Assembly (NCBI RefSeq): GCF_018474015.1
Contig: NZ_JAHCSG010000002.1
Location: 558,001 to 622,000 of the forward strand
Source: Williamsia sp. CHRR-6
GTDB taxonomy: Bacteria > Actinomycetota > Actinomycetes > Mycobacteriales > Mycobacteriaceae
Direction: 5' to 3'
Length of the DNA: 64,000 nucleotides
The notes under the pieces are model-generated. The model was not told the DNA's origin. It was given only the letters and a program-made list of their open reading frames with translations, and ran no database searches. The first letter of the stretch is position 1; every line of letters begins with the position of its first letter. Below, piece by piece: positions 1-64,000 of this stretch. The position numbers and the translations under genes were made by a program.

Positions 1-587
1 TCGTCGTCGTCCAACGACACCAGCGAGACCAGCCGCAGCGATAGCGATGCCTGCTCGGCCAGCGCCAACGAGAAAGGCAGCGGGTTGTCGGCTCGCGCCG
101 ATTCCGGGACCGCAACCGTGATCGTGGTCAACGGAACGGCCGCACGCTCGGCGTACCCACGAGGAGCCAGCGCCACCGGCAGGGGAGAGCAGTGCAGCAG
201 CTCCGAACTCACCGTGCCCAGCGCGTGGCGTCCGAAGATGCTGTCGCGGGTACCGCCCACCACTATCAGCCCGGCCCCCGATGACACCGCGAAATCCAAC
301 AACCCCTCGGTGAAGGACTCGGCGACGATCGCATGCCGTTCGACCGCGATGCCGGCCGGGACGTGGGCGGCGCCATCGGCCAACCAACTCGTGGCCCGCT
401 GCACCAGCAGATCCTGGTAGGCGGCGCGCCCAGGCACGCCGTCAGGCTCCTCCATCCGCACGATGCAGACCAGATCAATTGCGGCACCAGTACATTCAGC
501 GATGGCGACCGCCAATGCCACGCCGTCCTCGCCGGACGGTGTCGCCTTGTATCCGACCGTGATCCGTCGAATCGGTTCAGTAGACAT
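1..587 (-). CDS. Universal stress protein (UspA family), 3' end cut by window edge
   Basis: The open frame starts at an ATG at 587 and runs off the left edge; 195 residues are visible. The N-terminus reads MSTEPIRRITVGYKATPSGE, the usual first beta-strand of a Usp domain. A later segment (VVGGTRDSIFGRHALGT) resembles the G-x2-G-x9-G(S/T) nucleotide-binding loop and is followed by a CSPLPVALAP strand, so one full Usp domain is present. A second domain appears to begin (TTITVAVPES), suggesting a tandem-Usp protein as is common in actinobacteria. The start overlaps the last 11 bases of the upstream permease, which implies translational coupling. Usp proteins are cytosolic ATP- or cAMP-binding stress factors; the exact role here is unknown. 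Confidence 0.85.
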   Translation of the reverse strand, partial: MSTEPIRRITVGYKATPSGEDGVALAVAIAECTGAAIDLVCIVRMEEPDGVPGRAAYQDLLVQRATSWLADGAAHVPAGIAVERHAIVAESFTEGLLDFAVSSGAGLIVVGGTRDSIFGRHALGTVSSELLHCSPLPVALAPRGYAERAAVPLTTITVAVPESARADNPLPFSLALAEQASLSLRLVSLVSLDDD

Positions 588-2091
588 CGGGCACCTTCAC
601 CTCGGTCGACGCGTTGAGGGTCCTGCCGCGGAAGAAGTCTCGACCGCCGGCCACGCACAACAGCATCAGCGGGACACCCAAGACCAACATGCCCACGCCC
701 AACACGAAGACACCACCCACGCCCCCGAACGACGTCGAGCCGTAATCGGGCTTGGACATGTCGATGGCGCTTTTGACGAACGCCCACGTCATCACCCCGG
801 CACCGACGAGCGGGAACAGGCCGCGCATGAAGAAGTGGCGAACCGAGGTGAACAGGGTGCGGCGGAAGTACCAGACGCATGAGTAGGCGGTGATGCCGTA
901 ATAGAACGCGACCGCCAGCCCCAGCGAGGCGACCGAGTCGCCCAGTGTGTTGCTGCTCACCAGCGACAGCACGAGGTAGAAGAACAAGGCGGATGCACCC
1001 ATCACCGCGGTACCGAAAGCTGGTGTCATATAACGCGGATGGATGGAGGCGAAGCGGCGTGGCAGGGCCTCGTAGACGGCCATCGACAGGGTTCCGCGTG
1101 CGGTGGGCAAGATGGTCGACTGGGTGGATGACAGCGCCGAGATCGACACCGTCAACAACAGCAGCGACGACAGGATGACCCCGCCCACTGGTTTGCCGAG
1201 AATGGTGAGCACGTCGTCGGTGTTGTCCGGGTTGTTCAAACCGATTCCCTTGTCACCGAACCCGGCGAACGACTGGATGGCGTAGGCCACCAGAACGTAG
1301 GTGAACACCAGGATCAGCGTGGTCAACACCGCCGCCCGGCCAGGGGTACGCGCGGAATCCTTGGTCTCCTCGCCGACGGCCAGACATGCATCCCAGCCCC
1401 AGTAGATGAAGATGCACAGGATGATCGCCGCTGCTATCTGCGACGAGGACAAACCGCTGGGCCACAACCAGTCCCACTGCGGCGTGATGGCCTGGGGACC
1501 TGCGTGGTCCGAGGCCACCTTGATCAAGGCGATGATGCTGGCCACGATCAGCACCCCGAACTGCACCGCGATCAACACGCTTTGCATCCGCTCACTGATC
1601 ACGATGCCGCGGATACTCACCCACGTCATCGCGATGATGAAGAACGAACCCACACCCACCTTCACGATCGTGTCGTCGGCCAACGAGTCCAGCGTGAGGA
1701 ACTTGAACAGGTACACCGCGGCGACCTCGGCGACGTTGGCCAGCACGATGATCGCCGAGACCGCCAGCCCCCAGCCGCCCATCCACCCGATCCACGGACC
1801 GAACGCCTTGGTGCCCCAGGTGAACGTGGTGCCACAGTCGGGGGTGTCCTGGCCGAGCTCGCGGTAGGCGAACGCGATCAGCAGCATGGGGATGAACGCG
1901 AGGACGAACATCGCCGGAGACTTGTCGCCGACCTGGGCGACGACGAATCCCAGTGTCGCGGCGAGGCTGTAGGCCGGGGCCACCGCCGAGAGGCCGATGA
2001 CCACATTGCCCACCAGTCCCAGTGATCCCGCGCGTAGGCCCTTGTCACCCACCGGCGGGGCGGCGGCGGGTAGGGGTTCTGATACGGCCAT
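577..2091 (-). CDS. APC-superfamily amino acid permease
   Basis: This 504-residue integral membrane protein has about twelve hydrophobic segments. The first (GLVGNVVIGLSAVAPAYSLA) carries the glycine-rich unwound-helix signature of APC amino-acid/polyamine transporters, and an EETKDSARTPGRA-type loop follows the sixth or seventh helix. Length and layout match bacterial amino-acid permeases that exchange or import amino acids across the inner membrane; the substrate cannot be read from the sequence. The gene is translationally coupled to the universal stress protein downstream (11-bp overlap) and diverges from the DedA gene. Permease-Usp pairing is a recurrent arrangement and may link transport to a nucleotide-sensing regulator; that link is inference. 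Confidence 0.9.
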   Translation of the reverse strand: MAVSEPLPAAAPPVGDKGLRAGSLGLVGNVVIGLSAVAPAYSLAATLGFVVAQVGDKSPAMFVLAFIPMLLIAFAYRELGQDTPDCGTTFTWGTKAFGPWIGWMGGWGLAVSAIIVLANVAEVAAVYLFKFLTLDSLADDTIVKVGVGSFFIIAMTWVSIRGIVISERMQSVLIAVQFGVLIVASIIALIKVASDHAGPQAITPQWDWLWPSGLSSSQIAAAIILCIFIYWGWDACLAVGEETKDSARTPGRAAVLTTLILVFTYVLVAYAIQSFAGFGDKGIGLNNPDNTDDVLTILGKPVGGVILSSLLLLTVSISALSSTQSTILPTARGTLSMAVYEALPRRFASIHPRYMTPAFGTAVMGASALFFYLVLSLVSSNTLGDSVASLGLAVAFYYGITAYSCVWYFRRTLFTSVRHFFMRGLFPLVGAGVMTWAFVKSAIDMSKPDYGSTSFGGVGGVFVLGVGMLVLGVPLMLLCVAGGRDFFRGRTLNASTEVKVPDVY

Positions 2092-2268
2092 GGCGTCACA
2101 CTACGATTAGGTCCGTCTGAGCACGTCGAAACGACGGAATTGTTTTCTGTTCGGTAACACAACGACGGATTCGGTCGTGGCGCGTGTTCGATCACCGCTC
2201 GGTCTCGGTGCCGTTGCACAGTTGTGTGCTCTCGTGATGCGGCCGCGGGCGCGGATACTGTGGGTCGG

Positions 2269-2913
2269 GTGATCGAGGCGATTGTGGACTGGCTGCTCGA
2301 CCTGCCGCCCTGGCTGGCGCTGACCATGGCGTTCCTGTTTCCGGCGCTGGAGGCTTCGGTGTTCATCGGGGTGGTGATCCCCGGTGAGATCGCGGTGCTG
2401 ATCGCGGGCGTGATCGCCAACGGTGGACGACTCTCGCTGTGGGAGGTGCTCATCGCGGCCATCGCCGGAGCTGTCATCGGCGACTTCATCGGCTTCGAGG
2501 TGGGCAAGCGGTGGGGTACCCAGCTGTTGGCCAAGATCCCGCCGTCGATCCTCAAACCCGCCCACGTCGAACAGGCCCGCGAGGCGTTGCGCAAGCGGGG
2601 CGCGCTGGCGGTGCTGTTCGGTCGTTGGGTCGCCGCGTTGCGCGCGCTGATCCCGGGCATGGCCGGGATGGCCGCGATCCCCACCCGTACCTTCGTCATC
2701 GCCAACGCCATCGGTGGGACCATTTGGGCCACCGTGGTGGCCAGCCTCGGGTACGCGGCCGGGAAGTCCTACAAGGTCGTCGAACGTGACCTCGGCTGGG
2801 TGTCGTATGCGGCGATCGGTGTGCTGGTCGTGGTGGTGATGGTGATCGTCGGTCGACGGGTGTACCGCAACCGTAAGCACACGGTGGTCGATGTGGAGTC
2901 CACACCGACCTGA
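2269..2913 (+). CDS. DedA family membrane protein
   Basis: About 214 residues starting at a GTG at 2269; GTGs at 2260 and 2224 are in-frame alternatives and no clear Shine-Dalgarno decides between them. Typical SNARE-associated/DedA features are present: FLFPALEASVFIGVVIPGE near the N-terminus, a short re-entrant hydrophobic region with G-x-x-GD-x-x-G (GAVIGDFIGFEVGKRWG), and the conserved stretch FGRWVAALRALIPGMAGM with the functional arginines. Four or more transmembrane segments end in a basic tail. DedA proteins are linked to undecaprenyl-phosphate or phospholipid translocation and membrane homeostasis. The gene converges on the alcohol dehydrogenase with a 3-bp gap, so there is no room for a separate terminator. 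Confidence 0.9.
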   Translation: MIEAIVDWLLDLPPWLALTMAFLFPALEASVFIGVVIPGEIAVLIAGVIANGGRLSLWEVLIAAIAGAVIGDFIGFEVGKRWGTQLLAKIPPSILKPAHVEQAREALRKRGALAVLFGRWVAALRALIPGMAGMAAIPTRTFVIANAIGGTIWATVVASLGYAAGKSYKVVERDLGWVSYAAIGVLVVVVMVIVGRRVYRNRKHTVVDVESTPT

Positions 2914-2916
2914 GCC

Positions 2917-4035
2917 TCAATCGAAGACGATGATCTGTCGAATGGCGGTGCCATCGGCCAGGGCGTCCATCGCGGAGTTGATGTCGTGCAATCGGATTCG
3001 TGCAGATATCAGTTTCTCGACCGGCAGCTTTCCTGCGCGCCACAGGTTCTCGTAGAGGGGGATGTCGCGACCCGGGACCGCTGAACCGAGATAGCTGCCC
3101 ACGATCGTTCGTGCCCCGGCTACCAGCGCCAGCGGATGGATCGACGAGACCGCGTCCGGCGCGGGCAGGCCGACGGTCACGGTGGTCCCGCCCGGTGCGG
3201 TGGCGATGACCGCCGCCTCGAATGCGCGGGCGTTGCCTGCGGCCTCGACCACCACGTCGGCGCTCACCCCGGAGGAGGCCAGCTGTGCGGGGGAGTAGAC
3301 CGCGGTGGCGCCGATGGCACGCGCCGCGGTCAGCTTGTCGGGCACCGAGTCGACGGCGATCACCTCACCGAGGCCCAGCGAGACCGCAGTCAGCACCGCA
3401 GCCATCCCCACGCCGCCGAGGCCGATGATCATCACCGACTGACCGGTGGTGGGTCGGCCCGCGTTGATCACCGCGCCGCCACCGGTCAACACCGCGCACC
3501 CCAGGACGGCGGCCACCTCCGGGGGCACGTCGGCGCCTACCGCAACCGCGGAGCGTCGGTCCACCACGGCGTGCGTGGCGAAACCGGACACCCCCAGGTG
3601 GTGGTGGATCTGCCCATCGAGATCACCGCCGACTGCGGTCAGCTTCCGGGTCCCGGCCAGCAGGGTGCCGGCGTTGTTGGCCGCCGATCCCGGTCCACAG
3701 GGCAGCCGGCCGTCGGTGGCGCACGGCGCGCAGTCGCCGCAGCGGGGCAGGAACGCCATCACCACCCGGGTACCGACCTCGATGTCCTCGACACCGGCCC
3801 CGACTGCCTCGACGATGCCCGCGGCCTCGTGCCCCAGGGCCATTGGCAGCGGCCGGGGCCGGTTACCGTCGACCACGGACAGATCCGAGTGGCAGACGCC
3901 GGCGGCCTCGATCCGCACCAACAGTTCACCGGGGCCTGGCCCATCGAGTTCCAGCTGCGCGATGAGGATCGGCTCGGAATCGGCATAGGGGCGAGCCCGT
4001 CCCGATTCGACGAGGACAGCGGCGTCGATCTTCAC
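2917..4035 (-). CDS. Zinc-dependent alcohol dehydrogenase (MDR family)
   Basis: 372 residues from a GTG at 4035 preceded by AAGGAG. The catalytic-zinc residues are visible (CHSD near residue 40 and GHE about 20 residues later), as is a full structural-zinc lobe CGDCAPCATDGRLPC. The Rossmann fold carries GLGGVGMAAV. These mark a class-III-like NAD(P)-dependent alcohol/aldehyde oxidoreductase, cytosolic and probably homodimeric or tetrameric. The start overlaps the stop of the upstream thioesterase (GTGA), so the two form one transcript. With a CitE-like lyase divergently placed next door, a role in acyl or hydroxy-acid metabolism is possible but unproven. Longer frames extending upstream are only the opposite frame of the thioesterase. 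Confidence 0.9.
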   Translation of the reverse strand: MKIDAAVLVESGRARPYADSEPILIAQLELDGPGPGELLVRIEAAGVCHSDLSVVDGNRPRPLPMALGHEAAGIVEAVGAGVEDIEVGTRVVMAFLPRCGDCAPCATDGRLPCGPGSAANNAGTLLAGTRKLTAVGGDLDGQIHHHLGVSGFATHAVVDRRSAVAVGADVPPEVAAVLGCAVLTGGGAVINAGRPTTGQSVMIIGLGGVGMAAVLTAVSLGLGEVIAVDSVPDKLTAARAIGATAVYSPAQLASSGVSADVVVEAAGNARAFEAAVIATAPGGTTVTVGLPAPDAVSSIHPLALVAGARTIVGSYLGSAVPGRDIPLYENLWRAGKLPVEKLISARIRLHDINSAMDALADGTAIRQIIVFD

Positions 4036-4526
4036 GACTGGTCTCCTTCGGTGGTGACGACGGCGGTGGCCATCACCGCGCGCAGTGCCTCGGGAACGGG
4101 GACCGGTCGGCGGGTCTGGGCGTCGACGTAGACGTGCACCCAGCGGCCCGCCGCGGCGACCGTCGGTTCGTCGTCGGCGAACACCCCGAGGGAGTAGGTG
4201 ACGCTGGAGGTGCCCAGGCGCGCCACGGCCAGCCCGATCGACAACGGCTCCGGAAACCCCACCGACCGGAAGTAGCTGCACCCAGATTCCACCACCACAC
4301 CCTGCACCGGCGCGGTGATCGGATCGATTCCGGCGTCACCGATCAGCCAGCCGTTGATCGCGGTGTCGAAGAGTTGGTAGTAGATCGCGTTGTTCAGATG
4401 GCCGTACATGTCGTTGTCGGCCCACCGCGTGATGGCCGGGACCAACACGGGGAAATCGGCTCTCGTCAGGTTGCGATCGGTTCGGGCCGGGACGACCTGC
4501 CCCGTATCGCCAGTCTCACTGCCCAC
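4032..4526 (-). CDS. Acyl-CoA thioesterase, hotdog fold (4HBT family)
   Basis: About 164 residues. Two GTG codons lie in tandem (4529 and 4526); the second has the better spacing (6 nt) from an AAGGAG box and was chosen. The segment RWADNDMYGHLNNAIYYQLFD is the hallmark of the 4-hydroxybenzoyl-CoA thioesterase/YbgC-like branch, with the catalytic Asp and the HLNN turn on the hotdog helix. A central beta-sheet region (VVVESGCSYFRSVGFPEPL) follows. It should hydrolyse an acyl-CoA or acyl-ACP thioester in the cytosol. It is co-transcribed with the alcohol dehydrogenase through a 4-bp stop/start overlap and diverges from the CitE-like gene. Confidence 0.88.
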   Translation of the reverse strand: MGSETGDTGQVVPARTDRNLTRADFPVLVPAITRWADNDMYGHLNNAIYYQLFDTAINGWLIGDAGIDPITAPVQGVVVESGCSYFRSVGFPEPLSIGLAVARLGTSSVTYSLGVFADDEPTVAAAGRWVHVYVDAQTRRPVPVPEALRAVMATAVVTTEGDQS

Positions 4527-4643
4527 CACGTTCTCCTTCGCCGCCGATGACCGATTGTTACTGCTGCCGACTCGCCCGTCGGCGGCGCCCCCACCGGTGT
4601 CGTGTCGGCCCCGACTTTGCCGACCTGCCTGAGGTGGGAGACG

Positions 4644-5594
4644 ATGTCGGCGATGAATCCGACACAGATCTCCGACAGTGACGTCGAAGCCGAGGACATC
4701 GGCTCGCGCATCGATCCCGTTCTGGCCCGTAGCTGGCTGCTGGTCAACGGGCGATCCGCCGATCGGTTCCAGGCCGCCGCTCATTCCCGCGCCGACATCG
4801 TCGTGCTCGACATCGAGGATGCGGTGGCCCCCAAGGACAAGGTGGAGGCCCGCGACAACGTGGTGCGGTGGCTGTCGGGGGGCAACTCGGACTGGGTGCG
4901 CATCAACGGTTTCGGTACCCAGTGGTGGGAGGCCGACCTCGAGGCGCTGCGTGCGGTGCGTGCCACCGGCCAGCCCGGCGTGGGTGGGGTGATGTTGGCG
5001 ATGGTCGAGTCGGTCGACCATGTCACCGAGACCGCCTCGCGGCTGCCCGACGTCCCGATCGTCGCGTTGGTCGAGACCGCGCGTGGACTCGAGCGCATCG
5101 GGGAGATCGCCACGGCCAAGGGCACATTCCGGCTGGCGTTCGGTATCGGCGACTTCCGTCGCGACACCGGGTTCGGTGAGCATCCGGCGACGCTGGCCTA
5201 CGCCCGTTCCCGCTTCACCATCGCTGCCACCGCGGCCCAGTTGCCCAGTGCCATCGACGGCCCCACGGTGGGGTCCTCGGCGCTGCGACTCAGCGAGGCG
5301 ACCGCGGTCAGTCGCGAGTTCGGCATGACCGGCAAGATCTGTCTCACGCCCGATCAGTGCCCGGCCATCAACGAGGGCCTGTCGCCCTCGCAGGAGGAGA
5401 TCGCATGGGCGCGTGAGTTCTTCAGTGATTTCGAGCGTGACGGTGGCGAGATCCGCAACGGATCGGATCTGCCGCGCATCGCTCGTGCCACCAAGATCGT
5501 CGACCTCGCCCGGGCCTACGGAATCGAGGTGCACGCCGATGACGAGAACGCGCCTGACCACGCGCCCGCTCCGTCGGACACCTTCCACTACTGA
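4644..5594 (+). CDS. HpcH/HpaI aldolase / citrate lyase beta-subunit (CitE)-like protein
   Basis: 316 residues from the ATG at 4644, nine bases after GAGGTGGGAG; a second ATG lies three codons downstream. TIM-barrel CitE signatures are present: VLDIEDAVAPKDK (metal-binding Asp/Glu region), VRING (CoA-phosphate arginine), ALVETARGL (second metal Glu) and FGIGDFRRDTG. A stand-alone CitE-like protein without the CitF and CitD subunits is normal in actinobacteria. Family members act as malyl-CoA or citramalyl-CoA lyases or as (3S)-malyl-CoA thioesterases, using Mg2+ and a CoA thioester. The exact substrate is not readable here. The gene diverges from the thioesterase-ADH pair and is followed closely by a YihY gene. 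Confidence 0.88.
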   Translation: MSAMNPTQISDSDVEAEDIGSRIDPVLARSWLLVNGRSADRFQAAAHSRADIVVLDIEDAVAPKDKVEARDNVVRWLSGGNSDWVRINGFGTQWWEADLEALRAVRATGQPGVGGVMLAMVESVDHVTETASRLPDVPIVALVETARGLERIGEIATAKGTFRLAFGIGDFRRDTGFGEHPATLAYARSRFTIAATAAQLPSAIDGPTVGSSALRLSEATAVSREFGMTGKICLTPDQCPAINEGLSPSQEEIAWAREFFSDFERDGGEIRNGSDLPRIARATKIVDLARAYGIEVHADDENAPDHAPAPSDTFHY

Positions 5595-5618
5595 TCCCGG
5601 CCACCGGCGGTTCCGGCG

Positions 5619-6620
5619 ATGACGGCGGCGCTGCGGGGACTCGACGCACTGCAACGACGCAACCGGCCGCTGGGGTTCCTGATCGCCGTGATCTACAAGT
5701 TCGTCGACGACCTCGGTGGGTTCTTGGCCGCCCTGATCACCTACTACGCGTTCCTGTCACTGTTCCCGCTGTTGTTGCTGCTGACCACCGGGTTGAGTCT
5801 GGTGTTGGCCAACAATCCGGATCTGCAACGCTCCCTTCTGGATTCGGCGCTCGGCGACATGCCGATCATCGGTGAGCAGTTGAGCAGGCCGCGCCAACTC
5901 AGTGGCGGCACCGCGGGTGTGGTCGTCGGTTCACTGTTGGCGCTCTACGGTGCCTCGGGGGTGGGGCAGGCGGTGCAGAACGCGATGAACACCGTCTGGT
6001 CGGTGCCACGGATGCAACGCCCCAACCCGTTCATGTCCCGGCTGCGTAGCCTGCGCATCCTGCTGGTGCTGGCGGTCGCGTTGGCCGCCACCGCCGCGTT
6101 GTCGTTGGTGGGCAACGTGATCGGGTCCTATGATCCGCTGGTCGACGGTGTGTTGACGGTGGCCGCGATCGCCATCAACGCGGCCGTGTTCGCGCTGGCC
6201 TATCAGGTGGGAACCGAGCGGTCGTTGACGTTTCGGGAGGTGCTACCCGGAGGGCTGGCCATGGCGGTGGTCTGGCAGCTGCTGCAGACGTTCGGCGCGT
6301 ACTACGTCAACGGTGTGGTGAGACACGCCAGCGCCACCAACAGTGTGTTCGCGGTGGTGTTGGGGCTCTTGGCGTTTCTGCAGCTGACCGCGCTGGCGGT
6401 GGTGTTCACCGCCGAGATCAACGCGGTTCGGGTCGACCGGCTGTGGCCGCGCGCGCTGCTGGTGCCGTTCACCGACGACGCCGAACTCTCCCGCGCCGAC
6501 CGGGTGTCCTATGCGCATCAGGTCCAGGCCCAACAGGCCTCCCGGATGCAGCGCATCCGGGTCAGCTTCGATCGGCGGTCGCGGCGCAGTCGGGTCACCG
6601 ACGCCGACGGCGGCGACTAG
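5619..6620 (+). CDS. YihY/virulence factor BrkB family membrane protein
   Basis: 333 residues with five to six transmembrane segments. The conserved first helix region (DDLGGFLAALITYYAFLSLFPLLLLL) and a central LYGASGVGQAVQNAMNTVW are both diagnostic of the YihY family. The C-terminal tail after about residue 280 is cytosolic and strongly basic (SFDRRSRRSRVTDADGGD). The family is widespread and its function is poorly defined; it was once misnamed RNase BN, and a lipid or envelope role is suspected. The start lies 25 bp after the CitE-like stop, so the genes are probably co-transcribed. The stop codon shares the tetranucleotide CTAG with the stop of the convergent alpha-galactosidase gene. Confidence 0.88.
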   Translation: MTAALRGLDALQRRNRPLGFLIAVIYKFVDDLGGFLAALITYYAFLSLFPLLLLLTTGLSLVLANNPDLQRSLLDSALGDMPIIGEQLSRPRQLSGGTAGVVVGSLLALYGASGVGQAVQNAMNTVWSVPRMQRPNPFMSRLRSLRILLVLAVALAATAALSLVGNVIGSYDPLVDGVLTVAAIAINAAVFALAYQVGTERSLTFREVLPGGLAMAVVWQLLQTFGAYYVNGVVRHASATNSVFAVVLGLLAFLQLTALAVVFTAEINAVRVDRLWPRALLVPFTDDAELSRADRVSYAHQVQAQQASRMQRIRVSFDRRSRRSRVTDADGGD

Positions 6621-7945
6621 CTCGTCGCGAGACGGATGACCAGGGTGTCGTAGGCGGGTACGGGGACGATCACGACACCGCGGCGCCGATCTATCGGTAG
6701 CCGGGCGCCGGAGAACGCATCGATGGCAGCCACCGAGCCCGGCGCATCCACCTCGTCGAGGGTGAAACTCATCCCGGCCGAGGTGGTCCCGGCGTTGGTC
6801 AGCGACACCACCACCGAGCCGTCGGCCAGCGACCGTCGCCGGATGGATCCGTCGCCGCGCACAGCGGTGGCCGGGCGACCGAGCCGGTCCTGGTCGATGG
6901 CAAGAATCCCTCTGTTGGCCAACAGGTCTCGGGTCTGCGTGGTCATCGAGGTCAGGTCGTGGCCGGTGATCAGGGGCGCCGCCATCATCGCCCACATGGC
7001 CAGGTGGGTGCGCTGCTGGGCCGCAGTCAACGCGGTGCCCACCCCCACTTCCAACATGTCCAGATCCAGCCAACGCCCCGGTCCGACGCGGGCATTGACC
7101 GTGCGTGACGCGGCGATCACCTCGGCGATGCCCTGGGATCGGGTGCGTCCGCCACCGACGCGCCAGACCGGGGCGATGTCGTTGGTCAGCCGTGTCATGG
7201 AGGCCACACCACCCCAGTCGTACGCCGCACCGGGCAGCGACGAGTTCTGGTCCTGACCGGGTCCGCCGCTGTTGGGGTTGATGCTGTAGACCAGCGGGCG
7301 GCCGGCGGCGCGGATCGCATCCCGCATCGTGATGAACGCGGTGCGCTGGGCCCGCACATCGGTGTCATCGGAGCACCAGTCGTATTTGAGGTAATCCACA
7401 CCCCAGGATGCGAAGGTGGCGGCGTCGGTCTTCTCGTGGCCGGCGCTGCCAGAGGCGCCGGGATAGGTGCCGTAGCGCTGGGCGCAGGTCTTGTTGCTGG
7501 GAGTGGAGTAGAGACCGAACAACAACCCGCGTCGGTGCAGGTAGTCGCCGAGCGCCCGCATCCCCGACGGGAATCGTTGCGGCGAGGCGACCAGCCGGCC
7601 GTCGCGGTCGCGTTGTGGCGCCGCCCAGCAGTCGTCGACCACCACGTACCTATATCCCGCTGATGCCAATCCAGAGGTCACCAGGGCGTCGGCCTGCGAT
7701 CTGATGAGCGACTCGTCGATGGTGCAGCCGAAGGTGTTCCAACTGTTCCAGCCCATCGGAGGAGTGGCGGCCACACCAGGTATGGCCACCATGTCGCCGG
7801 AGATCTCGTGGGTCACGTCGGCGGCGCATCCGGCCACCAGGGTCACCGCGAGCACCGGCGCGAGACACCTGATCCGAGTACGTGTTGCCCGTACCCGCCG
7901 AGCGCTGAATGTGATCGGTGACCACCGACGGGGCTTGTACGGCAC
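6617..7945 (-). CDS. Secreted/lipoprotein alpha-galactosidase, glycoside hydrolase family 27
   Basis: 442 residues from a GTG at 7945; the only longer option begins at a TTG, and the exact start is uncertain. A basic stretch and hydrophobic core end in LVAGC, a lipobox with Cys40, so export and lipid anchoring are likely. The catalytic domain begins TPPMGWNSWNTFGC. The nucleophile Asp189 sits in YLKYDWC and the acid/base Asp296 in RWLDLDMLEVG, both typical of GH27. A C-terminal beta-sandwich (VVVSLTNAGTTS) completes the fold, with no extra carbohydrate-binding module. It should release terminal alpha-galactose (or a related sugar) outside the cell. A CRP-like site lies 131 bp upstream, between it and the divergent secreted protein. 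Confidence 0.9.
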   Translation of the reverse strand: MPYKPRRWSPITFSARRVRATRTRIRCLAPVLAVTLVAGCAADVTHEISGDMVAIPGVAATPPMGWNSWNTFGCTIDESLIRSQADALVTSGLASAGYRYVVVDDCWAAPQRDRDGRLVASPQRFPSGMRALGDYLHRRGLLFGLYSTPSNKTCAQRYGTYPGASGSAGHEKTDAATFASWGVDYLKYDWCSDDTDVRAQRTAFITMRDAIRAAGRPLVYSINPNSGGPGQDQNSSLPGAAYDWGGVASMTRLTNDIAPVWRVGGGRTRSQGIAEVIAASRTVNARVGPGRWLDLDMLEVGVGTALTAAQQRTHLAMWAMMAAPLITGHDLTSMTTQTRDLLANRGILAIDQDRLGRPATAVRGDGSIRRRSLADGSVVVSLTNAGTTSAGMSFTLDEVDAPGSVAAIDAFSGARLPIDRRRGVVIVPVPAYDTLVIRLATS

Positions 7946-8075
7946 GGTCCCAGCATGCACGGTGACGCTGCCGGTTCTCCACTCCGGTAGGTGGATCGTA
8001 GAGCGGGAGCGTTGTGACAAAGCACAGTTCTCGAGTGTCGGAATTGGAGGAAAAGTCGGTTTAACGAACTCGAAA

Positions 8076-8091
8076 CGTGAGAGCGTTCACA
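8076..8091. promoter_or_regulatory. CRP/GlxR-like palindromic operator
   Basis: The 16-mer CGTGAGAGCGTTCACA matches the mycobacterial/corynebacterial CRP consensus TGTGA-N6-TCACA at all but the first base. It lies in the divergent region between the alpha-galactosidase (start 7945) and the secreted protein (start 8152). cAMP-CRP control of an extracellular glycosidase is plausible. This rests on a sequence match only. Confidence 0.5.
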
Positions 8092-8151
8092 TCTCTACAC
8101 TCCGTCGTGAGCCTCACGAACGGGGCGCCCACCGGCAGAAAGAAAAAACAC

Positions 8152-8826
8152 ATGAAGACAAGTGCGCGGTTGGTCAGTGTGGTCCTCGGCGCGGCGAGTG
8201 CAGCAGCGATGCTCGTCGCGGGCCAGGGATCGGCGAACGCGGCCGGCTTCAACATCACATTCAAGGCCGACACCGTCACCACCATCGCCAAGACCGGTCA
8301 GGACGTGGTGTTCCCCACCACCAGCCTGCCCTCGGTGCTTGATCCCATCGCGCGCACCATCGGTGGCACCCTGCAGCTCCCGCAGGCCAACGCCAACCTG
8401 GCACTGGGGCCGCTGACCTTGGCGTCGTTCAAGATCTCCATCGTCGACCCGTCGGCCGTGACCGGGACCGTCACCCCCGACGCCATCCCGCCGGTCAACC
8501 TGGGTCTGGCCGCCACGCAGAAGTTCAAGATCCGGATCGACAGCGTGGTGCCACTGGGCCTGGACTTCGGTTCTTCGGCGCTCAACCTCATCCCGGCGGG
8601 CGGCAAGTGTGTCAGCGGTGAGGTCACGGCCAACCTGACCGGTGCGTTCAAGGCCGCTGACATCTTCGGCGCCACCTTCAACCCGAACGGGACTCTCACC
8701 GGGACCTACACCATCCCCAGCTTCCCGTCGGGCTGCGGGATCGCCACCGGCATCCTCAACGCCATCGTGGCCGGCCCCAACAACAAGTTGTCGGTGAAGC
8801 TCGGCAGCGCCGTCCTCACGCCGTGA
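8152..8826 (+). CDS. Secreted protein of unknown function
   Basis: 224 residues from the ATG at 8152, which follows an A-rich stretch containing AGAAAGAAA. A Sec signal peptide is clear: MKTSARLVSVVLGAASAAAM, then a hydrophobic core and an ANA cleavage site before AGFNITF (about residue 28). The mature part is rich in Thr, Gly, Pro and short beta-strand-like segments. It has two cysteines (GGKCVSG and PSGCGIA) that could form a disulfide. No enzyme motif was recognised. The composition resembles small extracellular or cell-wall proteins common in Gordonia, Rhodococcus and Mycobacterium. A CRP-like site lies 60 bp upstream and a strong hairpin 33 bp downstream, so it is probably monocistronic. 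Confidence 0.8.
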   Translation: MKTSARLVSVVLGAASAAAMLVAGQGSANAAGFNITFKADTVTTIAKTGQDVVFPTTSLPSVLDPIARTIGGTLQLPQANANLALGPLTLASFKISIVDPSAVTGTVTPDAIPPVNLGLAATQKFKIRIDSVVPLGLDFGSSALNLIPAGGKCVSGEVTANLTGAFKAADIFGATFNPNGTLTGTYTIPSFPSGCGIATGILNAIVAGPNNKLSVKLGSAVLTP

Positions 8827-8859
8827 CGGTGTTTTGAGCCCACACCTCGGGTACGAATC

Positions 8860-8890
8860 GAGCCCGCGTCACCATCGGTGACGCGGGCTC
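8860..8890. terminator. Bidirectional hairpin terminator between secreted protein gene and sdhB
   Basis: A perfect 14-bp inverted repeat, GAGCCCGCGTCACC, with a 3-nt loop lies between two convergent genes. There is no long T tract, which is usual for actinobacterial terminators. Confidence 0.8.
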
Positions 8891-8914
8891 GGTCGTGTCG
8901 ACTGTGCCTACCGG

Positions 8915-9721
8915 TCAGCGCGAGAACATCAAGGCGCGCTTGACCTCCTGGATCGCCTGGGTGACCTGGATGCCACGTGGACATGCGTCGGTGCAGTTGA
9001 ACGTGGTGCGACAGCGCCATACCCCGTCGATCCCGTTGAGGATGTCGAGGCGTTCGGCCGCACCCTCGTCGCGACTGTCGAAGATGAAACGGTGCGCGTT
9101 GACGATGGCCGCCGGACCGAAGTAGCTGCCCTCGTTCCAGAACACCGGGCAACTCGTGGTGCAGCAGGCACACAGGATGCACTTGGTCGTGTCGTCGAAG
9201 CGGTGCCGATCGGCACTGCTCTGGATCCGCTCACGTGTCGGCTCGTTGCCGCTGGTGATGAGGAACGGCTTGATGGCCCGGTAGGCGTCGAAGAAGGGCT
9301 CCATGTCGACCACGAGGTCCTTTTCCACCGGCAGGCCGCGGATGGGCTCGACGGTGATGGTGACCTCTTTGTTCTTGTCGAGGTTGCCGCTCTTGTCCTT
9401 GGGCAGCAGGTCCTTCATCAGCAACTTGCACGCCAACCGGTTGACACCGTTGATGCGCATCGCATCAGAGCCACACACGCCGTGGGCACAGCTGCGCCGG
9501 AACGTCAGGGTGCCGTCGAGGTAGCCCTTCACGTACAGCAGCAGGTTGAGCAGCCGGTCGGTCTTCAGCGCCGGAACCCGGAAGCTCTCCCACCCGGCAG
9601 CATCGGGATTCTCCGGATCGAACCGGGCGATCTTGAGGGTGACGATGGTGGCCTCGTCCGGAACCGGCGGCAGCGGTGGTTCTTCGGCCGAGGTCTTGCC
9701 GATGTCTACGGTGGCGGTCAT
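8915..9721 (-). CDS. sdhB: Succinate dehydrogenase iron-sulfur subunit
   Basis: 268 residues. The N-terminal plant-type ferredoxin domain holds the [2Fe-2S] cysteines (RRSCAHGVCGSDAM, then NRLAC). The C-terminal domain holds the [4Fe-4S]/[3Fe-4S] clusters (CILCACCTTSCPVFW and CTDACPRGIQV). The subunit carries electrons from the SdhA flavin to quinone at the membrane anchor, in the TCA cycle and respiratory chain. It is the last gene of sdhCDAB: its ATG overlaps the sdhA stop by one base (TGATG). A strong hairpin follows 25 bp after its stop codon. Domain order, length and all cluster cysteines are intact. Confidence 0.97.
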   Translation of the reverse strand: MTATVDIGKTSAEEPPLPPVPDEATIVTLKIARFDPENPDAAGWESFRVPALKTDRLLNLLLYVKGYLDGTLTFRRSCAHGVCGSDAMRINGVNRLACKLLMKDLLPKDKSGNLDKNKEVTITVEPIRGLPVEKDLVVDMEPFFDAYRAIKPFLITSGNEPTRERIQSSADRHRFDDTTKCILCACCTTSCPVFWNEGSYFGPAAIVNAHRFIFDSRDEGAAERLDILNGIDGVWRCRTTFNCTDACPRGIQVTQAIQEVKRALMFSR

Positions 9722-11475
9722 CAGTACTTGCGCTCCATCGGCTCGTAACGGGTCTGCACGACCGGCTTGTAGTCCAGTTCGATCTCGGAGATGAGGTCCG
9801 ATCCCTTCTTGTACGCCATGGTGTGGCGCATGAAGTTGACGTCGTCGCGGTCGGGGTAGTCCTCACGGGCATGGCCGCCGCGAGTCTCCTTGCGGTTGAG
9901 CGCGCTGACCACGGTCACCTCCGCCATCTCCAACAGGAATCCCAGCTCGATGGCCTCGAGCAGGTCGCTGTTGAAGCGCTTGCCCTTGTCGTGCACGCGA
10001 ATCCGGCTGTAGCGCTCCTTCAACGAGTGGATGTCGGTGAGCGCCTGCTTGAGGGTCTTCTCGGTGCGGAACACCGATGCGTTGGCGTCCATCGAAGCCT
10101 GCAGTTCGGTGCGGATGTCGGCCACCCGCTCGCTGCCGTGCTCTGAGAGGATCAAGCCCAGCCATTCGTCGACCATGGCGGTCGGCTTCTCGGGCAGCGG
10201 GGCCAGCTCCACGGACTCGGCGTACTCGGCGGCGGCGATACCCGCGCGCCGACCGAACACGTTGATGTCGAGCAGCGAGTTGGTGCCCAACCGGTTGGCA
10301 CCGTGCACCGACACACACGCACACTCGCCGGCCGCGTACAGACCGTGTACGACCTGCTCGTTGTTGGCCAGCACCTGCCCGGTGATGTTGGTGGGGATGC
10401 CGCCCATGGCGTAGTGGCAGGTGGGGAACACCGGCACGTACTCGGTCACCGGGTCGACACCGAGGTAGGTGCGCGAGAACTCGGTGATGTCGGGCAGCTT
10501 CTCGTTGAGGACTTCCTCGCCGAGGTGGGTCACGTCGATGTACACGTAGTCCTTGTTGGGTCCGGCGCCGCGGCCCTCGAGCACCTCCAGGACCATCGAC
10601 CGCGCCACGATGTCACGCGGGGCCAGGTCCTTGATGGTGGGGGCGTAGCGCTCCATGAACCGCTCGCCGTCGGCGTTGCGCAGGATCCCGCCCTCGCCAC
10701 GGACTGCCTCGGAGATGAGGATGCCCAGCCCGGCCAGACCGGTCGGGTGGAACTGGTGGAACTCCATGTCCTCCAAGGGAAGTCCCTTGCGGTACACGAT
10801 GCCCATGCCGTCGCCGGTGAGGGTGTGGGCGTTGGAGGTGGTCTTGAACATCCGGCCCGAGCCACCGGTCGCCAGCACGACCGACTTGGCGTGGAACACA
10901 TGGATTTCGCCGGTGGCCAACTCGTAGGCCACCACGCCGGTGGCGATGGGCTCACCGTTCTCGTTCTCGCCCATGCACAGATCGAGCGCGTAGAACTCGT
11001 TGAAGAACTCGACGTCGTGCTTGACGCAGTTCTGATATAGCGTCTGCAGGATCATGTGGCCGGTGCGGTCGGCGGCGTAGCAGGACCGGCGAACCGGGCT
11101 CTTACCGTGATCGCGGGTGTGACCACCGAAGCGACGCTGATCGATCTTGCCCTCGGGGGTGCGGTTGAACGGCAGCCCCATCTTCTCCAGATCGAGGACG
11201 GCGTCGATCGCCTCCTTGCACATGACCTCGACGGAGTCCTGGTCAGCGAGGTAGTCGCCGCCCTTGATGGTGTCGAAGGTGTGCCACTCCCAGTTGTCTT
11301 CCTCCACGTTGGCCAGAGCAGCACACATGCCGCCCTGGGCCGCGCCAGTGTGGCTACGGGTGGGGTAGAGCTTGGTCAGAACGGCAGTGCGGGCGCGCGG
11401 ACCGGCCTCGATGGCTGCGCGCATGCCGGCGCCACCAGCGCCGACGATCAGGACGTCATAACGATGTTCCTGCAT
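9721..11475 (-). CDS. sdhA: Succinate dehydrogenase flavoprotein subunit
   Basis: 584 residues, the usual SdhA length. The FAD fold is seen at the N-terminus (DVLIVGAGGAGMRAAIEA). The histidine that carries covalent FAD lies in TRSHTGAAQGG, and the active-site regions (HPTGL; RGEGGILRN; NRLGTNSLLD) are present. It oxidises succinate to fumarate on the cytosolic face of the complex and passes electrons to SdhB. The gene lies between sdhD (67-bp gap) and sdhB (1-bp overlap). Together with two separate anchor subunits, this is the complete four-gene mycobacterial-type operon, corresponding by gene order to the Sdh2 (Rv3316-Rv3319) set. Confidence 0.97.
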   Translation of the reverse strand: MQEHRYDVLIVGAGGAGMRAAIEAGPRARTAVLTKLYPTRSHTGAAQGGMCAALANVEEDNWEWHTFDTIKGGDYLADQDSVEVMCKEAIDAVLDLEKMGLPFNRTPEGKIDQRRFGGHTRDHGKSPVRRSCYAADRTGHMILQTLYQNCVKHDVEFFNEFYALDLCMGENENGEPIATGVVAYELATGEIHVFHAKSVVLATGGSGRMFKTTSNAHTLTGDGMGIVYRKGLPLEDMEFHQFHPTGLAGLGILISEAVRGEGGILRNADGERFMERYAPTIKDLAPRDIVARSMVLEVLEGRGAGPNKDYVYIDVTHLGEEVLNEKLPDITEFSRTYLGVDPVTEYVPVFPTCHYAMGGIPTNITGQVLANNEQVVHGLYAAGECACVSVHGANRLGTNSLLDINVFGRRAGIAAAEYAESVELAPLPEKPTAMVDEWLGLILSEHGSERVADIRTELQASMDANASVFRTEKTLKQALTDIHSLKERYSRIRVHDKGKRFNSDLLEAIELGFLLEMAEVTVVSALNRKETRGGHAREDYPDRDDVNFMRHTMAYKKGSDLISEIELDYKPVVQTRYEPMERKY

Positions 11476-11542
11476 GTGAATCCCTCCCAGGGCTTCGGGT
11501 GGCTTCGAATGGGTGTCGTAGAAGAACTGAACCGAACTCGGT

Positions 11543-11983
11543 CTACTTGAATGTCAACAGTGCGTAGCTGCCCAGTCCGACGATGAGGATCATCGACAGG
11601 GCCAACAAGACGTTGAGCCAGAACCTGGTGCGGTCGTTGCGCGCGTAGTCGGCGATCACCGTGCGCACGCCGTTGCCGCCGTGCAGCTGGGCCAGCCACA
11701 GCATCGACAGGTCCCAGACCTGCCAGAACGGCTGCCGCCACCGCTCGGCCACGAACGCGGCGTTGATGCGGTGCACGCCGTCGTCGATGGTCAGCATGAT
11801 CGCCATGTGGCCGATGGTCAGGATGATCAGCGCTGCGCCGGAGAAGCGCATGAACAGCCATGCGTTCTTCTCGAAGTTGCCGCGCTTGGGTTCCCGCGGC
11901 GACCGCGGGTTGTCGAGGCTGGCCGGCCGGTTGCGATCGGTGGTCAGCACCGGGGCGAGCTTGGGAGCCTGCGATGTGGTCAT
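11543..11983 (-). CDS. sdhD: Succinate dehydrogenase membrane anchor subunit D
   Basis: 146 residues with a long charged, proline-rich N-terminal tail (about 40 residues) followed by three transmembrane helices. The first helix (WLFMRFSGAALIILTIGHM) contains the R-F-S-G and G-H pattern seen in SdhD, where Arg, Ser and His contact quinone or haem. A loop WLAQLHGGNGVRTVIADY holds the second conserved His-Gly region. It anchors the catalytic subunits and forms the quinone site with SdhC. It starts 13 bp after the sdhC stop, and sdhA follows 67 bp later. Confidence 0.93.
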   Translation of the reverse strand: MTTSQAPKLAPVLTTDRNRPASLDNPRSPREPKRGNFEKNAWLFMRFSGAALIILTIGHMAIMLTIDDGVHRINAAFVAERWRQPFWQVWDLSMLWLAQLHGGNGVRTVIADYARNDRTRFWLNVLLALSMILIVGLGSYALLTFK

Positions 11984-11996
11984 GGTCTCGCCTCCT

Positions 11997-12401
11997 TTAC
12001 AGGTGATCGATGAGGATGGTCAGCATGCGGACGGCGAAGTAGCCGAAGACGATGAGGAAAACGCCTCCCACCACCCACAGCATCTGCCGCTGGTACTTGA
12101 CTCCACTGGCCCAGAAGTCGACCAGGATGATGCGGACTCCGTTGAGTGCGTGGTAGAGCACGCAGACCACAAGACCGATCTCCATCAAGCCGATGATCGG
12201 GGTCTTGTACGTGTCGATGATCTTGTCGTAGGTGTCCGGGTTGACCCGCACCATCGCGGTGTCGAGCACGTGGACGAACAAGAAGAAGAAGATGGACACG
12301 CCGGTGATGCGGTGCAGCACCCACGACCACATGCCCGGGTCTCCGCGATAAAAGGACAGACGGCGCGTCGGTTCCGGCGCGACCTCGGTCGTTGTACTCA
12401 T
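11997..12401 (-). CDS. sdhC: Succinate dehydrogenase cytochrome b556 subunit C
   Basis: 134 residues with three transmembrane helices. The motif WVLHRITGVSIFFFLFVHVL gives the conserved HR-x-TG start of helix I with a downstream histidine, and YHALNGVRIILVDF gives the H-x-x-x-G-x-R of helix II. These histidines are the usual haem b ligands. It is the first gene of the sdhCDAB operon and diverges from cdd across a 224-bp intergenic region that must hold both promoters. I could not assign convincing -10/-35 elements there. Confidence 0.93.
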   Translation of the reverse strand: MSTTTEVAPEPTRRLSFYRGDPGMWSWVLHRITGVSIFFFLFVHVLDTAMVRVNPDTYDKIIDTYKTPIIGLMEIGLVVCVLYHALNGVRIILVDFWASGVKYQRQMLWVVGGVFLIVFGYFAVRMLTILIDHL

Positions 12402-12625
12402 CTGAAGATGGCCTCCGTCATCGTCGAGGGATGCGGCGGACCGGTGGCGATTTCCGGGCCGTCGTGGACCTACTCATTCGACTTTAAACCTAGTCTGGCA
12501 ACGGTAAGACCCGGCCTGAACTCAGTGTGGTCACGCTCTGATGAATGTGAGGATTGCCTTACATCATCTCGTGTCGCCCATCGTTGTGCGCGGCCGCAGA
12601 CCAGATGCGAGGACGAGGAGTGTCG

Positions 12626-13042
12626 GTGAGCGACGCAGTGAACTGGAACACGTTGCGTGACAAGGCAAGAGCCGCGATGAGGGGGGCGTACGCGCCCTAT
12701 TCTCGATTTCCGGTCGGCGCGGCGGCGTTGGTGGCCGAGGGTCGAATCATTTCCGGTTGCAATGTGGAAAATGTCTCATACGGGCTCGGTATCTGCGCAG
12801 AGTGTTCGCTGGCCGCTGACCTGCACCGAACCGGCGGCGGACGGCTGATCGCGGTGAGCGTCACCGATGCGCGCGGGCAGATCCTCATGCCGTGTGGTCG
12901 CTGTCGACAGATCCTGTTCGAGTTCGGGGGTGCGGATCTGCTGGTCGATCACCCCGACGGGCCCAAACGTCTGGCCGACCTACTCCCGGATGCGTTCGGG
13001 CCCGACGACATCGACGCAGTGACCGCCACGGTGGGTGCCTGA
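12626..13042 (+). CDS. cdd: Cytidine deaminase
   Basis: 138 residues from a GTG at 12626 after a GAGGAG box; longer frames upstream have no family similarity. The zinc and catalytic motifs are intact: CAEC (first Zn Cys with the proton-shuttling Glu) and PCGRCRQ (two further Zn Cys). The substrate loop YAPYSRFPVGAAAL and NVENVSYG are also present. It is a short, tetrameric-type Cdd that converts cytidine and deoxycytidine to uridine and deoxyuridine in pyrimidine salvage. The stop overlaps the deoA start (TGATG). With deoA, add and the nearby upp and punA genes it makes a nucleoside salvage region. Confidence 0.96.
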   Translation: MSDAVNWNTLRDKARAAMRGAYAPYSRFPVGAAALVAEGRIISGCNVENVSYGLGICAECSLAADLHRTGGGRLIAVSVTDARGQILMPCGRCRQILFEFGGADLLVDHPDGPKRLADLLPDAFGPDDIDAVTATVGA

Positions 13043-14352
13043 TGGGGGCCACCCCCGATGCCGTGTCGGTCATCGCCACCAAACGCGACGGTCATGCGTT
13101 GAGCGATGAGCAGATCGACTGGGTGATCCGAGCCTTCACCGACGGTCTGGTGGCCGACGAACAGATGTCGGCGCTGGCGATGGCGATCCTGTTGCGTGGC
13201 ATGGACCGCCGGGAGGTGGCGCGGTGGACGGCGGCGATGATCGCCACCGGCGAGCGGATGGACTTCGCTGATCTGCGTCGCGACGGTCGGGTGCTGGCCA
13301 CCGTCGACAAGCACTCCACCGGCGGGGTGGGCGACAAGATCACCCTGCCGCTGGCGCCGTTGGTCGCTTCCTACGGGTTGGCGGTGCCGCAGCTGTCCGG
13401 GCGCGGTCTGGGCCACACCGGCGGCACCCTGGACAAGCTGGAGGCCATCCCCGGCTGGCGCGCTGACGTCGACGTGGCGTCGATGATGGCGCAACTGAGT
13501 GCGGTGGGTGCGGTGATCTGTGCCGCCGGTGCGGGTTTGGCTCCGGCGGACAAGAAGCTCTACGCCCTGCGCGATGTCACCGGGACGGTCGAGTCGATCC
13601 CGCTGATCGCCTCGTCGATCATGAGCAAGAAGATCGCCGAGGGCACCGGTGCACTGGTGTTGGACGTCAAGGTGGGCGCAGGCGCGTTCATGAAGTCGCT
13701 CGACGACGCCCGCGCGTTGGCGCAGACGATGGTCGAGCTGGGCACCGATGCCGGCGTGCACACGGTGGCGTTGTTGACCGCGATGTCGATCCCGTTGGGC
13801 CGCACCGCCGGCAATGCCATCGAGGTGAGCGAATCGGTGGAGGTGCTGGCCGGGGGCGGCCCGCCCGATGTGGTGGAGCTGACCTTGGCGCTAGCCCGCG
13901 AGATGCTGCTCGCCGGTGGGGTCGATGCCGATCCGGCGCAGAACCTGGCCAACGGCCGCGCGATGGACTCCTGGCGCGCGATGATCGCCGCGCAGGGCGG
14001 CGACCCGGACGCCCCGCTGCCGCAGGCCCGCGAGTCCGAGGTGCTCACCGCTGAGATCGACGGCGTGGTGGGTGATCTCGACGCGATGGCCATCGGGGTG
14101 GCCGCCTGGCGGCTGGGTGCCGGACGGGCCCGCCAGGGTGAGCCCGTGCAGGCCGGCGCAGGAGTGCGTTGGCATGTGAGCCCCGGTGACCGGGTGCGGC
14201 GGGGCGACCCGCTGCTCACCCTGCTCACCGACACTCCCGACAGGTTCGCCGATGCCCGTGCCGCCGCGGTCGGGGCGGTCACCGTGCAGGCCGATCTCGA
14301 CGCGCCGGTCGAGCACGGTCCGTTGATCATCGATCGCGTTACCGTGGGCTGA
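13042..14352 (+). CDS. deoA: Thymidine phosphorylase
   Basis: 436 residues from the ATG at 13042, which overlaps the cdd stop codon; a longer frame starting inside cdd is spurious. The nucleoside phosphorylase II signatures are present: [20 protein letters not shown] (phosphate and substrate loop), [16 protein letters not shown], and a C-terminal domain with hammerhead-like [14 protein letters not shown]. It cleaves thymidine or deoxyuridine with phosphate to base plus deoxyribose-1-phosphate. It sits in the middle of cdd-deoA-add with one-base stop/start overlaps on both sides, so the products are probably made in fixed ratio. Confidence 0.96.
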
Positions 14353-15524
14353 TGACCGCCGCAGCCGCCGCATCCGGCCCGAACTCCTCCGACCGCGCCA
14401 CGCAGTTCGAGCGCGACGCGCGATTCGACCGACACGCGGTGGGGTTGGCGCCGAAGGTGTTGCTGCACGACCATCTCGATGGGGGTCTACGGCCGACCAC
14501 CATCGTGGACCTGGCCCGCGAGGTGGGCTACACCGAGCTGCCCGCCTCCGCCGCCGAGTCGCTGGCGCGGTGGTTCCGGGAGTCAGCCGACAGCGGTTCG
14601 CTCGTGCGCTATCTGGAGACCTTCACCCATACCGTCGCGGTGATGCAGACGGCGTCGGCGCTGCGCCGGGTGGCCCGGGAGTGCGCCGAGGACCTCGCCG
14701 CCGACGGCGTGGTCTACGCCGAGTCGCGGTTCGCGCCCGAGCAGCACCTGACTGCCGGACTGTCGCTGGACGAGGTGGTCGAAGCGGTGCTCGCCGGGTT
14801 CGACGACGGGATGGCCGCCGCAGCGCAGGCCGGCCACCCGATCGAGATCCGCTGCCTGGTCACCGCGATGCGTCATGCGGCGCGCTCGCGTGAGATCGCC
14901 GAACTGGCGGTGCGGTTTCGGGACCGTGGCGTGGTGGGCTTCGACATCGCCGGCGCCGAGGCCGGGTACCCGCCCAGTCGCCACCTCGACGCTTTCGAGT
15001 ACATGCGAGCCAACAACGCGCCCTTCACCATTCACGCCGGCGAGGCGTTCGGGTTGCCGTCCATCCACGAGGCCATCAGCTTCTGCGGTGCCGATCGGCT
15101 GGGCCACGGGGTGCGAGTCATCGACGACATCACCCTGCCCGAGGGCACCGACCTGGCCGCGGCGTCGGTCACCGGCGCCACGCTGGGTGCGGTGGCGAAC
15201 TACGTCCGCGACAAGCGCATCCCGCTAGAGCTGTGCCCGAGCTCCAACGTGCAGACCGGGGCGGTGGCCTCGATGGCCGAGCATCCGTTCAACGTGTTCG
15301 CGCGACTGCGGTTCCGGGTGACGGTCAACACCGACAACCGGTTGATGAGCGATACCTCGATGAGCAAGGAGTTCATCACCCTGCACGACCAGTTCGGTTA
15401 CGGCTGGGCTGATTTCGAACGGTTCACCGTCAACGCCATGAAGTCGGCGTTCATCCACTTCGACGAGCGGCTGCGGCTGATCGACGAGGTGATCAAGCCC
15501 GGTTACGCGGTCCTGATCGGGTGA
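14352..15524 (+). CDS. add: Adenosine deaminase
   Basis: 390 residues. The metal site and catalytic residues of the amidohydrolase superfamily are visible: [11 protein letters not shown] (two Zn His), TIHAGEAFG (Zn His plus proton-shuttle Glu region), DRLGHGVR, and [11 protein letters not shown] with the last metal Asp. It deaminates adenosine and deoxyadenosine to inosine and deoxyinosine, feeding punA. The ATG overlaps the deoA stop (TGATG), completing the salvage operon. The gene ends 16 bp before the stop of the convergent two-domain acidic protein gene. Confidence 0.95.
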
Positions 15525-15540
15525 TGTCGCCGGGGCGGCG

Positions 15541-16800
15541 TCACTGGGTGACCAGCCGGTCCTCGAGCTCGTGCACCAGCGCGCGCCACGCCTCGGATTC
15601 GTTGTCGAAGGGTCCGCTGGGGGCGAGTCGTTTGGGGTCGGGGTTGATGGCGTAGCTGACGAACCAGCCCAGCGGCGTGGTCGAGCCCAACGCCTCGGTG
15701 ACGGAGTCGTCGTCGGCGAAATCGGCTGCGTCGGTGAGCAGTTCGACCGCCAGTTCCAGCTGGCGGCGATCCATCCGCCGCGGCCCGTCGGCGATGTCGT
15801 CGGCGATCCCGGTGAGGATGTAGACGTTTTCGTCGTACACCGCGACCTCCAGAGAGCCGTCGTTGGCGGCGTCGCGCACCTCGGTGTAGGTGCTCACCTC
15901 GGCCAGCTCGTGGTCGTCGTTGTCGGCGAGGTAGCGGGTGAGTGCGCGTTCGGAGGTGAACACGAAGATCTTGCCGTCCTTACCCAGGAACACCGGGTCG
16001 TCGCCGAGGTAGCACCGCAGAGTGAAGTACTCGGCGCCGTCGGTGACGATGCGGACCGGGTCGATGCCGATGGCGCCCCAGAAGTCGTCCTCGTCCACCT
16101 CGTCGGTGTCGTCGTCGTCTGAGTCGTCGGTGTCGGACTCGGACTCGGACTCGACCACCTCGATGTCGTCGTCGGCGGGTTCGTCCTCGTCCTCGGCGCT
16201 GGCGGCGGCTTCGAGTTCGGCCTCGGCCACGGCAACGGCCGCGGAGTCGACGTCGGGGGCGGTGATCACCTCGTCGATCGCGTCGACCACGTCGTCCCAG
16301 TGCTTGTCGATGAGACGGCCGATCTTGCCCCAGAACTCCAGGCCGTCTTTGCCGACGAAGTTGCGCGTGCCGGTGGTCACCGCCCCCAGGATCGGGTTGC
16401 CGTTGAAGAACTTGGTGACTGTGGTCAGCTCGCACACCTCGCCGATGATGCGGACGATCTCGAGGGCGTCCTCGAGTTCGGCGATCACCTCAGGGGTGGG
16501 GTCCTCGGCGGCCAGCTCGGGCACGCCGATCAGGTCATAGGAGTTGCGCTCGGCGGGGATCAGCTCTTCGGCCTGCAGTCCCTTGACGGTGTCCCAGGCA
16601 GGGTGTTCTACGAGATCGTTGTCGTCGTTGGTCCGGATGAAGGCGACCAGGTCGGCGACCGAGGCGAACCCGTACAGGTCCTCGTCGAGACCGAGGAAGG
16701 CCTCCCACTCGTCGTCGCCCTCGCGCCAGCGCGGTGCCCACAGGGTGAATGCGTTGCCGTCGGTCAATCCGAGCTCGATCGCGACGATGTCTCCGGCCAT
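15541..16800 (-). CDS. Conserved acidic two-domain protein (Rv3311-like), function unknown
   Basis: 419 residues from the ATG at 16800. From memory it matches in length and neighbourhood the mycobacterial Rv3311 family, sometimes labelled primosomal protein without evidence I know of. The sequence is strongly acidic, with a run of Asp, Glu and Ser at residues 203-239 that separates two halves. The halves look homologous: FTLWAPRW...EAFLGLDEDLYGF...FIRTNDDNDL (residues 18-63) aligns with FTLRCYLGDDPVFLGKDGKIFVF...YLADNDDHEL (259-299), and each is followed by a short V/Y-x-L-x-G segment and a long amphipathic helix. No signal peptide, membrane segment or catalytic motif was seen. It is convergent with add. 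Confidence 0.8.
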   Translation of the reverse strand: MAGDIVAIELGLTDGNAFTLWAPRWREGDDEWEAFLGLDEDLYGFASVADLVAFIRTNDDNDLVEHPAWDTVKGLQAEELIPAERNSYDLIGVPELAAEDPTPEVIAELEDALEIVRIIGEVCELTTVTKFFNGNPILGAVTTGTRNFVGKDGLEFWGKIGRLIDKHWDDVVDAIDEVITAPDVDSAAVAVAEAELEAAASAEDEDEPADDDIEVVESESESDTDDSDDDDTDEVDEDDFWGAIGIDPVRIVTDGAEYFTLRCYLGDDPVFLGKDGKIFVFTSERALTRYLADNDDHELAEVSTYTEVRDAANDGSLEVAVYDENVYILTGIADDIADGPRRMDRRQLELAVELLTDAADFADDDSVTEALGSTTPLGWFVSYAINPDPKRLAPSGPFDNESEAWRALVHELEDRLVTQ

Positions 16801-16877
16801 GGGTCCAGAGCCTAGCCAGTCGCGTCGCGCATGGGGCCAGTGGCCTCCTTCACCTGACCGGGGTGTCTGACTTGTCG

Positions 16878-17957
16878 TCATCGAGGCCGGTAGAAGCCCT
16901 CGAACTCCTGGTCCAGGTTGGTCGTGCGCAGCGGCGAGACTTGCACGGGATCACCGGCTTCGACCATCTGCCCGTTGCCGATGAACATCGCCACGTGTCC
17001 AGACCAGACGGCGAGGTCGCCGGGCATCAGCTCGGATGCATCCACTCGGAAACCTGCGGTGTCCTGGTCTTGGGCCAGGCGCGGCAGTTCGACACCGGCC
17101 TGGCGGTAGGCGTACTGGGTGAGGCCACTGCAGTCGAGGCCCTGTCCTGGTGTCGTCCCGCCCCAGACGTAGGGCACGCCGCGCTGGCTCAGGGCCGCCT
17201 GCACGGCGGTGGCTGCCCGCTGGTTGGGCGCGTACGCCACCGACCCGTCGGGCAACGTGATCGGCACCTGACCGTCCACGCTGGTGCCGCCGGGGGTGTG
17301 GGCGGCGGCAGAGATGGTGGCTGCGGGTGAGTCGAGGCCGGCGGGGCGGACCGACGCGGCCCAATTGCCGATTGCGGTCGCCGGGGCCGACACCGCGCTG
17401 GCGGCCGCTGACGGGCGGGCCACCGAACGCGAGCGAGGTGCTGCCGCAGCCGGGGCCGGCCGTCGTCCGACCTTGTTCAGACCGGCCGAGATCTCGGCCA
17501 GTCGGGTCCGGGTCCGCGTCACCACCTCTAGGGCGCGACGGGCGTGGGTGACGGCCACCGGGACGATCGCAGCCAGGCCCGGTGGCGTGTAGAGAGCCGG
17601 TCCCATCGAATCTGCCACCCCGACAAAGGAGTCCAGGATCGTTCGCAGTTCGCGGGCGGCGTCGGCGACGGCTGCGTGCGCTTGCTCGACCCCGGTGGCG
17701 ATCCTGCGGTTGTCATCGGCCAGGTGGTCGAGGTGACGGCGTTGCCGTTGCAGGTGTGCGGTGGCGGCGTCAGCGGCGTCCCCGCGCCAGGCCCGAGCCG
17801 TGTCCGCGGTGGCCGAGTCGAGTTGCCGGGCCAGGCGCTGCATCTCGGAGGTGGAGCGATTCAGGGTGTCGACGGCGTCGTGATGGCGTCCGGATCCGTC
17901 GCCCACCGAGTCCAGCAGTGTCCTGATCGGTTGGGCCAGCAGGTCGACGACGGTCAT
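16878..17957 (-). CDS. NlpC/P60 (C40) peptidoglycan hydrolase with WxG-type helical N-terminus, probable type VII secretion substrate
   Basis: 359 residues. Residues 1-165 are a long helical hairpin region with ARAWRGDAAD (W57-R-G59), like WXG100/PPE-type export domains, and there is no Sec signal peptide. A Pro/Ala/Ser-rich linker (165-225) leads to an NlpC/P60 domain. Its catalytic Cys276 is in GLDCSGLTQYAY and His321 in WSGHVAMFIG; the expected third polar residue follows. The preceding YVWGGTTPGQ is typical of C40 peptidases that cleave D-Glu-mDAP bonds in peptidoglycan. The start overlaps the stop of the small YxxxD protein (ATGA). A cell-wall hydrolase, or a toxin-like effector, exported with that partner is likely. 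No ESX machinery gene is in the window. Confidence 0.85.
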   Translation of the reverse strand: MTVVDLLAQPIRTLLDSVGDGSGRHHDAVDTLNRSTSEMQRLARQLDSATADTARAWRGDAADAATAHLQRQRRHLDHLADDNRRIATGVEQAHAAVADAARELRTILDSFVGVADSMGPALYTPPGLAAIVPVAVTHARRALEVVTRTRTRLAEISAGLNKVGRRPAPAAAAPRSRSVARPSAAASAVSAPATAIGNWAASVRPAGLDSPAATISAAAHTPGGTSVDGQVPITLPDGSVAYAPNQRAATAVQAALSQRGVPYVWGGTTPGQGLDCSGLTQYAYRQAGVELPRLAQDQDTAGFRVDASELMPGDLAVWSGHVAMFIGNGQMVEAGDPVQVSPLRTTNLDQEFEGFYRPR

Positions 17958-18310
17958 GCCCTTGCCCCCGGCCCGGTGGGCAGCACGGCGGCACCGGTCA
18001 TCCGCAGCGTGGATGCAGTGTCGTGATCGGTGTCGGCGTAGTCGATCGACGCCGCTCGCACCGCCAGTCCCGCCGTGGCCAGGCGGACGGCCAGCTCATC
18101 CATCGCCTGGGTCTGTCGGCACCCGGTGGCGTACAGGTCGGCGACCACGTCGGCGCCGATGATGCCCAGCGTCGCCGCGACGCCGGGGGTGGCCACGGCA
18201 TCGGACTGTCGAATCGTCACGGCCCTCAGGTCGGCCATCGCGGTCTGCAGCCGGGCGGCCACCGCATGCAGATCGTCGGGTGCCACCGACGTCGGTGTCG
18301 TTTCGCTCAT
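17954..18310 (-). CDS. Small EspC/DUF2580-like type VII secretion target protein
   Basis: 118 residues from the ATG at 18310; longer frames upstream are not supported. The protein is almost wholly helical, with the plan of EspC/DUF2580 or WXG100-like proteins: helix (DDLHAVAARLQTAMADLRAV), a middle turn, then a second helix ending in DYADTDHDTASTL. Tyr91 to Asp95 forms the YxxxD export signal expected just after the helical hairpin. It is coupled by ATGA to the NlpC/P60 gene and is probably its secretion partner, a heterodimer as in EspA/EspC or PE/PPE pairs. The family call is based on architecture and motif, not on a search. Confidence 0.65.
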   Translation of the reverse strand: MSETTPTSVAPDDLHAVAARLQTAMADLRAVTIRQSDAVATPGVAATLGIIGADVVADLYATGCRQTQAMDELAVRLATAGLAVRAASIDYADTDHDTASTLRMTGAAVLPTGPGARA

Positions 18311-18566
18311 GTTCCTAGGACGCTGCGCACGCCCATACGGTTCCGTCGGGCCGGTGAACTCTTCGATGAGAAGCAGGCAAAAGAGACAAAACGGCGGCCA
18401 GGGTTGCGATCGCACCGAGGATGTACGTGGCGTTCTTGGGAAGTAACCGGTAAGAAACAATCGTTCGTGCATAGTTCAACGAGGCACTCTCATCCGAGGG
18501 CAGAATCTCGGTGGGTCGACACCTCGACCCCCGAGCGATCGACATGACAAGGAGCTCGCCGCCGGC

Positions 18567-19550
18567 GTGATCAAATATCTCCTGCGCAGAACGGCTGGAT
18601 GGCTCGCGATGATCTTCGTGGCCACCAACGTGACCTACTTCTTGGCCAGCGCATTTCTGAGTCCACGGTCGAACTATCAGGAGCGCAGACCGCCCTTGCC
18701 CGAGGCGACCATCAGCGCCAACCTCGATCGGTACAACCTCAACGACAAGGTCAGCATCTTCACCCGGTGGTGGCGCTGGATCAGCGACATCGCGCTGCAC
18801 TGGGACTGGGGCAAGTCCCCGGTCGGTGAGTCGGTCAACGACCAGATCAGCTTTCGCGCCTGGAACAGCTTCCAGTTGGTCATCGGCGCCACCGTCATCC
18901 TGTTCATCGTCGGCGTCTCCCTCGGTGTGTACGCCGCGGTTCGCCAGTACAGCGTCAGCGACCGGGTGTTGCAGTTGGTCGCCAACCTCACCTATGTGCT
19001 GCCGGTGCCGGTGGCCGCCACGCTGGCGGTGCTGGGTGCGATCGCCCTGAACAAGCAGGTCGGCAGCACCGTGTTCTTCGTGACGGGATCGTCGAGCCTC
19101 GGGGTCTCCGGATTCTTCGACACCGCAGTGGACAAGATCCAACACCTCACGTTGCCTTCACTGGTGCTGATCGTCACCGGCTACGCGGGCACCCAGATCC
19201 TGCAACGGTCGCTGCTGCTGGACACCCTGAGCACCGATTACGTGCGGATGGCGCGTGCCAAGGGCCTCACCCAGTCGCAGGCGGTGCGTAAGCACGCCCT
19301 GCGCACGGCGCTGATCCCCACCGCCACCAGCGTGGCCTTCTCGGTGCCCGCCGCCTTCACCGGCGCCGTGTTGACCGAGTCGATCTTCGCGTGGAACGGG
19401 ATGGGCAGCTATTTCATCCAGACCATCAGCAAGAACGACGTGCACGGCGTGGTGGCCACCGCCGCCTTCGGTGCCGCGCTGACCGCGGTCGGGGCGATCC
19501 TGGCCGACTTCCTGCTGGTGTACCTCGATCCACGAATCCGGGTGAGTTGA
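18567..19550 (+). CDS. Oligopeptide/dipeptide-type ABC transporter permease 1 (OppB/DppB family)
   Basis: 327 residues from a GTG at 18567, 12 bases after an AAGGAG box. The typical start IKYLLRRTAGWLAMIFVATN is followed by six transmembrane helices and the EAA-like cytoplasmic loop YVRMARAKGLTQSQAVRKHALRTALIP that docks on the ATPase. It should form a heterodimeric channel with the next gene. The order permease-permease-fused ATPase-binding protein is the same as oppBCDA of mycobacteria. A 256-bp divergent gap separates it from the YxxxD gene. It holds the 10-bp palindrome TGCGATCGCA (about 18404-18413), whose role is unknown. The substrate is probably a peptide but is not determined. Confidence 0.92.
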   Translation: MIKYLLRRTAGWLAMIFVATNVTYFLASAFLSPRSNYQERRPPLPEATISANLDRYNLNDKVSIFTRWWRWISDIALHWDWGKSPVGESVNDQISFRAWNSFQLVIGATVILFIVGVSLGVYAAVRQYSVSDRVLQLVANLTYVLPVPVAATLAVLGAIALNKQVGSTVFFVTGSSSLGVSGFFDTAVDKIQHLTLPSLVLIVTGYAGTQILQRSLLLDTLSTDYVRMARAKGLTQSQAVRKHALRTALIPTATSVAFSVPAAFTGAVLTESIFAWNGMGSYFIQTISKNDVHGVVATAAFGAALTAVGAILADFLLVYLDPRIRVS

Positions 19551-20548
19551 TGTCTGAGAAATACGACGCCCCAGGCGATCTGGCCACCAGCGCCGCCCCC
19601 GGTCCGGTCGGCGACCTCGCCGCATCGACGGCCAGCGCGTCGAGTGCAGCGGTCACTTTCCGCCGGTTCCTCCGCAACAAGACCGCGGTGGCCGGGTTGG
19701 TCATTTTCGCTGTCATCCTGCTGTTCGCACTGTTCGGCGGGTTCCTCACCAGCTGGGACTACAAGACGAACGACTTTGCCGCACTGGGTGTCTCACCCGG
19801 TACCGGCGATCACATCCTGGGTACCAACGACGGCGGGATCGACCTCTACGCGTCGATTGTTCACGGTCTGCAGCGCTCGATGGTCATCGCCTTCCTGGTC
19901 ACCATCGGCACCACGATCATCTCGACGCTGGTCGGAACCATCGCGGCGTACCTGGGCGGTCTGACCGAGCGGATCAGCCTGCTGGTCATCAACTTCATGC
20001 TGGTGGTCCCGTCGCTGCTCATCCTGGGCCTGGTGGGCAAGCGTTTCGGTGGTGACTGGAAGGCGCTGATCGTGGTGCTCATCATCTTCGGGTGGCCATT
20101 TCAGGCGCGCATCACCTGGTCGCTGGCGCAGTCGGTGGCGGCATCGGACTTCGTGCGGGCCGCCAAATACATGGGCTTGGGACCGTTGCGCATCGCGGTG
20201 CGCCACATCGTGCCCAACATGTCGTCGCTGATCATCGTGAACATCGTCTACGGCGTGGTCTCGACGATCATCGCTGAGACGTCGTTGTCGTTCATCGGTT
20301 TCGGTGTGCGGATACCCGATGTCTCACTGGGATCGTTGTTGGCCCAGGGCACTGCATCGGTCACATCGTCGCCGTGGCTGTTCTACTACCCGGCGTTGGT
20401 GTTGACTCTGCTGACCATGTCGTTGTCGCTGGTCGGCGACGGATTGCGGGACGCCTTCGATCCCACGTCCTCGGGTAGGGGAGTCCGGCGCAAGAAGCGG
20501 GTGAAGACCCCCGCAAGGGTGTCGATCGCCAAGGGGGACAAGTCATGA
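19550..20548 (+). CDS. Oligopeptide/dipeptide-type ABC transporter permease 2 (OppC/DppC family)
   Basis: 332 residues from the ATG at 19550, which overlaps the stop of the first permease by one base. A soluble Ala/Ser-rich N-terminus of about 35 residues precedes FRRFLRNKTAVAGLVIF, the standard OppC entry helix. The EAA motif is seen in SDFVRAAKYMGLGPLRIAVRHIVPN. A long basic tail (GRGVRRKKRVKTPARVSIAKGDKS) ends the protein. It partners the OppB-like permease. The stop overlaps the ATPase start (ATGA), indicating tight operon coupling. Confidence 0.92.
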   Translation: MSEKYDAPGDLATSAAPGPVGDLAASTASASSAAVTFRRFLRNKTAVAGLVIFAVILLFALFGGFLTSWDYKTNDFAALGVSPGTGDHILGTNDGGIDLYASIVHGLQRSMVIAFLVTIGTTIISTLVGTIAAYLGGLTERISLLVINFMLVVPSLLILGLVGKRFGGDWKALIVVLIIFGWPFQARITWSLAQSVAASDFVRAAKYMGLGPLRIAVRHIVPNMSSLIIVNIVYGVVSTIIAETSLSFIGFGVRIPDVSLGSLLAQGTASVTSSPWLFYYPALVLTLLTMSLSLVGDGLRDAFDPTSSGRGVRRKKRVKTPARVSIAKGDKS

Positions 20549-22623
20549 GCGCCACGCCATTGCTTTCGGTGCAGGATCTGCACGTGTCGTTCGATTCCGA
20601 GGCCGGTCGGGTGGATGCGGTGCGCGGGATCAGCTTCGACCTCGCCCCCGGGGCTTGTACGGCCATCGTCGGTGAGTCCGGGTCGGGTAAGTCGGTGACG
20701 TCACTGGCGGTGATGGGGCTGCTCCCCGACACCGCGGAGGTGTCGGGATCGGTGGTGTTCGACGGCCAGGAGTTGTTGGGGCGCACCGACAAACAAATGA
20801 CCGCTATCCGCGGGTCGGAGATCGCGATGATCTTCCAGGATCCGCTCTCCGCGCTCACGCCGGTCTACACGGTGGAGTACCAGATCATCGAGGCGCTGCA
20901 GGCGCATCGATCCATCAGCAAGAAGGCGACCGCCGCCCGAGTGCTTGAGCTGCTGGAGCTGGTCGGCATCCCCAACCCGGCCGCGCGAGCCAAGGCGTTT
21001 CCCCACGAGCTGTCTGGCGGTATGCGGCAGCGCGTGGTCATCGCGATCGCGATCGCCAACGACCCCAAGCTCATCATCGCCGACGAGCCGACCACCGCCC
21101 TGGACGTGACAATTCAGGCCCAGGTGATGGACCTGTTGGCCACGCTGCGCCGCGAGACCGGGGCCGGGCTGATGTTGATCACCCACGACCTCGGGGTGGT
21201 GGCCGGCGCGGCCGACGACGTGGTGGTGATGTACGCCGGACGTGCGGTGGAGCGGGCGGACGCCCACGAGCTCTATCGGTCACCGCGCATGCCGTACACC
21301 GTCGGTTTGCTCAGTGCGATCCCTCGGGTGGACCAGGAACGGGTGACCGCGTTGGCGCCCATCGTCGGTAATCCGTTGATTCTGATCGACCTGCCGGTGG
21401 CGTGCCCGTTCCACCCGCGGTGCCCGGCCGCGATCGACGAATGCCGTTCCGCTGAACCGCAACTCGCTCCGGTCGCCGGTGGTCCGGAGCATCTCGCCGC
21501 CTGCTTCCGGTCCGGCGAGATCGCCGGCGACGGGCAACTGGACGGCTCCGACATCTTTCCGCCGGCGACGTTGCCCGACCCGGTGGTCGCCTCGGATCGG
21601 GCGGCCCGCGAGACCGTCTTGGATGTGCAAGGTCTGACCAAGACGTTCCCCATCCTCAGCGGGCTGCTCAAACAGCGGGTGGGCACGGTGTATGCGGTCA
21701 ACGACATTTCCTTCGACCTGAAGGCCGGTGAGACGCTGGCCATCGTGGGGGAGTCGGGATCGGGCAAGACCACCACCCTGCTGGAGGTGTTGGCCATGGA
21801 GCCCACCACCGACGGCACGGTGATTCTGGACGGCCAGCAACTGAACACGCTGAGCCGCAAGCAGATCCGCGAGGCGCGCAAGCGGGTGCAGATCGTCTTC
21901 CAGGACCCGATGGGGTCGTTGAACCCGCGGATGACGGTGCAGGACATCATCTCTGAGCCGTTGCGCGCCTTCGGGTACTCCGGCGAGAAGATGCGTGGGC
22001 GAGTTCGTGAGCTGATGGAGCTGGTCGGCCTCGACCCTGCGCACGCCCCACGGTTCCCGGCTGCGTTCTCCGGCGGGCAGCGCCAGCGCATCGGTATCGC
22101 CCGCGCGCTGGCCATCAACCCCAAGCTGGTGGTGCTCGACGAGCCGGTGTCGGCATTGGATGTGTCCATTCAGGCGTCGGTCATCAACCTGCTCGACGAG
22201 CTCAAGCGCAAGATCGGTGTCTCGTATCTCTTCGTGGCCCACGATCTCTCGGTGGTGCGACATCTGGCCGACCGTGTGGCGGTGATGTATCTCGGCCGGT
22301 TCGTGGAGGTCGGTGACACCGACTCGGTGTTCACCGATCCGCAGCACCCGTACACGCGAGCACTGTTGTCGGCCATCCCCATTCCCGATCCGGAGCTCGA
22401 GCGGACGCGTGACCGGGTGGTGCTTGAGGGTGACCTGCCCAGCCCCACCGACGAGATCAGCGGGTGCAGCTTCCACAACCGTTGTCCGTTGCGCAAGACG
22501 CTGGATACAGACCAGCAGCAGCGGTGCAACACCGAGATCCCCACCGACGCCGTGATCGCACCCGATCACGTCGCCGCCTGCCACTTCGTCGAGATCCACT
22601 CGGCGGCAACCGAGACGACGTGA
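20545..22623 (+). CDS. Oligopeptide-type ABC transporter ATP-binding protein, two fused ATPase domains
   Basis: 692 residues holding two complete ABC domains, equivalent to OppD plus OppF in one chain. Domain 1 has Walker A GESGSGKSV, signature LSGGMRQRV and Walker B LIIADEPT. Domain 2, from about residue 355, has GESGSGKTT, signature FSGGQRQRIGIARAL and VVLDEPVSALD. Each domain ends with the oligopeptide/dipeptide C-terminal motif, with Cys-containing CPFHPRCPAAIDEC and CSFHNRCPLRK, which in this family may bind an iron-sulfur cluster. It powers import through the two upstream permeases. All catalytic residues look intact. Confidence 0.95.
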   Translation: MSATPLLSVQDLHVSFDSEAGRVDAVRGISFDLAPGACTAIVGESGSGKSVTSLAVMGLLPDTAEVSGSVVFDGQELLGRTDKQMTAIRGSEIAMIFQDPLSALTPVYTVEYQIIEALQAHRSISKKATAARVLELLELVGIPNPAARAKAFPHELSGGMRQRVVIAIAIANDPKLIIADEPTTALDVTIQAQVMDLLATLRRETGAGLMLITHDLGVVAGAADDVVVMYAGRAVERADAHELYRSPRMPYTVGLLSAIPRVDQERVTALAPIVGNPLILIDLPVACPFHPRCPAAIDECRSAEPQLAPVAGGPEHLAACFRSGEIAGDGQLDGSDIFPPATLPDPVVASDRAARETVLDVQGLTKTFPILSGLLKQRVGTVYAVNDISFDLKAGETLAIVGESGSGKTTTLLEVLAMEPTTDGTVILDGQQLNTLSRKQIREARKRVQIVFQDPMGSLNPRMTVQDIISEPLRAFGYSGEKMRGRVRELMELVGLDPAHAPRFPAAFSGGQRQRIGIARALAINPKLVVLDEPVSALDVSIQASVINLLDELKRKIGVSYLFVAHDLSVVRHLADRVAVMYLGRFVEVGDTDSVFTDPQHPYTRALLSAIPIPDPELERTRDRVVLEGDLPSPTDEISGCSFHNRCPLRKTLDTDQQQRCNTEIPTDAVIAPDHVAACHFVEIHSAATETT

Positions 22624-22700
22624 TGGGCCCCCACCGCGCCGCAGCCACCCCAACCGACGTCTCCTCGACGCCGCGTTCGAAAGACCTTGAAGGAGGTCGT

Positions 22701-24401
22701 ATGTCAACCACCACCCGATGGAACAAGCAGCGATGGATGGCAGTCGGTGCCGTCGCCGTCGCGGCCACGATGGTGCTCAGCGCCTGCGGCGGCGACAACA
22801 ACGATTCTGGCAAGAAGGAGACCAACCTCTCCCTCGGTGGATTGCCGCCGCAGATCAACGCCCAACCGCGCGACAACATCCAAGACGGCGGCAAGTACAC
22901 CACTGCGCTGCCGGAGATCTCGCCCCAGTTCAACCCGTTCCAGGCTGATGGCACGCTGTACACCTCGAATGTGTGGCGTTGGTACAACCCGGTACTGATC
23001 AACTTCGCCCCGGATGGCAAGACTGAGGTCGACGCTGACTATCTGACCGGTTACGACAAGTCGTTGGTCGACGGCAAGACGGTGCTGACCTACACCATCA
23101 ACCCCAAGGCCACCTTCAACGACGGCACCCCGATCGACTGGACGGCGTTCAAAACCACCTGGGAGACCAACAACGGCAAGAACGAGGCCTACTCGGCCAG
23201 TTCGACCGACGGCTACTCCCGCATCGTCTCGGTGGTGCAGGGCAAGGACGCCAAGCAGGCCATCGTCACCTTCGACGGTGTCTATGCCTGGCCGGACGGT
23301 CTGTTCAACTTCGTGCTGCACCCGAAGGCGGCAAGTCCGGACTTCTACAACAAGGGCTACGTCGACACCCCGCACAACGAGCTCGGTGCCGGCCCGTACC
23401 AGATCAAGAGCTACGACTCCAAGGGCGGCACCATCGTCTTCGAGCGCAACCCCAAATGGTGGGGCAACAAGGGCAAGCTCGATGAGCGGATCTACCGCGT
23501 GTTGCAGGATCAGGCCGAGATCAACGCCTTCAAGGCCGGCGAGATCGACGCCGTGGGCGTCTCCTCCAAGGAGAACCTGGCCAAGGTGCAGGGCATGACG
23601 AACATCGACATCCGCAAGTCGTCCACGCCCTCGATCGCGCTGCTGACCCTGAACACCGAATCGCCGGTGCTCAAAGACGTGGCGGTGCGTAAGGCGATCC
23701 TCGATGCCACCGATCGTTCGACCATCGCACGTGTCCGCTTCCAGGGGCTGAACTACACCGAGGAGTTGCCGGGGTCATTCAACCTCTATCCCTTCCAGCC
23801 CGGATACGAGGACAACGTCAAGGGGGTCATCGATTTCAACACCGGTGAGGCCAACAAAACCCTCGACGAAGCCGGGTGGAAGCGCGGCTCAGACGGCATC
23901 CGCGAGAAGGACGGCAAGAAGCTGGAGCTGAGCATGCCGAACTTCAGTGACTCGCAGACCATCGCTGCTGTCCTGCAGGCCTTCCAGTCGATGCAGCGGG
24001 CCATCGGCGTGAAGATCAACATCGTGCCGAAGACCGGCCCTTCGGATTTCTCGGATGTCATGAGCAAGAAGTCTTTCGACGTGTTGTTCTCCGGGTTCTC
24101 GGCGAGTGATCCGTTCGGCTACGCGTACTTCTGCCAGGTGTACTGCTCGGATTCGACGCTGAACAAGTCGGGAGCCGGCACCAAGGAGTTCGACGCGAAG
24201 ATCAAGGCGGTGGGCAACATCGCCGATCCGGCCAAGCAGATCGCCGAGGGCAACAAGCTGGAGCGAGAGCTTATCGGCACCTACTCCATCGTCCCCTTGT
24301 ACAACGGCCCCACGCAGCTCGCGGTGAAGAAGGGATTGGCCAATGTCGGTGCTGGCCAGTTCTACACCGCACAGGTCGAGAACATCGGCTACCAGAAGTG
24401 A
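22701..24401 (+). CDS. ABC transporter substrate-binding lipoprotein, family 5 (OppA/DppA type)
   Basis: 566 residues from the ATG at 22701, after a strong GAAGGAGG Shine-Dalgarno; a longer in-frame extension upstream is spurious. The signal peptide ends in the lipobox VLSACGG, so the mature protein is anchored outside the membrane. The SBP_bac_5 fold is evident (TYTINPKATFNDGTPIDW; ELGAGPYQIKSYD; FERNPKWWG), with its characteristic spacing. It should deliver peptides or a similar solute to the permeases encoded upstream. The placement after the ATPase gene matches mycobacterial oppBCDA. A strong hairpin terminator lies 28 bp after its stop. Confidence 0.95.
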   Translation: MSTTTRWNKQRWMAVGAVAVAATMVLSACGGDNNDSGKKETNLSLGGLPPQINAQPRDNIQDGGKYTTALPEISPQFNPFQADGTLYTSNVWRWYNPVLINFAPDGKTEVDADYLTGYDKSLVDGKTVLTYTINPKATFNDGTPIDWTAFKTTWETNNGKNEAYSASSTDGYSRIVSVVQGKDAKQAIVTFDGVYAWPDGLFNFVLHPKAASPDFYNKGYVDTPHNELGAGPYQIKSYDSKGGTIVFERNPKWWGNKGKLDERIYRVLQDQAEINAFKAGEIDAVGVSSKENLAKVQGMTNIDIRKSSTPSIALLTLNTESPVLKDVAVRKAILDATDRSTIARVRFQGLNYTEELPGSFNLYPFQPGYEDNVKGVIDFNTGEANKTLDEAGWKRGSDGIREKDGKKLELSMPNFSDSQTIAAVLQAFQSMQRAIGVKINIVPKTGPSDFSDVMSKKSFDVLFSGFSASDPFGYAYFCQVYCSDSTLNKSGAGTKEFDAKIKAVGNIADPAKQIAEGNKLERELIGTYSIVPLYNGPTQLAVKKGLANVGAGQFYTAQVENIGYQK

Positions 24402-24429
24402 TGTGCCACTGACCAACTGAGAAACCTCG

Positions 24430-24474
24430 GATCGGCGGGTGGGTTGCGCACAGGTGCGTGACCACCCGCCGATC
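24430..24474 (+). terminator. Hairpin terminator of the oligopeptide transporter operon
   Basis: A 13-bp perfect stem (GATCGGCGGGTGG with its complement) encloses a 19-nt loop that itself contains a GCGCAC/GTGCGT hairpin. It starts 28 bp after the binding-protein stop. No T tract follows. Confidence 0.75.
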
Positions 24475-24511
24475 TGCTCGTTCCAGAGGCCAGGTGTGAA
24501 GGCGCGGAATT

Positions 24512-25759
24512 GTGTTCAGACTGGGGCGACCGTTCGCATACTTCTATGCGGCGTTCGTATGTTCGGGTTTCGGCGACGCGTTCCGGGTGATCGCGGTGGC
24601 GGTGTGGTTGTTCGAGGCAACCGACGGTGCCCCGCTTCAGCGTTTCGCTGTCGTTCTCCTGGCCACGGTCCCCGGTCTGGTGCTCGGCGGATTCGCCGGT
24701 ATCGTGGCGGATCGGTTCGACCGCTTCACCGTCCTCGTGACGGCTGATGTGCTGCGGGCATTCGTCGGAATCGGACTCGCCGTCTGCGCGGGCATGGATG
24801 CACCGATCCCCGCGATGATTCTCCTGACCACGGGCACTTGTCTCGGCGTCTTCTTCTCCACCTCGGCATTCGCGGCAGTGCCCACGCTGGTCGAGGCGTC
24901 GCGACTCCCGCGCGCCAATGGACTGATGGAGACCAGCAGTTGGGTACTCCAAGCGGTAGGCGCATCGGCTGGATCATTGGTGCTCACCTACCTTCACGCG
25001 CCGGTCGCCTTTCTCATCGATGGCGTGACCTTTCTGGTCTCCGCGCTGCTGCTGACCAAGGTAAGAAGCAAGATGTCGGCCAACAAGCTGGTGCTCCCCG
25101 AGGACTCGGAGCGTCCGATCACGTCGGATGACGCTGTGCCCAGGGTCCGGACCTCGGTGGTGGACGACCTGTTGGAGGGCTTGCGGTTCATCTGGAAGAA
25201 CCATCAGATCCGAGCGCTGCTGTACGCAAGTTACGGTGTCGGTTTCCTCGTCGCGTGCACCAGTTTCGGGCTCATCTTTCTGATCGCAGATTCTCTGGAT
25301 CAGCCGCCCGCATCGCTGGGATATGTGATGGCCTTCAACGGTATCGTTGCCACGCTGAGCGCGGCGGTGGCCACCGTCACCTTGAAGCCGAGCCACTACG
25401 GCGCGGTCTTCTCCGCCTCCATCCTCGCTCTGGTGATCGCGCAGGTGACCATGGGAATCTCGCCGAATGTCATCTGGCTGTTGGCTGGAGTCGCGATCAG
25501 CGCGGTGGCCAATTCCTACTACAACATCTCGGTCACCACGCTCTACATGAGCCTGGTGCCGAACTCTCACCTGGGACGCGTGGAAGGTACCGATGTGGCG
25601 ATCGACAGTTGCGTCACCATCCTGGGGTACGGGTTCAGTTTCGTCGTCGTCGCGTTCTTCGATGCGCGGTGGCTGTTCGTGGTCTCCGGGGTGTTGGCCA
25701 TTCCTGCGCTGATCGTGACGGTGCGCCAGATCTCGCGGGTCGACATTGCATCCGGGTGA
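24512..25759 (+). CDS. MFS transporter (probable efflux)
   Basis: 415 residues from a GTG at 24512, with about twelve hydrophobic helices. The conserved cytoplasmic loop 2-3 of major facilitator proteins is present (LGGFAGIVADRFDRFTVLVTADV, a variant of the G-x-x-x-D-R/K motif). The layout resembles EntS/bacteriocin- or macrolide-type MFS_3 exporters. The substrate is unknown. It stands alone between the oligopeptide transporter terminator and upp. Its codons and base composition look somewhat less GC3-rich in places than its neighbours, but no mobile-element marks are nearby. Confidence 0.88.
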   Translation: MFRLGRPFAYFYAAFVCSGFGDAFRVIAVAVWLFEATDGAPLQRFAVVLLATVPGLVLGGFAGIVADRFDRFTVLVTADVLRAFVGIGLAVCAGMDAPIPAMILLTTGTCLGVFFSTSAFAAVPTLVEASRLPRANGLMETSSWVLQAVGASAGSLVLTYLHAPVAFLIDGVTFLVSALLLTKVRSKMSANKLVLPEDSERPITSDDAVPRVRTSVVDDLLEGLRFIWKNHQIRALLYASYGVGFLVACTSFGLIFLIADSLDQPPASLGYVMAFNGIVATLSAAVATVTLKPSHYGAVFSASILALVIAQVTMGISPNVIWLLAGVAISAVANSYYNISVTTLYMSLVPNSHLGRVEGTDVAIDSCVTILGYGFSFVVVAFFDARWLFVVSGVLAIPALIVTVRQISRVDIASG

Positions 25760-25816
25760 TGCAGCGGTCGGATGTGTACCAGGAGGTATTCGTCGGCCCA
25801 GATGTAGGGTTTGCCC

Positions 25817-26440
25817 ATGGATGTCACCGTCGTCGAACACCCGTTGGCGCGTACCCGGCTGACCACCCTGCGCGACGAACGCAGCGACAACGCCTCGTTC
25901 CGTGCGGCCCTGGCCGACCTCACCCAGATGCTCATCTACGAAGCCCTACGTGACGCGCCCGTGCAGGAGCGGCCGATCACCACCCCGGTGGCCCCGACAA
26001 TCGGTGTGTCCCTGGCCAATCCGCCGCTGCTGGTGCCGGTGCTGCGGGCCGGACTCGGGATGGTCGATCAAGCCCACGCCATGGTCCCCGAAGCCCACGT
26101 CGGTTTCGTTGGCATCGCCCGCGACGAACAGACCCATCAGCCCGTCCCGTACCTGGAATCCCTACCCGACGACCTCACTGGCACAACGGTGTTCGTGCTC
26201 GACCCGATGCTGGCCACCGGCGGATCCATGCTGCACACCATCGAGTTGCTGGTGGCCCATGGCGCCACCGACATCACCGCCGTCTGCGTTGTCGCCGCCC
26301 CCGACGGGGTGCAGGCGTTGCGTGACTCCGGACACCCCGTACGCCTGGTGACCGCCGCCGTCGACGATCACCTCAACGACGACGCCTACATCGTGCCCGG
26401 ACTCGGCGATGCCGGTGACAGACAGTTCGGACCCCGCTGA
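25817..26440 (+). CDS. upp: Uracil phosphoribosyltransferase
   Basis: 207 residues from the ATG at 25817. UPRTase signatures are intact: PVLRAGLGM (pyrophosphate loop region), the PRPP-binding [14 protein letters not shown], and the C-terminal uracil-recognising [11 protein letters not shown]. It makes UMP from uracil and PRPP. Functionally it links to cdd and deoA (13-14 kb), which release uracil, and to pmmB-punA downstream; in mycobacteria upp lies in the same neighbourhood. The gene converges on the thiolase gene with a 36-bp gap. Confidence 0.96.
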
Positions 26441-26476
26441 GTCACCAGAGCCGTCTCGCCAGGGGTCCGGCTGGGC

Positions 26477-27622
26477 TCACTGGCCCTGCAACACGTGGGT
26501 GACGCACACCGCGCCCAGGCCCACCATGTGAGCCAAACCGGTTCGTGCCCCGGCGTGTTGACGGGCACCGGCCTCTCCACGGATCTGGGTGGTGATCTCG
26601 CCGATCTGGCCGACCCCGGTGGGTCCGATCGGGTGACCGGAACCCAACAGCCCACCCGAGGTGTTCACCGCCACCGTGCCACCGCGCGCGAAGTGACCAC
26701 GCTCGAGTGCAGCGGCCGCCTCACCCTCGCCGACCAGCCCCATGGCCTCGACGTACTGCAGTTCCTCGATGGTGAACGCGTCGTGTAACTCCACCAGGTC
26801 GAGGTCGGCGGGTGTGATGCCCGCCTGCTCGTAGGCAATCTCGGTGGTGGTGCGGGTCAACTCGGCGTCAAAGCTCTTCGCGCCGTACAGCTCCTCGCTG
26901 CGCTGCACCGAGGCCAGCACGCGAACGCAGCGGGATCGATCGATCCCCAACGCGTCGATACCGTCGTCGGACACCACCAGCACCGCAGCCGCGCCCTCGC
27001 CGACAGGGCAGCACTGCAGCCGGGTGAACACCCCGGAGATCACCGGTCCGCCCAGGACATCGGCCAAGCCGTAAGCCTTGGGCCGCTGAGCGTTCGGGTT
27101 CAGTGCCGCGTTGGAATAGTTCTTCACCGCCACCCCCGCGACCTGTTCGGCGGTGGCGCCGTAGGTGTTCATGTACTCGTCGGCGAGCAGGGCGAAGTGA
27201 GTGACCGGCGCGACGTAGGACCCGGAGAGGTCGGGCACCCCCGACCGAGTACCCGCGGGTGGGATGGGTGCCGGCTTGTCCACGCCCAACGCCAGGGAGA
27301 CGTCGCTGTAGCCTGATGCGACATCCAGGCAGGCCAGACGGAAGGCCGACGAGCCTGAGGCGGAGGCGTTTTCCACCTGGGTCATCGGAATCCCGGTGAC
27401 GCCGAGGTGTTTGAGCATCGGGCGCGATGCCGCCATCCCGAGCATCGAGGTGCCGGTGTAGGCGCTCTCTACGGCGGGCCAGGTGAGACCGGCGTCGGTC
27501 AACGCTTGGCGCACCGCAGTCAGCCCCAGTTGGACATAGGGTGTGGCGCTGGGCTTCTGGTATGGGTGCCAGCCCACACCGGCGACATACACCGGACGTT
27601 GTCGAGCCAGGGTGACAGTCAT
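26477..27622 (-). CDS. Thiolase-superfamily (SCPx/Ltp-type) protein lacking the usual nucleophilic Cys; probable retro-aldolase
   Basis: 381 residues. The SCP2-thiolase fold is clear: VYVAGVGWHPY at the start, ELHDAFTIEELQYVEAMGL (family His), and NTSGGLLGSGHPIGPTGVGQ with the catalytic His of GHP. Where thiolases and many lipid-transfer relatives have N-A-C-A-S-G, this protein has NASASG: Ser87 replaces the acyl-accepting Cys. It is coupled through ATGA to a DUF35 protein, the same pairing seen in steroid side-chain aldolases (Ltp2-ChsH2). Retro-aldol cleavage of a beta-hydroxyacyl-CoA is therefore a better guess than thiolysis. It is the last gene of the echA-SDR-DUF35-thiolase unit. Confidence 0.85.
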   Translation of the reverse strand: MTVTLARQRPVYVAGVGWHPYQKPSATPYVQLGLTAVRQALTDAGLTWPAVESAYTGTSMLGMAASRPMLKHLGVTGIPMTQVENASASGSSAFRLACLDVASGYSDVSLALGVDKPAPIPPAGTRSGVPDLSGSYVAPVTHFALLADEYMNTYGATAEQVAGVAVKNYSNAALNPNAQRPKAYGLADVLGGPVISGVFTRLQCCPVGEGAAAVLVVSDDGIDALGIDRSRCVRVLASVQRSEELYGAKSFDAELTRTTTEIAYEQAGITPADLDLVELHDAFTIEELQYVEAMGLVGEGEAAAALERGHFARGGTVAVNTSGGLLGSGHPIGPTGVGQIGEITTQIRGEAGARQHAGARTGLAHMVGLGAVCVTHVLQGQ

Positions 27623-28026
27623 GGTTGCTCCTTGGATGCGAGTGCGAAGCGCAGCTCTGCGGCGCGAACTTCGCCGCGGTCCACCACCACGGTGATCGCC
27701 TGGACGCGATCGCCGACCGAGGCGGTGACCCCGTCAGCGAGCACACCACGGATGAGTGGGCCTTCGTCGAGTTCGATGGCCGCCACGGTGAACGGGGTCG
27801 GGATGTCGGCCGACGGGTGATGATGGACCTCGGCGCGGGCGGTGACCGTTCCGGTACCGGCCAGATCGATGGCGGTCAGTTGATCGCCGTAGGCGCCAGT
27901 TGCCTCGGACCCGTACTGCTGAAAAGGGAAGAACACGTTGCCGTCTGGGTCGGTGAGACCCTTGAGAACGGGCGTCCCGGAATCGTCGACCGAGTACAGC
28001 TCTGGTTGCGCGGATGTGAGAGTCAT
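27619..28026 (-). CDS. DUF35/OB-fold acyl-CoA-associated protein, no zinc-ribbon cysteines
   Basis: 135 residues. The C-terminal OB-fold of DUF35 is recognisable (GTGTVTARAEVHHH...PFTVAAIELDEGPLIRGVL). The N-terminal part should be a rubredoxin-like zinc ribbon with two Cys pairs, and its shape is kept (GNVFFPFQQYGSEATG). However, the whole protein contains no cysteine, so no metal can be bound in the usual way. DUF35 proteins are obligate partners of thiolase-like enzymes and present or bind the CoA substrate. The stop overlaps the thiolase start by 4 bp and the start follows the SDR gene by 20 bp. It should form a heteromeric complex with the thiolase. Confidence 0.82.
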   Translation of the reverse strand: MTLTSAQPELYSVDDSGTPVLKGLTDPDGNVFFPFQQYGSEATGAYGDQLTAIDLAGTGTVTARAEVHHHPSADIPTPFTVAAIELDEGPLIRGVLADGVTASVGDRVQAITVVVDRGEVRAAELRFALASKEQP

Positions 28027-28046
28027 CGTCAGTTCCTCGCCTGTGC

Positions 28047-28841
28047 TCAGAGCGTGAAGGAGTAGCCGCCGTTGACCGGGATGGTCTGACCGGTGATCCA
28101 GCTCGACGCTCCCGACGCCAGGAAAAGCACCATGTTGGCGGCGTCTTCGGGCTCACCGAACCGACGCACCACGTAGCTGGAGAGCACCTTCTTGGCGAAA
28201 TCCTCGTTGCCCATGGCTGCTTCGGTGGCCGGGGTGCGGGTCGCTCCGAGGGCAACCGCGTTGGCGGTGATGCCGAATCGTCCGCCGAGACGCGCCATCG
28301 ATCGGGTGAACCCGGCGGCCCCGGCCTTGGCCGCAGAGTACGACTCCATGCCGTTGATCTCCCCGACCCGGCCGGCGTCGGAGACGACGGTGATCAGTCG
28401 GCCGTACTTCTTGGAGATCATGTGCGGGAACACATGTCGGCTGGCGTTGAGCACGCCGTGCAGGTTGACGTTGAGGTAGGGGTTCCAGTCGGAGGGGTCC
28501 TGTTCCCAGAACGGCTTGGGTGCACTGTTGGGCGCCTCGGCACCACGGTTGCCTGCGTTGTTCACCAGGATGTCGATGGGACCCAGCTCGTCTGCGGCGG
28601 CGGCGATCGCGGCACCGAATCCCTCGAAGTCACCCACGTCACCCACGGCGGTGGTGGCGTTCGCGCCGGCGGCCCGCAGCTCTTCGACGACGTTCTTGGC
28701 GCGTTCGGCGTCGAAGTCGTTGACCACCACCGACGCGCCGTTGGCGGCGAACTGTAGGGCGATGGCGCGTCCGACGCCCTGGCCGGCGCCGGTGATCAGC
28801 GCGGTGTGGCCGGTGAGGTCGAGGATGTTCTCGGTGGACAT
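28047..28841 (-). CDS. Short-chain dehydrogenase/reductase, probable 3-hydroxyacyl-CoA dehydrogenase
   Basis: 264 residues with a complete classical SDR set: the nucleotide-binding TGAGQGVGRAIAL near residue 18, DFDAERA after beta-2 (Asp at the NAD-preferring position), NNAGNRG, and the catalytic YSAAKAG (Tyr and Lys). The C-terminal ITGQTIPVNGGYS is typical of FabG-like and 17-beta-HSD4-like enzymes. Within this locus it could oxidise the 3-hydroxyacyl-CoA made by the enoyl-CoA hydratase, or act on a ring alcohol. It lies between the echA-like gene (78-bp gap) and the DUF35 gene (20-bp gap) on the same strand. Confidence 0.9.
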   Translation of the reverse strand: MSTENILDLTGHTALITGAGQGVGRAIALQFAANGASVVVNDFDAERAKNVVEELRAAGANATTAVGDVGDFEGFGAAIAAAADELGPIDILVNNAGNRGAEAPNSAPKPFWEQDPSDWNPYLNVNLHGVLNASRHVFPHMISKKYGRLITVVSDAGRVGEINGMESYSAAKAGAAGFTRSMARLGGRFGITANAVALGATRTPATEAAMGNEDFAKKVLSSYVVRRFGEPEDAANMVLFLASGASSWITGQTIPVNGGYSFTL

Positions 28842-28919
28842 GGTGACTCCTTTGTCAGGTGGGGCAAGCGATGGTCGAAGCGATCAGAGATATGGAGATG
28901 AATTGGGGCAGAGCCGGTG

Positions 28920-29708
28920 TCAGCGTCCCTTCCACTGGGGCGCCCGCTTCTGGGCGAACGCGGCGAGGCCTTCCTTGAGATCCTCGGAATCCATGACGGG
29001 TTTGGCGTAGACCATCTGCTCGGCCCAGCCCTGTTCGTCGGTCCACTCGTGGGCGTGGGCGAGGATCTGCTTGCTGGCGATGACCGACAGCGGTCCGGCG
29101 GCGGCGATGTCGCCGGCCAGCTCGAGTGCGGCGTCCACCGCCCCACCGACCGGCGTGATCCGGCTGACCAGCCCCAGTCGGTGGAACTCGCTGGCGGGCT
29201 GCGGCTTTCCGGTCAGGGCAAGCTCGACGGCCACGTTGTGGGGGATGCGCTTGGGAAGCCGGAACAGGCCGCCGCCGACCGCGATCAGACCGCGCGCCGC
29301 TTCGGGCAGTCCCATCCGCGTGGCCTCGGTGGCCACGATCAGATCGCAGGCCAGGCACAGCTCGAAACCGCCGGCCAAGGCGTCGCCCTCGACGGCGGCG
29401 ATGATCGGCTTGGTGGGCGGCTGGGCCATGATCCCGAAGCCACCGCGCCTCTCGGTGGACCCATAGTCGCCGACTGCGGCGGCCTTGAGGTCCTGGCCTG
29501 CGGAGAAGGTGGGTCCGGCCCCGGTGATCACCGCGACGCGCAGGGTGGAATCGTCTTCGTAGGCGTCGAGAGCCGCCTCGAGCGCGTGTGCGGTCGCGCC
29601 GTCGAAGGAGTTGCGCCGCTGTTCACGGTTGATGGTGATCAGCAGGATGCTCTCGTCTGCGCCGCGGCGCTCGGTGAGGATCAGATCAGAAGATGGCGTC
29701 GTCGACAT
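28920..29708 (-). CDS. Enoyl-CoA hydratase/isomerase (crotonase family)
   Basis: 262 residues. Crotonase features are clear: the oxyanion-hole segments FSAGQDLKA and AVEGDALAGGFELCLACDL, and the active-site region RMGLPEAARGLIAVGGGLFRLPK. The Glu of GLPEA is in the place of one catalytic Glu. A second is not obvious in the GGG-x-x-x-LP region, so hydratase versus another crotonase activity is left open. It is the first gene of the echA-SDR-DUF35-thiolase unit. A palindromic motif also found before the fadE gene lies 111 bp upstream, suggesting TetR control. Confidence 0.9.
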   Translation of the reverse strand: MSTTPSSDLILTERRGADESILLITINREQRRNSFDGATAHALEAALDAYEDDSTLRVAVITGAGPTFSAGQDLKAAAVGDYGSTERRGGFGIMAQPPTKPIIAAVEGDALAGGFELCLACDLIVATEATRMGLPEAARGLIAVGGGLFRLPKRIPHNVAVELALTGKPQPASEFHRLGLVSRITPVGGAVDAALELAGDIAAAGPLSVIASKQILAHAHEWTDEQGWAEQMVYAKPVMDSEDLKEGLAAFAQKRAPQWKGR

Positions 29709-29818
29709 CGGGGCCTCCGGTTGGTTGTCGGGGATTCGGGTGTGTCAGGACAGGATGGGATCGGGGTGCCGGGCCCGGGTCGAGGAGAACGAGTCCAGTG
29801 ACTCCCGTCACGCTATTA

Positions 29819-29836
29819 GCTTGTTGAGTGGCAAGC
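29819..29836. promoter_or_regulatory. Putative TetR operator, copy A (upstream of the echA unit)
   Basis: GCTTGTTGAGTGGCAAGC, with perfect 5-bp arms GCTTG/CAAGC. Its first 17 bases match the motif at 34773-34789 in 14 positions. It lies 111 bp upstream of the echA-like start and 52 bp beyond the tetR stop, at the head of the second transcription unit. Confidence 0.5.
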
Positions 29837-29887
29837 AAGTAAGTTGGCCGAACTGTGACCACCGGCTCTGCCACCGGTCGGTGCGGC

Positions 29888-30574
29888 TCAGGAACCGAGA
29901 TGACCCGAGAGATAGCCGCGCACAAGTTGTTTGGTCACGTCGGCGATGTGCCGCAGATCGAGGCCGTCGTCGGTGAGGTGTTGCAGCGCCACCCCGCGCA
30001 GCGTTCCCTCCACGATCACGGCGAGATCGGCAGCCCGGTCGGTCGGCTCGATCTCGCCGTCGGCCACCGCCTGGTCGATCCAGCTGATGACCATCTCGCG
30101 GATGAGGGTGTTGTTCTGCGCCACGGCCGAGCGCAGACCGGGGGAGGATGTGAACGCCTCCACCTGGAGCACGAACATGGCCCGGGCGTAGTTGGGCCCG
30201 TCCAGGCCGGCCAGCCGATCGGGCAGGAAATACTGCTCGATCAGGTCGTCGATCGCGGCGAGTCCGCGTGCGTGCGGTCCGCCTGACGCCATCTGCGCTG
30301 TGACCCGTTCTCGGATGGCGGCGATCACCTCCACCATGCACTGCTCTTTGGAGCCGAAGTGGAAGGTGACGAGGCCGCGGCTGAGCCCGGCCCGCTGCCC
30401 GATCTCCACCAGCGTGGTGCGGTTGTACCCGTTGGTTCCCACGAGATCGATTGCTGCGGAGATGATCTTCTCCCGGGACTCCGCCGAGCGGTCGGCCTGG
30501 GACCGACGATCACCGCCGCTACGCCCCCGCCGCGTCGGGGCAGGGGTGGCGCGCGCGGTGCGGTCAGGCATCAT
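29888..30574 (-). CDS. TetR-family transcriptional regulator of the acyl-CoA catabolic locus
   Basis: 228 residues from the ATG at 30574; ATGs at 30571 and 30595 are in-frame options. The DNA-binding domain follows an Arg-rich leader: ESREKIISAAIDLVGTNGY, then the helix-turn-helix (TTLVEIGQRAGLSRGLVTFHF) and FGSKEQCM. The C-terminal ligand domain (QYFLPDRLAGLDGPNYARAMF) is of the acyl-CoA-responsive type by general look, not by specific motif. It sits between caiB and the echA-like gene, all on the same strand. The inverted repeat TGCGA-N7-TCGCA (30574-30590) overlaps its start. It is likely the repressor acting at the two shared motifs. Confidence 0.87.
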   Translation of the reverse strand: MMPDRTARATPAPTRRGRSGGDRRSQADRSAESREKIISAAIDLVGTNGYNRTTLVEIGQRAGLSRGLVTFHFGSKEQCMVEVIAAIRERVTAQMASGGPHARGLAAIDDLIEQYFLPDRLAGLDGPNYARAMFVLQVEAFTSSPGLRSAVAQNNTLIREMVISWIDQAVADGEIEPTDRAADLAVIVEGTLRGVALQHLTDDGLDLRHIADVTKQLVRGYLSGHLGS

Positions 30575-30632
30575 GCGAGTGTAGTTCGCACGCATACCCG
30601 TCCGCTCTTCACTGATCGGGTGGGCGCTCATC

Positions 30633-31772
30633 TCAACCCACCGTGGCCGTCGAACGCAGGGGTGCTCGGTCGGTGGCCGACCACTGCGCCACCACATCAG
30701 CAGGCGTCGATGCCGACGGGGCGTCGGCACTGGGAACCGAGGGCTGCGATCGCGAGAACCGTGGTGCCGGAGCGGCTTGTGCCACACCGTCGACGGTGAT
30801 CACCGCATCACGCTGCGACTGCTGAGGGTGGCGCGCCGACTCCTCCAGGGTGAGAACAGGTGCGACGCAGGCATCTACGCCGGCGAAGGCCTGCTCCCAC
30901 TCGTTCATGGTGCGGGTGGCCACGATGCCGGCGAACCGCTCGGTCAGTTCGGCCCAGTGGGTGTGATCGTTCTGCTCGGGCAGCTCGGCAGGGTCGAGAC
31001 CGAGCCCGATCACGAACTCGCGGTAGAACTTCGGCTCGATGGCCCCCACCGACAGATAGCGGCCGTCGGAGCACCGGTAGGTGCGGTAGTACGGTGTGCG
31101 GCCCTGGCTGATGGCGTCGAGCAGCGGGCCCACCGCCGGCGACGCCTTGGCCGTCCACTGCATCTGCAGCAGGATGCCGCTGCCGTCGAGCATCGCGGCG
31201 TCGACCACCTGCCCGCGGCCGGAGATCACTCGTTCCAGCAGCGCCGACAGCACGCCCACGACCAAGAACAGTGAGCCGCCGCCGAAGTCGCCCACCAGAT
31301 TTGCCGGTGGCCGCGGTTGTTCACCGGGCGGGGTGATGGCGTCGAGTGCGCCGGCTAGGGCGATGTAGTTGATGTCGTGCCCGGCGCGATCGGCCATCGG
31401 ACCCGACTGACCCCACCCGGTCATCCGGGCGTAGACCAAGCCGGGGTTGTCTGCGGACACCTCGTCGGGACCTAGGCCCAACCGTTCCATCACCCCGGGA
31501 CGGAATCCCTCGATGAGGACGTCGGCCACGCGTATCAGCTCGCGCACGGCGGCCACACCGTCGGCCGACTGCAGGTCGAGCTCCACCCATCGGCGTCCCC
31601 GCTGCATGGGGTCCGGGGACGGGCGGTACCCGACTCGGGTCACACGGACCACGTCGGCGCCGAGGTCGGACAGGATCATCGCCGCATGCGGACCAGGACC
31701 GATGCTGCCGATCTCGATGACACGCAGGCCGGACAGCGGTCCGCCGGTACCGGGTGTTGTCTCAGTTGCCAT
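30633..31772 (-). CDS. Family III CoA-transferase (CaiB/BaiF) or acyl-CoA racemase
   Basis: 379 residues. CaiB/BaiF signatures: GLRVIEIGSIGPGPHAAMILSDLGADVVRV at the N-terminus, the conserved NLVGDFGGGSLFLV with the catalytic Asp that forms an acyl anhydride, and GRGQVVDAAMLDG. Alpha-methylacyl-CoA racemases share this fold, and AMACR-like function (epimerising a methyl-branched acyl-CoA before the FadE step) is as likely as CoA transfer. The LG-rich pattern around residues 90-115 matches both. Since a dedicated FadD ligase is encoded 7 bp upstream, the racemase role makes good pathway sense; this is inference. Confidence 0.88.
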   Translation of the reverse strand: MATETTPGTGGPLSGLRVIEIGSIGPGPHAAMILSDLGADVVRVTRVGYRPSPDPMQRGRRWVELDLQSADGVAAVRELIRVADVLIEGFRPGVMERLGLGPDEVSADNPGLVYARMTGWGQSGPMADRAGHDINYIALAGALDAITPPGEQPRPPANLVGDFGGGSLFLVVGVLSALLERVISGRGQVVDAAMLDGSGILLQMQWTAKASPAVGPLLDAISQGRTPYYRTYRCSDGRYLSVGAIEPKFYREFVIGLGLDPAELPEQNDHTHWAELTERFAGIVATRTMNEWEQAFAGVDACVAPVLTLEESARHPQQSQRDAVITVDGVAQAAPAPRFSRSQPSVPSADAPSASTPADVVAQWSATDRAPLRSTATVG

Positions 31773-31779
31773 GATGCGC

Positions 31780-33342
31780 TTATCCTTTCGCCTCGGCTGG
31801 TTCCCGATGCCTGCTGCGCAGAGCGCGTTTGTCCAGCTTCCCGGTGGCGGTCACCGGCATCTGATCGACGAACTCGACCAGCTTGGGTGTGTTGATCGGG
31901 CCCTTCTGGCGGCGCACCAGCTCCTGGATCTCGGCTGCAGTGACCAGTTGTCCTGGCTTGAGTGTGATCACGGCTTTGACTGCCTCGCCCCACTTCTCGT
32001 CCGGGACCCCGATGACCGCAGCGTTGGCGACACCGGTGTGCGCCTCGATGGCGATCTCCACTTCGCGCGGGTAGACGTTGAACCCGCCGGAGATGATCAT
32101 GTCCTTGAGGCGGTCGACGATCGTGACCGTCCCGTCGGGCGACTGCACCCCGACGTCGCCGGTGTGCAACCACCCATCGCGCAGGGTCAGCGCGGTCAGT
32201 TCGGGATTCTTCCAGTACCCCGACATCACCGATGGACCCCGGAGGCAGATCTCGCCCACTTCGCCTGCGGGAAGGGTTGATCCAGTCTCATCCTGGATGG
32301 CCAGATCGATCAGGAAGTGAGGACGACCCGCCGAGGCCAGCAGTTCAGGACGGTCGGGATCGTGATCTTCCTTGCGAAGACGTGTCCCAAGACCCAACGA
32401 CTCGGTCTGGCCGTACCCCTGGGAGAAGATGGGGCCCACCTGCTGCATACACGCCCGCAGCGACGCCGGAGACATCAACGCTGCACCGTAGATGAAGTTG
32501 TCCAGGCTGGAGATGTCGGTGGTGTCGATCTCGGGCAGGCGCAGCAGCGAATAGAGCATCGTCGGCACACCGAAGGTGTAGCTGATGCGGTGCTCCTCGA
32601 TGGCGCGCAGGAAGCGGTGGGCGTCGAATCCCTCGTGCAGCACCGACATCCCGCCCCGAGCCAGGGTCGGCGCAATCGCGTTGCCGGCGGCGTGTGAGAT
32701 GGGAGCCGCCACCAGCCCGTGCGCTGCGGGAGCGATCTCGCCGTCCATCAGCGACGCCTGCAGCACCGCGGTCCACGCCCGCTGGGGCAGCATCACGCCT
32801 TTGGGACGCCCGGTCGTGCCGCCGGTGTACAGCACCGTCTGGATCGCCTCAGGGTCTGTCACGGCGGGGATCAGCCGCGACATCGGTGCCACTCGAGCGA
32901 GCGCCAGAATGTCCTCGAACTGGTCGCTGGGCCCCAGGCTGAAGACCTTGGTGATGCTGGGAACCTGTTCGGACAAGACCGTTGCGCGCTCGGCGAAAGC
33001 GTCGGAATCGACTATGAGAGTTGCGATCTCAGCGTCATCGCAGATGTAGAGGTGATCGGACTCCGACGCGGCGAACAGCAGGGGAGTGGTACGAGCCCCG
33101 AGGAACTGTGCCGCGAGCCCGGACAACCATGCGGCGGCTCGGTTCCGGGACAGGATGGCCACCGCGTCGCCCGGGCCCACGCCGTGTGCGGCGAGGGTGT
33201 GGGCGATACCGGAGACCAGCTGACCTGCCTGGGCGAACGTGAGCTCGCCGTCGAGGTCGACAAAGGCGGTTCGGTCCGGGTAGGCGGCGATTGCTGCCGC
33301 CACCGTCTCCATCTGATTGGGGGACCGGTGTAGGGCGTTCAT
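31780..33342 (-). CDS. Acyl-CoA synthetase (AMP-forming, FadD-type)
   Basis: 520 residues from the ATG at 33342, preceded by GGGAGG; a longer frame to 33420 is unsupported. The ANL-superfamily motifs are all present: P-loop YTGGTTGRPKGVML, GYGQTES, the hinge region GWLHTGDVGVQSPDGTVTIVDRLKDMI, and the C-terminal catalytic lysine in PVTATGKLDKRAL. It activates a free carboxylic acid to its CoA thioester, the entry step of this locus. It is the second gene of the fadE-fadD-caiB-tetR unit, starting 67 bp after the fadE stop. Chain length and substrate cannot be read from the sequence. Confidence 0.93.
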   Translation of the reverse strand: MNALHRSPNQMETVAAAIAAYPDRTAFVDLDGELTFAQAGQLVSGIAHTLAAHGVGPGDAVAILSRNRAAAWLSGLAAQFLGARTTPLLFAASESDHLYICDDAEIATLIVDSDAFAERATVLSEQVPSITKVFSLGPSDQFEDILALARVAPMSRLIPAVTDPEAIQTVLYTGGTTGRPKGVMLPQRAWTAVLQASLMDGEIAPAAHGLVAAPISHAAGNAIAPTLARGGMSVLHEGFDAHRFLRAIEEHRISYTFGVPTMLYSLLRLPEIDTTDISSLDNFIYGAALMSPASLRACMQQVGPIFSQGYGQTESLGLGTRLRKEDHDPDRPELLASAGRPHFLIDLAIQDETGSTLPAGEVGEICLRGPSVMSGYWKNPELTALTLRDGWLHTGDVGVQSPDGTVTIVDRLKDMIISGGFNVYPREVEIAIEAHTGVANAAVIGVPDEKWGEAVKAVITLKPGQLVTAAEIQELVRRQKGPINTPKLVEFVDQMPVTATGKLDKRALRSRHREPAEAKG

Positions 33343-33409
33343 CGTTGAACCTCCCGAACGTGTAGGGGTGCCATGGGATGTCAGATTCTGTGGGTGATGT
33401 GGGTGTGGC

Positions 33410-34591
33410 TCACAGGCCAACCCAGCGAGCGATGTTGGCGCGCAGCAACTCGCTGGTGCCCTCGTACAGGCGGCCGGCGCGAGCGTCGCGGTAGAAGCGC
33501 TCGACGCCGACGGCGGTGGTGACGCCCATGCCGCCGTGTACCTGGATGGCGCGATCGGCCACCCGGGAGAGCAGTTCGGTGCCGGTGATCTTGGCGCTGG
33601 CGGCCAGGATGCGCTCCTTGCCGTCGAGGGCGTCCACCGAGCGGGCCGCAGCCAGGGTCAGTTGCCAGGCGGCTTCGGTCTCGATGATCGAATCGACGAT
33701 GTGGCCCTGCACGAACTGGTTCTTGCCGATCGGGGTGCCGAATGCGTGCCGCTCCTTGGCGTAGGACAGCATGCGGTCGATGAGGTACTCGGACTTGCCG
33801 ATCGAGCCGGCTCCGACGTTGAGGCGGGTGAAGTTGATGCCCTTGAGGGCAGGGCCGAAGGCGAAGCCCTCCTTGCCCAGGATCGCCGAATTCGGTACGC
33901 GCACATCGTCGAAGAACAGATCCGCAGGACGATGCTCGCCGAGGGTCTGGTGCACGCCACCCACGCTGACGCCGGGGGTGTCCATGTCGACCAGGAACAG
34001 GGTGATGCCACCGTGTGAGCCCTTGGTCGCGTCGGTGACAGCGACCACCATGCAGAAGTCGGCGTACTGCCCGTTGGTGATGAACTGCTTGGAGCCGTTG
34101 ATGATCCAGTCGTCACCGTCGCGCACCGCGCGGGTCTTGATGTTGGATGCGTCAGAACCGGCGCCCGGCTCGGTCAGACCGAAACATGCCTGCTTCTCGG
34201 CGCGCATGACGGGGTCGAGGTACTGCGCTCGCTGGGCCTCGTTCATGGAGAACATGGCCGGGCTGGGGCCTTCGACGCCGCAGAACACACCCGAGGCGAG
34301 GATGAGGCCAGACTTGCCGACGGCCTTGTGGCAGTGGACCATCGGCTCGGCACCGATTCCGCCGCCGCCGAACTCCTCGGGCGTGGCCATGGTGTAGAAC
34401 CCCGCATCGGCGCTCTTGCGGCGGATGGCGAGCAGCTCGCGCTGCTTGTCCTCGGCAGGGATGTCGCCGGTCGCGGAGATGACGTCGGAGTACTTCTCCT
34501 CGACGGGGCGAACTTCGTGCTCGATGAACAGGCGGACACCCTCGGCCAGTTCCTCGCCGGTGGTGATGTCAATGGTGCTGGTGGTGCTCAT
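33410..34591 (-). CDS. Acyl-CoA dehydrogenase (FadE-type)
   Basis: 393 residues. The FAD and substrate motifs are typical: CFGLTEPGAGSDAS, IINGSKQFITNGQYADF, and the C-terminal RLYEGTSELLR that carries the catalytic Glu at the classical (MCAD-like) place. A flexible N-terminal helix region (EEVRP-like HEVRPVEEKY) starts the fold. It introduces the alpha-beta double bond into the acyl-CoA made by FadD. It is the first gene of the minus-strand unit fadE-fadD-caiB-tetR. A CTTGT-N6-ACAAG motif lies 182 bp upstream of the start and resembles the one before the echA-like gene. Confidence 0.93.
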   Translation of the reverse strand: MSTTSTIDITTGEELAEGVRLFIEHEVRPVEEKYSDVISATGDIPAEDKQRELLAIRRKSADAGFYTMATPEEFGGGGIGAEPMVHCHKAVGKSGLILASGVFCGVEGPSPAMFSMNEAQRAQYLDPVMRAEKQACFGLTEPGAGSDASNIKTRAVRDGDDWIINGSKQFITNGQYADFCMVVAVTDATKGSHGGITLFLVDMDTPGVSVGGVHQTLGEHRPADLFFDDVRVPNSAILGKEGFAFGPALKGINFTRLNVGAGSIGKSEYLIDRMLSYAKERHAFGTPIGKNQFVQGHIVDSIIETEAAWQLTLAAARSVDALDGKERILAASAKITGTELLSRVADRAIQVHGGMGVTTAVGVERFYRDARAGRLYEGTSELLRANIARWVGL

Positions 34592-34772
34592 CTATTGGCT
34601 CCTTTGGCCGAGCGGGCGGACCCGATCTGTCGAATGCACACGGGAAAACGGCATGTTCACGAGTGCGGAAACGGTGAAGTGACGCCGAGATGAGGCATCC
34701 GACCGTGTGATCTGGTGCGGTGGCCGGGGGCCGAGCATCACTTCGATGTGACAGGCACCACGTTACATAGTT

Positions 34773-34789
34773 GCTTGTTGGCTGACAAG
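34773..34789. promoter_or_regulatory. Putative TetR operator, copy B (upstream of the fadE unit)
   Basis: GCTTGTTGGCTGACAAG contains a perfect CTTGT/ACAAG inverted repeat with a 6-nt spacer. It matches copy A at 14 of 17 bases. It lies 182 bp upstream of the fadE start, in a region without coding potential. Confidence 0.5.
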
Positions 34790-34822
34790 TGTTTGCCCGA
34801 ATCTTTTCCACCGCTCACGGTG

Positions 34823-34872
34823 CCCCCGGCGAGGTCGCCGACCCTGTCATCCCCCCGGCGAGGTCGCCGACC
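34823..34872. repeat. 21-bp direct repeat at the 3' end of the ABC pseudogene
   Basis: The sequence beginning CCCCCGGCGAGGTCGCC is present at 34823-34843 and again at 34852-34872, identical over 21 bases with 8 bases between. The second copy overlaps the end of the pseudogene frame and the first lies just beyond it. It looks like a local duplication accompanying decay of the gene. Confidence 0.8.
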
Positions 34873-35429
34873 GGCGCCCCGAGATACGACGCACCACCAC
34901 CGGATGGTCGACACACTCACTGATCGTCGCCGAGGTCAGTGCGTTCGCCATCGGACCCTGTGCCACCACGCCCCCGTCGCGCAGCAGCACGACATGAGTG
35001 GTGGAGGCCGGTCGGTCTTCGAGGTGATGAGTCACCAGAATGCTTGCCACCGTCGGTATCTCGGCACCTAGACCATCTAGACCATCCAGACCATCCAGAC
35101 CATCTAGACCATCCAGACCGTGCAGCAGTTGCTTGCGGGCGGCGAGATCCAAGCCGGTGGCCGGCTCGTCAGGCCGGTCAACACCACCTCATGCGGGGCT
35201 CAACGGCTGATCAAGCCGATGCCGGATGCCGGGGATCGACATGGCCGGTGTGCGTGCGTAGGTCACGCCTGTCCACCCGACCCAGGCGGTGACTCAACAG
35301 CGCCCAATGCGCACCGGCGCGTCGCCGAAGATCGATGTCGTGCAACAGATGTCGCCCGGACCGGACCACGCTGATCGATCGCACATCGACCACCGCAGGG
35401 CGTTCGCCGGTCGGCAACGCGTTCGTCAC
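34847..35429 (-). pseudogene. Decayed ABC transporter ATP-binding protein gene
   Basis: The 5' part (GTG at 35429, 72 codons) reads like an ABC ATPase N-terminus: VVDVRSISVVRSGRHLLHDI...HWALL. At the place where Walker A should follow, it jumps to SHRLGRVDRRDLR...GHVDPRHP, so about 25 residues including the P-loop are gone, and a stop follows. After a further disrupted stretch, a different frame resumes with DEPATGLDLAARKQLL (Walker B/D-loop), then VTHHLE (H-loop) and a C-terminal domain ending near 34847. The signature LSGG region is missing or stop-bearing. A 9-bp tandem repeat is inserted after QLLHGL. The start overlaps the pmmB stop (GTGA), so it was once the distal gene of the punA-pmmB operon. 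It cannot make a working ATPase. Confidence 0.85.
35069..35122 (-). repeat. 9-bp tandem repeat (minisatellite) inside the pseudogene
   Basis: Five copies of (T/C)AGACCATC plus a sixth degenerate unit (CAGACCGTG) lie head to tail. On the minus strand each unit reads Asp-Gly-Leu, so the array encodes a repeated DGL run and keeps the frame. It probably arose by slippage from a single GLDGL segment of the ATPase. Confidence 0.92.
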
Positions 35430-36979
35430 GGCTGCGTCAGTGCCGCGGCGGCCGAACGCAGTTCTGTCATCGCGGCGTCGGCTGTCGCCGTGGCGGTGGC
35501 GAGATCGGCGCTCGGGTGGCAGGCGACCTCGAGGTAGAACTTCACCTTCGGTTCGGTCCCCGACGGCCGCACGATGATCCGTACCGCCATATGCTCGTTC
35601 GAACCGGTGAACTCCACTGCGTCGGTGGCCAGCTCGTCATCTCGACGAGCATGATCGGTCAGCGTCGCCTCGAATCCGGCCAGCGACGCCGGTGGGGCCT
35701 CGCGCAGCCGCGACATCAGGCCGGTCACCTCCCCGACGTCGTGGGTCCGTACCGACAGCTGCGCGGTGCGGTGCACGCCATGGGCGACGAACAGCGCATC
35801 GAGGGCATCGCAGAGCTGCTCGCCGACGCGGCTGCGGTCATCGGCGATCCGTGCGCATGCCACCGCCGCACTGATCCCGTCCTTGTCGCGCACCGCTGTC
35901 GGGTCCACACAGTGACCGATGGCTTCCTCGTAGGCGTAGACGAGATCGTCTCCCGCTCGCACCAGCCACTTGAAGCCGGTGAGGGTGCGTCGGTACTGCG
36001 CGCCCGCTGCGGTGGCGATGGCGCCCAGGATGCTGCCCGAGACGATGGTGGTGGCCACCAGCGGGGTTGCGGCGCTGTGGTTCTCGGACCGGTTGCCACC
36101 GGCCAGCGCGGCCGCACCCAGTAGCGCGCCGGTCTCGTCGCCGGTCAGCATTCGCCATGCGCCGTCGATTCTCGTGCCGATGGCGCACCGGTCGGCGTCA
36201 GGATCCAACGCGATGGCCAGGTCGGCATCCACCCGGTCGGCAAGGGCCAGCAGTAGATCGGCCGCGCCCGGCTCCTCGGGGTTGGGAAACGAGACGGTGG
36301 GAAAGTCGGGGTCGGGATCGAATTGCTCGGTCACCGTGTGGATGTCGGTGAACCCGGCCGCCCGTAGGGCGCGCACAGCCACCTCTCCACCCACCCCGTG
36401 CATCGGGGTCAGCGCGATGCGTAACTGCGATGGCCGATGTCCGAACCGCGCACTCAGTCGTGCCAGGTAGGCATCCACCGCGGTGTCGGCGCGCTCGTCG
36501 GTCGTTGTAGCGCGGGTGAGGTCCGTTGGGAGTGAATCGATCCGGTCGATCCACGCCTCGATCTCGGCGTCCACCGGCGGCACGATCTGTGCACCCGCAT
36601 CGATCACGCCACCCCCGAGATACACCTTGTAGCCGTTGTCGGCGGGTGGGTTGTGTGACGCGGTGATCATCACCCCCGCTGCGGCCGACAGCGCTCGAGT
36701 GGTGAACGCCAGCACCGGGGTGGGCACCACGCCCGGCAACGCAATCACGTCGAAACCCCTGCGCTGCAACACCGCGACGGTGGTGTCGAAGAACTGTGCC
36801 GAGCCGTGGCGGGCGTCGCGGCCCACCACCACGCTCGCACCGGTGTGGCCGTGATCGACCAGCCAGTGGGCCAACGCCGCGGTCACCCGGGCGACGGTGT
36901 CGACGTTCATGGCGTCCACACCCTCGCGTACCGGTCCGCGGATGCCGGCGGTGCCGAATCGAAGACGTTGCGGTTTCAC
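35426..36979 (-). CDS. pmmB: Phospho-sugar mutase (phosphomannomutase/phosphoglucomutase family)
   Basis: 517 residues from a GTG at 36979. All alpha-D-phosphohexomutase motifs are present: RFGTAGIRGPV at the N-terminus, the phosphoserine loop GVMITASHNPPADNGYKVY, the metal loop LDPDADRCAIG, the sugar-specificity region YAYEEAIGHCVD, and the phosphate loop RPSGTEPKVKFYLE. Length and neighbours fit the PmmB group next to purine nucleoside phosphorylase. In a nucleoside-salvage setting it may convert ribose- or deoxyribose-1-phosphate to the 5-phosphate as well as, or instead of, hexose phosphates. It follows punA with a 3-bp gap. Confidence 0.93.
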   Translation of the reverse strand: MKPQRLRFGTAGIRGPVREGVDAMNVDTVARVTAALAHWLVDHGHTGASVVVGRDARHGSAQFFDTTVAVLQRRGFDVIALPGVVPTPVLAFTTRALSAAAGVMITASHNPPADNGYKVYLGGGVIDAGAQIVPPVDAEIEAWIDRIDSLPTDLTRATTTDERADTAVDAYLARLSARFGHRPSQLRIALTPMHGVGGEVAVRALRAAGFTDIHTVTEQFDPDPDFPTVSFPNPEEPGAADLLLALADRVDADLAIALDPDADRCAIGTRIDGAWRMLTGDETGALLGAAALAGGNRSENHSAATPLVATTIVSGSILGAIATAAGAQYRRTLTGFKWLVRAGDDLVYAYEEAIGHCVDPTAVRDKDGISAAVACARIADDRSRVGEQLCDALDALFVAHGVHRTAQLSVRTHDVGEVTGLMSRLREAPPASLAGFEATLTDHARRDDELATDAVEFTGSNEHMAVRIIVRPSGTEPKVKFYLEVACHPSADLATATATADAAMTELRSAAAALTQP

Positions 36980-36982
36980 GGT

Positions 36983-37807
36983 TTACAGTTTCGCCACGAT
37001 CGCCGCGAGCAGCGCGCCCAGGTCGGCGGCGGCATCCGCTCCGGCGGCGAGGACCTCGGTGTGGTCCAGGTGTTCGCCGGTGATCCCCGCGGCCAGATTG
37101 GTCACCAGCGACAGCCCCAGCACCTGCAGACCCGCTGCCCGAGCCGCGATCGTCTCGTGCACCGTCGACATGCCCACCAGGTCGGCACCCAGGGTGCGCA
37201 GCATGCCGATCTCGGCCGGTGTCTCGTAGTGCGGGCCGGGCAGCCCGGCGTACACGCCCTCGGCCAGATCGTCGCGCACCTCGTGGGCGATGGCGCGCAG
37301 ACGGGCGGAGTACGCGTCCACCAGATCAACGAACTGCGCACCCTCCAGCGGGGAGCGGGCGGTGAGGTTCAGATGGTCACTGATCAGCACCGGCTGCCCC
37401 ACCGACATGTCCTCGCGCAGCCCGCCGGCGGCGTTGGTCAACACCACGGTGTGTACCCCGGTGGCCGCGGCGGTGCGTACTGCGTGCACCACCCGCGCCA
37501 ACGGGTTGCCCTCGTAGGCGTGGGTTCGACCCAGCAGCAGCAACACTCGACGACCACCGATGTTCACTGACTGCACCTGACCGGTGTGCCCGGCCGCGCT
37601 GGGCGCGGTGAACCCGGGGATGTCGGCCATCGGCACGCTCGACTCGGCGGTGCCAAACGCAGATGCCGCCGGCGCCCACCCCGACCCCAACACCACGGCT
37701 ATGTCGTGGCGGGGGGTGGCGGTGGCCTCGGCGATGAACGCGGCGGCCGCTGCTGCGGCCGCGGTGGGATCGACGGTGGGGTCGACGCTGGGTTCGGCGG
37801 TGCTCAT
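36983..37807 (-). CDS. punA: Purine nucleoside phosphorylase
   Basis: 274 residues from the ATG at 37807. Trimeric (class II) PNP motifs are intact: VLGSGWAP (phosphate loop), [23 protein letters not shown], and the base-recognising [25 protein letters not shown] with the key Glu, then [11 protein letters not shown]. It converts inosine and guanosine (the former made by Add) to free base and ribose-1-phosphate, which the adjacent pmmB product could isomerise. The N-terminal 25 residues (repeats of Val-Asp-Pro-Thr and an alanine run) are low-complexity. The gene diverges from the enoyl-CoA hydratase; a coding-like in-frame extension exists upstream (see 37808-38086). Confidence 0.94.
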
Positions 37808-38086
37808 GTCGGTGAGCCTAGTCGGCTCGGCTGGGCGGCGGACTGTGCTGTTGTGAGACACCGATGTCCGTCGGAAACACCAGTGGTTCAACTGAACTGG
37901 CCAGGCGAGCCGATGCGTCTTGACTCCGGTGTGCACCCGAGCGCGTCGGTTCCGCAGGAATTGCTCGACCAGCCACGACGAATCGGAGTCGGGCACGGAT
38001 TCGGGAACCACGTACACCGCGTACCGCTCGGCGAGGTGAGTCGGCAAGGTGACTGCGCGCGGGACGCGACCCGATACGCTGGGCCG
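37808..38086. other. 279-bp divergent intergenic region with a coding-like in-frame extension of punA
   Basis: This gap separates punA from the crotonase gene and should hold both promoters; none was assigned with confidence. On the minus strand it is open in the punA frame up to 38047 and reads plausible protein ([11 protein letters not shown]... [12 protein letters not shown]) with GC-rich third positions over its far half. It may be a remnant of a lost gene, or chance in GC-rich DNA. Confidence 0.35.
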
Positions 38087-38776
38087 ATGCCGTACCTGAC
38101 CCGCATCGAGTCCACCTGGGAGCTCTACCTCGGCGCCGAGGGTGTCGAACTCGATCCCGACAACCCCGAGAACAGGTTCTCCACCGCCTGGATCGCCGAG
38201 GTCAACGACCTGTTGGCGACGGTGGAAGCCGACCCCAGCGGGGCGCTGGTCATCACCGCGACCGGGAAGTTCTTCTCCAACGGCCTTGACGTCGCCTCCA
38301 TCACCTCAGCCGAGACGGTGGGCCCCTACATCGACAGCGTGCACGCGGTGTTCGCCCGCGTGCTGTCGTTGCCGGTGCCGACCGTCGCCGCGGTGAACGG
38401 GCATGCGTTCGGTGCCGGCGCGATGCTGCCGCTGTGCGCTGACCACCGCATCATGCGCGACGACCGAGGATTCTGGTCGCTGCCCGAGGTGGTGATGGGT
38501 ATTCCCATTCCGCTCGGCATGATGGCGCTGCTGGCGGCTCGGCTGCCCGACGCCACGCTGACCGAGGCGGCGACCACCGGTCGTCGTTACGGCGGGGCCG
38601 AGTGTGCCGCTGCGGGCATCGTGGAGGAGGCGGTGTCCCAGGCCGACCTGATGGTGTGCGCGCGCGACGTGGCCGCCGCCCGCACGCAGTTCGCCGGAGC
38701 CAACCTGGCCACCATCAAGAAGGGACTACGCCGGTCTGTGCTCGCCGATCTTGCGGTCCCGCATCCCACGGCATGA
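38087..38776 (+). CDS. Enoyl-CoA hydratase/isomerase family protein
   Basis: 229 residues from the ATG at 38087, shorter than the usual 255-265. Crotonase elements are visible: [15 protein letters not shown] and [34 protein letters not shown]. The Glu in LPEV is in the family position. The last domain is truncated relative to long family members, as in the small EchA/delta(3,5)-isomerase types of actinobacteria. The gene overlaps the start of the M20 amidohydrolase by 4 bp (ATGA). The metabolic role is unknown. It is not part of the acyl-CoA locus at 26-35 kb. Confidence 0.87.
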
Positions 38777-39948
38777 CCGACACGGCTCGCCGCGCCGCCC
38801 ACATCGATCGGTGGTTGGCTGATCATGGCGACCAGATGATCGCGTTGCGTCGCGACCTGCACGCGCACCCCGAACTGTCGCGGCAGGAGTACCGGACCAC
38901 AGATCTGGTGCTCGAACGTCTGACCGCGGCTGGGCTGTCGCCGCAGCGGCTGCCGCTGGGGACCGGGGTGGTGTGCGATCTGGGACCGGCCGGCCCGCGC
39001 ATCGCGCTGCGCGCCGACATGGACGCCCTGCCCATCGCCGAGCGCACCGGTCTACCGTTCGCGTCCTCCGTCGATGGGGTGTCACATTCCTGTGGCCACG
39101 ACGCACACACCGCCATCCTCGTCTCGGTGGCCGAGTTGCTGGCGAGCGCCGGAGATCTGCCGACCGGTGTACGCCTGGTGTTCCAGGCCGCCGAGGAGGT
39201 GATGCCTGGCGGCGCGCGCGACGCCGTCGACGCCGGGGTCACCCAGGGAATCTCGAGGTTCTACGCCCTGCACTGCGATCCCAAGCTGGCGGTGGGGCGG
39301 GTGGGTCTGCGCACCGGGGCCATCACCTCGGCCGCCGATCACGTCGACCTGTACCTGCATTCGCCCGGTGGTCACACCTCCCGGCCCCACCTCACCTCCG
39401 ATCTGGTGCACGCCATGGGGACGGTCATCACGGGGCTGCCCGCGGTGCTGTCACGTCGGGTCGATCCGCGCACCGGCACCGTGATGGTGTGGGGTTCGGC
39501 GCACGCAGGCAACGCACCCAACGCCATCCCGCAGGAGGGTCGACTGCGAGGAACAGTGCGCACGGGCGATCACGACACGTGGGAGTTGTTGGAGCCGTTG
39601 GTGATCGAGGCGGTGGCCGGTCTGCTGTCCCCGCTGGGCATCACCTACGACCTGCACTACGAGCGTGGTGTGCCGCCGGTGGTCAACGACCCCGACGCCA
39701 CCGCGACCATGCGCGCGAGCGTCGAGGCCATCTCACCCGACGCACTGGCCGACACCCCGCAGTCCGGTGGTGGCGAGGACTTCTCGTGGTACCTCGAACA
39801 TGTACCCGGCGCGATGGGTCGGCTTGGCGTGTGGGACGGGGTGAGCCCGAAGGTGGACCTGCATCAACCCAACTTCGACATCGACGAGCGCGCCCTGGCC
39901 ATCGGTGTCCGCACGCTGGCCGGTGTGGTCTTCGCCGATCTCACCTGA
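38773..39948 (+). CDS. M20 family amidohydrolase (AmiA/AmiB, hippurate hydrolase-like)
   Basis: 391 residues from the ATG at 38773. M20D metal-site motifs: LRRDLHAHPELSRQEYRT, ALRADMDALPIAERTG, SCGHDAHTAIL (metal His and Asp), AAEEVMPGGAR (catalytic and metal Glu), and GGEDFSWYLE. It should hydrolyse an N-acyl amino acid or similar amide in the cytosol. Mycobacteria have two such genes (amiA1, amiB1) near punA and pmmB; here only one is present, next to punA but divergent. The start overlaps the crotonase stop. Confidence 0.92.
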   Translation: MTDTARRAAHIDRWLADHGDQMIALRRDLHAHPELSRQEYRTTDLVLERLTAAGLSPQRLPLGTGVVCDLGPAGPRIALRADMDALPIAERTGLPFASSVDGVSHSCGHDAHTAILVSVAELLASAGDLPTGVRLVFQAAEEVMPGGARDAVDAGVTQGISRFYALHCDPKLAVGRVGLRTGAITSAADHVDLYLHSPGGHTSRPHLTSDLVHAMGTVITGLPAVLSRRVDPRTGTVMVWGSAHAGNAPNAIPQEGRLRGTVRTGDHDTWELLEPLVIEAVAGLLSPLGITYDLHYERGVPPVVNDPDATATMRASVEAISPDALADTPQSGGGEDFSWYLEHVPGAMGRLGVWDGVSPKVDLHQPNFDIDERALAIGVRTLAGVVFADLT

Positions 39949-39978
39949 GGTCCTCGCTCCACATGTGTCGAACATTCT

Positions 39979-40048
39979 GTTCGCGCTCCACTTTTTCTCG
40001 TTCGCCCCGGAGATACCCGGAGCGCGAGTCACAAAGTGGAGCGAGAAC
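39979..40048. repeat. Palindromic repeat element, copy 1 (upstream of the cobalamin locus)
   Basis: Arms GTTCGCGCTCCACTTT (39979-39994) and AAAGTGGAGCGAGAAC (40033-40048) match at 15 of 16 bases around a 38-nt loop. The loop contains GGAGCGCGAGT, also found in the repeat at 43352-43453. It lies between the amidohydrolase stop and the riboswitch, and could also act as a terminator. Confidence 0.75.
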
Positions 40049-40080
40049 TCTGGCCGCCGGTCAGTGTTAGGCTCCGCCCA

Positions 40081-40276
40081 GCGTTGGTTTCTGGCTGCCC
40101 GTACGGGGGGTCGGATCGCAAGAGGGAACCCGGTGGGAATCCGGGACTGCCCCGCAGCGGTGAGAGGGAACGAACGCGGCCATCAGCACTGGGGATGACT
40201 CCTGGGAAGCGGCCGCACAGTAGGTGATTCGCGTGTCACGCGGATCGAGCCCTTGAGTCCGAAGACCTGCCAGCGC
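40081..40276 (+). promoter_or_regulatory. Cobalamin (AdoCbl-type) riboswitch
   Basis: The conserved blocks of the B12 riboswitch occur in order: AGGGAACCCGGTGGGAATCC, then GGACTGCCCCGCAGCGGTGA, then the B12-box core with GCACTGGGGATGACTCCTGG, and at the 3' end GAGTCCGAAGACCTGCC. Spacing matches the family. It lies 120 bp upstream of the permease start and should reduce expression of the importer when cobalamin is plentiful. A GC-rich hairpin region (about 40270-40310) follows and may be the expression platform. Confidence 0.95.
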
Positions 40277-40397
40277 GGCCGCATCGGCTTGGTGCGGTCG
40301 CTCGTCGGCCTCGAGGGACATGGCTGATGCGGCGTCGGGCGCTGCCGTGTCCTGCCCTGCATCTGTTGCTGCCATCGAGCGAGAAACAGGATGGCAG

Positions 40398-41498
40398 GTG
40401 AGATCGGTGGCCACCGAGATGTCACAGCAGACGCTGGACGCGACACCACCGTCGGGTTCTCGCGCCGTCTTTCGCCCACCCGCGCGAGTGCTGGCGGTGG
40501 CGATCCCGCTGCTGCTGGTCGTCTGCCTGGCCGGGGTGGTGTTCGGATCGGTCTCCATCCCGGTGTCCGACGCGCTGGGGTACCTGTGGGCGCAGCTGAC
40601 CGGCGGCACCATCGCCGCGGCCGATGCCGCCGAATTCCACATCGTCGTCGACTCCCGGTTGCCACGCGTGCTCACTGCCGTGGTGGTCGGGGCCGGGCTC
40701 AGCGTGGTGGGTGTGGTGGTGCAGGCGATGGTGCGCAACGCACTCGCCGATCCTTACGTGCTGGGGATCTCCTCGGGTGCCTCGGTGGGGGCGAGCACGG
40801 TGGTGTTGTTCGGGGTGCTGGGCACGCTGGGCATGATCGCGTTGCCGGCTGCCGCCTTCCTCGGGGCGCTGGTGGCAACGGCGTTGGTGTTCCTCGCCGC
40901 GCGCACCCCCGAAGGGTTGTTGCCGACTGGGCTGGTGCTCATCGGGACGTCACTGGGGTACGGGTTCTCAGCCGTCACAACGGTGTTGGTGTTCTTGGCT
41001 CCGGCGGGCGATGCCGCGCGCAGCGTCATGTTCTGGTTGCTGGGAAGCCTGTCTGCCGCCGGCTGGCAGACTCTCGTGGTGACCAGCGCGGTGTGTGCGT
41101 TCGGCGGCGCGATCCTGGCTGTGATGCCGGCCCGGCTGGATGCGTTGTCCCTGGGCGATGAGACCGCGGCCTCGCTGGGCATCGACGCCGGCCGCTTCCG
41201 GGTGCTGTTGTTCACCGTCTCGGCCCTGATCACCGGGGTGATCGTGTCGAGTTGTGGCGCAATTGGATTCGTCGGCCTGGTGGTTCCGCACATCGGGCGG
41301 TTGCTGGTCGGGTCAGATCACCGGCGGCTGTTGACGGTCACACCGGTGATCGGTGCGGTGTTCCTGGTGTCGGCCGACCTGGTCGCCCGCACCGTCGCAG
41401 CACCCAAAGAGCTTCCGCTGGGCGCGATCACCGCTGCCGTCGGCGTTCCGGTGTTCGTTGTCATGATGCGCAACCGCAGTCGGTTGGTCCCCCGATGA
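40398..41498 (+). CDS. btuC: Cobalamin-type ABC transporter permease (BtuC/FecCD family)
   Basis: 366 residues from a GTG at 40398, after an AGGA box; ATGs at 40320 and 40419 are in-frame alternatives. About ten transmembrane helices follow the FecCD pattern: RLPRVLTAVVVGAGLSVVGVVVQAMVRNALADPYVLGISSGAS (fragments of the helix 2-3 signature) and CGAIGFVGLVVPHIGRLLVGSDHR, the coupling-helix region contacting the ATPase. The upstream riboswitch supports vitamin B12 or a corrinoid precursor as substrate, though haem and siderophore importers share the fold. It is the first gene of a three-gene operon; its stop overlaps the next start by 4 bp. Confidence 0.9.
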   Translation: MRSVATEMSQQTLDATPPSGSRAVFRPPARVLAVAIPLLLVVCLAGVVFGSVSIPVSDALGYLWAQLTGGTIAAADAAEFHIVVDSRLPRVLTAVVVGAGLSVVGVVVQAMVRNALADPYVLGISSGASVGASTVVLFGVLGTLGMIALPAAAFLGALVATALVFLAARTPEGLLPTGLVLIGTSLGYGFSAVTTVLVFLAPAGDAARSVMFWLLGSLSAAGWQTLVVTSAVCAFGGAILAVMPARLDALSLGDETAASLGIDAGRFRVLLFTVSALITGVIVSSCGAIGFVGLVVPHIGRLLVGSDHRRLLTVTPVIGAVFLVSADLVARTVAAPKELPLGAITAAVGVPVFVVMMRNRSRLVPR

Positions 41499-42319
41499 GC
41501 GGGGTCGAGTACGAGGACGTCACCGTCCATCGAGCCCAGCGGGCGATCGTCGAGCACATCTGTCTGAGTGCGTCCGCGGGCGAGATCGTCGGACTCATCG
41601 GACCCAACGGCAGTGGCAAGTCGACTGCCCTGCGGTGCCTGTATCGAGCGCTGGACCCGACATCGGGGCAGGTGCGGGTCGACGGAACCGACATCGCGGC
41701 GATCAGTTTGCGCGACAACGCTCGTCGGGTGGCTGCACTCACCCAGGACGGGGCCGCACAGGTCGACTTCACCGTCGCTGAGGTGGTGGCGCTCGGTCGA
41801 CTCCCGCACGGACAGATGCTGCGTCGCCCTGATGCACGGCAACGGGCGATCTGCCGCGCCGCGATGGACGTCGCGGGAGTGACCCACCTCGCTGACCGGC
41901 CGCTGTCGACAGTGTCCGGTGGTGAGCGGCAGCGCGCCCTGATCGCCCGGGCGCTGGCGCAGAAGCCACAGGTGCTGGTGCTCGACGAACCGACCAACCA
42001 TCTCGACGTGGCCCATCAGTACGGCGTACTCGACGCCGTGCGCACCTCGGGTGTGACAGTGATCTGCGCACTGCACGACCTGAATCTTGCTGCGCAGTAT
42101 TGTGATCGGTTGTATCTGCTCTCGCTGGGTCGGGTGGTGGCGGCAGGCTCGCCGCGAGAGGTTCTGCGCGCCACCGTGATCACCGAGTACTTCGGGATCG
42201 GCTGCCATGTCCTCGATCATCCGGTCTCGGGGGTTCCCCAGGTCATCTTCGACGCCGGTGCGCGTGCCGACGGAACGGCGGCTGCCGGTGTGAACATCTC
42301 GACAGGAGGACTCATCTGA
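41495..42319 (+). CDS. btuD: Cobalamin-type ABC transporter ATP-binding protein (BtuD/FecE family)
   Basis: 274 residues from the ATG at 41495, overlapping the permease stop. The ABC motifs are intact: GPNGSGKST (Walker A), TVSGGERQRALIARALAQ (signature), VLVLDEPTNHLD (Walker B with catalytic Glu) and ALHDLNLA (H-loop). The DNARRVAALTQD Q-loop region is typical of the FecE/BtuD branch. It drives import by the BtuC-type permease. It overlaps the binding-protein gene by one base. Confidence 0.93.
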   Translation: MSGVEYEDVTVHRAQRAIVEHICLSASAGEIVGLIGPNGSGKSTALRCLYRALDPTSGQVRVDGTDIAAISLRDNARRVAALTQDGAAQVDFTVAEVVALGRLPHGQMLRRPDARQRAICRAAMDVAGVTHLADRPLSTVSGGERQRALIARALAQKPQVLVLDEPTNHLDVAHQYGVLDAVRTSGVTVICALHDLNLAAQYCDRLYLLSLGRVVAAGSPREVLRATVITEYFGIGCHVLDHPVSGVPQVIFDAGARADGTAAAGVNISTGGLI

Positions 42320-43335
42320 TGGTTCGATTCCGGATTGCCCACGCGCTGAGCGCGATCGGGTTGCTGCTGCTCACCGGGTGTGGCGCCGACGTGAAGTCCG
42401 CCGCCCCGTCGTCGGGGTCGGTGCCGCCGGTGCAGGTGAGCAACTGCGGCCTCCAGTTCACCAGCGACCGGGTGCCGTCTCGGGTGGTCACCAACGACAC
42501 CGGGATCACCGAGATGATGTTCGCTCTCGGGTTGCGCGACAAGCTGATCGGATACACCACCTACGATGGCGGGGTCCGCGACATCGCATCCTCGCCCTGG
42601 CGCGGCGATTTCGCGGCCACCCGAACGTTGGGCACCAGCTTCACCCGCGAGGTGATCGCCGCGGCCCGACCGGACTTCGTGTTCGCCGGCTGGAACTACG
42701 GATTCCGGGAGTCCACCGGGGTGACACCGGATTGGGTGCGTTCAATCGGTGCGCAGCCGTATCAGTTGACCGAGGCGTGTCGCCAACCTGGTGGGGGTAC
42801 GCGGCGCGGGATCATGCGGCCATTCGACGCCCTGGTCGCCGACATCACCAATCTCGGAGCCATCTTCCGGGTCCCCGACCGGGCTGCTGCGCTGGTGGCA
42901 TCCTTCCGAAAGACTCTGTCTGAGAGCGCAAAAGCTCAGCCTGAGGGTGCTGCGCCGGCTCGGGTGTTCGTCTTCGACAGTGCCGATCCAGCGCCGTTCA
43001 CCGCCGGTCGCACCGCCACCCCGGACCAGATCATCGCTGACGCCGGCGGTAGCAACATCTTCGACGACCTGAACGATTCATGGACCACCGTCTCCTGGGA
43101 GGCCGCGGCCCAACGCGATCCCCAGGTCATCGTCATCGTCGACTACGGCACCGGCCCCGCCAACGCGGTGCAGACGAAGAAGGCTCTGCTGGAACAGCAT
43201 CCACTGATGTCGCGAACTGCGGCCGTGGTGAACAAGCGGTACGTGGTGTTGCCCTATGCGGCGATGGTGGAGAGCCCCCGCTACGCCGAGTCGACTGCCA
43301 CGATCGCGAGATATCTGCGGTCACAGGGCTACTGA
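42319..43335 (+). CDS. btuF: Cobalamin-type ABC transporter substrate-binding lipoprotein (BtuF/FecB family)
   Basis: 338 residues. A signal peptide ends in the lipobox LLLTGCGAD, so the protein is membrane-anchored outside the cell. The periplasmic-binding-protein type III fold is shown by RVVTNDTGITEMMFALGLRDKLIGY at the N-lobe, an inter-lobe helix near RIP-like FRVPDRAAALVASF, and DPQVIVIVDYG in the C-lobe. It hands corrinoid (inferred from the riboswitch) to the permease. It is the last gene of the operon and is followed by a palindromic repeat that includes an 11-bp perfect hairpin. Confidence 0.9.
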   Translation: MVRFRIAHALSAIGLLLLTGCGADVKSAAPSSGSVPPVQVSNCGLQFTSDRVPSRVVTNDTGITEMMFALGLRDKLIGYTTYDGGVRDIASSPWRGDFAATRTLGTSFTREVIAAARPDFVFAGWNYGFRESTGVTPDWVRSIGAQPYQLTEACRQPGGGTRRGIMRPFDALVADITNLGAIFRVPDRAAALVASFRKTLSESAKAQPEGAAPARVFVFDSADPAPFTAGRTATPDQIIADAGGSNIFDDLNDSWTTVSWEAAAQRDPQVIVIVDYGTGPANAVQTKKALLEQHPLMSRTAAVVNKRYVVLPYAAMVESPRYAESTATIARYLRSQGY

Positions 43336-43351
43336 CCGCGATGAAAAGTCA

Positions 43352-43453
43352 GTTCGCGCCCCGCGTTGTGACTCGCGCTCCAGGTATGTGAGGAGCGCGA
43401 GTGAACAAGAGGAGCGAAATGGGTCGGCGCGTGTCAAAAAGTGGAGCGGGAAC
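43352..43453. repeat. Palindromic repeat element, copy 2 (downstream of the cobalamin locus), probable terminator
   Basis: The outer arms GTTCGCGCCCCGCGTT and AAAGTGGAGCGGGAAC resemble those of copy 1 (12 of 16 and 15 of 16 bases). Inside is a perfect 11-bp hairpin ACTCGCGCTCC (43371-43381) / GGAGCGCGAGT (43392-43402). It lies between the convergent btuF and GGCT genes, so it may terminate both. Confidence 0.72.
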
Positions 43454-43457
43454 GCCG

Positions 43458-43943
43458 CTAGTCGGCAACGCCGTCGTCGGGGCCCGGACCGACATTGCGT
43501 GCGTCGCGTAGGCGCAGCGCGTGTACATAATCGGCCGGGGCGCCGGCTATCTCGGCGGCCTCGGCCATCACCCCGAGATAGCGCGCCGAGGGCAGGCCGC
43601 CCTCGAACGCGTCGAGGACGTACAGCCACGCCAGCACCGGTCCGTCGGCGGTGTCCACCCGGGCCCTGATCTTGCGGTGGATGCCCAGCTCGGACCCTTC
43701 CCAGCTGTCGAGTACCGCCTCATCCTCGGGGGTCACGTCGTAGAGGACGACGAACACCCGGGCGTCGGGATCGGTGCGATCTTCGGTGACGGTGGCCAGG
43801 GCGCCCTCCCACCCGATGTCGCCACCGCCGAAGGTGAGACGCCAGCCGCGCAGCCAACCGGTGCCCGCCATGGGTGAATGGGGGGCCCGTTCCAGCATCT
43901 GTTCGGGATGCATGTTGGAACCGTAGGCGGCGTAGATCGGCAC
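43458..43943 (-). CDS. Gamma-glutamylcyclotransferase-like protein (Rv3304-like)
   Basis: 161 residues. The GGCT fold motif YAAYGSNMHPEQM opens the protein, and the catalytic-acid position is filled by Glu in LDSWEGSELGIHRK. The remainder (VLAWLYVLDAFEGGLPSARYL) matches the family core. Known members cleave gamma-glutamyl amines or peptides to 5-oxoproline; in actinobacteria the substrate is unknown. In mycobacteria the same small protein sits next to lpdA, as it does here on the opposite strand. No other enzyme domain is present. Confidence 0.88.
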   Translation of the reverse strand: MPIYAAYGSNMHPEQMLERAPHSPMAGTGWLRGWRLTFGGGDIGWEGALATVTEDRTDPDARVFVVLYDVTPEDEAVLDSWEGSELGIHRKIRARVDTADGPVLAWLYVLDAFEGGLPSARYLGVMAEAAEIAGAPADYVHALRLRDARNVGPGPDDGVAD

Positions 43944-44087
43944 GGCGAAAGCCTAGAGGGTCGTGTGCGAGTGCGAAAGGCCGCACGGCCGAAACGCCGC
44001 GGCTGCGCAGGCGTGCGAGGTGATGGACTAGTTTTGGAGGCCAGGGCGCAGGCCGAGGGCAGCCGATTTCGGGAGTGATGTCAGCAG

Positions 44088-45503
44088 ATGACCAGGATCG
44101 TGATCATCGGCGGGGGACCGGCGGGCTATGAGGCCGCCCTCGTCGCTGCGGCGTACGGCGCGGACGTGACCGTGGTGGACTCCGACGGCATCGGCGGTGC
44201 GTGTGTGCTGTGGGACTGTGTTCCCTCGAAGACGTTCATAGCCTCCAGCGGTATTCGCACCGAGGTACGGCGGGCGGCGGATCTGGGCATCGACCTCGAC
44301 TACCACGACGCCAAAGTCGAGCTACCGCAGATCCATCAGCGCGTGCGCGACCTGGCGCACGCGCAGTCGGCGGACATCCGATCCCGGTTGGCCAGCGAAG
44401 GTGTGCGACTGGTGGCCGGATACGGCCGCCTGGCCGACCCGGCGCCGGGCATGTCCACCCATCGCGTGATCGCACGTCCCGTGGATGCCGACGACGAGTC
44501 CGCCGAGCAACACTTCGACGCCGACGTGGTCCTGATCGCGACCGGCGCATCGCCCCGCGTGCTGCCCAGCGCCCAACCCGACGGCGAACGCATTCTCACC
44601 TGGCGACAGCTCTACGACCTTGAAACGCTCCCCGAGCACCTGGTCGTCGTGGGTTCGGGCGTGACCGGCGCCGAGTTCGTACACGCCTACACCGAGCTGG
44701 GTGTGCAGGTGACGTTGGTCTCCAGCCGCGATCGGGTGCTGCCCGGCGAAGACGAGGATGCCGCTCTGGTGCTGGAGGAGGTGCTGGCCGAGCGTGGTGT
44801 GACCCTGATCAAACATGCTCGTGCCGAGGCGGTTTCGCGCACCGACGGCGGCGTGGAGGTAACCCTGGCCGATGGGGCCGTGGTCGCCGGCTCGCACGTG
44901 TTGATGACGGTGGGATCGGTACCCAACACGACATCTCTCGGTCTGGACAAGGTCGGCCTCGAAACCGACCGCGGCGGGTACATCAACGTCGACCGCGTCT
45001 CACGGACGCCCGCTCCCGGTGTGTATGCGGCCGGTGACTGCACCGGACTGCTCCCGCTGGCGTCGGTGGCCGCCATGCAGGGCCGAATCGCGATGTATCA
45101 CGCGCTGGGCGAGGGTGTCTCACCGATCAAGCTCAAGACGGTGGCCTCGGCGATCTTCACCCGGCCCGAGATCGCCACGGTTGGGGTCAGTCAGCAGGCG
45201 ATCGACGACGGTGAATATCCCGCCCGCACAGTCATGTTGCCGTTGGCGACCAACCCGCGGGCCAAGATGAGCGGCCTGCGCCGGGGTTTCGTCAAGATCT
45301 TCTGCCGTCCGGCCACCGGCGTGGTGATCGGTGGGGTGGTGGTGGCGCCCAACGCCTCCGAGCTGATCCTGCCCATCGCGCTGGCCGTACAGAACAAGCT
45401 GCCCGTCAACGACCTGGCGCAGACGTTCTCGGTGTACCCGTCGCTGTCGGGGTCGGTGACCGAGGCGGCGCGCCAACTGATCCGCCACGACGACCTGGAC
45501 TGA
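44088..45503 (+). CDS. lpdA: NAD(P)H quinone reductase, LpdA-type flavoprotein
   Basis: 471 residues. FAD-binding IVIIGGGPAGYEAALVA and NAD(P)-binding VVVGSGVTGAEF are intact. The redox-motif region reads GGACVLWDCVPSKTF, with Cys39 and Cys44 in the classical C-x4-C spacing. The C-terminal dimer motif of true lipoamide dehydrogenases (H-P-x-x-x-E) is absent: it reads SVYPSLSGSVTEA. This matches the mycobacterial LpdA group (Rv3303c), which reduces quinones rather than lipoamide. From memory the M. tuberculosis protein has Ala at the first Cys, so the Cys pair here is a difference. It diverges from the GGCT gene. Confidence 0.9.
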   Translation: MTRIVIIGGGPAGYEAALVAAAYGADVTVVDSDGIGGACVLWDCVPSKTFIASSGIRTEVRRAADLGIDLDYHDAKVELPQIHQRVRDLAHAQSADIRSRLASEGVRLVAGYGRLADPAPGMSTHRVIARPVDADDESAEQHFDADVVLIATGASPRVLPSAQPDGERILTWRQLYDLETLPEHLVVVGSGVTGAEFVHAYTELGVQVTLVSSRDRVLPGEDEDAALVLEEVLAERGVTLIKHARAEAVSRTDGGVEVTLADGAVVAGSHVLMTVGSVPNTTSLGLDKVGLETDRGGYINVDRVSRTPAPGVYAAGDCTGLLPLASVAAMQGRIAMYHALGEGVSPIKLKTVASAIFTRPEIATVGVSQQAIDDGEYPARTVMLPLATNPRAKMSGLRRGFVKIFCRPATGVVIGGVVVAPNASELILPIALAVQNKLPVNDLAQTFSVYPSLSGSVTEAARQLIRHDDLD

Positions 45504-45631
45504 TCGCGTCCAATATCTGGGATCTCACTTTCATTTAGTGGGACCAGGCCTTAATCTCGGAGCTGGGTACGACCCGTCCATCTGGCGACCACACACATCG
45601 CTGATCACCCCGTCTCATCGAGGTCACTGCG

Positions 45632-46807
45632 ATGTCCACCGTCATCGGCGATTCGTTCGCCTCCGCCGAGCTGCGTGCCGTCCCCGGGTCGGCAATCCGA
45701 GAGTTGTTGTCGCTGACCGAACGTCGGGGAGTGCTGAGCCTGGCCGGCGGGTTACCGGCCACCGAGTTGATCCCCACCCAACGGATCGCCGCCGCCATCG
45801 ACCACCGGCTGGCCGACCCGGCCAGCATGCAGTACGGCCCCAGTGCCGGGACGCGGTCGGCGCGTGAGGCGATCGCGGCTGCGGACGGGCTGTCGTCCGC
45901 GCACCAGGTCCTGCTCACCCATGGCTCCCAGCAGGCGCTGTTCCTGCTGGCCCACGCCCTGCTGGACCCAGCAGACCTGGTGTTCGTCGACGACCCGGCC
46001 TACATCGGTGCACTGCAGGTCTTCGCCGGGGTGCGAGCCCGCGTCGAGGCGCTGCCCATCACCGCGACCGGACTCGACACCGACCTGTTGGCCCAACGCC
46101 TGGCCGACGGAGCGCGACCGCGCCTGGTCCACACGGTGAGTTCGTTCCACAACCCGGCAGCGGTGTGTCTCGACGAAGCCAGGCGGGTTCGATTGGCCGC
46201 GTTGGCAGACCGATACGGTTTCTGGATCGTCGACGACAACCCCTATGGCCGAGTGAGGTTTGCCGGCGTCGAGCCGACGCCGCTACACGTCCTGAGCGAC
46301 CGGGTACTGAGTCTGGGCAGTGCGTCCAAGGTGCTCGCGCCGGCGTTGCGGGTCGGCTGGGTGTCCGGCCCGCCGGAGGTGATCGATGCCGTGGAGCGCT
46401 ATCGACAGTCGGTGGACCTGTGCGGTTCGACCCTCGCGCATGCCGTGGTGGGCGAGCTGATGTCTGACGAGGTGTGGTGGACCGCGCACCTGGCCCAGCT
46501 GGTCGACGCCTACAGTCGTCGCTGCGGCGCCCTGATCGATTCTTTGACAACACATCTGGGCGAGCGCGCACTGTTCGCCGCACCGCAGGGCGGCATGTTC
46601 TGCTGGGTGCGCGTCCCCGGGGTGAACACCACCGCGCTGCTGGGCGAAGCAGTGGCGGGCGGGGTTGCCTACGTTCCCGGTTCGGCGTTCGCGGTGTCGA
46701 TGGACGCCGCGGACTGCATGCGTCTGAGCTTCGCGACCCTCGACGAGTCGACCCTCGATGTCGCGGTGGCTCGGTTGGCCGCGGTGGTCGCCCACGCAGC
46801 TTCGTGA
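45632..46807 (+). CDS. PLP-dependent aminotransferase, class I/II (2-aminoadipate/valine-pyruvate type)
   Basis: 391 residues from the ATG at 45632. Fold-type I features: the YGPSAGTRSAREAIA substrate loop, HGSQQALFLLAHALLDPAD, DDPAYIG, the Asn/Asp-Tyr region FWIVDDNPYG, and the PLP lysine in LGSASKVLAPALRVGW. It lacks the winged-helix N-domain of MocR regulators. Substrates of this branch include 2-aminoadipate, aromatic and branched amino acids; which one applies here is not determined. A weak inverted repeat (CACT-N7-AGTG, about 45526-45540) lies upstream. It is followed by glpD on the same strand after an 81-bp gap. Confidence 0.88.
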   Translation: MSTVIGDSFASAELRAVPGSAIRELLSLTERRGVLSLAGGLPATELIPTQRIAAAIDHRLADPASMQYGPSAGTRSAREAIAAADGLSSAHQVLLTHGSQQALFLLAHALLDPADLVFVDDPAYIGALQVFAGVRARVEALPITATGLDTDLLAQRLADGARPRLVHTVSSFHNPAAVCLDEARRVRLAALADRYGFWIVDDNPYGRVRFAGVEPTPLHVLSDRVLSLGSASKVLAPALRVGWVSGPPEVIDAVERYRQSVDLCGSTLAHAVVGELMSDEVWWTAHLAQLVDAYSRRCGALIDSLTTHLGERALFAAPQGGMFCWVRVPGVNTTALLGEAVAGGVAYVPGSAFAVSMDAADCMRLSFATLDESTLDVAVARLAAVVAHAAS

Positions 46808-46838
46808 TGAACCCGTCGGTGTTGCCTGATCGCGTCGC

Positions 46839-46850
46839 TACCCGCGGGTA
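46839..46850. promoter_or_regulatory. 12-bp perfect palindrome upstream of glpD
   Basis: TACCCGCGGGTA lies 39 bp upstream of the glpD start. Such compact palindromes are typical operators for small dimeric regulators. The cognate regulator is unknown. Confidence 0.4.
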
Positions 46851-46888
46851 ACGTGGGCGAGGTATGCGACGCGAGGAAGTGACCCACG

Positions 46889-48733
46889 ATGACCACTGGT
46901 GATCAGGCCCCATCGACAGCAGGCGGCGCGACGCCGACCCGGCGACCCGTGCAGCCACTGCGTGAGGTGCCTCGTCCGGGTGAGGGCGATCGGAACCAGG
47001 AATTCGATCCCGACCGTCGCGCTGACCTGGGACCCGGCTACCGCGACAACGCCTGGCAGCGTCTACGCGACGAGCAGTTCGATGTCGTGGTCATCGGGGG
47101 TGGCGTGGTGGGAGCCGGGGCTGCCCTCGACGCGGCCACCCGGGGCTTGCGCGTGGCGCTGGTCGAGGCACGTGACATCGCCTCGGGCACCTCGAGTCGA
47201 TCGTCGAAGATGTTCCACGGCGGACTGCGATACCTCGAGCAGCTCGAGTTCGGCCTGGTGCGCGAGGCGCTACGCGAACGTGAGTTGTCGCTGCGAGTGT
47301 TGGCCCCGCATCTGGTCAAGCCGCTGCCGTTCCTCTATCCGTTGACCCACCGCTTCTTCGAACGGCCTTACGTGGCGGCCGGGTTGTTCCTCTACGACTC
47401 GCTGGGCGGATCGAGAAGTGTTCCTGGGCAACGTCATGTCACCCGATCCGGTGCGTTGCGGGCGGCGCCGTCGTTGAAGCGTTCGGCGCTCACCGGCGGC
47501 ATCCGCTATCACGACACCGTGGTTGACGACGCTCGCCACAGCTTGACCGTGGCTCGCACCGCAGCCCATTACGGCGCCGTGGTCCGAACCTCCACCCAGG
47601 TGATCTCCTTCGTCAAGGAGGCCGATCGGGTGGCCGGGGTGCGGGTGCGTGACACCGAGACCGGCGCCGAGATCGCCATCCGGTCGCATTGCGTGATCAA
47701 CGCGGCCGGTGTGTGGACCGACGAGGTGCAGGCGTTGTCCAAGGAGCGCGGACGGTTTCGCGTTCGGGCGTCCAAGGGCGTGCACATCGTGGTGCCTCGC
47801 GACCGGATCGTCAGCGAGACCGCGATCATCCTGCGCACGCCCACCTCGGTGCTGTTCGTCATCCCGTGGGAGACCCATTGGATCATCGGGACCACCGACA
47901 CCGACTGGAACCTCGATCTCGCCCACCCCGCCGCGACCCGCGCCGACATCGACTACATCCTCACCCGGGTCAACGACGTGCTGGTGACACCGCTGACCCA
48001 CGACGACATCGAGGGCGTGTACGCCGGGCTGCGTCCGCTGCTGGCCGGTGAGAGCGATGAGACGTCCAAGCTGTCCCGTGAACACGCCGTCGCCGTGCCC
48101 GCGCCGGGACTGGTGTCGATCGCCGGTGGCAAGTACACGACCTACCGGGTGATGGCTGCCGATGCGGTGGACGCATGTGCCGACTACATCCCCACGCGGG
48201 TGGCCGACTCGATCACCGCCCAGGTGCCGCTGATCGGCGCCGACGGCTACTACGCCCTGGTGAACCAGTGCGATCACCTCGGGCAGCGATTCGGGTTGCA
48301 CCCGTACCGGATTCGACGATTGCTCAACAGGTTCGGATCGTTGATCGACGACGTGTTGGCTCTGGCCGACGATGACCCCGGCCTGTTGCAGCCGCTGGCC
48401 GCGGCTCCGCAGTATCTGCGGGTGGAGGTGGTCTACGCCGCCGCCCACGAGGCCGCGCTGCATCTGGAGGATGTGCTCTCACGGCGCACGCGGATCTCCA
48501 TCGAATATCCGCACCGGGGTGTGGACTGCGCCCGAGAGGTGGCCGAGCTGATGGCGTCGGTGCTCGGGTGGTCGGCACAGCAGGTGGAGGCCGAGATCGC
48601 CACCTACACCGCGCGGGTCGAGGCGGAGGTGGCCAGTCAGCGCCAGCCAGACGATGATTCGGCCGATGCGTTGCGGGCGGCCGCACCGGAGTCGCGTCCG
48701 CAGATTCTCGAGCCGGTCCCCATTCCCGAATAG
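46889..48733 (+). CDS. glpD: Aerobic glycerol-3-phosphate dehydrogenase
   Basis: 614 residues. FAD-binding DVVVIGGGVVGAGAALDAATRG and the GlpD family pattern SGTSSRSSKMFHGGLRYLEQLEFGLVREAL (read in pieces) are present, along with IAGGKYTTYRVMA near residue 410 and a C-terminal helical DAO_C domain (residues 425-560). It oxidises sn-glycerol-3-phosphate to dihydroxyacetone phosphate at the membrane, passing electrons to quinone. A charged N-terminal extension of about 45 residues precedes the FAD fold, as in mycobacterial GlpD2. A perfect palindrome (46839-46850) lies just upstream and a strong hairpin follows. Confidence 0.95.
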   Translation: MTTGDQAPSTAGGATPTRRPVQPLREVPRPGEGDRNQEFDPDRRADLGPGYRDNAWQRLRDEQFDVVVIGGGVVGAGAALDAATRGLRVALVEARDIASGTSSRSSKMFHGGLRYLEQLEFGLVREALRERELSLRVLAPHLVKPLPFLYPLTHRFFERPYVAAGLFLYDSLGGSRSVPGQRHVTRSGALRAAPSLKRSALTGGIRYHDTVVDDARHSLTVARTAAHYGAVVRTSTQVISFVKEADRVAGVRVRDTETGAEIAIRSHCVINAAGVWTDEVQALSKERGRFRVRASKGVHIVVPRDRIVSETAIILRTPTSVLFVIPWETHWIIGTTDTDWNLDLAHPAATRADIDYILTRVNDVLVTPLTHDDIEGVYAGLRPLLAGESDETSKLSREHAVAVPAPGLVSIAGGKYTTYRVMAADAVDACADYIPTRVADSITAQVPLIGADGYYALVNQCDHLGQRFGLHPYRIRRLLNRFGSLIDDVLALADDDPGLLQPLAAAPQYLRVEVVYAAAHEAALHLEDVLSRRTRISIEYPHRGVDCAREVAELMASVLGWSAQQVEAEIATYTARVEAEVASQRQPDDDSADALRAAAPESRPQILEPVPIPE

Positions 48734-48750
48734 TGCTGCCCCGGAAACCA

Positions 48751-48776
48751 ACCCGTGTCGAGGCCTCGACACGGGT
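48751..48776. terminator. Bidirectional hairpin terminator between glpD and nei2
   Basis: A 26-bp perfect palindrome, ACCCGTGTCGAGG and its complement, folds as an 11-bp stem with a GGCC loop. It lies between two convergent genes and touches the nei2 stop codon. Confidence 0.82.
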
Positions 48777-49561
48777 CAGGTCTGACACCGGCGGCAGCGG
48801 TAGAGCACGCGATCCTCGGAGCCCCGGGCTCGGGCGGCGTCTTCGCCGAGGAACTCGCGGGTGATGGGGGTGCGACAGCGGCGACAGGGCCGCCCGCCAC
48901 GTCCGTACACCCAATAGCGTTGCGCGAATGTGGGATTGCCGGTGGTCGATCGGGTGCGATCACGATTGGCCAGCAACATCCGCTGGCACAGGTCCACGAT
49001 GGCGTCGAGATCCACCTCGCCCACCGGGGTGTGCGGGTCGACACCGCGCAGGAAACACGACTCGCAGCGGTACACGTTGCCCACCCCGGCCATCAGGTGT
49101 TGATCGAGTAGGGCCAGCCCGATCGGTCGGCTCGGGTCGCGAGCGAGGTTGGCCACGGCGAGATCTCGGTCGAAGTCCGGTGACAGCAAGTCCGGACCCA
49201 GATAGGCCAGCGCCTCATCGGGGTGACGCAACATCTCGCAGATGCCCATGTCGAAGCCCACCGCCTCGTGGGTGTCGGTGCGCAACACGATGCGGGCGGT
49301 GAACGCCGGCTTGCGCCAGCGGGTCCCGATGGGGTGCACCACCCACGCGCCCTCCATCTTGAGATGGGTGTGGATGGCCCAGTCGTCACCCACGTCGATC
49401 AGGTGATGTTTGCCGATCGAGCGGACCGATTCCACGGTGCGCCCCACCAGGTCGACCGTGGCGTAGCGCGGTACGCGGAACTGGCTGTAGGCGAGCGGTT
49501 TTCCGGCGAACGCTGCGCGCACGCGGGCCGCAGCCTGGTAGACGGTGTCTCCCTCGGGCAT
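48776..49561 (-). CDS. nei: Endonuclease VIII-type DNA glycosylase (Nei2)
   Basis: 261 residues from the ATG at 49561; the much longer upstream frame is opposite-frame noise inside lhr. After Met removal the catalytic Pro2-Glu3 is seen in MPEGDTVYQAA. The H2TH region (LLDQHLMAGVGNVYRCESCFL) and the zinc finger CRRCRTPITREF...YRCRRCQ are intact. It removes oxidised bases such as thymine glycol and 5-hydroxyuracil and cuts the abasic site. The start overlaps the lhr stop by one base (TGATG), and the two repair-related genes form one transcript, as in M. tuberculosis (lhr-nei). Confidence 0.95.
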   Translation of the reverse strand: MPEGDTVYQAAARVRAAFAGKPLAYSQFRVPRYATVDLVGRTVESVRSIGKHHLIDVGDDWAIHTHLKMEGAWVVHPIGTRWRKPAFTARIVLRTDTHEAVGFDMGICEMLRHPDEALAYLGPDLLSPDFDRDLAVANLARDPSRPIGLALLDQHLMAGVGNVYRCESCFLRGVDPHTPVGEVDLDAIVDLCQRMLLANRDRTRSTTGNPTFAQRYWVYGRGGRPCRRCRTPITREFLGEDAARARGSEDRVLYRCRRCQT

Positions 49562-52500
49562 CAGCGCACCGCGTGACGCATCCGGATGCCACGCGGAGTG
49601 GCGGTGAACCCGGATTCGGTCAGAGCACGGGCGAGGTCGGTGCCGAATACGGGTTCGGCGTCCACCTTCTCGATCTGCAGTCGGCTCACCCGACCCGAGC
49701 GCACCGCCTCGGCCAATGCGGTGGCGGCGGCCGCCAGATCGTCGGCGTCGGCTGCCCAGGTGAGGACGGTTTTGCCGCCCCGTTCGACGAACATCGACAG
49801 GCGCCCGTCCACCAACACCACCAGCGCTCCGGGCTTGCGGCCCGGGCGGTGGCCGTCGGATTCGGGCCAACCCAGTGCCGCACCGTAGGGATTGGCCGGG
49901 TCTGTGGCCGCCAACACCACCCCGACGGGGGACACCTCGGTCGACGAGTCCTCGGTGGTGGGATCGGAGGCGTGCTCGCGGAGCCGGTCCACCGTGCCGG
50001 TGGCGGCGAACTGTGCCCCACCCAAGCCGTCGACATAGTAGCCGCGTCGCACCTTGCCGCTGTCCTCGAAGGTGCTCAGTGCCTTGTAGATTCGCGAGAA
50101 CCCCCCGTCGACGCCTTCGTTGACCACCGAGCCCTTGGTCACCACCCCGTAGCGTTCGAGGAGCTGTTCACACAGGGCGTGGGTGGCCACGGTGGGGTCG
50201 TCGATGCGACGATCCAGCGCACACCATCGTCCGCCGACTGTCGGCGGGGTCTGACGCAGCGCCAGTTGGTTGGTGGTGAGGTAGCTGGTGGACAACCGGT
50301 GCGCGCGCAGGCGCGGGGCACGTCCGCGGCTACGGTGCGCGGGGGTGCCGCGCGGGCCGGTGCTCGACGGTCGCGGGTTGAGCAGCGCCCGAACCGGTCC
50401 GAACGTGTCGTTGCCGATGTGGCCTGCCCACACCAGGTCCCACAGTGCTCGCTCGATGTCGGCGTCCCCCACGACCGGCGCACCGGTCGACGCACCGTCC
50501 GAGGCGCCGGAATCGGCGGTGGGGGCGAGGGCCGATGCGAGCTGGCGGAACTGGAACGCCCCTCCGCCACCGAGCTGCTCGATGAGGCGTCGGTGGAGAT
50601 CGGTGAGATCGATCTCGGTGGATTCGGGCAGTGTGAAGGGTGCCAGGTCGCTGGGATGCAGGCTGATCCACCCATCGGCGGTGCCCAGCCGACCGTGCCC
50701 GGCCCACACCACCTCGCCTGCGGCCAGCAACTCGTCGAGCATCCCCGGCTGGTAGTCGCGAACGCGGCTGGGCAGGATCAGCGATTCCCAGGCCGACGCG
50801 GGGGCCGGCACCCCGGCCAGCTGATCGATCGCGGCTGCCACCCCGTCCACGCCCCGCAGGGCGGCCTTGGGTTGCACGCCGATGTGGTTCCAGGTCAACA
50901 GGAATCGGGCGAAGGCGTCGGTGGACACTGGAGCGATCTCGGCGCGAGAGGCTGCGAGCGATCCCCGCCGGAGCGTGGCCAGCACCTCGGTGTTGCACCA
51001 TTGCTCTGCCTGGGCACCTGAGCCGGCCGGTTCGGGCCGAAAGTCACCCTCGATGACCCGGCGCTCGCGGGCCAGCCGCATCAGGGTGTCGCGGACCACG
51101 GCCACACCGACGCCGAGCGACTCGGCGGCTTGGGCCACGGTGAACGGCCCGTGGGTGCGGGTGTAGCGGTTGATGATGTCACCGAGCGGGTCGGCGACAG
51201 GCTCGGTGAACACCGCGGGAACGCCCATCGGGGTGGGGACGCCGAGGGCGTCACGCAGCCGGGCGGTGTCCTCGATGGCCGCCCATCGCAGCGCACCCGC
51301 ATGATGTATCGCGATCACGCGGTTGGTGACCTGTAGGTGTGCCAGATGCTCGGCGATGACCGCACGCGTCGAATCCGTCTGCGCCACAGCGTCATCAGTA
51401 TCGCTCGCGGTGAATCGGTCGGCGATCTCAGGTTCGGTCAGCGGCCCCAGCCAGCGCAGCAGATCGGCGATGCCCTCGGCGTCGCGCGCGCGACGCTCCG
51501 GATGCGTGCGCTGCAACTTGGCCTCCACGTCGGCGATGACCGCGGGATCGAGCAGTTCCCGCAGATCGACCCGACCCAGCAACTGCGCCAACAGGGCGGT
51601 GTCCAACGACAGTGCGGCGGCTCGTCGTTCGGCCAGCGGCGCGTCGTCGGCGTACATGAACGCCCCGGCGTAGCCGAACAGCAACGATGCGGCCATCGGT
51701 GACGGGGCCGTGGTCTCGATCTCCACGATGCGAATCCGACGAGTGTCGATCTCGCGCAACAGATTGATCAGCGAGGGCAGGTCGTAGACGTCCTGCAGAC
51801 ACTCGCGCAGCGTCTCGAGGATGATCGGGAACTGCGGGAACTTGGCCGCGACCGCCAGCAGCGATGCGCTGCGTTGCCGTTGCTGCCACAGCGGAGCCCG
51901 GCGACCGGGATTGCGGCGTGGCAACAGCAGCGCGCGGGCCGCGCATTCACGAAACCGGCTGGCGAACAACGCTGATCCGCCCAGTTCGTCGGTGATGATC
52001 TGTTCGACCTCATCGGCGTCGACGGTGAACAGCGCGGCACCGGGCGGATCGTTCTCGGTGTCGGGGAGCCGCACGATGATGCCGTCGTCAGCGGCGGTCA
52101 CCACCCCCTCCAGACCGAGACGATCCCGTAGGCGTGCACTGATGGCTCCGGCCCACGGTGCGTGTACCCGCAGTCCGTAGGGGGAGTGCAGCACCACGCG
52201 CCAGTCGCCCAGTTCGTCGCGGAACCGTTCGATGACCAGGGTCTTGTCGGTGGGCAGATGGCCGGTGGCGCTGCGTTGTTCGGCGATCAGGGTCAGCAGG
52301 TTGTCGCGCGCATAGGTGGTCAGGCCCAGTTCGTTCATCCGGGCGTCGAGGTCGACGGGGATGACGACGTCGCCGGGGTCGGCGCCGGTGGGCTCGGTGC
52401 CGGTGGGCAACGCCGCACCCAGCTCGCCGACGAACGCACCGATGGCAGCGCCGAGTTCACTGGGGCGGCCCACCGAGTCGCCGATCCAGAACGGCAGGCG

Positions 52501-54381
52501 CCCAGGCGATCCGAACGCCGGTGACACCAGCACCCGGTCGTGGGTGATCTCCTCGATCCGCCAGCTCGACGCGCCCAGGGCGAAGATGTCGCCGACGCGT
52601 GACTCGTAGACCATCTCCTCGTCCAGTTCGCCGACCCGCGTTCCCTTCTCGCCGACCATGAACACGCCGAACAGGCCACGGTCGGGGATGGAACCGCCAC
52701 TGGTGACGGCCAGTCGCTGCGCACCAGGACGCCCGGTGATGGTGCCTGCGTCGCGATCCCACACCACGCGCGGACGCAACTCGGCGAACTCGTCGGAGGG
52801 ATAGCGGCCCGACAGTAGATCCAGCGTCGCCTCGTACGCCGAGCGTGGCAGTGTCGCATACGGTTTCGCGCGGCGGACGGTGGCAAACCAGTCCTCCACG
52901 TCGAGGGTGTCCACCGCCGCGGCCGCCACCGTGTGTTGGGCCAGGATGTCGAGTGGGTTGGCCGGAACAGTGATCTCCTCGATCAACCCGGCGCGCATCC
53001 GCGACACCGCCACCGTCGAGTGGATCAGGTCGGTGCGGTGCTTGGGGAAAACCACCCCCCGGCTGATCTCACCCACCTGGTGCCCGGCGCGGCCGATGCG
53101 TTGCAGACCGCTGGCCACCGATGGGGGAGTCTCCACCTGGATCACCAGATCGACTGCTCCCATGTCGATCCCGAGCTCCAACGAGCTGGTGGCCACCACG
53201 CACTTGAGGCGCCCAGCCTTGAGGTCGTCCTCGATGAGCGCGCGTTGTTCCTTGCTGACCGACCCGTGGTGGGCTCGGGCCAGTAGTGGGTGTGCGCCGG
53301 CGCTGGCGCCACTGCCCATCACATACGCCGGCGCGCCGCCGGGAACGGCCGGGTTCGCCTGGTCGTCGAGGTCGATTCCGTGGCGCTGGGCGTGGATCTC
53401 GTTCAGTCGTGCGGTGAGTCGCTCGGACAGGCGCCGCGAGTTGGTGAAGACGATGGTCGATCGGTTGGCTTCGACCAGGTCGACGATCCCGTTCTCCACG
53501 AACGGCCACAGCGATCCCGCCGTCGGTGCGGTCTCGTCGTCGAACTCTCCGACGCCCTCGGGGGCGGGGATGTTGGCCATGTCGGGCACCGGCACGTCGA
53601 CCGACAACTCGAAGGTCTTCGCCGCGGGCGGCGCCACCACGGTGCACGGCGCCGATCCGGCCAGGAACTGCGCCACCCGCTCGGCGGGACGAACGGTGGC
53701 CGACAACCCGATTCGCTGCGCCGGGCTCGACAACAGGTTGTCGAGCCGTTCCAACGACAGCGCCAGGTGGGTGCCACGTTTGGTGGTGGCCACCGCATGC
53801 ACCTCGTCGACGATGACGGTGTGCACGTCGGTCAGGGTGTCGCGCGCCGAGGAGGTGAGCATCAGGAACAGTGACTCCGGGGTGGTGATCAAGATGTCGG
53901 GTGGAGTCTTGAGCAACTGACGTCGGATGGCCGGTGGTGTGTCGCCGGACCGCACCCCGACGGTGATGTCGGGGACGGGTTCACCCAATGCCGCCGCCGA
54001 GCGCATCAGCCCGGCCAGCGGCGCGCGCAGGTTGCGTTCGACATCGACGGCAAGCGCCTTGAGTGGCGAGATGTAGAGGACCGAGGTGCCGCGTGCGGGT
54101 GCTGCCGGTGCCCGGCGGCCTCGCCCCGCGGGTGTCGGGGCAGGTGCGGTGGATGTGTCGTCGGCGGCACGCTCGCGGGCCAGGCGGTCGAGCGCCCACA
54201 GGAACGCCGAGAGGGTCTTGCCCGAACCGGTCGGCGCCACCACCAGCGTGTTCGCGCCGGCCGAGATCGATTCCCAGGCGCCGACCTGCGCGGCGGTGGC
54301 GTCGGGGAACGCTCCGGTGAACCAATCGCGAGTCGACGCACTGAACCGGGCGAGCACGTCGGCGGCCGCGGTCGAGGTCAT
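49561..54381 (-). CDS. lhr: Large DNA helicase-related protein Lhr
   Basis: 1606 residues from the ATG at 54381; a GTG five codons upstream is an alternative. This is somewhat longer than the roughly 1500 residues usual for Lhr. Superfamily 2 motifs: I, APTGSGKT (residues 49-56); Ia region LYISPLKALAVD; II, DEVH (192-195); III, GLSATVRP; IV, STIVFTNSRRL; V/VI, SSLELGIDMGAVD and QRIGRAGH. The Lhr core is followed by the large C-terminal region (about 860 to the end) of winged-helix and Lhr-specific domains. It is an ATP-driven 3'-5' helicase linked to DNA repair. An Ala/Pro/Arg-rich insert (residues about 70-98) separates motifs I and Ia. It is coupled to nei2. Confidence 0.96.
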   Translation of the reverse strand: MTSTAAADVLARFSASTRDWFTGAFPDATAAQVGAWESISAGANTLVVAPTGSGKTLSAFLWALDRLARERAADDTSTAPAPTPAGRGRRAPAAPARGTSVLYISPLKALAVDVERNLRAPLAGLMRSAAALGEPVPDITVGVRSGDTPPAIRRQLLKTPPDILITTPESLFLMLTSSARDTLTDVHTVIVDEVHAVATTKRGTHLALSLERLDNLLSSPAQRIGLSATVRPAERVAQFLAGSAPCTVVAPPAAKTFELSVDVPVPDMANIPAPEGVGEFDDETAPTAGSLWPFVENGIVDLVEANRSTIVFTNSRRLSERLTARLNEIHAQRHGIDLDDQANPAVPGGAPAYVMGSGASAGAHPLLARAHHGSVSKEQRALIEDDLKAGRLKCVVATSSLELGIDMGAVDLVIQVETPPSVASGLQRIGRAGHQVGEISRGVVFPKHRTDLIHSTVAVSRMRAGLIEEITVPANPLDILAQHTVAAAAVDTLDVEDWFATVRRAKPYATLPRSAYEATLDLLSGRYPSDEFAELRPRVVWDRDAGTITGRPGAQRLAVTSGGSIPDRGLFGVFMVGEKGTRVGELDEEMVYESRVGDIFALGASSWRIEEITHDRVLVSPAFGSPGRLPFWIGDSVGRPSELGAAIGAFVGELGAALPTGTEPTGADPGDVVIPVDLDARMNELGLTTYARDNLLTLIAEQRSATGHLPTDKTLVIERFRDELGDWRVVLHSPYGLRVHAPWAGAISARLRDRLGLEGVVTAADDGIIVRLPDTENDPPGAALFTVDADEVEQIITDELGGSALFASRFRECAARALLLPRRNPGRRAPLWQQRQRSASLLAVAAKFPQFPIILETLRECLQDVYDLPSLINLLREIDTRRIRIVEIETTAPSPMAASLLFGYAGAFMYADDAPLAERRAAALSLDTALLAQLLGRVDLRELLDPAVIADVEAKLQRTHPERRARDAEGIADLLRWLGPLTEPEIADRFTASDTDDAVAQTDSTRAVIAEHLAHLQVTNRVIAIHHAGALRWAAIEDTARLRDALGVPTPMGVPAVFTEPVADPLGDIINRYTRTHGPFTVAQAAESLGVGVAVVRDTLMRLARERRVIEGDFRPEPAGSGAQAEQWCNTEVLATLRRGSLAASRAEIAPVSTDAFARFLLTWNHIGVQPKAALRGVDGVAAAIDQLAGVPAPASAWESLILPSRVRDYQPGMLDELLAAGEVVWAGHGRLGTADGWISLHPSDLAPFTLPESTEIDLTDLHRRLIEQLGGGGAFQFRQLASALAPTADSGASDGASTGAPVVGDADIERALWDLVWAGHIGNDTFGPVRALLNPRPSSTGPRGTPAHRSRGRAPRLRAHRLSTSYLTTNQLALRQTPPTVGGRWCALDRRIDDPTVATHALCEQLLERYGVVTKGSVVNEGVDGGFSRIYKALSTFEDSGKVRRGYYVDGLGGAQFAATGTVDRLREHASDPTTEDSSTEVSPVGVVLAATDPANPYGAALGWPESDGHRPGRKPGALVVLVDGRLSMFVERGGKTVLTWAADADDLAAAATALAEAVRSGRVSRLQIEKVDAEPVFGTDLARALTESGFTATPRGIRMRHAVR

Positions 54382-54421
54382 GCCTCCATGATCCACGACC
54401 CCCCGAGGGCGGTGGTGGGGG

Positions 54422-54901
54422 CTACCGCACCACGATCGAGGTCGTGCAGCTGGTGACGGTCCTGGTGAATCCCTCAGCGCGCAGGGTGAAGGTCATCTCG
54501 ATGGTGCCGGCCTGCGTGAAAACGTTGGGGCTCATCTCGATCTCGGCAGATTGCCCGGTGACGTCGAACCCGCCGTAATACGTCTCCGCAAGCACGCCGT
54601 CGGCTTTGTTGACGCCTGCGACCTTCGGGTGCAGCTGGTAGCCGGTGGTGGTCTGTGGATTGCCGGTGAAAAGGGAGCGCACTGCACCTGGTTCGGCCTG
54701 GTAGAAATGCACAGATCCGTAGCCGCGGGCGAACGGGGAGGGGTCGTTCGGGTTGGTCCACAGCACGTTGCATCCACCGAGATACGTTCCGGGTCCTCCG
54801 GTTTCGGCGGTGGCAGTGGTCGGCGCGATGAGTCCGACGACCGCGGCCACGGTGCAGCCAGCGGCGGCGGCGGTGGCGGCGATTCGAGTGCGAGCAGTCA
54901 T
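54422..54901 (-). CDS. Small secreted protein of unknown function
   Basis: 159 residues from the ATG at 54901, just after a CAAGGAG box. The signal peptide runs through TARTRIAATAAAAGCTVAA to about TATA-ET (residues 30-33). The mature part contains two cysteines (GGCNVLW and VTSCTTSIVV) that could be disulfide-linked, and a beta-rich pattern (IEMTFTLRAEGFTRTVTSC). No family was recognised. The stop lies 40 bp before the lhr start on the same strand; co-transcription with lhr is possible but would be unusual for a secreted protein. The palindrome TGGTAC-N6-GTACCA lies 57 bp upstream of its start. Confidence 0.8.
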   Translation of the reverse strand: MTARTRIAATAAAAGCTVAAVVGLIAPTTATAETGGPGTYLGGCNVLWTNPNDPSPFARGYGSVHFYQAEPGAVRSLFTGNPQTTTGYQLHPKVAGVNKADGVLAETYYGGFDVTGQSAEIEMSPNVFTQAGTIEMTFTLRAEGFTRTVTSCTTSIVVR

Positions 54902-54957
54902 GGGTGAGGCTCCTTGTCGAAGGGGGTCTGGATCGGTAGGGCGAGCGTAACACGAGG

Positions 54958-54975
54958 TGGTACCGAGTAGTACCA
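54958..54975. promoter_or_regulatory. Inverted repeat in the divergent promoter region of the secreted protein and acyl-CoA dehydrogenase
   Basis: TGGTACCGAGTAGTACCA is a perfect inverted repeat with 6-bp arms and a 6-nt spacer. It sits 57 bp from the secreted-protein start and 127 bp from the acyl-CoA dehydrogenase start. It could be an operator or a promoter-associated palindrome. Confidence 0.4.
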
Positions 54976-55101
54976 GACAGGTCTTCACCCTACGGCCGCA
55001 GGGGTGGTGACCTGGACAACGCCATCCTCGAGTGGCACTCTGAGTTCGAACCTGAAACAGAGTTCAGTTTTGGGCACAGCCGACGCCGGTGGAGGAGAGT
55101 C

Positions 55102-56328
55102 ATGTTCGAGTGGTCCGAAGAAGACCTGATGGTGCGCGATGCCATACGCGGGTTTATCGACAAGGAGGTGCGCCCGCACATCGACGAGTTGGAGAGCGGA
55201 GCGCTGCCGCCCTACGACATCATCCGGAAGATGTTCGCCGCCTTTGGGATTGCCGACATGCAGCGCGATGCCCTGGAGAAGGAGCTGGCGGCCGAGGCCG
55301 AAGGAGCCGAACGCGCGGGGCGCAGTGAATCGTCGAGTTTTGCCGACTCGGCCATGCTGCTGCTCAACACCGAACTGGCTGGGGTGAGCCTGGGGCTCGT
55401 CGCTTCACTCGGTGTCAGCCTGGGACTGACTGCTGCCACCATCCGGGCCAAAGGCACGCTGGCGCAGAAGAAGCGGTGGCTGCCCGAGCTGGTGACCATG
55501 GAGAAGGTGGGGTCGTGGGCCATCACCGAACCCGACTCCGGATCGGACGCCTTCGGCGGGATGAAGACCTCGGTGCGCCGCGACGGCAGTGACTACATCC
55601 TCAACGGCAACAAGACCTTCATCACCAACGGTCCCTACGCCGACACCATCGTGCTGTTCGCCAAACTCGACGAGCAGGACGGCACCCCTCCACGCGACCG
55701 AAAGGTGCTCACCTTCGTCCTCGACAAGGGGATGGACGGGCTGACCCAGGGCAAGCCGTTCAAGAAGATGGGCATGATGTCCTCGCCCACCGGTGAGCTG
55801 TTCTTCGACAATGTGCGGGTGAGTGCCGACCGGCTGCTGGGCGAGACCGAAGACCTCGGTGACGACAAGCGCGGAAGTGCCGGGGCCAAAGCAGGTTTCG
55901 TGGCCGAGCGGGTGGGCATCGCGGCGCTGTCGCTGGGCATCATCAACGAATGTCTGCGGCTGAGCGTCGACTACGCCAAGAAGCGCACCCTGTGGGGCAA
56001 GAACATCGCTCAGTTCCAGCTCATCCAGCTCAAACTCGCCGAGATGGAGGTGGCCCGCCTCAACGTGCAGAACATGGTGTTCAGCGCGGTGGAACGCAGC
56101 CGCGCCGGCAAGCAGATGAGCCTGGCCGAGGCCTCGGCGATGAAGCTGTACTCATCGCGTGCGGCGACCGAGGTGGCGATGGAGGCAGTGCAGCTCTTCG
56201 GAGGTAACGGCTACATGGCCGAGTATCGGGTGGAGCAGCTGGCGCGTGACGCCAAGTCGTTGATGATCTACGCCGGCAGCAACGAGATCCAGGTGACCCA
56301 CGTGGCCAAGGGGCTGCTGGCCGACTGA
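55102..56328 (+). CDS. Acyl-CoA dehydrogenase with relocated catalytic Glu (IVD/LCAD-like)
   Basis: 408 residues from the ATG at 55102, after GGAGGAG. FAD/substrate motifs are WAITEPDSGSDAFGG, LNGNKTFITNGPYAD and QLFGGNGYMAEYRVEQLARDAKSLM. At the position of the classical catalytic Glu (YEGT), it has IYAGSNEIQ (Ala391). A Glu-Arg pair in the helix-G region (FVAERVGIAALSLG) lies where isovaleryl- and long-chain acyl-CoA dehydrogenases keep their base, so catalysis is probably intact. An unusual charged insert (EKELAAEAEGAERAGRSESS) lies near residues 58-75. Substrate unknown. The gene is single, ending at a strong hairpin. Confidence 0.9.
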   Translation: MFEWSEEDLMVRDAIRGFIDKEVRPHIDELESGALPPYDIIRKMFAAFGIADMQRDALEKELAAEAEGAERAGRSESSSFADSAMLLLNTELAGVSLGLVASLGVSLGLTAATIRAKGTLAQKKRWLPELVTMEKVGSWAITEPDSGSDAFGGMKTSVRRDGSDYILNGNKTFITNGPYADTIVLFAKLDEQDGTPPRDRKVLTFVLDKGMDGLTQGKPFKKMGMMSSPTGELFFDNVRVSADRLLGETEDLGDDKRGSAGAKAGFVAERVGIAALSLGIINECLRLSVDYAKKRTLWGKNIAQFQLIQLKLAEMEVARLNVQNMVFSAVERSRAGKQMSLAEASAMKLYSSRAATEVAMEAVQLFGGNGYMAEYRVEQLARDAKSLMIYAGSNEIQVTHVAKGLLAD

Positions 56329-56374
56329 TCGATCCCGACTCAGACCATCGGTCCCAGTCGATCGGTCCCAGACA

Positions 56375-56413
56375 ACGACACGGCCCACCGAGGATCTCGG
56401 TGGGCCGTGTCGT
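56375..56413. terminator. Bidirectional hairpin terminator between the acyl-CoA dehydrogenase and Ag85-like genes
   Basis: A perfect 18-bp stem, ACGACACGGCCCACCGAG and its complement, with a 3-nt loop, lies between convergent genes. It is the strongest hairpin seen in the window. Confidence 0.85.
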
Positions 56414-56424
56414 AGGTGGTGAGG

Positions 56425-57459
56425 TCAGGCGCCGATCGCGCGTCCCATTTGCGGCCAGGACAGGTGCAGCTCGTCCTCCCAGTAGTTCCAGGAGTGGGTG
56501 CCCACCGGCGGGAAGTGGAACTTCGCCGGGATCTTCAACTCGGCCAGTCGGCTCTGTAGTCGATGTGCGCAGAAGTTGGTGGCGGCTTCGATGGGCCCGC
56601 CCAGCAGGATCTGCTCGCCGAAGGTGGTGCCGAAGCGGACCTTGTCGGGGGAGTCATACGGTCCGGGGAGCCCGCTTCCGTTGGACACATAGATGCTCAG
56701 CCCGCGCAGCTTGGCCGCGGACACGATCGCGTCATTGGCCTTCCACAGCGGACCGTCATACGGGCCCCACATGTTGGTGGGGTCGGCGCCGCCACGTCCG
56801 TTGACGACCAGCTTGATGTAGGTCTGCCCGTCGAAGGCCGACGAGGCGACGCATCCGCTGTAAGAGCCGACGGCCTTGAAGCGCCCAGGGTTGTCCATGG
56901 CCAGGTTGAACACAGAGGTGGCCGACGACGAGATGCCCGCGATCGCGTTGCTGCCGGAAGCGCCCAGGGCCTTGTCGATGATCTCGGGCAGTTCTTTGCC
57001 CAGGAAGGTCGACCACTTCACCTTGCCGAGGACCTTGTCGTCCTTGATCCAGTCGGTGTAGTAAGTCCAGGCACCGGAGTTGGGGACCACGACGTTGACG
57101 TTCTTCTTGGCGAAGAACGACACGATGTCGGTGTTGCGCTGCCAGGTGGCCGAGTCCTCGCCTCCACCGGCTCCGTTGAGCAGGTAGAGGGTGGGCCGCG
57201 GTTTGCTGCGGTCGGCCGGCAGCAGCACGGTCAGCGGGATGACCTTGTCCATCGCCGCCGAACGCACAGTGATGTTCAGTTCCTGACCGCTGACCGCGGA
57301 CACGCTCTCCAACGACGAACCGTCGCTGGACTTCACGCCGACACTCGGCAGTGCCGGCGCCGCAGTGGCTACGGTTGTGGGCACGAGTGCGATGGATGCG
57401 ATGGCCGCGATGCTGCTGGCGGCGATGACGGCGCGGCGGGTGTGAAGCCGGATCCTCAA
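56425..57459 (-). CDS. Secreted esterase, antigen 85/mycolyltransferase-like (esterase D superfamily)
   Basis: 344 residues from a TTG at 57459, chosen because it has AGAGAGG about nine bases upstream and gives a compact signal peptide (RIRLHTRRAVIAASS... ATAAPALP); a longer ATG-started frame to 57627 is less likely. The nucleophile Ser177 lies in AGISSSATSVFNLAM, as in the Ag85 GLSM motif. An oxyanion/His region is seen in PVGTHSWNYWEDEL, where Ag85 has THSWEYWG. The fold therefore matches mycolyltransferases that make trehalose dimycolate and load mycolates on arabinogalactan. Whether it transfers mycolate or is a plain esterase is not provable here. It supports a mycolic-acid-bearing host. 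Confidence 0.85.
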   Translation of the reverse strand: MRIRLHTRRAVIAASSIAAIASIALVPTTVATAAPALPSVGVKSSDGSSLESVSAVSGQELNITVRSAAMDKVIPLTVLLPADRSKPRPTLYLLNGAGGGEDSATWQRNTDIVSFFAKKNVNVVVPNSGAWTYYTDWIKDDKVLGKVKWSTFLGKELPEIIDKALGASGSNAIAGISSSATSVFNLAMDNPGRFKAVGSYSGCVASSAFDGQTYIKLVVNGRGGADPTNMWGPYDGPLWKANDAIVSAAKLRGLSIYVSNGSGLPGPYDSPDKVRFGTTFGEQILLGGPIEAATNFCAHRLQSRLAELKIPAKFHFPPVGTHSWNYWEDELHLSWPQMGRAIGA

Positions 57460-57662
57460 AATGAAAAGCCTCTCTGGCAATTGCGGCACGGAACCTTCCC
57501 CGCGCTCATCAGACATCTGATCGTAGGTCATCACCACACGCGCGGAGGTCCGGAATGCCAGTGATGGCAGTTCAGGGCGACATCGTTCACCAATTGTTAT
57601 CCGTTGCCGGGCAATGAATTCGGACATTTCCTACGCGCAGATCGGAATTGTTGTGGCCCATC

Positions 57663-58076
57663 TCAGTCGCGGTGGGACGAATTCCAGAGGCGTGTGTCGA
57701 AGTCCACATCGGTGAATTCGGGCATCGGCAGTTCCAACGCGGACCGCGCGAAACGGACAACTGCCGCGGCACCCGCGTGGGCGGCCGCGCCGGAGTCGGC
57801 CACATCAGGACGGGTGAAGACCAGGAGTTGCGCCGATGCCGGGGGATCGTTGGATGCGACGACGGTGATCAGCGCGAACAGTTCACCCGTCGTCGGCTGG
57901 CAGGCCGCCCACGTGAAGCGCCGCTCGTGCGCCCAGCCTGCGGCGGCAGCGTCGATGACCTCAACGGGCGAGGCGCCCAACGCCATGGTCGCCAACGCGG
58001 GCACGTCGGACACCCGGTCATCGGCGCGCAGTGCACGCAGATACCAGGCTCCGGCGTTGATCTCGATGGGGTCCAC
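57663..58076 (-). CDS. Small protein with GNAT-like N-terminal segment, function unknown
   Basis: 137 residues from a GTG at 58076. The opening INAGAWYLRALRADDRVSDVP resembles the first strand-helix of GNAT acetyltransferases (I-R-A-G-x-x-x-L-R-x-L-x-x-D-D), and FTWAACQPTTGELFALITVV resembles the following strands. The acetyl-CoA pyrophosphate loop (Q/R-x-x-G-x-G/A) is not seen, and the protein is shorter than a full GNAT, so it may be a degenerate or regulatory member. It lies 14 bp downstream of the accA3 stop on the same strand and is probably co-transcribed with it. Confidence 0.6.
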   Translation of the reverse strand: MDPIEINAGAWYLRALRADDRVSDVPALATMALGASPVEVIDAAAAGWAHERRFTWAACQPTTGELFALITVVASNDPPASAQLLVFTRPDVADSGAAAHAGAAAVVRFARSALELPMPEFTDVDFDTRLWNSSHRD

Positions 58077-58090
58077 GACGGACCTGAGGG

Positions 58091-59887
58091 CTACTTGATC
58101 TCGAGCAAGACGGTGCCCTGGGTGACCGGGGTACCGGGCTCGACCGTCAGGCCGGTGACGGTGCCGTCCTTGTGGGCGGTCACCGGGTTCTCCATCTTCA
58201 TGGCCTCGAGCACCACGACCAGGTCGCCGGCGGACACGGTCTGTCCCTCTTCGACCGCGACCTTGACCACGGTGCCCTGCATGGGGGCCGCGATCGCGTC
58301 ACCGGACACCGCGACACCGCCGCCCTTGGCGCGGGTACGGGCCTTGGGCTTCTTGCGCACAGCGCCGGCGCCGCCGCCGTTGCCGCCACCGGACAACGCC
58401 AGGTCACCGGGCAGCGACACCTCGACCCGTCGGCCCCCGACCTCGACGACCACGGTCTGTCGGGGAGTCGATTCGTCGTCGTCGATGGACCCACCGCCGG
58501 TGTATGGCTCGATCGGGTTGTCCCAGTCGGTCTCGATCCATTTGGTGTAGATGTCGAACCCGTTGCCGTCGCCGACGAAGGCCGGGTTGGACACGATGTG
58601 GCGGTGGAAGGGCAGCACGGTGGCCAGGCCTTCGACCTCGAATTCGGCCAGCGCCCGCCGCGAGCGCTCCAGCGCCTGCTCGCGGGTTTCGCCGGTGACG
58701 ATCAGCTTGGCCAGCATCGAGTCGAACTGCCCGCCGATGACGTCGCCGGCCACCACACCCGAGTCGACCCGCACGCCAGGGCCGGTGGGTTCCTTGTAGA
58801 CGGTGATGGGGCCGGGTGCGGGCAGGAAGCCGCGCCCGGCGTCCTCGCCGTTGATCCGGAACTCGAACGAATGTCCCCGCGGGGTGGGGTCCTCGGTGAT
58901 CTCCAGCGGCAGACCGGCGGCGATGCGGAACTGCTGGCGGACCAGGTCGATGCCTGCGGTCTCCTCGGTGACGGGGTGTTCGACCTGCAGGCGGGTGTTC
59001 ACCTCGAGGAACGACACGAGGCCGTCGGAGCCGACGAGGAACTCCACGGTGCCCGCGCCGTAGTAGCCGGCCTCCCGGCAGATGGCCTTGGCCGAGGAAT
59101 GGATCTTCTCGCGCTGCTCGGGCGTGAGGAACGGTGCGGGCGCCTCCTCCACCAGCTTCTGGAAGCGGCGCTGCAGGGAGCAGTCGCGGGTGCCTGCGAC
59201 GACGACGTTGCCGTGCTGGTCGGCGATGACCTGGGCCTCGACGTGGCGCGCCTTGTCCAGGTAGCGCTCCACGAAGCACTCGCCGCGGCCGAAGGCCGAG
59301 ATGGCCTCGCGGGTGGCGGAGTCGAACAGCTCGGGGATCTCCTCGATGGTGTAAGCGACCTTCATGCCACGGCCACCGCCACCGAAGGCGGCCTTGATCG
59401 CCACCGGGACACCGTGTTCCTGGGCGAAGGCGATCACCTCGTCGGCGCCGGCGACCGGGTCCTTGGTTCCCGGGGCCATCGGCGCATCGGCTTTGAGCGC
59501 GATGTGGCGCGCGGTGACCTTGTCGCCGAGATCGCGGATGGACTGCGGCGAGGGGCCGATCCAGGTGATGCCCGCGTCGATGACGGCCTGGGCGAAGTCG
59601 GCGTTCTCCGACAGGAACCCGTATCCGGGGTGGATGGCGTCGGCACCGGACTTGGCGGCCGCGTCGAGGATCTTGTCGAACACCAGGTACGACTCGGCCG
59701 AGGTCTGACCACCGAGGGCGAACGCCTCGTCGGCGAGCTTGACGAACTGCGCGCCGGCATCGGGTTCGGCGTAGACGGCCACGCTGCTCAGGCCTGCGTC
59801 CCGGGCGGCACGGATCACTCGGACGGCGATCTCACCTCGGTTGGCCACGAGAACCTTGCTGATCACCGGGCTGGCATGACTGGGCAC
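58091..59887 (-). CDS. accA3: Acetyl/propionyl-CoA carboxylase alpha subunit (biotin carboxylase plus biotin carrier)
   Basis: 598 residues from a GTG at 59887, five bases after AGGAG; the long extension upstream is the opposite frame of the PapA-like gene. The biotin carboxylase domain has [19 protein letters not shown], the ATP-grasp glycine loop [13 protein letters not shown], and [17 protein letters not shown] Gly-rich, Lys/Arg-rich linker precedes the biotinyl domain with the modified lysine Lys564 in LEAMKMENP. AccA3 serves several carboxylases (with AccD4, D5, D6) that make malonyl- and methylmalonyl-CoA and the carboxylated mycolic acid precursor. No beta subunit is in the window. Next door are the SufE-SseA pair and a PapA-like gene, as in mycobacteria for the former. 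Confidence 0.95.
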
Positions 59888-59966
59888 TTGTTCTCCTGTT
59901 GCGGTGTGCGCGCCACTACTGGGTCGCTGGTGGCTACTGCTCGTCGGGAAGCTGTCGCAGAGCACC

Positions 59967-61421
59967 CTAACCCACCGAGCGATTGATCGGTTGGGGTGGT
60001 CGCTGGTCGAGGATTCTTCGCAGCGTCTGGGCGAACGCGGGCAGGAAATCGGCCACCTGGGTATGCAGCCCACCCTGCGCGGGGAAGCGCGCGGACAGTC
60101 GCAACCCCGAGGAGACCCGGTTGACCCAGATGAACACCTCGTCGTCGGAATAGCTGTGGCTGCGTAGCACCCGGGCGCCCCCGGCGTCGGCGTCGGCGGC
60201 GTTGGGCGTGGTGCGTGCATCGATGAACGACACCACGAACTTGGGGTCGCTGTAGGCGCCGAGGACCTCGGCGACCCGCAGCACCGGCAGGTCCGCGGCG
60301 ACCTTGGTGCGCCGCATCTCGCCGGTGGCTCGCAGCACCAGGTCGGGGAAGCTGTCGTTGTCCGACACCGCGATCGTGACCGGCGCATTGCCGACAAACC
60401 ATCCCAGCGCGCCCAGCCAGACCGCTTCGCGTCTGGTGTGACGGGTTGTCAGACAACAGAACTCGCCACCTCCCAGCTCATGGTAGGTGAGCGCGAGCGC
60501 GGCCAGCACCCCGGCGAACAGGTTGCCGCCTGCCTCGGTGCACGTGACGGTGAACCGGTCGGCGTCGGCGTCGTCGAGCAGGGCCATGTTGACCGACGAC
60601 TGCGCCGGACCGTCGGGATCGGTCTGTGCGGGCACCGAAGGCATCGGTGTCATCGGCGTGGGCACCGTCGGTGAATCATCGGACAGCGAGAACGTTGGGA
60701 GGCGATAGTCGTTGTTGGACAGGAACTCTCGCCATGACTGCACGGCCGGGTGATCGGTGTCGGCGGCATCGGCGCGCAACCGTTCCTGGGCGCTGAAGTC
60801 AACGTAGCTGCCGGTGGGGGGCAGGGCCGGATCGATCCGGGCCCGCGCGGCACGGTACAGCTCCACCAGCTCGTACTGCCCCAGAATCAGGGAGTATCCA
60901 TCGAGCAACGAGTGATCGCCGGCGAAGAGCAGGGTGAAGGACCGTTCGCGGGCAACGGTGGCGAACAGGTACGCCGGCCACTGGATGGGTGCGGTGGCCC
61001 GGTCGAAGGCGCCTGCGAGCTGATCGAGCAGCGGCGCCGCCTCGGAGTACCAACCGATCCGCGCCATCTTCAGGTGCACGGTGCCCGGCGGGGTGCTCAG
61101 TCGTTGCAGCCCGGAGTGTTTGACGATGACGTGACTACGCAGCACCTCGTGGCGGTCGATCCAACCGGTCAGCGCCGATCGGATGGCCGGCACCGACATC
61201 GGTTCGTCGAACTCGATCGCCAGCCCCAACCACGATTCGCGGCCGCCTTCGCGGCGGGTGCGCCAGCGATACTCCAGCGCTGAGCGCAGATGCATCTCGT
61301 GGTTGTGCGAGGTGGGTCGGGGATCAGTGATCCACTCGGCGAAACCGCCCGCCGACGACGGCACCCACTCCACCAACCCGCCCGGCTCGACCGGTTGATC
61401 CATCATCTGGATGAACTTCAT
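59967..61421 (-). CDS. Condensation-domain/PapA-like acyltransferase 1
   Basis: 484 residues. The family motif HHxxxDG appears as [12 protein letters not shown], with the catalytic His170 and Asp174-Gly175; the first His is Asp, as often in Pap proteins. Large domain-2 segments ([22 protein letters not shown]) are also typical of polyketide-associated acyltransferases of mycolata, which esterify trehalose or phthiocerol-type lipids with acyl chains. It starts 16 bp after the stop of the sufE gene. A second member lies 1.45 kb away, on the other side of sufE-sseA. Nothing shows the acyl donor or acceptor. Confidence 0.88.
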
Positions 61422-61437
61422 CGGCGTGCCGGAGGGG

Positions 61438-61878
61438 TCAGCGACCGGGGGTCGCGTCGGCGCCCGGCTGCGGCAGCCGGCCTTTGATCCGGGCCAACAT
61501 CCCGGCCATGCCGCGCAGCCGCAACGGGCTCACCACCGACTCCAGTCCCAGTGCGGTGTAGAAGTCGTCGGGCACAGCGGCGATGTCGGCCGCGGCGGCG
61601 CCGTCGAGACCCTGGTGCAGGATCGAGGCAAACCCTCGTGTGGTAGGTGCCTCGCGCGGCGCGCTGAAGAACAGTCGGACCGCCGACGGATCATGTGCAT
61701 CGACCGAGAGGAACACCGGCGACTGGCATTCGGGCACCGGTTCCATCGCCTCGGTCTGCATGGACTCCGGTAGGTCGGGCAGGTCGGCGGAGAACTCCAG
61801 CAGCAGCTGCACCCGGTCGGATTCCGACAGGGCGGCGAAGTCGTCGACGATCTCGGCGAGCGGCGGTGGCAGCGTCAC
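61438..61878 (-). CDS. SufE family Fe-S assembly / sulfur acceptor protein (Rv3284-like)
   Basis: 146 residues from a GTG at 61878; the longer frame upstream is not real. SufE features are seen: [24 protein letters not shown] at the N-terminus and the acceptor Cys in [12 protein letters not shown] conserved tail [19 protein letters not shown] ends the fold. In bacteria SufE takes persulfide sulfur from a cysteine desulfurase; in this location, coupled by a 4-bp overlap (GTGA) to the rhodanese SseA, it may accept sulfane sulfur from it. The same pair is found next to accA3 in M. tuberculosis. Confidence 0.92.
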
Positions 61879-62759
61879 AGCGCGCCGGGCTCGTCGCCCA
61901 CCGCGATCGGTGCGCGGACCGTGTTGCCCCACTCGGTCCAGGAGCCGTCGTAGTTGCGCACATGCGAGAACCCCAGCAGGTGGGTGAGCACGAACCAGGT
62001 GTGGGCCGAACGTTCGCCGATACGGCAGTAGGCGATGGTGGGAGTGGCGGGGTCGAGGTCGGCGTAGATGGCATCCAGCTCGGCCCGGCTGCGAAAGCGC
62101 CCGTCGGGGGCAGCGGCCTTCGCCCACGGGATCGACAACGCGGTGGGGATGTGTCCGCCGCGCAACGCACCCTCCTGCGGGTACTCGGGCATGTGCGTGC
62201 GCTCACCCGAATACTCTTGCGGCGAGCGCACATCCACCAACGGCTGCGTACCGATCGCCGTGCGGACCTCGTCGGCGAACGCGCGGATGAGGGTGTCGTC
62301 GCGTTCGACCACCGGATAGTCCGAGCGCGCGAACGCGGGTACGTCGAAGCTGGTCTCGCGGTCCTCGGCGAACCATGCCTGGCGGCCGCCGTCGAGCAGT
62401 CGCACGTCGGCGTGGCCGAAGAGGGTGAACACCCACATCGCGTACGCGGCCCACCAATTGTTCTTGTCGCCGTAGACGACGATCGTGTCCTCGCGTGAGA
62501 TGCCTTTGCTGCGCATCAACTCGGCGAAAGCAGCACCGTCGATGTAGTCCCGGGTGACCGGATCGTTGAGGTGCAGGTGCCAGTCGATCTTCTGGGCCTG
62601 CGGGATGTGGCCGATGTCGTAGAGCAAGACGTCCTCGTCGGACTCGACGATCTTGAGTCCCGGGGTCCCGATGTTGGCGCTCAGCCACTCCGTGCTCACC
62701 AGCCGCTCGGGATGGGCGAAGGCGGCGAAGCCGGGGTGGGGATCGGTGGGGACGGTCAC
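61875..62759 (-). CDS. sseA: Thiosulfate sulfurtransferase (rhodanese) SseA
   Basis: 294 residues with two rhodanese domains. The N-terminal (inactive) domain contains [17 protein letters not shown]. The C-terminal domain carries the active-site loop [20 protein letters not shown] with the catalytic cysteine, preceded by [12 protein letters not shown]. It moves sulfane sulfur from a donor such as thiosulfate to an acceptor, here likely the SufE protein encoded downstream with a 4-bp overlap. It starts 113 bp downstream of a second PapA-like gene. The protein is cytosolic, without signal peptide. Confidence 0.94.
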
Positions 62760-62872
62760 GGCGGGGCTCCGAGTCGTTGCAGGTGCGGGTGCTTGCCAAC
62801 ACTAGTGCGCCAGTGGGACGCGACACACCCGCGGGACGCATGATCGGCGCCTCGTGCCGTCGGTGCAGCTGA

Positions 62873-64000
62873 TCAGCGTCCGATCAGGTCGAGCAGCCGC
62901 GCCCGCACCGCCGTCACATACCCCGCGATGGTGGCCGAGGCGACCGGGTTGTCCGGGTATCGGACACGCAAGGCCAAGCCACTGTCGGTCCGTGACACCC
63001 AGAACTGCGCGTCGTCGGCGGTGGTGACGTTGGAGACGTGGGTCGCATTCGTGGCGGCCTGTTCGTCACTGCCGGGCAGGCGCCGATAGTCGACGTAGCT
63101 GACCATGAAGATGTCGTTGCGTTGCAGGTTCAATCCGCCGATGGCCTCGACCACCCGGCCGAGGTTCACCTCGCCGAGGGATATCGCATCGCGCAGCGCC
63201 GGGCCCACGATGTGCATCGTCTCGACCAGAGTGGGCTCGAGGTCGATCACCATCGGCGCGTTGGTGGTGAACCACCCCAGGGCGTCGGCGTGGCGGCGCG
63301 ATCGGCGGGTGTGCATCGGGAACAGCATCGACACCCGGCGCGGCCCGCCCTGGTCGTGCACGGCGTGGGCCATGGCGGACAGCACGCCGGCGAACACACT
63401 GGCACCCGATGCGCGACAGTGTGTTTCCACCGACGCCAGGGCGTCGGCATCCACAAGAGTGTCAAGCAGTACCGCCTGTGGGTGTCGCTCCGACGGACCG
63501 ACCCCGAGGTCGAGGGGAAAGGTCGGTGGGATGTTGTGCCGCTCGGTGAAGAACTCGACCCAGCGACCCAGCGTGGGACAGTTCGGATCGGCCGCACGCG
63601 TCTCGTCGTGCTGCTCGGCGCAGAACTCCAGGAAGCTGCCGGTGGGGGGTAGGTCGGCGCCTGCATAGCTGCCGGGTTCAGCACGGAATCCGGCGTACAG
63701 GGCGGTCATGTCGGCCACCACGATCGCGATCGAGTAGGCGTCGACGTGGATGTGGTCGAACCCGCAGATGATCGTCGAACGCTCGGGCCGATCGATCGCG
63801 GCCACCACGTAACTCGGTGTCCCGAAGGGATCGCAGCGCTCGTCGAGAGTCGTCCACAGCGTGTCACGGAGCTCGTCGGTGTCGTGGAAGTAGTCGACAT
63901 CTACTGTGCGGTAGGTGAATTGGTCTGGATCGCGCAACGTGCGACGAGCCACCTGGCCCGCGTGTGGCTCGAACGAGCTGTGCAGGGTGGGATGGCGCCG
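62873..64000 (-). CDS. Condensation-domain/PapA-like acyltransferase 2, 5' end cut by window edge
   Basis: 376 residues are visible; the frame remains open to the right edge with RRHPTLHSSFEPHAGQVARR, so the true start lies beyond 64000. The family motif reads FDHIHVDAYSIA, with His and Asp in the HHxxxDG positions but Ala for the Gly. Further matches are GWFTTNAPMVI and VSYVDYRRLPG, parallel to segments of the first PapA-like protein. Pairwise resemblance suggests a duplicated, diverged pair flanking sseA-sufE. The function is probably acyl transfer to a lipid or sugar; the acceptor is unknown. Confidence 0.85.
   Translation of the reverse strand, partial: RRHPTLHSSFEPHAGQVARRTLRDPDQFTYRTVDVDYFHDTDELRDTLWTTLDERCDPFGTPSYVVAAIDRPERSTIICGFDHIHVDAYSIAIVVADMTALYAGFRAEPGSYAGADLPPTGSFLEFCAEQHDETRAADPNCPTLGRWVEFFTERHNIPPTFPLDLGVGPSERHPQAVLLDTLVDADALASVETHCRASGASVFAGVLSAMAHAVHDQGGPRRVSMLFPMHTRRSRRHADALGWFTTNAPMVIDLEPTLVETMHIVGPALRDAISLGEVNLGRVVEAIGGLNLQRNDIFMVSYVDYRRLPGSDEQAATNATHVSNVTTADDAQFWVSRTDSGLALRVRYPDNPVASATIAGYVTAVRARLLDLIGR

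Follow-up and report, generated by a model that had tools for sequence, protein, structure and literature searches.

BbsAB, the benzoylsuccinyl-CoA thiolase, ends the beta-oxidation of benzylsuccinate, and IpfD/IpfE (ibuprofen), Ltp3/Ltp4 and VceA/VceB are pairs that we take to be possible further leads for the locus described here. The thiolase subunit BbsB (7pxp) has a Cys at the nucleophile column, and the title of its paper calls the partner a Zn-finger subunit. BbsB carries HDAF, without the Cys of the HDCF motif, and is named a thiolase both in the PDB and in that title, so that a thiolase can do without the Cys of HDCF. The retro-aldolases Ltp2-ChsH2 (6ok1) and Sal-Shy also contain a DUF35-bound thiolase-like subunit, which has no nucleophilic Cys. 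According to PMC12329534, the aldolases compared there need the Tyr of a YDHF or YDCY motif, Gly occupies the Cys position of Sal, and changing Tyr302 to Phe abolished Sal activity. The same source describes zinc in the structures compared and, in the solved ChsH2 DUF35 protein, its binding by four Cys. Ser in place of Cys has a precedent in DpsC, the daunorubicin priming enzyme, which the available text of PMC12664062 describes as a thiolase-fold protein with Ser118-His-Asp and confirmed self-acylation. DpsC differs from the systems above in that it serves polyketide priming and that this text mentions no DUF35 protein; we liken it to our locus by description and not by sequence.

We analysed a stretch of 64,000 nucleotides from Williamsia sp. 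CHRR-6 (the window), in which a thiolase-like protein of 381 residues is encoded on the minus strand at 26477-27622. Its matches to PF22691 (117 bits), PF00108 (50.8 bits) and PF02803 (37.3 bits), each above the gathering score, place it in the thiolase superfamily by similarity in both the N- and the C-terminal domain. Residues 83-90 read VENASASG, with Ser87 (codon TCC, 27362-27364) in the column that holds the nucleophilic Cys of catalytic thiolases of the SCP2 or BbsB type; it aligns with the Cys of NNCSTG in SCP2-thiolase (6hsj), SACSAG in BbsB (7pxp) and AACASG in 7yvy and 6esq. Both histidines of catalytic thiolases are present, namely H280 in the HDAF motif (codons of H280-D281-A282, 26777-26785) and H330 in the GHP motif (codon at 26633-26635), and all these codons were checked. 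A282 occupies the position of the HDCF Cys of SCP2-thiolases, a Cys that BbsB lacks as well. E209 and E286 are specific to the Ser-type clade in the alignment, and at a guess one of them could form a triad with Ser87.

The start codon of the thiolase gene overlaps the stop codon of the DUF35 gene in an ATGA (27619-27622, minus strand). The DUF35 protein (27619-28026, minus strand) has 135 residues and no Cys; its OB-fold is recognised by PF01796 at 36.5 bits (gathering score 27.1). Aligned with zinc-keeping relatives, and with the codons checked, the four zinc-ligand columns hold D26, D28, S40 and T43, so that the N-terminal zinc ribbon, of which the stretch from D26 to T43 (27898-27951, minus strand) is the remnant, has none of its ligands. 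The same kind of zinc-free pair occurs in four other genomes (L001, from Nocardioides donggukensis, L183/L091, L184/L092 and L185/L093), which makes a sequencing error unlikely. By analogy with known DUF35 complexes, we infer that the two proteins form a complex. At L045 (2165-3976), matches to a DUF35 protein and to a Ser-type thiolase lie in a single open frame, apparently a natural fusion, and this fits a physical complex. The first-pass annotation had described a variant thiolase/DUF35 pair with Ser87 for Cys, both histidines kept and a Cys-free partner without a zinc ribbon, and the alignments bear out each of these points. Its wording that cysteine chemistry had been dropped holds for the nucleophile and HDxF columns, neither of which has a Cys, but goes too far for the thiolase as a whole, which retains five (Cys98, 204, 205, 232 and 373).

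The best PDB match of the window thiolase is SCP2-thiolase type 1 (6hsj, 200 bits), with which it shares the GHP and HDxF histidines but neither the nucleophilic nor the HDCF Cys. Among the Cys-type rows examined, most of which carry the SCP2-like HDCF, 12 of 24 have no DUF35 gene nearby. BbsAB is likewise a DUF35 and thiolase pair and has HDAFTI.EL and GHPIG in common with the window; as BbsB also has HDAF, the change from Cys to Ser alone among the compared motifs separates the family from BbsB. The window protein is nevertheless not a BbsB by the NCBIfam model NF053628 (207 bits against a cut-off of 750), and its DUF35 partner is free of zinc ligands, whereas that of BbsB is titled a Zn-finger subunit. 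A profile of the family scored 290 bits with SCP2-thiolase, 280 bits with BbsB and 105 bits with Ltp2. Where Ltp2 and Sal have Gly and the Tyr of YDHF or YDCY (PMC12329534 and our alignment), the window has Ser87 and HDAF, and where Ltp2 has AYIHG, the window has GHP. Public records list these proteins as 'thiolase family protein'; the curated models closest to them bear the names 'lipid-transfer protein' or 'thiolase domain-containing protein'. A literature search in one open-access library found no Ser-type DUF35 thiolase.

Ser87 is a trait of a whole family. Our genome scan confirmed 128 relatives, of which the best 80 were kept; none of the six search patterns spans residue 87 and one spans HDAF. 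All 80 have Ser87, 79 of them by alignment and L062 by motif, its row being short there while its open reading frame reads IENASASG. In the alignment of the window with these 80, the HDAF and GHP histidines are found in 79/79 rows with a residue at those positions. Named carriers, several of them metagenome bins, fall in about eight phyla, judged by the titles of their records, and throughout these S87, H280 and H330 are invariant, as are many further positions. Identity drops among the plasmid matches listed (40 of 550), from 51-55% (H1-H7) to 39% or less, and a comparison with 60 genomes from the phylum puts the next relative at 43%; the family is thus well separated. Its occurrence is patchy, with carriers in 1/8 genomes of the genus and 8/301 genomes of the taxonomic family.

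When the set was widened to 168 rows, 91 had Ser at column 87 together with HDAF, 45 had Cys and 29 had Gly; the three remaining rows include L101, described below. From 109 rows, and with column 87 and those of HDAF excluded, we built a quick maximum-likelihood tree, in which several branches are long. It uses 45 of the 91 Ser/HDAF rows and omits 13 outgroup loci that were cut or near-duplicates. The 45 Ser/HDAF rows form one branch (SH-aLRT 100) among the Cys rows, and the Gly rows, together with one gapped row, are on a branch of their own (SH-aLRT 96). With NASASG, HDAF, an adjacent DUF35 gene and its place on the Ser branch, the window belongs to the Ser-type clade. Among the nearest Cys-type rows are thiolase-like proteins (L162/L207, L090, L165 and L146) that share HDAF and GHP with the family and differ in keeping Cys at the nucleophile column. 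On this placement, descent of the Ser family from Cys thiolases is favoured but not proven, given the AU test reported below. One contig of Bacillus dakarensis carries both types, each with a DUF35 gene, about 20 kb apart (Ser-type L023 and Cys/HDAF-type L207), and the SDR and enoyl-CoA hydratase (ECH) genes near the one match in type those near the other. The family is not alone in having Ser at the nucleophile column: L101, a distant thiolase-like protein from a genome of the same genus (G007), has VESASAGG together with HDMC, possibly through an independent change from Cys to Ser on a long branch.

We then compared the DUF35 partners of 89 distinct Ser-type loci besides the window. The complete zinc motif is present in 81 and absent from six (L001, L183, L184, L185, L086 and L077), while L030 has no DUF35 gene in reach and L048 is cut by a contig edge; with the window counted, 81/88 readable partners keep the full four-ligand ribbon. 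These counts, like those of gene neighbourhoods below, omit L186, L187, L189 and L191 as copies of L022, L008, L021 and L025. The first knuckle is CxxC in 67 of the complete motifs and a shortened CxC in 14, including L015, L016, L020 and L023. The window, L001, L091, L092 and L093 form one actinobacterial branch (SH-aLRT 99). L077 and L086, the latter on a Roseomonas plasmid, branch off in other parts of the tree, which points to three losses. Motif-less DUF35 proteins also occur outside the family. One, a weak match annotated as an OB-fold protein, stands beside the Cys/HDAF thiolase of L090, and in the genus of the window five of the six YDHF loci with a DUF35 found (L193, L194, L195, L205 and L206) have no Cys in the former zinc-ribbon stretch, while the partner in L196 keeps its cysteines. 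The thiolase-like protein of L193 matches Ltp2 (6ok1_A) at 591 bits.

As Ser87 is family-wide while 81/88 partners keep zinc, and as motif-less DUF35 proteins also accompany a Cys thiolase and Ltp2-type proteins, the two losses are not linked. The zinc loss is independent of the change from Cys to Ser, a separate and later change in a few lineages, and the proposal of the first-pass annotation that both partners dropped cysteine chemistry together does not stand. By itself, the loss of the zinc ligands in the actinobacterial clade is uninformative on chemistry, and its repetition suggests that zinc is non-essential to the DUF35 partners. In the zinc-free clade, four residues of the thiolase are rare elsewhere in the family. 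One of these is Ser328, two residues before His330 (residues 328-330, window 26633-26641), which all five zinc-free members have and for which 83/86 other family members have Met; a possible explanation is an adjustment to the altered DUF35 partner.

Upstream of the pair and on the same minus strand lie six genes that make up a putative operon with it. An SDR dehydrogenase (28047-28841; PF13561, 185 bits) comes first, separated from the DUF35 gene by 20 bp, and is followed by an enoyl-CoA hydratase/crotonase (28920-29708; PF00378, 165.5 bits; NF006100, 316.5 bits, cut-off 282), a TetR-type regulator (29888-30649, start codon uncertain; PF00440, 46.5 bits), a family III CoA-transferase (30633-31772; PF02515, 263 bits), an AMP-forming acyl-CoA ligase (31780-33345, start uncertain; PF00501, 242 bits) and an acyl-CoA dehydrogenase (33410-34591; PF00441, 129 bits). 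No second thiolase was seen among the annotated genes of this operon. The genome contains one match to the thiolase query at an E value of 1e-10 or better, hence no second close member, and at 1e-3 or better two further matches that are weak, partial and far away. In the other four zinc-free loci the SDRs are 59-73% and the ECHs 58-70% identical to those of the window, whereas the best ligases reach just 32-34%. This indicates that the hydratase and the dehydrogenase are the conserved partners and that the activating enzyme varies, which may mean that a single type of cleavage is supplied from different substrates.

An SDR and an ECH gene occur together within 5 kb in 30/65 Ser-type, 3/22 Cys-type and 1/15 Gly-type loci, and by clusters at 70% identity in 16/25 Ser, 2/17 Cys (Fisher p 0.001) and 1/9 Gly (p 0.017), counts in which the Ser class may be favoured as the search seeds were largely the window and family members. 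These neighbour counts exclude the window, loci with less than 4.5 kb on a side and a second, NEAF-type thiolase in L184. Genes resembling those of the window (SDR at least 50% and ECH at least 42% identical) are found together in 30/89 Ser-type loci, many of which are short stretches, in 1/20 Cys-only loci and in 0/13 Gly-only loci, the single Cys case being L207, about 20 kb from the Ser-type gene of the same Bacillus genome. In 35/65 Ser-type loci with enough flank, the combination of SDR and ECH is absent within 5 kb; many of these belong to Acidimicrobiia, where most such loci have a convergent aldehyde dehydrogenase (ALDH) gene instead.

Serine is a poorer nucleophile than cysteine, and we know of no natural Ser-dependent degradative thiolase. 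We nonetheless favour, with a probability of roughly 0.5, the reading that the pair is a DUF35-dependent, Ser-dependent thiolase-like enzyme that would perform the last step encoded by a beta-oxidation-like operon, the cleavage of a 3-ketoacyl-CoA. Substrate, reaction type and catalytic role of Ser87 are what we infer from residues and gene context. The ligase or the CoA-transferase, the acyl-CoA dehydrogenase, the hydratase and the SDR would convert some acid to a 3-ketoacyl-CoA, which the pair would cleave by a retro-Claisen reaction. Ser87 would either form an acyl-serine, released by CoA or water, or position CoA or water for direct attack; H280 and H330 would perform the usual acid/base and oxyanion work of a thiolase, and the DUF35 protein would be a structural partner. 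A Ser-dependent retro-Claisen cleavage is favoured since a hydratase, an SDR and then a thiolase-like protein with both histidines follow the order of beta-oxidation, although, SDRs being versatile, the presence of one does not prove a keto substrate. Against the reading stand the 35/65 Ser-type loci that lack the SDR and ECH combination and L207, a Cys-type thiolase whose SDR and ECH neighbours are of the types found here. DpsC, as described in PMC12664062, indicates that a Ser in a thiolase fold can become acylated.

The same precedent, with the invariance of Ser87, could also speak for a DpsC-like acyl-transferase or hydrolase that transfers the acyl group of a CoA thioester or sets it free without cleaving a C-C bond. 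This we consider unlikely given the catabolic context, with genes for acyl-CoA dehydrogenase, ligase, ECH and SDR. A scan of eight window proteins and selected open reading frames of L183, L001 and L184 recognised neither carrier-protein nor polyketide genes. Better placed, though less likely than the Ser-thiolase, is a retro-aldolase that works like Ltp2 and Sal with other residues: the hydratase would supply a 3-hydroxyacyl-CoA, H280 would replace the Tyr, and an SDR or ALDH would handle the carbonyl of the aldehyde or ketone released along with an acyl-CoA. The missing nucleophilic Cys and the DUF35 gene beside 65/65 Ser-type loci are in keeping with such an enzyme, and an AU test with the Ser and Gly rows as one clade, run on a row set that omitted seven further long-branch loci and further Ser rows relative to the tree, does not reject that clade (p 0.152). 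An aldolase of the Ltp2 type proper, as the first-pass annotation had suggested, is not borne out by the residues, since the window has neither the Gly of these aldolases nor the Tyr that they need according to PMC12329534, Sal being inactive after its Tyr302 was changed to Phe; HDAF and GHP are fixed in the family, in contrast to the YDHF and AYIHG of Ltp2-type rows. This Tyr requirement, with the Gly of Sal and of Ltp2-type rows, is among our reasons to prefer the Ser-thiolase over an aldolase. ALDH genes lie within 5 kb of 13/65 Ser-type loci against 1/22 Cys-type and 0/15 Gly-type loci. As proof of an aldehyde product this neighbourhood is weakened, because most cases belong to a single Acidimicrobiia synteny (many of the loci L050-L079), with the ALDH gene tail-to-tail with the thiolase gene and some 14-60 bases beyond it; most of these ALDH copies are 78-98% identical to one another, and the other ALDHs are mostly dissimilar. 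Loss of both the nucleophilic and the HDCF Cys might, finally, mark a catalytically dead paralogue with a structural or regulatory role. We regard this as highly improbable, as S87, H280, H330 and many other positions would hardly stay fixed across about eight phyla, and just 4/65 Ser-type loci have, within 5 kb, a classical thiolase as a possible target of such regulation.

The pair is thus a member of a family of enzymes widespread in bacteria, which probably cut CoA-linked carbon chains. We tentatively extend the Ser-thiolase reading to a class of Ser-dependent degradative thiolases in about eight phyla, DUF35-paired and often accompanied by their own hydratase and dehydrogenase, which might perform retro-Claisen cleavage via an acyl-serine, possibly with hydrolytic rather than thiolytic release, and whose DUF35 partners would have shed the zinc ribbon repeatedly without a change in the chemistry of the partner. 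If Ser87 does the work of the Cys, nature offers in this family a test of whether C-C cleavage in the thiolase fold can be Ser-driven. If its members are instead aldolases with HDAF, the Tyr of YDxF would be an unsafe marker of thiolase-fold aldolases. With either answer, many beta-oxidation-like operons would become correctly readable.
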